Positions 1 to 16,438 of a stretch of 16,438 nucleotides of DNA are shown here, one piece after another; position 1 is the stretch's first letter; the number at the start of each line of letters is the position of its first letter. Position numbers and translations under genes: made by a program. Under the pieces are notes generated by a model. That model was given only the letters and a program-made list of their open reading frames with translations. It had not been told where the DNA came from and did not search any database. Origin of the DNA: Clostridium sp. CAG:1219. Lineage in GTDB: Bacteria > Bacillota > Clostridia > TANB77 > CAG-465. Location: the NCBI GenBank assembly GCA_000433335.1, contig HF996739.1, forward strand, positions 196-16,633, read 5' to 3'.

Positions 1-357
1 TGTATTAAACATTTTTCTTCTAGCTGCAAGTTTAGAAGGTTTATCAACATTTACACTTACTTTTACCATTTCTCTATCTACAACTTCATATTTATTTCCA
101 TTTTTAGAAGTTTTTGAAACTTTTACTTTCTTTCCATTTTTATCTAACTTAGCTTTAGATATAGTTTTTTCTTTTACTTCAAAGTTATCTTTTTCTTTAA
201 TAGCCAAATCTATTAAACTATCTGTTAATGGTTTTACTTCTTTTGCTTTTGCAAGAGTAGTTTCAATTCTACCATTTAGAATAAGAGATGTAACTAAGTT
301 ATTAAGTGTTGCCATTCTATGAGAAGTTGATCTGCTTAATTTTCTAGTTCCTGCCAT
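1..357 (-). CDS. rplQ: 50S ribosomal protein L17, C-terminus beyond the left edge
   Basis: The open frame starts at the ATG at 357, with AAGGAGG about 8 nt upstream, and stays open for 119 codons to the window edge, so the C-terminus is missing. The N-terminal part ([20 protein letters not shown], then a [22 protein letters not shown] stretch) is typical L17, a large-subunit protein near the exit tunnel. After about residue 60 there is a lysine-rich insertion of roughly 25 residues ([19 protein letters not shown]...) before the conserved K-L-A-A-R-R segment. This makes the protein longer than the E. coli form. It is the last gene of the infA-rpoA-rplQ operon, 27 nt after rpoA, as in most Firmicutes. 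Confidence 0.95.
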
Positions 358-384
358 GATAACATATCCTCCTTATTTTACTCA

Positions 385-1332
385 TTAATCTTCTTTATTT
401 TTAAATTCAAGACCTAAATCTTTTACTTTACTTATTACTTCATCTAAAGATTTTTTACCTAAATTTCTTACTTTAATCATATCTTGTTCTGTTTTAGAAA
501 CTATATCTGCAACAACATTTATACCAGCTCTTTTTAAGCAGTTATAAGAACGCACAGAGAACTCTAATTCTTCAATAGGTGTTTCTAAAAGTTTATCTTT
601 CATAGAAAGTTCTTTTTGAGACATTATTGACATAGTTTTTGCAATTTCAGATAGATCGATGAACATTTCTAAATGTTCATTTAATATTTTTGCTGCCATA
701 GATAAAGCTTCATATGGTTCTATAACACCGTTTGTCCAAATTTCAAGAGTTAATTTATCGTAATCTGCTCTTTGTCCAACACGAGTTTTTTCTATACTGA
801 AATTAACTTTTTTAACAGGAGTAAATATTGAATCTATTGGAAGTATATTTAAACTTTCTGTTGGATGTGTGGCTCTATCTCCAGCTTCATATCCTCTGCC
901 TTTTACTGCTGTCATTTCTATATCAAGTTCAGAATTTTCATCAACATATGCTATATGTAAATCTTTATTTACAACTTCAATTGTACCATCAGTTACAATA
1001 TCTGCAGCTGTTACTTCGCATGGACCCTTTACCTTTATAGAGATATTTTTTTGATCCATATCCGCAGACTTTAGACATACTTGTTTTAAATTAAGTATTA
1101 TATCTGTAACATCTTCTGTTACACCAGGAATTGTTGTAAATTCATGATTTACTCCCTTAATTTTTACAGTATCAATAGCATATCCTGGAAGTGAAGAAAG
1201 TAATATTCTTCTTAGAGAATTACCAAGTGTAATTCCAAAACCTCTTTCTAGAGGCTCAACTTCAAATTTTGCGTAATAAGTATCTACGTCAACTTTTACA
1301 CATTTGATTTCTGGTCTTTGCATTTCAATCAT
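385..1332 (-). CDS. rpoA: DNA-directed RNA polymerase subunit alpha
   Basis: 315 aa, the usual length of bacterial alpha (about 314). The N-terminal dimerisation domain (about 1-235) carries the signature GNSLRRILLSS at 37-47 and the NYDKL-like segment ADYDKLTLEIWT near 189-200. The C-terminal domain (about 253-308) has the helix-hairpin-helix segments SVRSYNCLKRAGI and MIKVRNLGKKSL, which contact UP elements and activators. The start at 1332 is preceded by AAAGGAGG with 7 nt spacing; a second Met at residue 4 has no better site. The protein scaffolds core RNA polymerase assembly. It lies between rpsD and rplQ, the standard alpha-operon position. No anomaly seen. Confidence 0.98.
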   Translation of the reverse strand: MIEMQRPEIKCVKVDVDTYYAKFEVEPLERGFGITLGNSLRRILLSSLPGYAIDTVKIKGVNHEFTTIPGVTEDVTDIILNLKQVCLKSADMDQKNISIKVKGPCEVTAADIVTDGTIEVVNKDLHIAYVDENSELDIEMTAVKGRGYEAGDRATHPTESLNILPIDSIFTPVKKVNFSIEKTRVGQRADYDKLTLEIWTNGVIEPYEALSMAAKILNEHLEMFIDLSEIAKTMSIMSQKELSMKDKLLETPIEELEFSVRSYNCLKRAGINVVADIVSKTEQDMIKVRNLGKKSLDEVISKVKDLGLEFKNKED

Positions 1333-1401
1333 TTTATTTCCTCCTTTAATGTGCTCTGATTACACACATTATATTTTGATAAATGATTATTAACTTATTA
1401 A

Positions 1402-2031
1402 TTAGTTTTTAGAGTATAACTCAACTATTAAGCTTTCTTGAACTTCAAGATCAACATCATCTCTAGTTGGTTTTCTTAAAACTTTTACTTCTGTTCTATC
1501 TTTGTTTATTTCTAACCAAGATGGAACTGCTTTTAATTTATTAACTTCTATTGAATTTACTATTGCTTTATTATCTTTTTTAGCATCTCTTACTGCTACA
1601 ACATCCCCAACTTTTACAATATATGAAGGAATATTTACTTTTTTACCATTTACAGTAATCATACCATATCCTACAAGTTGTCTTGCTTCAGCACGAGAGC
1701 TGCCTATACCCATTCTATATGCAACGTTATCAAGTCTTAATTCTAATTGTTCAAATAGAATGTCTGATGTTACACCAGTGCGTCTGAAAGCTTCATCATA
1801 ATACTTTCTAAATTGTGATTCAGATACTCTGTAATATGTTCTTGCTCTTTGTTTTGCTCTAAGTTGAAGTCCATATTCAGATAGTTTTGATTTATTTTTT
1901 CCATGTTGTCCTGGGGCATATGATCTTCTATCAAGAGCACATTTACCAGAATTACATCTTGTTCCTTTTAAGAAAAGTTTTATACCTTCTCTTCTGCATT
2001 TTTTACAAACTGCATCTGTATATCTTGCCAT
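1402..2031 (-). CDS. rpsD: 30S ribosomal protein S4, zinc-binding type
   Basis: 209 aa, the normal length. S4 is a primary 16S rRNA-binding protein that nucleates 30S assembly and in many bacteria is an autogenous repressor of its own operon. The N-terminus contains a complete zinc knuckle, C9-x2-C12-x13-C26-x4-C31, so this is the C+ form. The S4 RNA-binding domain follows from about 97 (LELRLDNVAYRMG...SRAEARQLVGYGMITVNGKKV). The gene lies 18 nt after rpsK. Its ribosome binding site is GGGGGTG rather than AGGAGG, about 10 nt from the ATG; it still pairs with the 16S tail if one G-U wobble is allowed. A 69-nt gap separates it from rpoA. Confidence 0.98.
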   Translation of the reverse strand: MARYTDAVCKKCRREGIKLFLKGTRCNSGKCALDRRSYAPGQHGKNKSKLSEYGLQLRAKQRARTYYRVSESQFRKYYDEAFRRTGVTSDILFEQLELRLDNVAYRMGIGSSRAEARQLVGYGMITVNGKKVNIPSYIVKVGDVVAVRDAKKDNKAIVNSIEVNKLKAVPSWLEINKDRTEVKVLRKPTRDDVDLEVQESLIVELYSKN

Positions 2032-2049
2032 TTTAATCTAACACCCCCA

Positions 2050-2442
2050 CTATACTCTTCTTCTTTTTGGTGGTCTACAACCATTATGAGGTATTGGAGT
2101 TACATCTTTAATCATGTTAATTTCCAATCCTGCTGCTTGAAGTGATCTAATTGCTGCTTCACGACCAGCACCTGGTCCTTTAACAAACACTTCAACACTT
2201 TTTAAACCGTGTTCTTTTGCTTTTTCAGCTGCAGCTTCTGCTGCTTGACCTGCTGCAAAAGGAGTATTCTTTCTTGAACCTTTAAATCCAAGTCCACCAG
2301 CACTTGCCCAAGATAAAACATTACCTTGTTCGTCTGTCATTGTAATAATTGTATTATTAAATGAAGATTGAATATGAGCCGCACCAGTTGATACATTCTT
2401 TTTAATTTTTTTCTTTGTAACTACTTTTCTCTTTGCTGCCAT
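2050..2442 (-). CDS. rpsK: 30S ribosomal protein S11
   Basis: 130 aa, the usual length. S11 lies on the 30S platform next to the E site and anti-Shine-Dalgarno helix. Family signatures are clear: [15 protein letters not shown] near 20-34, [20 protein letters not shown] near 44-63, [13 protein letters not shown] near 89-101 and the basic tail [17 protein letters not shown]. The start at 2442 is 6 nt past the rpsM stop, and its AAAGGAG ribosome binding site lies inside the last rpsM codons, so the two genes are probably translationally coupled. Its TAG stop runs into the unusual GGGGGTG ribosome binding site of rpsD. Confidence 0.98.
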
Positions 2443-2448
2443 AACTTA

Positions 2449-2820
2449 CTATACTCCTTTCTTTCCTGCAACTACTTTTCTTGGACCTTTTACAGTTCTT
2501 GCATTAGTTTTTGTTCTTTGTCCACGAACTGGTAGTCTGTTTTTGTGTCTTCTTCCTCTATAGCAATTTATTTCCATTAATCTTTTAATGTTTAGTGCTA
2601 CTTCTTTACGAAGATCACCTTCTACAGTATAATCTCTTTCGATTATAGCTCTTATTTTTGATTCTTCTTCCTCAGTAAAATCCTTTACTCTTTTATTAGG
2701 ATCAATACCTGCTTCTGCAAGTATTTTTAAAGATGCAGAACGGCCTATTCCATATATTGCTGTTAAACCTATTTCTGCTACTTTGTTTTTTGGTAAATCT
2801 ACACCTGATATACGTGCCAT
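2449..2820 (-). CDS. rpsM: 30S ribosomal protein S13
   Basis: 123 aa, within the usual 118-125. S13 sits in the 30S head and contacts the P-site tRNA and L5. The sequence begins [13 protein letters not shown] with the helix-two-turn-helix region, then [20 protein letters not shown] and the basic tail [25 protein letters not shown]. It lies 17 nt downstream of rpmJ. The intervening sequence holds GTGGGGGTGT, a G-rich ribosome binding site nearly identical to the one before rpsD. No S4-binding leader could fit directly in front of rpsM here because the gap is so short. Confidence 0.98.
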
Positions 2821-2837
2821 ACTTTCTACACCCCCAC

Positions 2838-2951
2838 TTAACCTTGTCTTTGCTTGTGCTTTGGATTTTCACAGATTACTCTAACTACGTTATTTCTTCT
2901 AATTACTTTGCACTTCTCACAAATTTTCTTTACAGATGGTCTTACTTTCAT
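2838..2951 (-). CDS. rpmJ: 50S ribosomal protein L36
   Basis: A 37-codon frame reading [20 protein letters not shown] and ending [10 protein letters not shown]. This is L36, the smallest large-subunit protein. Its zinc-binding residues are C11, C14, C27 and H32, the complete C-C-C-H set of the zinc-dependent form. The ATG at 2951 follows AAGGAGG at good spacing, and the TAA at 2838-2840 is 17 nt before rpsM. Position between infA and rpsM is the standard Firmicutes order. Confidence 0.97.
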
Positions 2952-3023
2952 TTTAAATCCTCCTTAAAATTTTTGTTAATAAATAATTTAACAAAAGTAA
3001 GTATATAATAAACAAATACTAAA

Positions 3024-3057
3024 TATAAACTAATCTTGGGCTTAAAATTAGTTTACA
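3024..3057 (-). promoter_or_regulatory. Hairpin in the infA-rpmJ leader
   Basis: In the 144-nt gap between infA and rpmJ the minus-strand RNA can form an 11-bp stem (TGTAAACTAAT with ATTAGTTTATA, one G-U pair). It may extend by 2-3 pairs to a loop near AAGCCC. It is not followed by a U-tract, so it is not an ordinary terminator. It could be an mRNA processing or stability element, or part of an autogenous ribosomal-protein leader. I see no direct resemblance to a named leader, so the function is unknown. Confidence 0.4.
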
Positions 3058-3095
3058 GCCGCTTCAGTAGTTTGTCTATCTCATATTTTTAGTAA

Positions 3096-3314
3096 TTATT
3101 TTGCTCTCCAAGTAATTCTTCCTTTTGACAAATCGTATGTTGAAAGTTCTAATTTTACTTTATCTCCTGGTAAAATCTTAATATAATGCATTCTTAACTT
3201 GCCAGAGATATGAGCTAAAACAACGTGACCATTTTCAAGTTCTACTTTAAACATTGCATTTGGTAGAGCTTCAATTACGTTTCCTTCAACTTCTATAACG
3301 TCATCTTTTGCCAT
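3096..3314 (-). CDS. infA: Translation initiation factor IF-1
   Basis: 72 aa, the standard IF-1 length: a single S1/OB-fold domain that binds the 30S A site during initiation. The sequence [20 protein letters not shown] through [36 protein letters not shown] is diagnostic. The frame is open 16 codons further upstream, but the ATG at 3314 is chosen because TAGGAGG lies directly before it and all homologues start MAK. It is the first gene of the downstream operon, with its own consensus promoter about 60 nt upstream and a terminator for the preceding genes beyond that. Confidence 0.98.
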
Positions 3315-3379
3315 ATTACGCCTCCTAATAATTACATAAATTTGCTCAAAAAATAAAATCAAGCAAAATTAACACAACT

Positions 3380-3408
3380 ATTATACATTTTTTTATTTCA
3401 AAAGTCAA
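3380..3408 (-). promoter_or_regulatory. SigA-type promoter for the infA-rplQ operon
   Basis: On the minus strand TTGACT (3408-3403) and a perfect TATAAT (3385-3380) are separated by exactly 17 nt. The predicted start of transcription is near 3373, giving a leader of about 58 nt before infA. The site lies between the terminator at 3439-3481 and infA, so the infA operon can be transcribed independently of adk-map. Confidence 0.85.
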
Positions 3409-3438
3409 CTAAAAGTATTACTTTTTTAATTTTTTAAG

Positions 3439-3481
3439 AAAAAAAACTAAAACCAATATTCAAATTATCAGTTCTAGTTTT
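3439..3481 (-). terminator. Rho-independent terminator after the adk-map-hypothetical operon
   Basis: The minus-strand RNA forms a 12-bp stem (3481-3470 with 3454-3443, two G-U pairs) around an AU-rich loop, then a run of U. The two wobble positions would be A-C mismatches on the other strand, so it works for minus-strand transcription only. It lies 16 nt after the stop of the 203-aa gene. Confidence 0.75.
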
Positions 3482-3496
3482 TAAATATTTAAATTA

Positions 3497-4108
3497 TTAA
3501 AAGCGTTCGTCAGAATTTCTATATTTAGATAAATCTTCAGCATGACTTGTTTTTACATGAGGTTTAATTTGGTCAACCCTTACAGTTTGATTTTTTAACT
3601 CATCATTAAACCTTTTTTCTTCTTGAAAGCTCTTCTCATATTCTTTACTTTCAAGTACCATATCATAGTATCCTTTTAAATTTTTATCAAAACTTCTACT
3701 TGGATTGCCCGTTTTTTGATCCCATTCTATTTTTCCAATATATCCATTTTGTATCTGCTCTACATCTTCATACCTAAAAAATCCTTTTGTTAGATTATAA
3801 TTTCCATTTGCTAAATATTGATAGTACCCTTTAGTATCATAATATACATTTCCTTGTTGGTCTTGCATAGTCATAGGATCCATAGCTATGTTTTTACTTA
3901 TGAACTTGCCATCAGGCATATAATATATTACTCTAGCTTCTTGGGAATATAACGCTTGTCCATTTTGGTCATAAACTTGGGAAAGATTTCCAAAATTCAC
4001 ATCACATCTTATTCCTGAATTATATGATAAAGATAAATCCGGCTGCTGTACTTGATAGTCATAATTTGAATTTGATTTATTTCTTTTAAAAAATTCTCTA
4101 AGTCCCAT
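3497..4108 (-). CDS. Hypothetical protein between map and infA
   Basis: 203 aa; I do not recognise the family. The ATG at 4108 follows AAGGAG at good spacing and lies 25 nt after map, so it is probably the last gene of the adk-map operon before the terminator at 3439. The N-terminus (MGLREFFKRN) is short, basic and amphipathic, with no signal peptide or membrane helix. Residues 45-112 are rich in Tyr, Asn, Gln and Gly, with repeated turn-like units (VYDQNGQALY, IYYMPDGKFI, DQQGNVYYDTKGYY, YLANGNYNLTKGFF) that suggest beta-hairpins. Residues 140-203 are charged and probably helical. In Bacillus and many relatives this slot holds a small KOW-domain protein (YbzG type). I see no KOW motif here, and the protein is about twice as long. 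No function is proposed. Confidence 0.85.
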   Translation of the reverse strand: MGLREFFKRNKSNSNYDYQVQQPDLSLSYNSGIRCDVNFGNLSQVYDQNGQALYSQEARVIYYMPDGKFISKNIAMDPMTMQDQQGNVYYDTKGYYQYLANGNYNLTKGFFRYEDVEQIQNGYIGKIEWDQKTGNPSRSFDKNLKGYYDMVLESKEYEKSFQEEKRFNDELKNQTVRVDQIKPHVKTSHAEDLSKYRNSDERF

Positions 4109-4133
4109 ATTTTTCTCCTTATAATTTTATTTT

Positions 4134-4904
4134 TTAGTCTAATGTTAATATTTTCGGTCCATCTTTAGTTAGTACTACAGTATTTTCATAGTATGCAGTA
4201 AGTCCGCCGTCTTCTGTTATTATTGTCCAAAGATCATCAGCAACATATACATCTGGACTTTTTTCGCAAATCATAGGTTCAATTGCAATTGCCATTCCAT
4301 TTTTAAGTCTTGGTCCAGTTCCTTTTTTTCCTATATTAGGTATACCAGGATCTTCATGCATTTCTCTTCCAATTCCATGGCCTTGAAATTCTCTTAATAG
4401 AGAAAATCCTTGTTTGGTTACATAAGTTTCAATTGCATTTGAAATATCGCCTACTCTATTTCCTTCTACTGCTTTATCTACTCCAGCAAAAAATCCAGCT
4501 TCTGCAACTTTAATTAATTTTTCTGCAGTTTTTGATATTTTTCCTACGCCGTAAGTACGTCCAGCATCAGAATGGTAACCATTCTTATATGTTCCAAGGT
4601 CAACACATACAATATCTCCTTCTTTTAAGACAACCTTATCAGATGGAATTCCATGTATTATTTCATCATTTACAGAAGTGCATATTGCCCATCTATATGG
4701 CTTTCCGCCTTCATATGGGCACTCTACGCCTTTAAAAGATGGAGTAGCTCCATTTTCTCTCATAACACGCTCTGCAACTTTATCTAAATGCCCTGTTGTA
4801 ACACCTGGTTTTATTTCTTTTTCTATAGCTTTTAAAACAAGTTTTAGAACTCTTGCAGATTCTTCCATAAGTTCTATTTCTTTTTCATTTTTAATATATA
4901 TCAT
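4134..4904 (-). CDS. map: Methionine aminopeptidase, type I
   Basis: 256 aa. It removes the initiator Met from nascent proteins using two divalent metals. The five metal ligands of the family are all present: D102 (VCVDLGT), D113 (HSDAGRT), H176 (GHGIG), E209 (AIEPM) and E240 (YYENTVV). The substrate-binding His at H84 (IIHGIP) is also there. There is no N-terminal zinc-finger or SH3-binding extension, so it is the plain bacterial type I. It begins 31 nt downstream of adk in the same orientation, the normal adk-map pairing. The ribosome binding site is weaker (AAAGAG) than its neighbours'. Confidence 0.97.
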   Translation of the reverse strand: MIYIKNEKEIELMEESARVLKLVLKAIEKEIKPGVTTGHLDKVAERVMRENGATPSFKGVECPYEGGKPYRWAICTSVNDEIIHGIPSDKVVLKEGDIVCVDLGTYKNGYHSDAGRTYGVGKISKTAEKLIKVAEAGFFAGVDKAVEGNRVGDISNAIETYVTKQGFSLLREFQGHGIGREMHEDPGIPNIGKKGTGPRLKNGMAIAIEPMICEKSPDVYVADDLWTIITEDGGLTAYYENTVVLTKDGPKILTLD

Positions 4905-4935
4905 TTCTTAACATCTCTTTTCTAATTAACTGTTC

Positions 4936-5547
4936 CTATATATCATTAATAACTCTTTCTGGATGACTTGAAGCATCTATTGTTTTTAAAAGTCCCTCAT
5001 TTTTATAATAATCAAGTATTTCTTTAGAGTTTTCCCTATATGTTTCTATTCTTGCTTTTAGAGTTTCTCTAGTATCATCAGTTCTTATCACTAAATTTCC
5101 TCCACAATCATCGCAAACATTTTCAACTTTTGGCGGAAAATCTATTCCATAAGCTCTTCCACATTTTTCACATTTTCTTCTTTCTAAAATTCTTCTAAAT
5201 GCAAGTTCATCTTCAACTACAAGTTCAAATACCATATCAACTTTTTTGCCTACCTCTTTTAACATACTATCAAGTGCATGTACTTGTTTTAGCGTTCTTG
5301 GATATCCATCTAGGATAAATCCTTCTTTACAATCTTCTTCATGTATTCTATCTTTTAACATAGCAGTAATTTCATCATCTGATATTAACATTCCTTTTGA
5401 AAGCTTTTCAGCGATTTCTTTATTTTTCTTACTAGCTTCTCTTAACATATCCCCTGTAGAAATATGTGGTATGTTAAGATGGTTTGCAAGTATATCAGAT
5501 CTTGTTCCTTTTCCTGTTGCAGGTCCCCCCATAAAAATATATACCAT
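4936..5547 (-). CDS. adk: Adenylate kinase with zinc-type LID
   Basis: 203 aa, somewhat shorter than the usual 212-217. It interconverts 2 ADP with ATP plus AMP. The P-loop is GGPATGKGT at 7-15, where Ala10 takes the place of the Gly found in the standard G-x-P-G-x-G-K-G-T. The AMP-binding ISTGDMLR is at 29-36 and GFILDGYPRT at 75-84. The LID holds a four-Cys zinc site (C125-x2-C128 and C144-x2-C147), typical of Gram-positive enzymes, followed by R154-T-D-D. The start at 5547 has AAGGAGG 8 nt upstream. In the classic spc operon secY precedes adk; here the upstream neighbour is sua5. Confidence 0.97.
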   Translation of the reverse strand: MVYIFMGGPATGKGTRSDILANHLNIPHISTGDMLREASKKNKEIAEKLSKGMLISDDEITAMLKDRIHEEDCKEGFILDGYPRTLKQVHALDSMLKEVGKKVDMVFELVVEDELAFRRILERRKCEKCGRAYGIDFPPKVENVCDDCGGNLVIRTDDTRETLKARIETYRENSKEILDYYKNEGLLKTIDASSHPERVINDI

Positions 5548-5575
5548 TTTAAATTCCTCCTTATTTTACGTGTGT

Positions 5576-5584
5576 ATTGTATCA
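5576..5584 (-). promoter_or_regulatory. Candidate extended -10 promoter for adk-map
   Basis: The minus strand reads TGATACAAT 29 nt upstream of the adk ATG, close to the extended -10 consensus TGnTATAAT. The best -35 at 17-nt spacing is only TTTATT, so the call rests on the extended -10. Transcription would start near 5569, just upstream of the adk ribosome binding site. Confidence 0.45.
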
Positions 5585-5640
5585 TAACTTTTAAATAAAA
5601 TAAACCGTTTCCTTAAAAAACATTCACATTCTAATTTATT

Positions 5641-6651
5641 TTAAAAAGTTTTATCACATACTTGATTAAAAATATTTATTATTGAAGAGTTTTTATCTTG
5701 TTCATTTATTCCTATAACAATCAACACATCATAATTTGCATTCTCAATTTTTCTTAGTATATTATATATATTTTTCATAGCATAATCCAAATTATTAATA
5801 CTACCAAGACTATACATTCTAAGATTTATGTTTTCTTCTATGTTTTTTAAATCTTCATCAAACCCAAGTAACGCTATACTTCTTTGCGTATTTCGGCTAA
5901 TGAAACTTTTAATCTTTCCATGCTTTCTAACTAAATCTTCGTTATATATTAATATAGATGGTGTTTTTATTTTATAATGGTCTCTCTTCTTATTTTCTTT
6001 TTTTATTTTACATTCTTTTACTTTTATTCCTAAAGCATTTATTTCCTCTTTAGTAATTTTTCCTTGTCTCAATATTTCTACACTGTTTTCATTAATTTTT
6101 ACTATTGTTGACTCTATTCCAATCTTAGACGGACCACAATCTATATAAATATCTACGTTATCTTTAAAATCCGATTTTATATCTTCTATCACCGTTCCGC
6201 TAGGTCTTCCTGAAATATTGGCAGATGGACATGCAATTGGCAGGTTAAGCTCATTTATTATATTTAAAGTAACTTCATTGTCTGGTATTCTTACACCTAT
6301 AGTTTCTTTATTTGCTGTTACTATTTTAGGAATTAGGTCATTTTTTTCAAGCACCATAGTTAAAGCACCAGGCCAAAATTTATTTGCTAATGTTTCTGCA
6401 ATTTTATTAAAATTTTTAGTATACTTTTTTGCCATATCAATTGATGATACTAAGATATTTAAAGGATTGTTTTTATCTCTATTTTTTATTCTAAAAATTT
6501 TTTCTACCGCTTTTTCATTTGTAGCATCTGAGCAAATACCATAAACTGTATCAGTTGGTACAACTAAAATTTTACCTTTCTTTAAAATTTTAATGCTACT
6601 TTTAACTTCTTCTTTATTTATATTTTCTCTAAAGTCATAAATAATACACAT
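5641..6651 (-). CDS. sua5: L-threonylcarbamoyladenylate synthase (Sua5/TsaC2 type)
   Basis: 336 aa. It makes threonylcarbamoyl-AMP from Thr, bicarbonate and ATP for t6A modification of ANN-decoding tRNAs. The YrdC domain (about 15-200) contains PTDTVYG at 32-38, the K56-x-R58 pair followed by NPL, the S-A-N of CPSANISG near 143-145 and GIESTIV near 178-184. A linker with the H225-Y226 pair leads to a C-terminal Sua5 domain (about 233-330) that is diverged but of the right length. The frame is open to a GTG at 6660, but that GTG lies inside the AGGTG ribosome binding site, so the ATG at 6651 is the better start. It is followed 93 nt later by adk, and no terminator is seen between them. Confidence 0.93.
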   Translation of the reverse strand: MCIIYDFRENINKEEVKSSIKILKKGKILVVPTDTVYGICSDATNEKAVEKIFRIKNRDKNNPLNILVSSIDMAKKYTKNFNKIAETLANKFWPGALTMVLEKNDLIPKIVTANKETIGVRIPDNEVTLNIINELNLPIACPSANISGRPSGTVIEDIKSDFKDNVDIYIDCGPSKIGIESTIVKINENSVEILRQGKITKEEINALGIKVKECKIKKENKKRDHYKIKTPSILIYNEDLVRKHGKIKSFISRNTQRSIALLGFDEDLKNIEENINLRMYSLGSINNLDYAMKNIYNILRKIENANYDVLIVIGINEQDKNSSIINIFNQVCDKTF

Positions 6652-6668
6652 TTTTAACACCTAAGACT

Positions 6669-6677
6669 AGTATAACA
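6669..6677 (-). promoter_or_regulatory. Candidate extended -10 promoter for sua5
   Basis: The minus strand reads TGTTATACT, an extended -10, 17 nt upstream of the sua5 ATG. No good -35 lies at 16-18 nt (best TTTTAT), because that stretch is the U-tract of the preceding terminator. Transcription would start near 6662, giving a leader barely long enough for the AGGTG site. Confidence 0.4.
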
Positions 6678-6684
6678 TAATTTT

Positions 6685-6720
6685 AAAAAAAATAAAAGGC
6701 GAAAAACATTTTCACCTTTT
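6685..6720 (-). terminator. Second of two tandem terminators after the 188-aa gene
   Basis: A 12-bp stem (6720-6709 with 6705-6694, one G-U pair) closes a 3-nt loop on the minus strand and is followed by A and then eight U. It lies 30 nt beyond the terminator at 6750-6788 and insulates sua5 from upstream transcription. Confidence 0.8.
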
Positions 6721-6749
6721 AATAAAATCGCTTACTATTATCAATTTAT

Positions 6750-6788
6750 AAAAAAATCAAGAGCATATGTAAACAACATAGCTCTTGA
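6750..6788 (-). terminator. First terminator after the 188-aa gene
   Basis: On the minus strand TCAAGAGC (6788-6781) pairs with GCTCTTGA (6764-6757). An inner TATGT/ACATA helix and a bulged T extend the stem, and seven U follow. It begins 9 nt after the stop codon of the 188-aa gene. Confidence 0.88.
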
Positions 6789-6796
6789 AATATAAA

Positions 6797-7363
6797 TTAT
6801 AATCTCACTCTAATTTCCACCTTCTGAAATTCTTTAACACCAATCATATAACTAGAAATATAAAATCTGTGATACAAAATCATATGCTGCAAGCTTTCAT
6901 TAAATCTTGAAAATGCCTCGCACTCATCTTCTATTTCAGGATACATCCGGAAAATATCACTAAGCTCTAAATTAATTTTCACTTCAATGTTATTTCGTAC
7001 TCCTGCTTCCAATTGAAGAAGCACTTTCTTTATCAGCTCGTCATAAAATTCATCAAAGAATTTTACTTCATTTGTAGTAACACAATACTCTGAAATTTTC
7101 TCAATTTCCTCCTTGTTATTACTTGGTAATTTTAGTTCTGCTGCCAAAAAATTTACAACTCGAAAGAATCTAAAGACATATTCTGTTTCATCTTTACATT
7201 TTAAAAAATTCTTCCGATCTGTTAAAAGACTGCAAAGATAGTCTACATTCCAATTGGGTAATAATCCTAATCTAGAAATAATCATCAAAGCAATAATACC
7301 AGCACCATACTTTGCTCTACCATTATTCCAAAGTTTCAGTTTCATAGAAAAAGTCTTTACCAT
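6797..7363 (-). CDS. Hypothetical protein, single-gene unit with atypical codons
   Basis: 188 aa; I do not recognise the family. The ATG at 7363 follows AAGGAGG, and the gene has its own promoter (7416-7444) and two terminators, so it is almost certainly expressed. There is no signal peptide; one hydrophobic stretch (GAGIIALMIISRLGLLP, about 20-36) is probably a buried helix. The rest is predicted mainly helical and is rich in Glu, Phe and Tyr (EYVFRFFRVVNFLAAELKLP; KFFDEFYDELIKKVLLQLEAG). Codon use differs from its neighbours: several Arg codons are CGG or CGA and many Glu are GAG, whereas the ribosomal operon uses AGA and GAA nearly throughout. That suggests later acquisition. No function is proposed. 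Confidence 0.85.
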   Translation of the reverse strand: MVKTFSMKLKLWNNGRAKYGAGIIALMIISRLGLLPNWNVDYLCSLLTDRKNFLKCKDETEYVFRFFRVVNFLAAELKLPSNNKEEIEKISEYCVTTNEVKFFDEFYDELIKKVLLQLEAGVRNNIEVKINLELSDIFRMYPEIEDECEAFSRFNESLQHMILYHRFYISSYMIGVKEFQKVEIRVRL

Positions 7364-7415
7364 TTTTTCCTCCTTAAAAATTATTTTTAGTAGAATCCTT
7401 TGTTACTATATACTT

Positions 7416-7444
7416 AGTATAACATTATTATACATAAAAATCAA
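7416..7444 (-). promoter_or_regulatory. Promoter for the 188-aa gene, overlapping the hpf terminator
   Basis: On the minus strand TTGATT (7444-7439) is followed after 17 nt by TATACT (7421-7416), with an upstream TGT giving an extended -10. The -35 hexamer lies in the U-tract of the hpf terminator, so the two units are packed with no spacer. Transcription would start near 7409. Confidence 0.8.
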
Positions 7445-7468
7445 GAGTAGTACCGGGTGGTACTACTC
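7436..7468 (-). terminator. Terminator of hpf, starting inside the last codon
   Basis: A perfect 10-bp stem, GAGTAGTACC (7468-7459) with GGTACTACTC (7454-7445), closes an ACCC loop and is followed by UUGAUUUUU. The upstream arm contains the last Glu codon and the TAG stop of hpf. Confidence 0.88.
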
Positions 7469-7798
7469 CTCATTTTCTGCTTCTTCTTTAGTCTCTACTT
7501 TATCATATCTTGTTTTTTCAGCAGCAGTTTTTTCTCTTCTAATTTGTCCCTCAATCTTTGAGATTGCAGATTCTATTCCATAATATAGATCTTCTGCTTT
7601 TTCTCTTGCAAGATATGTATGAGATTTGTATTCAATACGAATATCAACATCATGAGTTCCTTTACTTTTTTCTGTAAAAGTAACATGGCAAATTGTTGCA
7701 TCATCAAAGAATTTATCCAATTTCTTAATTTTTCTTTCAGTAAATTCCCTTATTGCATCTGTAACTTCTATACGAAGCCCTGTTAAATCTAATTTCAT
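7463..7798 (-). CDS. hpf: Ribosome hibernation promoting factor, short form
   Basis: 111 aa. HPF/RaiA-fold proteins bind the 30S decoding region in resting cells and inactivate ribosomes. The sequence MKLDLTGLRIEVTDAIREFT, the ERKIKKLDKFFDD helix, DVDIRIEYKSHTYLAREKAE and DLYYGIESAISKIEGQI cover the complete beta-alpha-beta-beta-beta-alpha domain. The protein then ends in an acidic tail (KVETKEEAENEE). Most Bacillota carry a long HPF of about 180-190 aa with a C-terminal dimerisation domain that joins 70S into 100S; that domain is absent here. The frame is open to a GTG at 7807, but that codon lies inside the ribosome binding site AGAGGTGAT, so the ATG at 7798 is chosen. It is a single-gene unit with its own promoter and terminator. 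Confidence 0.92.
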   Translation of the reverse strand: MKLDLTGLRIEVTDAIREFTERKIKKLDKFFDDATICHVTFTEKSKGTHDVDIRIEYKSHTYLAREKAEDLYYGIESAISKIEGQIRREKTAAEKTRYDKVETKEEAENEE

Positions 7799-7818
7799 AG
7801 TAATCACCTCTTATGGTT

Positions 7819-7847
7819 ATTTTACACTATTTAATTTATTTTTGCAA
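7819..7847 (-). promoter_or_regulatory. Promoter for hpf
   Basis: On the minus strand TTGCAA (7847-7842) and TAAAAT (7824-7819) are 17 nt apart, 21 nt upstream of the hpf start. Predicted transcription start is near 7812, leaving a short leader carrying AGAGGTGAT. No second (stress sigma) promoter was recognised. Confidence 0.75.
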
Positions 7848-7885
7848 TACTAAAAAGAATAAAATCTATTTATCATCACCTATTA

Positions 7886-8779
7886 CTAATTTATTGCACT
7901 TCCATTAACATATAATTTGAATCCGTTGAAATCTATATTACTATTACTGCTATTAGCATTTTCAAATGAAGTTATGAAACTATCTCCTGTCAATTTTATT
8001 TTTGAAGTACTATCTAATTTTAGGGTTATTGATTTTGCTGTGTTTTCACTATTTATTTTACCTTCAAAATAAGATTCATTTATAAAACTAGTGTCAAGTA
8101 TTGATACTGAATCAACTGTTATATTTCCATACACTTTTTGATTCTCTAAAGTTAGTGTGACATCTCCTCCATTTTTTCCACTATTCCCCCATGAATCTGC
8201 CTTTATTCTTAAGAAATCCCCCTCAGAATCATTATTTACTATTTCATTATTATAAAGATATATACTAGCCTTTGTATTTGTAACGTATAAAGTATCCCCT
8301 TTATTTGTAATTATTTTATTATTCTTTGCAGTAAATTCTGCACTTCCATCTGCTGCATCTCCACTCATTGATTGATATAAAAATATATTTTTATAAGTTG
8401 TAGATTTTCCGTTCAATTTATTATTTGTATCTGTAAGTTCACAATTTGCAAAAGTAACAGAGTTTTTTCCTTCTATTACAACTCCTTCTGAAGCCTCTGA
8501 AACTAAAGTAGCATTTTTTACAGATATATTAGCTGTAGAATATATACTAGGTGATCCCTGCCCTTTTGTGTTGTAATTACCGCCATCTACTGTAACATTT
8601 TTCCCGCCTCTATCTGTTCTTATTGCAGCACTTGATATGCCATAAGTAGTTATATCTAAATTATATGCTTCCATATTTCCGCCACCTGTTGTCATAATTC
8701 CGCCAGAATTATCTTTTTTAGTAACTATTTTCGACTGATCTTTTTTGCTCAAAATAAGTTTGCATATTAAAAGCACCAA
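7886..8779 (-). pseudogene. C-terminal remnant of a right-handed beta-helix surface protein
   Basis: An open frame of 297 codons with a non-functional N-terminus. From about residue 18 (8730 leftward) the sequence is a regular beta-helix: NSGGIMTTGGGNMEAYNLDI, then VTVDGGNYNTKGQGSPSIYS, VTFANCELTD, IFLYQSMSGDAADGSAEF, DTLYVTNTKASIYLYNNEIV and more turns, rich in Asn, Ser, Thr and Gly. I know this pattern from large secreted Clostridia proteins often labelled carbohydrate-binding-domain proteins. Those have a signal peptide and several hundred more N-terminal residues, absent here. The first 17 codons come from reading the sensor-kinase remnant (8718-8848) in another frame, starting at a TTG without a ribosome binding site. 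The C-terminus looks natural (GFKLYVNGSAIN). It is most likely a dead fragment left by a deletion. The alternative, an expressed fusion, lacks any supporting start signal. Confidence 0.75.
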
Positions 8780-8848
8780 CTATAATTAATATGCTCAAAT
8801 TAATAATACATAGTAATGTAAAAAAACTTTATTTTTTAAGTTTTGCAT
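8718..8848 (-). pseudogene. N-terminal remnant of a sensor histidine kinase, frameshifted
   Basis: An ATG at 8848 follows GGAGGATG and overlaps the response-regulator remnant by 20 nt, the normal coupled layout of a two-component operon. It reads MQNLKNKVFLHYYVLLI and then hits TGA at 8795-8797. Restoring one T makes it continue LSILIIVGAFNMQTYFEQKR and SVENSY, the first transmembrane helix and start of the extracellular loop of a typical kinase. It then runs into sequence of the beta-helix protein at about 8720. No HAMP, H-box or ATPase domain follows. It therefore carries at least a 1-bp frameshift and a large deletion. Confidence 0.75.
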
Positions 8849-9063
8849 TTTCATCCTCCATTTTATATCCAAGTCCTCTAACCGCTTCTATTGTAACTGT
8901 AGTTCCAATTGCTTTTAATTTTCTTCTAATGAACGACAAATACACTTCTAGATTATTAGATTCAATTTCATTTTCAATTCCCCATACTTTATCATAAATT
9001 TGTTCTTTTGATAAAATTTGTTCCTTATTATTTATAAAATACTCTACTAATTGAAATTCTCAT
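8829..9063 (-). pseudogene. Response regulator remnant: OmpR/PhoB DNA-binding domain only
   Basis: Reading leftward from 9059, the frame gives EFQLVEYFINNKEQILSKEQ, IYDKVWGIENEIESNNLEVY, LSFIRRKLKAIG..VTIEAVRGLGYKMED and a TAA at 8829-8831. This is an OmpR/PhoB winged helix with its recognition helix and wing. The receiver domain and the first beta-strands of the effector domain are missing. Just upstream is a promoter, a GGTGAT ribosome binding site and ATGAGAATT, which looks like the natural start (MRI...) of a response regulator. The frame of that ATG is broken by one base and stops after 11 codons. The simplest reading is an internal deletion from the first codons to the effector domain, joined at a shared GAATT-like sequence. 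The product is not translatable as a useful regulator. Confidence 0.8.
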
Positions 9064-9078
9064 ATTATCACCATTAAA

Positions 9079-9104
9079 ATTATATCATTCCTTTATTAAA
9101 GGAA
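9079..9104 (-). promoter_or_regulatory. Remnant promoter with a perfect palindrome, upstream of the broken response regulator
   Basis: The minus strand has an extended -10, TGATATAAT (9087-9079). Directly upstream is TTCCTTTAATAAAGGAA (9104-9088), an inverted repeat with 8-nt arms and a 1-nt centre, occupying the spacer and -35 zone where no good -35 hexamer is visible. This fits an activator or autoregulator operator, probably for the response regulator that once followed. The palindrome could also be a weak hairpin, but no U-tract follows it. Confidence 0.5.
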
Positions 9105-9139
9105 AATTAAATATATCTACATTTTAACACATTTTTCAT

Positions 9140-9182
9140 AAAAAAAGAAATAAACTGGCAAAACGCCTAGTTTATTTCTTTT
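9140..9182 (-). terminator. Terminator of polC
   Basis: The minus-strand RNA pairs AAAAGAAATAAACT and GGC with GCC and AGTTTATTTCTTTT, with a single bulged A, around a GTTTT loop, and runs into U. It begins 11 nt after the polC stop codon. Confidence 0.88.
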
Positions 9183-9192
9183 AAGTTAATAA

Positions 9193-11571
9193 TTATAACA
9201 AGTCAAATAAATCCATTTGTGCTGATCTTGGAAGTCCTGCAAGACATCCAGCATTTTGTAAAGTTTCCATGGCTACTCTTCCTATTTTTGCTCTTATTGC
9301 AATATCTTCTATTGAAGAGAATTTTCCTTGTTCTCTAGCTGCTACAAATTTATTTGCATCAACTTCTCCAAATCCAGTAAGTGAGGATAGGGGAGGTCTT
9401 ATTCCATCTTCTTCTACTAAGAATTTTTTTACGTCTGATTTATAAATATCTACAGGTAAAAACTTTATTCCTCTTTCATTCATTTCCAAAACTAATTCTA
9501 GTATAGGATACATTGCTTTATCTTTTTGAGCTGCTTTATTTCCCTGCAAATCAATTTCTTTCATTTTTGCTAGTACCCTTTCTTTTCCATAAAGCATAGA
9601 ATCACTATCAAATTCATCTGCCCTAATAGACATAAATGAAGCATAATATGCCTTAGGTTCATGTACCTTAAACCATGCTATTCTGAAAGCATTAGTAACA
9701 TAGGCTGCAGCATGTGCTTTAGGGAACATATACTTTATCTTTTTACATGACGATATGTACCATTCTGGAACATTATTTTCCCTCATTATTTGCTCATACT
9801 CTGGAAATTTTGGATCTTTTAGAGCCTTTCCCTTACGTACCGTTTCCATAATTTTAAATGATTTTCCAGGATCTATTCCTTTATCTATTAAATAAATCAT
9901 TATATCGTCTCTTGTACATATTGCTTCATTTAGGGTTACTGTTCCTTCTTCAATTAATGTTTGAGCATTTCCAAGCCATACATCAGTACCATGTGAAAGT
10001 CCAGATATTCTAATAAGTTCTTCAAATGTTGTAGGTCTAGTATCAACAAGCATCCCACGTACAAACTTTGTTCCAAATTCTGGCACTCCATAACTTCCAA
10101 CTTCTGAGTGTATCTGTTCTTTAGTTACACCAAGTGCATCAGTTGATGAGAATATACTCATAGTTTCTTTATCATCAAGTGGAACTTTAGTTGGATCTAT
10201 TCCTGTTATATCAAATAACATACGTATCATTGTCGGATCATCATGTCCTAGTATATCAAGTTTTAATAGATTTCTATCTATTGAGTGATAATCAAAATGG
10301 GTAGTCTTTATAGAAGAGAACGGATCATCAGCTGGATGTTGAACAGGGCAAAAGTCAAATATTTCTCTTCCCTTTGGAACAACAACTATACCACCGGGAT
10401 GTTGACCAGAAGTCCTTTTTATTCCAGTACATCCAACTGAAATTCTAGAAATTTCAGCTTCTCTTTTTTTTATATTTCTCTCTTCATAATAGTTTTTAAC
10501 AAATCCATATGCTGTTTTATCTGCAACTGTACCTATTGTACCAGCCTTGTATGTAGTTCCTCTACCAAAAATAACTTCAGTATACTTATGAGCTTCTGCT
10601 TGATATTCACCGGAGAAGTTTAAGTCTATATCTGGTTCTTTATCTCCATTAAATCCCAAGAATGTTTCAAATGGTATATCCATTCCATCTTTATCAAGTT
10701 TATGACCACATTCTGGACAATCTTTATCAGGTAAATCAAATCCATTTTTAAATCCATGATCAGAAAAATCTGAATACTTACAATTTGGGCATCTATAATG
10801 AGCTTTTAATGAATTTACCTCAGTAATTCCTGTCATGTAAGCTGCAAGTGAAGAGCCAACTGAGCCACGGGATCCAACTATATATCCATGATCATTAGAA
10901 TCCCAAACAAGTCTTTGTGCAATTATATACATAACGGAATATCCATTAGATATAATAGAGTTTAACTCTTTATCAAGTCTTGTTTGTACTATTTCAGGAA
11001 GTGGATCTCCATAAAGTTTATGTGCTTTTTCCATGGCAATGTTTCTAATTTCCTGTTCACACCCTTCAATGTGTGGAGGGCACTTCTCATCAGAAATCGG
11101 ACTTATTCTATCGCACATATCTGCAACTTTATTAGTATTTGTTACAACAATCTCATATGCTCTCTCTTCTGGTAAATAGTCAAATTCCTTTAACATCTCA
11201 TTTGTAGTTCTAAAATACAATGGAGCTTGCGCATCCGCGTCGTCATATCCTTGACCTGCTTGCAATATTCTTCTATAAATTTCATCTTCTGCATTTAAAA
11301 AGTGTACATCACAAGTAGCAACTGTAAGCTTTCCAAGTTTATCTCCTACTTCTATTATCTTTTTATTTATATCAATTAATTCTTGATGAGTAAGTTTAAT
11401 AATTTTATATTCTTTTTCCTTCTCATCAACTAATTTATTATAATCCTTATTTTTAACTTTAGCGCCTCTTTCATAAAAAGCATTATTTCCAAGAGGTTGT
11501 ATTTCAAGATAATCATAATAAGAGGCTATCTCTAATATTTCTTCTTTACGCTTTTTATTTAATATTCTTCT
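9193..11571 (-). CDS. polC: DNA polymerase III PolC-type, C-terminal part (after the frameshift)
   Basis: The downstream part of PolC, open from 11571 to the stop at 9193. It contains the polymerase palm, fingers and C-terminal clamp-binding region. The zinc ribbon is C-P-N-C ... C-P-E-C, and the catalytic pair lies in PDIDLNFSG. Also present are the GSRGSVGSS nucleotide-binding loop, [38 protein letters not shown] and [16 protein letters not shown]. The C-terminus ends AQMDLFDLL, where Q-M-D-L-F fits the beta-clamp binding motif. The first codons ([20 protein letters not shown]) continue exactly where the N-terminal part stops, in the -1 frame. There is no ATG or ribosome binding site at the beginning; the first usable codon would be a TTG at 11265, which would delete conserved sequence. 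As written the two parts cannot make one protein. Confidence 0.92.
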
Positions 11572-11591
11572 TCACTCTTTTTATTTAATAT
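11540..11591 (-). repeat. 26-bp imperfect tandem duplication that breaks polC
   Basis: Two adjacent 26-bp units (11591-11566 and 11565-11540) differ at only 2 positions (AGTG versus CGTA in the coding sense). Since 26 is not a multiple of 3, the second copy shifts the frame and brings in TAA at 11561-11559. Removing one unit gives 4464 nt, exactly 1488 codons including the stop, and restores N-K-K-x-x-E-E-I-L-E-I-A. The first unit encodes KKSEEE, the commoner PolC wording; the second encodes KKRKEE. Confidence 0.9.
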
Positions 11592-13682
11592 TGCCTGATA
11601 CAGTTCGCCTTGTTCACAAGCACTTCCAAGTATAAGCCCCTCTTTATACCTATTTAACATAGATTTAAATATTTTGGGCTTTTTCTTAAAATAGTGAAGA
11701 TGTGAATAAGATATAAGTTTATATAAATTCTTAAGTCCCACGTAGTTTTTAGCTAAAATTATGATGTGATATGCTTTCTCTGCTACAACTTTTCCTATAT
11801 CTTTTTCACTATGTGCATAAGAATTAATGTCAATATTTTTCTTATTCAAATCTTCTTGCATTCTAATAAACATCTTTGCGGTTGCTCTTGTATCATTTAT
11901 AGCACGGTGAGCTCCTTCAAGTTCAATTCCAAGATCTTCTACTATTGTTCCTAGTTTCTTGTTTGGTAAATAATAATATATTTCTCTTGCTATCATCAGA
12001 GTATCTATTATTAAATTGTTAAACCTATCTTGATAACCATATTTTTCCACAAAGTATTGTAAAAAGTTTATATCAAAGTCTGCATTATGTGCAACTAAAA
12101 TAGAATCGCCAAAAAAATCTAATATCTTTGGAAGAACCTCCTCTATCGTTGGAGCATCTTTTACCATATCTTCTGTTATATGCGTTAAGTCTTGAACTTC
12201 CTTTGGTATATTTCTTTCTGGATTTATAAATGTAGTAAATTCATCTATTATTTTTCCATCTTTTACCTTACATATTGCTATTTCTGTTAACATATCATTT
12301 TTTCTAGGATCAAATCCTGTAGTTTCAGTATCAAATACACAATATGTGTCAGAAAATTTGGGATTTACAACTATATCATCAACTAAGTACCCCTCAACTC
12401 CATATATTACTTTAATTGGTGCGTTGTCTAGTATATCCTGAGTTGACACTCTAGACTTTCCTGTCTTTTCCATAGCAAGTTTTTCATAATTATCAACTAT
12501 AACATGATTAGCCTCAGGAAAAGATTGCGCAACTCCATGATCTGTTATAGCTACTGCTCTATGTCCCCATTTTATTGCTTGTTTTATTATGTCTTTTGCA
12601 GAAGACACAGCGTCCATAGCACTCATTTGTGTATGCATATGAAGTTCAGCTCTTTTTTCTTCTGCCTCATCTACTCTAGCTTTTGGTGGAGTAGATTCTA
12701 TTATACTAGTAATCATTATTGTTATATCATTTGAGTAAGTATCAAATTGTGGCCTTCCTTGAAGCTTTATATATGCTCCATCTTTTATTCTACCTTTTAC
12801 AGCCTCATATTTATCCTTGTTTAGAAATGATTTACAACTAATTGTATCCGTTTTATCAGTTACATTTAGTGTAACTAACATCTTACCACTTTTAGTTTCA
12901 CGCACATCAGATGAAAATATCTGACCGTTAATACATGCAAGCTGCATTTCATCTGTTACAGATGAAACACTTATTATTTGCTCTTCTGTTATATCTCTTC
13001 CTAATATAACAAATTCTGGTTGTTCTTCTTTTAAATCACGTATTCTTTTTTCTTCTTCTGAGAGCTGGACTTTTTTAAATACTGGCTTTTTTTCGTCTTT
13101 TATTTCATTATTATTATTATTTGCTTCACTAGAGATATTATTTAAATGTTTTTTTATAATATCTTCTATTTTTACCATATTAGGCTTAGAATCAATATTA
13201 GTATTTATTGTTGATGTATCATCATTCAAAAATACATCATAGTCTGTTCCAAATTTATTTTTTATTGACTTTTTAATATACATGTCTATCTGTTTTTGTT
13301 TTAGAAAGTCAGCAAATCTACTATAAAAAGTAATGTATATATTATTATCTTTAATATTTATCATACATATTCTAAAAGCTTCAAGTGTATAAACATATTT
13401 TGAAGTAACATCATTTATAATATCTCTTACTTTTCTCTCATCTATTTCAATTTTATCTCCGACATATTTATAATCAATTTTAAAACTTGTAAGTTTGTAT
13501 ATTTCTCTTGCCTCATTTTCAAACTTTTCTATATCATAAAGGGAAATGTTTTCAACACTTTCCACAGAAACGATAGCAGAATTTAGTTTTTTAGAAAACT
13601 TAATTTCTCCTATTTTTGAGTTTAAAATTTTAGCATTGGTAAGCTCTGTACTTTTAAAAACATCTTTTACCTTTTTATCCAT
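11559..13682 (-). CDS. polC: DNA polymerase III PolC-type, N-terminal part (before the frameshift)
   Basis: 707 codons. PolC is the leading-strand replicase of low-GC Gram-positives, with a built-in proofreading exonuclease. Domains in order are an N-terminal tau-binding region (about 1-170), a charged Asn-rich linker (about 180-222), and an OB fold (about 236-328). Then comes the first half of the PHP domain, with H348-x-H350 and TDHG at 380-383. The inserted DEDDh exonuclease has DTET at 451-454, HNADFD at 532-537 and H592...D597, followed by the second PHP half. It ends [20 protein letters not shown] and then the stop created by the duplication at 11540-11591. The start at 13682 has AGGGAG upstream and a strong promoter. 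Fused with the downstream part after removal of one repeat unit, PolC would be 1487 aa, slightly above the B. subtilis length. Confidence 0.93.
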
Positions 13683-13706
13683 ATTTTCTCCCTGCTTTTT
13701 TGATAA

Positions 13707-13735
13707 GTTATATCATAAATTTGCATTTTTTTCAA
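13707..13735 (-). promoter_or_regulatory. Promoter for polC
   Basis: On the minus strand TTGAAA (13735-13730) and TATAAC (13712-13707), the latter with an upstream TGA making it an extended -10, are 17 nt apart. It is back to back with the plus-strand promoter at 13743-13771, the two -35 boxes being 7 nt apart. Confidence 0.8.
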
Positions 13736-13742
13736 CCAAAAA

Positions 13743-13771
13743 TTGACAATTTGAGAAACGAGTAATATAAT
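13743..13771 (+). promoter_or_regulatory. Full-consensus SigA promoter for the 79-aa gene
   Basis: TTGACA (13743-13748), 17 nt, TATAAT (13766-13771): both hexamers are perfect consensus at the optimal spacing. Start of transcription is expected near 13779, about 40 nt upstream of the ATG. Confidence 0.9.
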
Positions 13772-13820
13772 AAGTTAAAGTTTAGTTTTAACCTTTATTT
13801 TATTATTAAGGAGGATCAAT

Positions 13821-14060
13821 ATGCGGGCTATAGTAAGGCTAGATTTTCTGGATGTCACTCAGAAAAAGAAAAATTATTCGGTTACTTTAAGACGCAACTC
13901 ATGTTTTACAGTTACATTTAAAACTGAAAATACATCTCCAATAAACGGAAAATTTATATCAATATATAAAACGCTAGTAAAATATAAAGATATTTATACT
14001 GGAGACATTGGCTACTTTAAAATTCCGGATATTTTTTATATGTACGTAGATAAATTTTAA
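13821..14060 (+). CDS. Hypothetical 79-aa protein, monocistronic and probably highly expressed
   Basis: I do not recognise this family. The ATG at 13821 follows AAGGAGG at good spacing, a full-consensus promoter lies about 50 nt upstream, and a terminator begins 6 nt after the stop, so the gene is almost certainly real. The sequence starts MRAIVRLDFLDVTQKKKNYS. It alternates hydrophobic and polar residues in several likely beta-strands (YSVTLRRN, CFTVTFKT, GKFISIYKTLVKYK, GYFKIPDIFYMYVDKF). It is basic, has no signal peptide or membrane helix, and has a single Cys. A small all-beta fold (SH3- or OB-like) is possible. It lies divergent from polC and upstream of the OLE unit, but the terminator separates it from both. 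No function is proposed. Confidence 0.8.
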   Translation: MRAIVRLDFLDVTQKKKNYSVTLRRNSCFTVTFKTENTSPINGKFISIYKTLVKYKDIYTGDIGYFKIPDIFYMYVDKF

Positions 14061-14065
14061 TGTTT

Positions 14066-14094
14066 AAAATCTGCTATATTAGGCAGATTTTTTT
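14066..14094 (+). terminator. Terminator of the 79-aa gene
   Basis: AAAATCTGC (14066-14074) pairs perfectly with GCAGATTTT (14083-14091) around an 8-nt loop, within a run of seven T. It lies 17 nt upstream of the -35 box of the OLE promoter. Confidence 0.88.
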
Positions 14095-14110
14095 CTTTTA
14101 CATCCGATTT

Positions 14111-14139
14111 TTGCATTTATTTTAATGTTATGGTATAAT
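14111..14139 (+). promoter_or_regulatory. Promoter for the OLE RNA-oapA unit
   Basis: TTGCAT (14111-14116), 17 nt, TATAAT (14134-14139), with TGG upstream giving an extended -10. Transcription should start at about 14146-14147, the first base of the sequence that pairs with the 3' end of the RNA. Confidence 0.85.
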
Positions 14140-14146
14140 ATATATT

Positions 14147-14730
14147 GATGGTGCATTATTCTAGTTGCACGTATTGTTATGAGGGTGGGGCTAAAAATCC
14201 ACTAAAAGGCACATCGTTGAAGTTTCTTGTTTATGCGCGTTACGCCCAGTTTTGTGTATTTTCAGGAAGTAAGATTTTAGGGATAAATATAACGGCATAT
14301 ATTCTTTCCCCTATTTTCGCGGAGGCTTCAAATATTCATTATCTAACTTATTTGGAGTATAACCTATATTGAGTGCCAAGACACAAAATATAGTGTAGCC
14401 TGTCTCGAGTGATGGTATTGGGATTTATTAAAAAGTAAAAATGAGTTATGGCCATAGCATGTTTTTATATGATAATGAAACTATTATTGCAAAAAAGACT
14501 AATAACAATACACGCAATAAAAGGAAAACTTCTAGAATGTTTGCTATATAAGCAAGAGTATTTAGGGATTAAGGTACGGATTTAAGTGGCGATCTAGTTT
14601 CTTGACAAGGCAACTTCAAGATGCTGTTTTTAAATGGAAACAGCCAAATAGTAATGTTTGGTATAGCAGTAGAGAAATTCTACTAGACCTCAAACCGTAA
14701 AATTTACCTAATTACTACCATCTTTTTTTT
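14147..14730 (+). ncRNA. ole: OLE RNA (Ornate Large Extremophilic RNA)
   Basis: About 575-584 nt with its own promoter, no sustained coding capacity and abundant potential pairing. It lies directly upstream of a gene matching OapA, the membrane partner of OLE RNA; OLE RNAs are about 600 nt. The 5' end GATGGT (14147-14152) pairs with ACCATC (14717-14722), closing the molecule, and eight T follow. Other stems seen are GTGCA/TGCAC near the 5' end; GCTGTTT (14623-14629) with AAACAGC (14638-14644); and a compound arm of GTTTG (14656-14660) with CAAAC (14691-14695) enclosing AGTAGA (14668-14673) with TCTACT (14679-14684). The body is more GC-rich than neighbouring intergenic DNA. OLE RNA and OapA form a membrane ribonucleoprotein linked to alcohol, cold and Mg2+ responses. 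The identification rests on position, size, structure and partner, since no covariance model could be run. tmRNA, RNase P RNA and 6S RNA do not fit. Confidence 0.85.
14717..14730 (+). terminator. Closing 3' arm of OLE RNA plus U8: possible leaky terminator before oapA
   Basis: ACCATC (14717-14722), which can pair with the RNA's 5' end about 570 nt upstream, is followed at once by eight T. This resembles a terminator built on a long-range helix. It would define the 3' end of OLE RNA while letting some transcripts continue into oapA, whose AAGGAG site is at about 14735. No separate oapA promoter was seen in the 20 nt between. Confidence 0.45.
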
Positions 14731-14750
14731 ATTTAAGGAGATTTATTAAA

Positions 14751-15311
14751 ATGAAAACAAATAAAAAAGGAAACAAAAATTCCAATTTAAAATGGACTAT
14801 AACCGTTTTAATATTAACTTTTTTGCTTTCTTTATTATTTTCTTATATTTCAACTGAGCCAATTAGCAGATTAAACCTACTTCCTGCTACAATAATACTA
14901 ATAGTAGTTATTCTTACAGGTGTATTTTTTGATATTGTTGGTGTTGCAGTTACTGTTGCTGGTGAAGATAGCTTTCACGCGAAAGCAACAAAAAAAATTG
15001 GAGGTGCTAAAACTTCAATAAAACTTATCAGAAATTCTTCAAAAGTTTCTAACTTTTGTAATGACGTTATTGGTGATATCTGTGGAGTTTTAAGTGGTTC
15101 TATAGCAGCTTTAATTTCAGTTAAAATAACCACATTTTATGAACTTAGCTTCAACATTCAATTTTTAGTTGGTGCTATTGTCGCTTCTCTTACCGTTGGA
15201 GGAAAAGCGGTTGGTAAAAATATAGCAATAAAAAATTGTGAAATTATAGTAGATAAAGTAAGTAAGATTTTGAATATATTTTCAAAGAAAGAAAAAAAAG
15301 ACCAAAAATAA
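14751..15311 (+). CDS. oapA: OLE-associated membrane protein OapA
   Basis: 186 aa, close to the known OapA length of roughly 190. It binds OLE RNA and anchors it to the cell membrane. Four hydrophobic segments are visible at about 14-33, 44-66, 108-126 and 134-152. The loop between the second and third is basic (HAKATKKIGGAKTSIKLIRN), suitable for RNA contact, and the C-terminal tail is Lys-rich (IFSKKEKKDQK). The D-x-x-x-D motif reported for the family is present as D105-V-I-G-D109, and another Asp, D61, lies in the second helix. The N-terminus (MKTNKKGNKNSNLKW) is basic and is not a cleaved signal. The start at 14751 has AAGGAG upstream. It directly follows the OLE RNA and ends in a strong terminator. 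Loose similarity of the second helix and basic loop to DUF21/CNNM-type Mg2+ transport proteins is an inference, not a measured match. Confidence 0.85.
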   Translation: MKTNKKGNKNSNLKWTITVLILTFLLSLLFSYISTEPISRLNLLPATIILIVVILTGVFFDIVGVAVTVAGEDSFHAKATKKIGGAKTSIKLIRNSSKVSNFCNDVIGDICGVLSGSIAALISVKITTFYELSFNIQFLVGAIVASLTVGGKAVGKNIAIKNCEIIVDKVSKILNIFSKKEKKDQK

Positions 15312-15345
15312 ATACTGTAGCCAAAACTACAGTATTTATTTTTTT
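15304..15345 (+). terminator. Bidirectional terminator between oapA and the ATP-grasp gene
   Basis: A 17-bp perfect inverted repeat (15304-15320 with 15327-15343) has the core AAATACTGTAG around a CCAAAA loop and ends in T on both strands. It serves oapA on the plus strand and the convergent ATP-grasp gene, whose TAA stop at 15346-15344 lies at its edge, on the minus strand. Confidence 0.9.
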
Positions 15346-16357
15346 AATCTGAATATATTTCTTTATCGAATTTTTCTTTTAATCCTTTTAAATCCTTTTC
15401 AAGATGTACCTCAGACTGATAAAGATCATGTCCTGGAAATGGATTGGCTTCAAGTATAAGTGCATCATCTTGTGTTACTACCACGTCAAACCCAATATAT
15501 CTTAATCCTTCTATTTCCTTGGCACATTCTTTTGCGATGTTTAGTGCTGCCTCAAAATTAGGAATTTTAAATCCAATAATTCTTGTACCTGTAGCAGGAT
15601 GTGTTTCATAAACATTTCCTTTTTTATCTACAGCAGGTTTTCTAATAATTCCATCCTCTGAAACAACGGTAAAAAGTCCATCATTATTGAAATTATCAAC
15701 TGATTTCCCTTTATTTCCCATTCTAAGTCCAACAAAAAGTACCACTACATCTCCATTTTTTTTCTTCAGCGTTACAACTCTTATTGTGTTTACTGAAGTT
15801 TCATTAAGAGATGACATATCTTTATGCTGAACTATACATTCTTCTACTAATATCTGTTTATTATTCTTTAAATCATTATACATTTTCTCATAATCTGTAT
15901 TGTCATCTATTGTTATTTTTTCTACACCATGGCCACAAGATTCATCTATAGGTTTTACTATGAATGTTTTATGTTTTTTAGCAAATTTTTCAAATTCATC
16001 TTTATCTACATCTTCAAGACATATCCAATCTCTTTTTAAGAATTTTCCATGATGTTTATTAAAATATAGTTTATTTCCAGTTTTTTGCATAATTTCTTTA
16101 TCATTTAGATATGCAACATACCTACTGTTAACACCTCTTGTAATATATGTCTTTCTCTGTTCTTCATTTAAATTATACATCTTGAAAACTTTATAATCCA
16201 CATATCCTGCCATGTACTTTGAGCCACATTTTATTATATCCATTAATACAACAAATGAATTTTTCCCAGTTATTTTCGAAACCTCTTTTGCGGTTTTAAA
16301 CATTGCACCATAATCCATCGATGTAATTCTTTTTACCATATACCCTAATTTGCCCAT
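15344..16357 (-). CDS. Sugar-transfer-associated ATP-grasp protein
   Basis: 337 aa. It matches in pattern the ATP-grasp family named ATPgrasp_ST, often found near capsule or cell-surface polysaccharide genes; the substrate is not known. ATP-grasp features are the nucleotide-binding FIVKPIDESCGHGV (about 132-145), the LVEECI hinge (about 170-175), SVNTIRVVTL (about 188-197), VDNFNNDG (about 220-227), IGFDVV (about 288-293) and the metal-binding E-A-N of LILEANPFPG (about 300-309). There is no signal peptide, so it is likely cytoplasmic. The frame is open to a Met at 16402, but a consensus promoter occupies 16374-16402. GGTGAT lies just before the ATG at 16357, which is therefore the start. It stands alone, convergent with oapA, and no polysaccharide genes are visible in the window. 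Confidence 0.85.
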   Translation of the reverse strand: MGKLGYMVKRITSMDYGAMFKTAKEVSKITGKNSFVVLMDIIKCGSKYMAGYVDYKVFKMYNLNEEQRKTYITRGVNSRYVAYLNDKEIMQKTGNKLYFNKHHGKFLKRDWICLEDVDKDEFEKFAKKHKTFIVKPIDESCGHGVEKITIDDNTDYEKMYNDLKNNKQILVEECIVQHKDMSSLNETSVNTIRVVTLKKKNGDVVVLFVGLRMGNKGKSVDNFNNDGLFTVVSEDGIIRKPAVDKKGNVYETHPATGTRIIGFKIPNFEAALNIAKECAKEIEGLRYIGFDVVVTQDDALILEANPFPGHDLYQSEVHLEKDLKGLKEKFDKEIYSD

Positions 16358-16373
16358 ACTAATCACCAAAAAA

Positions 16374-16402
16374 AGTATATTACAATATTTTATATTTGTC
16401 AA
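16374..16402 (-). promoter_or_regulatory. Promoter for the ATP-grasp gene
   Basis: On the minus strand a perfect TTGACA (16402-16397) and TATACT (16379-16374) are 17 nt apart. Start of transcription is predicted near 16367, so the leader is only about 10 nt and just includes the GGTGAT ribosome binding site. This fixes the start codon at 16357. Confidence 0.88.
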
Positions 16403-16438
16403 TTTTTAGTAAAAATAAAAGTGGAAAATTAAAACAAT

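Follow-up and report, generated by a model that had tools for sequence, protein, structure and literature searches.

A probable stand-alone ole-oapA pair in Clostridium sp. CAG:1219, from a lineage in which OapB and OapC were not found

To our knowledge, OLE ranks among the largest structured RNAs of bacteria that still lack an assigned biochemical function, even in the model species. In Halalkalibacterium halodurans, OLE needs OapB and OapC as well as OapA. Both the pairing of OLE with OapA and the occurrence of OLE in anaerobic Clostridia are already well known (PMC11332333), and as a discovery another such pair is ordinary. The same paper relates OapA to the CNNM proteins, and its accessible text reports that MpfA anticorrelates with OLE, the variant-OLE species having been left out of further analysis; it adds that some species carry both MpfA and OLE, and that OLE carriers have, as a rule, at most one MpfA. 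Several parts of the RNA have been given roles in the literature. The vicinity of P2 is one mapped OapA site, P3 is the helix argued to have to cross the membrane (PMC12265935), the A-rich loop of P4 is a dimer contact in the published cryo-EM, and the P9 loop forms a symmetric kissing loop in the published dimer. The P5/P6 region holds the published sites of the OapC k-turn, of bS21 and of the P5.1-P6.1 kissing loops (PMC12265935, PMC12054373), and the P12.2/P13 arm is the OapB site. The D-x-x-x-D motif and the OapA, OapB, OapC and bS21 sites used below follow the accessible parts of PMC11332333, PMC12265935, PMC9723947, PMC12054373 and PMC12286853.

Here we describe a 16,438-nucleotide stretch of Clostridium sp. 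CAG:1219 (29% G+C), the whole of which is called the window. It very probably holds a stand-alone ole-oapA pair, in which a promoter would drive an OLE RNA of about 576 to 600 nt that is held by OapA, in a particle without OapB and OapC. At the level of sequence, the genes and their order are shown by a model match, homology, covariation and comparative promoter data. The features on which this reading draws are as follows.

Positions 14110 to 14139, plus strand: sigma-A-type promoter of ole, TTTGCA (14110-14115), spacer of 18, TATAAT (14134-14139), TG before the -10
Positions 14132 to 14737, plus strand: OLE RNA (RF01071), from covariance model match and covariation
Positions 14147 to 14152, plus strand: 5' strand of P1; partner 14717-14722, then a U run (14723-14730)
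Positions 14158 to 14164, plus strand: 5' strand of P2; partner 14532-14538
Positions 14171 to 14180, plus strand: 5' strand of P3, 10 bp with 14502-14511
Positions 14184 to 14203, plus strand: P4 with its invariant A-rich loop, from model match, alignment and covariation
Positions 14223 to 14318, plus strand: P5/P5.1 and P6/P6.1, from model match and covariation
Positions 14326 to 14357, plus strand: P7, 9 model pairs, 8 of them standard in the window; shorter than in most full-length-OLE controls
Positions 14364 to 14393, plus strand: P8 with the clade-specific tip GUGCCAAGACAC, from aligned rows compared with controls
Positions 14402 to 14499, plus strand: P9 arm with palindromic GGCC apical loop, from model match and alignment
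Positions 14622 to 14671, plus strand: arm taken as P12.2/P13, apical loop A-GUAA-U, from aligned rows compared with controls
Positions 14751 to 15311, plus strand: oapA, 186 aa, with D105-x-x-x-D109 in the third long helix and a basic stretch at about residues 78-98
Positions 15304 to 15343, no strand assigned: terminator-like hairpin, which the scan gives for the minus strand alone, with a plus-side T run seen by eye
Positions 3497 to 4108, minus strand: orphan ORF of 203 aa with only four homologues, in the usual oapB place between map and infA

Compared with the OLE RNAs of RF01071, such as those of H. halodurans and Clostridium acetobutylicum, the window shares the full-length match, the P1-P9 architecture, a promoter of its own, the A-rich P4 loop, the GGCC loop of P9 and an oapA directly downstream. 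It differs in a P7 below the control median, in a P13-type loop that reads A-GUAA-U and not G-GNRA-C, in a conserved hairpin at the tip of P8, and in that OapB and OapC were not found in its relatives.

An earlier note, made from the letters of the window alone, had proposed OLE at this place, and the Rfam covariance model bore it out. The match scored 342.2 bits (E 1.9e-97; gathering score, 50) and ran uncut over model positions 1-616 of 616, and of the 149 model base pairs for which the window has both letters, 131 are standard. The note's figure of about 580 nt is corrected to 606 nt for the model match and 576 nt from P1 to P1 (14147-14722); judged from the promoter and the U run, the mature RNA probably extends from about 14146 to about 14730. 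The assignment of P numbers to window coordinates is our own mapping, and the label P13 is our reading of the published names.

For comparison, the window OLE was aligned with the OLE RNAs of 69 of the 80 loci that encode the closest OapA relatives, giving 70 rows (69 distinct). The other 11 loci were omitted, 5 as cut by contig ends, 5 with split or partial matches and 1 without a match. Under the Rfam structure with P1 added, 87.0% of cells pair, against 37.6 to 48.8% when the structure is slid by 1 to 3 columns, a comparison biased in favor of the tested structure, which is the Rfam model fitted to the window. Changes on both sides were seen in 88 of 155 pairs, against 65.5 in shuffles, none of 500 being as high. 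P1 paired in 100% of cells, with changes on both sides in 3 of its 6 pairs, and the main block of P3 showed both-side changes in 8 of 9 pairs with 88.3% of cells paired, its outermost pair being weak (39%). P2 was almost constant among the 69 distinct rows, 5 of its 7 pairs being invariant and 2 varying on one side only. Across the clade, pairing was poor in distal P9 (55 to 62%), the upper stem of P8 (62%) and the tip of the 14600-14621 arm (43%).

Some of the individual relatives depart from the common form. In L004, L005, L007, L009 and their kin the apical palindrome of P9 is AGCU, not GGCC, which accords with the symmetric kissing-loop covariation described in the literature. The OLE RNA of L042 (9127-9875) carries a palindromic insertion, MITE-like by eye, within its P9 arm. 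The conserved J4a/5 segment, J6/7, P7 and P8 are apparently lost or replaced jointly in L027 (9031-9619) and L047 (9261-9849), a joint loss that is consistent with the J4a/5-J6/7 pairing (k-turn 1b) described in the literature. The OLE RNA of L032 (9214-9587) is only about 374 nt long, with P5 to P8 seemingly deleted, be it a real deletion or an assembly error. Split OLE RNAs in three genomes (G130, G165 and G196) were taken as assembly breaks, because among the matches listed, the pieces of G130 and G165 end at most about 250 bases from contig ends and those of G196 start at most about 85 from contig starts; G130 has two more matches, and G165 one more, outside that listing. The OLE RNA of G265 likewise lies at the end of its contig.

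The earlier note had also named an extended -10 promoter, and both its TG and its TATAAT are present. The -10 keeps its place in all 70 aligned loci, reading TATAAT in 67 and a near match in 3, and TG precedes it in 42. At least four of six -35 positions match in 67 of the 70 loci (best of four spacings), compared with about 22% at background positions. Support for the promoter is thus comparative, since a scan of the window gives equally many sites in shuffles (8 promoter-like sites, against a mean of 9.9). A terminator-like hairpin (14066-14091) lies between an upstream 79-aa ORF and the ole promoter. The note's terminator after oapA is present as the hairpin at 15304-15343, although the scan assigns it to the minus strand; with its plus-side T run it looks two-way, apparently common to oapA and a convergent ATP-grasp gene. 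Flanked by the two hairpins and with a promoter of its own, ole-oapA looks like its own transcription unit, and we infer its transcription from these signals. The 79-aa ORF itself (13743-14060, plus strand) has a TTGACA-17-TATAAT promoter that matches at 12 of 12 positions and has nine homologues; it had no Pfam or NCBIfam match at E 1e-3.

The start codon of oapA follows the end of the OLE model match by 13 nt, and the U run after P1 (14723-14730) could act as a terminator, an arrangement that would also suit an RNA whose main role is that of a long, structured 5' leader controlling oapA in cis, and not that of a trans-acting partner. We give that explanation a small chance. The published OLE is an abundant, OapA-bound RNA in the accessible text of PMC12265935, and in the present loci the RNA keeps its size, its dimer loops and the P3 helix; moreover, cis and trans roles could coexist. 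An OLE RNA held by OapA is the reading preferred below.

The protein encoded next to the RNA was identified as OapA, as the earlier note had it. Neither of the two results by which the note would have been overturned came about. In 30 of 30 loci with a full-length OLE, a homologue adjoins the RNA and carries D-x-x-x-D (31 to 52% identity, E 1e-12 to 1e-28), and 3,595 of 4,009 candidates matched at E up to 1e-3 in the OapA search. The D-x-x-x-D and basic loop described in the note correspond to D105 and D109, invariant among 21 aligned OapA sequences, and to the basic stretch. Its 186 residues also stand. The structure model has five helices of at least 23 residues (9-38, 43-73, 96-130, 137-161 and 163-185), the last of low confidence; we take the first four, judged by eye, to be membrane helices. 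The modelled fold matches CNNM transmembrane domains. In length, membrane-type helices, basic stretch, D-x-x-x-D, position after OLE and CNNM-like fold, the window protein is like known OapA, and no notable difference was seen. It differs from MpfA and the CNNM Mg2+ transporters (CorB and CorC) in having no CBS or CorC domain, and from CNNM domains in having D-x-x-x-D, which they are stated to lack in the accessible text of PMC11332333. Where MpfA combines CNNM with tandem CBS and CorC_HlyC, the 186-aa protein gave only a sub-threshold CNNM match, its best Pfam hint (E 0.0074). Searched by sequence against the PDB, it had no match at E up to 1. Among viral contigs, 82 pattern matches to OapA were found and none was confirmed. 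Of 22 neighboring ORFs beside the clade's ole-oapA pairs, of which the six printed lie downstream of oapA, the look by eye is short-chain dehydrogenase-like, and the cluster is perhaps dltE, which the literature names as an ole neighbor.

The titles of the 80 best OapA relatives name Clostridia, Clostridium, Clostridiaceae or Eubacteriales in 79 cases and Erysipelotrichaceae in 1; uncultured bins make up most of them, and rumen, cecum, ileum, rectum or chicken appears in a few of the titles. The 56 clade genomes that were searched, drawn from the 80 loci, measure about 1.0 to 2.4 Mb and are draft bins for which no completeness is given. OLE was found in 148 of 199 genomes sampled from the phylum of one relative (G001) and in 0 of 14 well-known control genomes. 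The earlier note's view that a clostridial OLE extends the known range therefore does not hold, the occurrence being already well known from the accessible text of PMC11332333. Of 36 genomes in the family of the nearest relatives, 24 have OLE together with OapA and the other 12 have neither.

Scores against the model are lower in the clade (285 to 390 bits, with one at 193) than in most full-length hits (about 400 to 560), some relatives lack distal P9 (L006, L040 and L055) or P5 to P8 (L032), and OapB and OapC were not found in relatives. Such a picture might be expected of a decaying or defective OLE RNA in a small genome, with OapA acting alone as a small CNNM-like ion transporter. We regard this as very improbable. 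The covariation and the invariant loops over 69 distinct rows, the conserved promoter and the complete co-occurrence of OLE with OapA in 36 genomes show instead that the RNA is under selection.

The place usual for oapB was compared between clade and controls. In 12 of 12 controls with a full-length OLE, a KOW-type gene separates map from infA, and one of the encoded control proteins matches PDB entry 7k9b, "OLE-associated protein B" (E 4.5e-13). No KOW-type ORF of at least 45 aa was found in the map-infA interval of 10 of 10 clade loci, a count from which a second infA-like hit of G004 (L151) was omitted. In the window's own map-infA interval oapB was not found, and the unrelated 203-aa ORF stands there instead. 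A profile of 11 OapB proteins detected OapB in all 16 controls and in none of the 56 clade genomes. One of 12 OapC proteins detected OapC in all 16 controls, at 96 to 147 bits, and likewise in none of the 56, where the best score was 37.7 bits; as 11 and 12 of the 16 controls supplied the two profiles, the independent controls number 5 and 4, respectively, and one of each is G191, a near copy of G164. For the organism of the window, absence of OapB and OapC is inferred from its relatives and from the occupied oapB place. The earlier note had called the locus a self-contained ribonucleoprotein. The ole and oapA pair is there, but the term is overstated and calls for caution: the functions that the note cites are those of H. 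halodurans, which requires OapB and OapC for them as well, and neither was found in the 56 relatives. Loss of both proteins in such clades is already described in the accessible text of PMC11332333. L7Ae-type genes occur in 49 of the 56 clade genomes, and the 15 readable ones look like YlxQ; one clade protein tested against the PDB matches BH2414 and YlxQ, and a control OapC matches YbxF. Of the 56 clade genomes 51 have bS21, as do 15 of the 16 controls.

Two elements of the RNA set the clade apart from the controls, counted on aligned rows with the odd loci read separately. The P13-type apical loop is A-GYAA-U in all 75 sequences read (70 aligned rows and 5 odd loci), against G-GNRA-C in 30 of 30 controls, 25 by pattern and 5 by eye (GGCGAC or GGTGAC, where the flanking word differs). 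At the tip of P8, 61 of the 70 rows have GUGCCAAGACAC and 6 have AUGCCAAGACAU, the latter a compensatory swap of the closing pair from G-C to A-U, so that RUGCCAAGACAY covers 67 of 70 aligned rows. This hairpin is missing in L006, L027 and L055 and in the odd loci L032, L047 and L048, and it was seen in 0 of 30 controls. P7 measures 34 nt against a control median of 47, and P8, at about 29 to 31 nt against a median of 30, is not shorter; P9 lengths were readable in only 9 of 30 controls, and their comparison was left unused.

The closest published form is OLE variant 1 of the TANB77 clade (Fernando and Breaker 2024, PMC11332333). As its accessible text describes variant 1, the window's relatives resemble it in being uncultured with small genomes, in that OapB and OapC were not found, in altered nucleotides at the OapB site and in a shortened P7. 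Variant 1 is also described as having a shorter P8 and P9, whereas P8 is not shorter in the window's clade. Assignment to variant 1 is thus only partly supported, P7 being shorter, P8 not, and P9 not comparable. The P8 tip and the P13 loop may already be contained in the drawn variant-1 consensus of that paper.

Replacement of OLE by MpfA was considered for this clade and not seen, CNNM and CorC_HlyC being commoner in the clade than in the controls. CNNM matches above 160 bits were found in 46 of 56 clade genomes and 4 of 16 controls (G123 has a partial match, of 79 bits), and CorC_HlyC in 45 of 56 and 4 of 16. In the nearest family, CNNM scored above 70 bits in 20 of the 24 genomes with OLE and in 11 of the 12 without it. 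Two close relatives, G009 and G011, were without a CNNM protein, and G001 has CNNM without CorC_HlyC. These counts come from related draft genomes and are not independent events, so it is a weak conclusion that OLE in this lineage is not simply replaced by MpfA; nor does the co-occurrence contradict PMC11332333, whose text allows for species with both. In nine genomes of the family of G011 (L196-L204), ole-oapA is followed, a few kb downstream and in the same orientation, by a CNNM-type gene of about 340 to 360 aa, with a convergent gene and two other genes between them in 7 of 9 and one more convergent gene in 2 of 9. In G003, G211, G212 and G213 the CNNM/CorC gene apparently shifts frame at the same spot of the CorC_HlyC domain.

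The preferred reading can be put as a sequence of steps. The sigma-A-type promoter would give rise to the OLE RNA of about 576 to 600 nt, with oapA following directly. By analogy with H. halodurans and Clostridium, OapA would bind the RNA near P2 and P4a and hold it at the membrane, the RNA may dimerize through the loops of P4, P5.1/P6.1 and P9, all of which are present in the window, and the particle would support adaptation to stress and to Mg2+. Judging by the relatives, the particle in this lineage is most likely without OapB and OapC, its core consisting of OLE and OapA, perhaps with bS21, and the P13-type loop would differ in step with the absence of OapB.

A more specific version is put forward only tentatively, and we doubt it more than we believe it: a pared-down particle of OLE and OapA, perhaps with bS21, from which OapB and OapC are gone, with the P13 loop changed along with them, the newly fixed hairpin at the P8 tip taking over a stabilizing or protein-binding role, and proteins of the CNNM/MpfA type kept. 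Were this so, the keeping of CNNM/MpfA-type proteins would mean that OLE retains a function which MpfA is unable to take over. With OLE and OapA kept and neither OapB nor OapC found, such a lineage sets the core of the particle apart from its accessories, and the frequent presence of an MpfA-type protein beside OLE allows the proposed replacement of OLE by MpfA to be tested. The window locus is a compact natural construct for such tests.

Elsewhere in the window, a PYLIS_3 match on the minus strand (2100-2186) scored 21.7 bits, below its cut-off of 38 (E 0.8), lies inside the frame 2050-2442 and was treated as chance. On the minus strand at 7886-9060, apparent remnants of a response regulator and kinase, seen by eye, lead into a frame of 297 aa that weakly matches a beta-helix (E 0.014); they look like a decayed or rearranged stretch. 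The polC gene (9193-13682, minus strand) is divided into two ORFs of 707 and 690 aa. Its frame is broken near 11533-11592 at an imperfect tandem duplication of 26 to 27 bases that brings in a stop; the lesion may be genuine, or strains may have been merged in the assembly.
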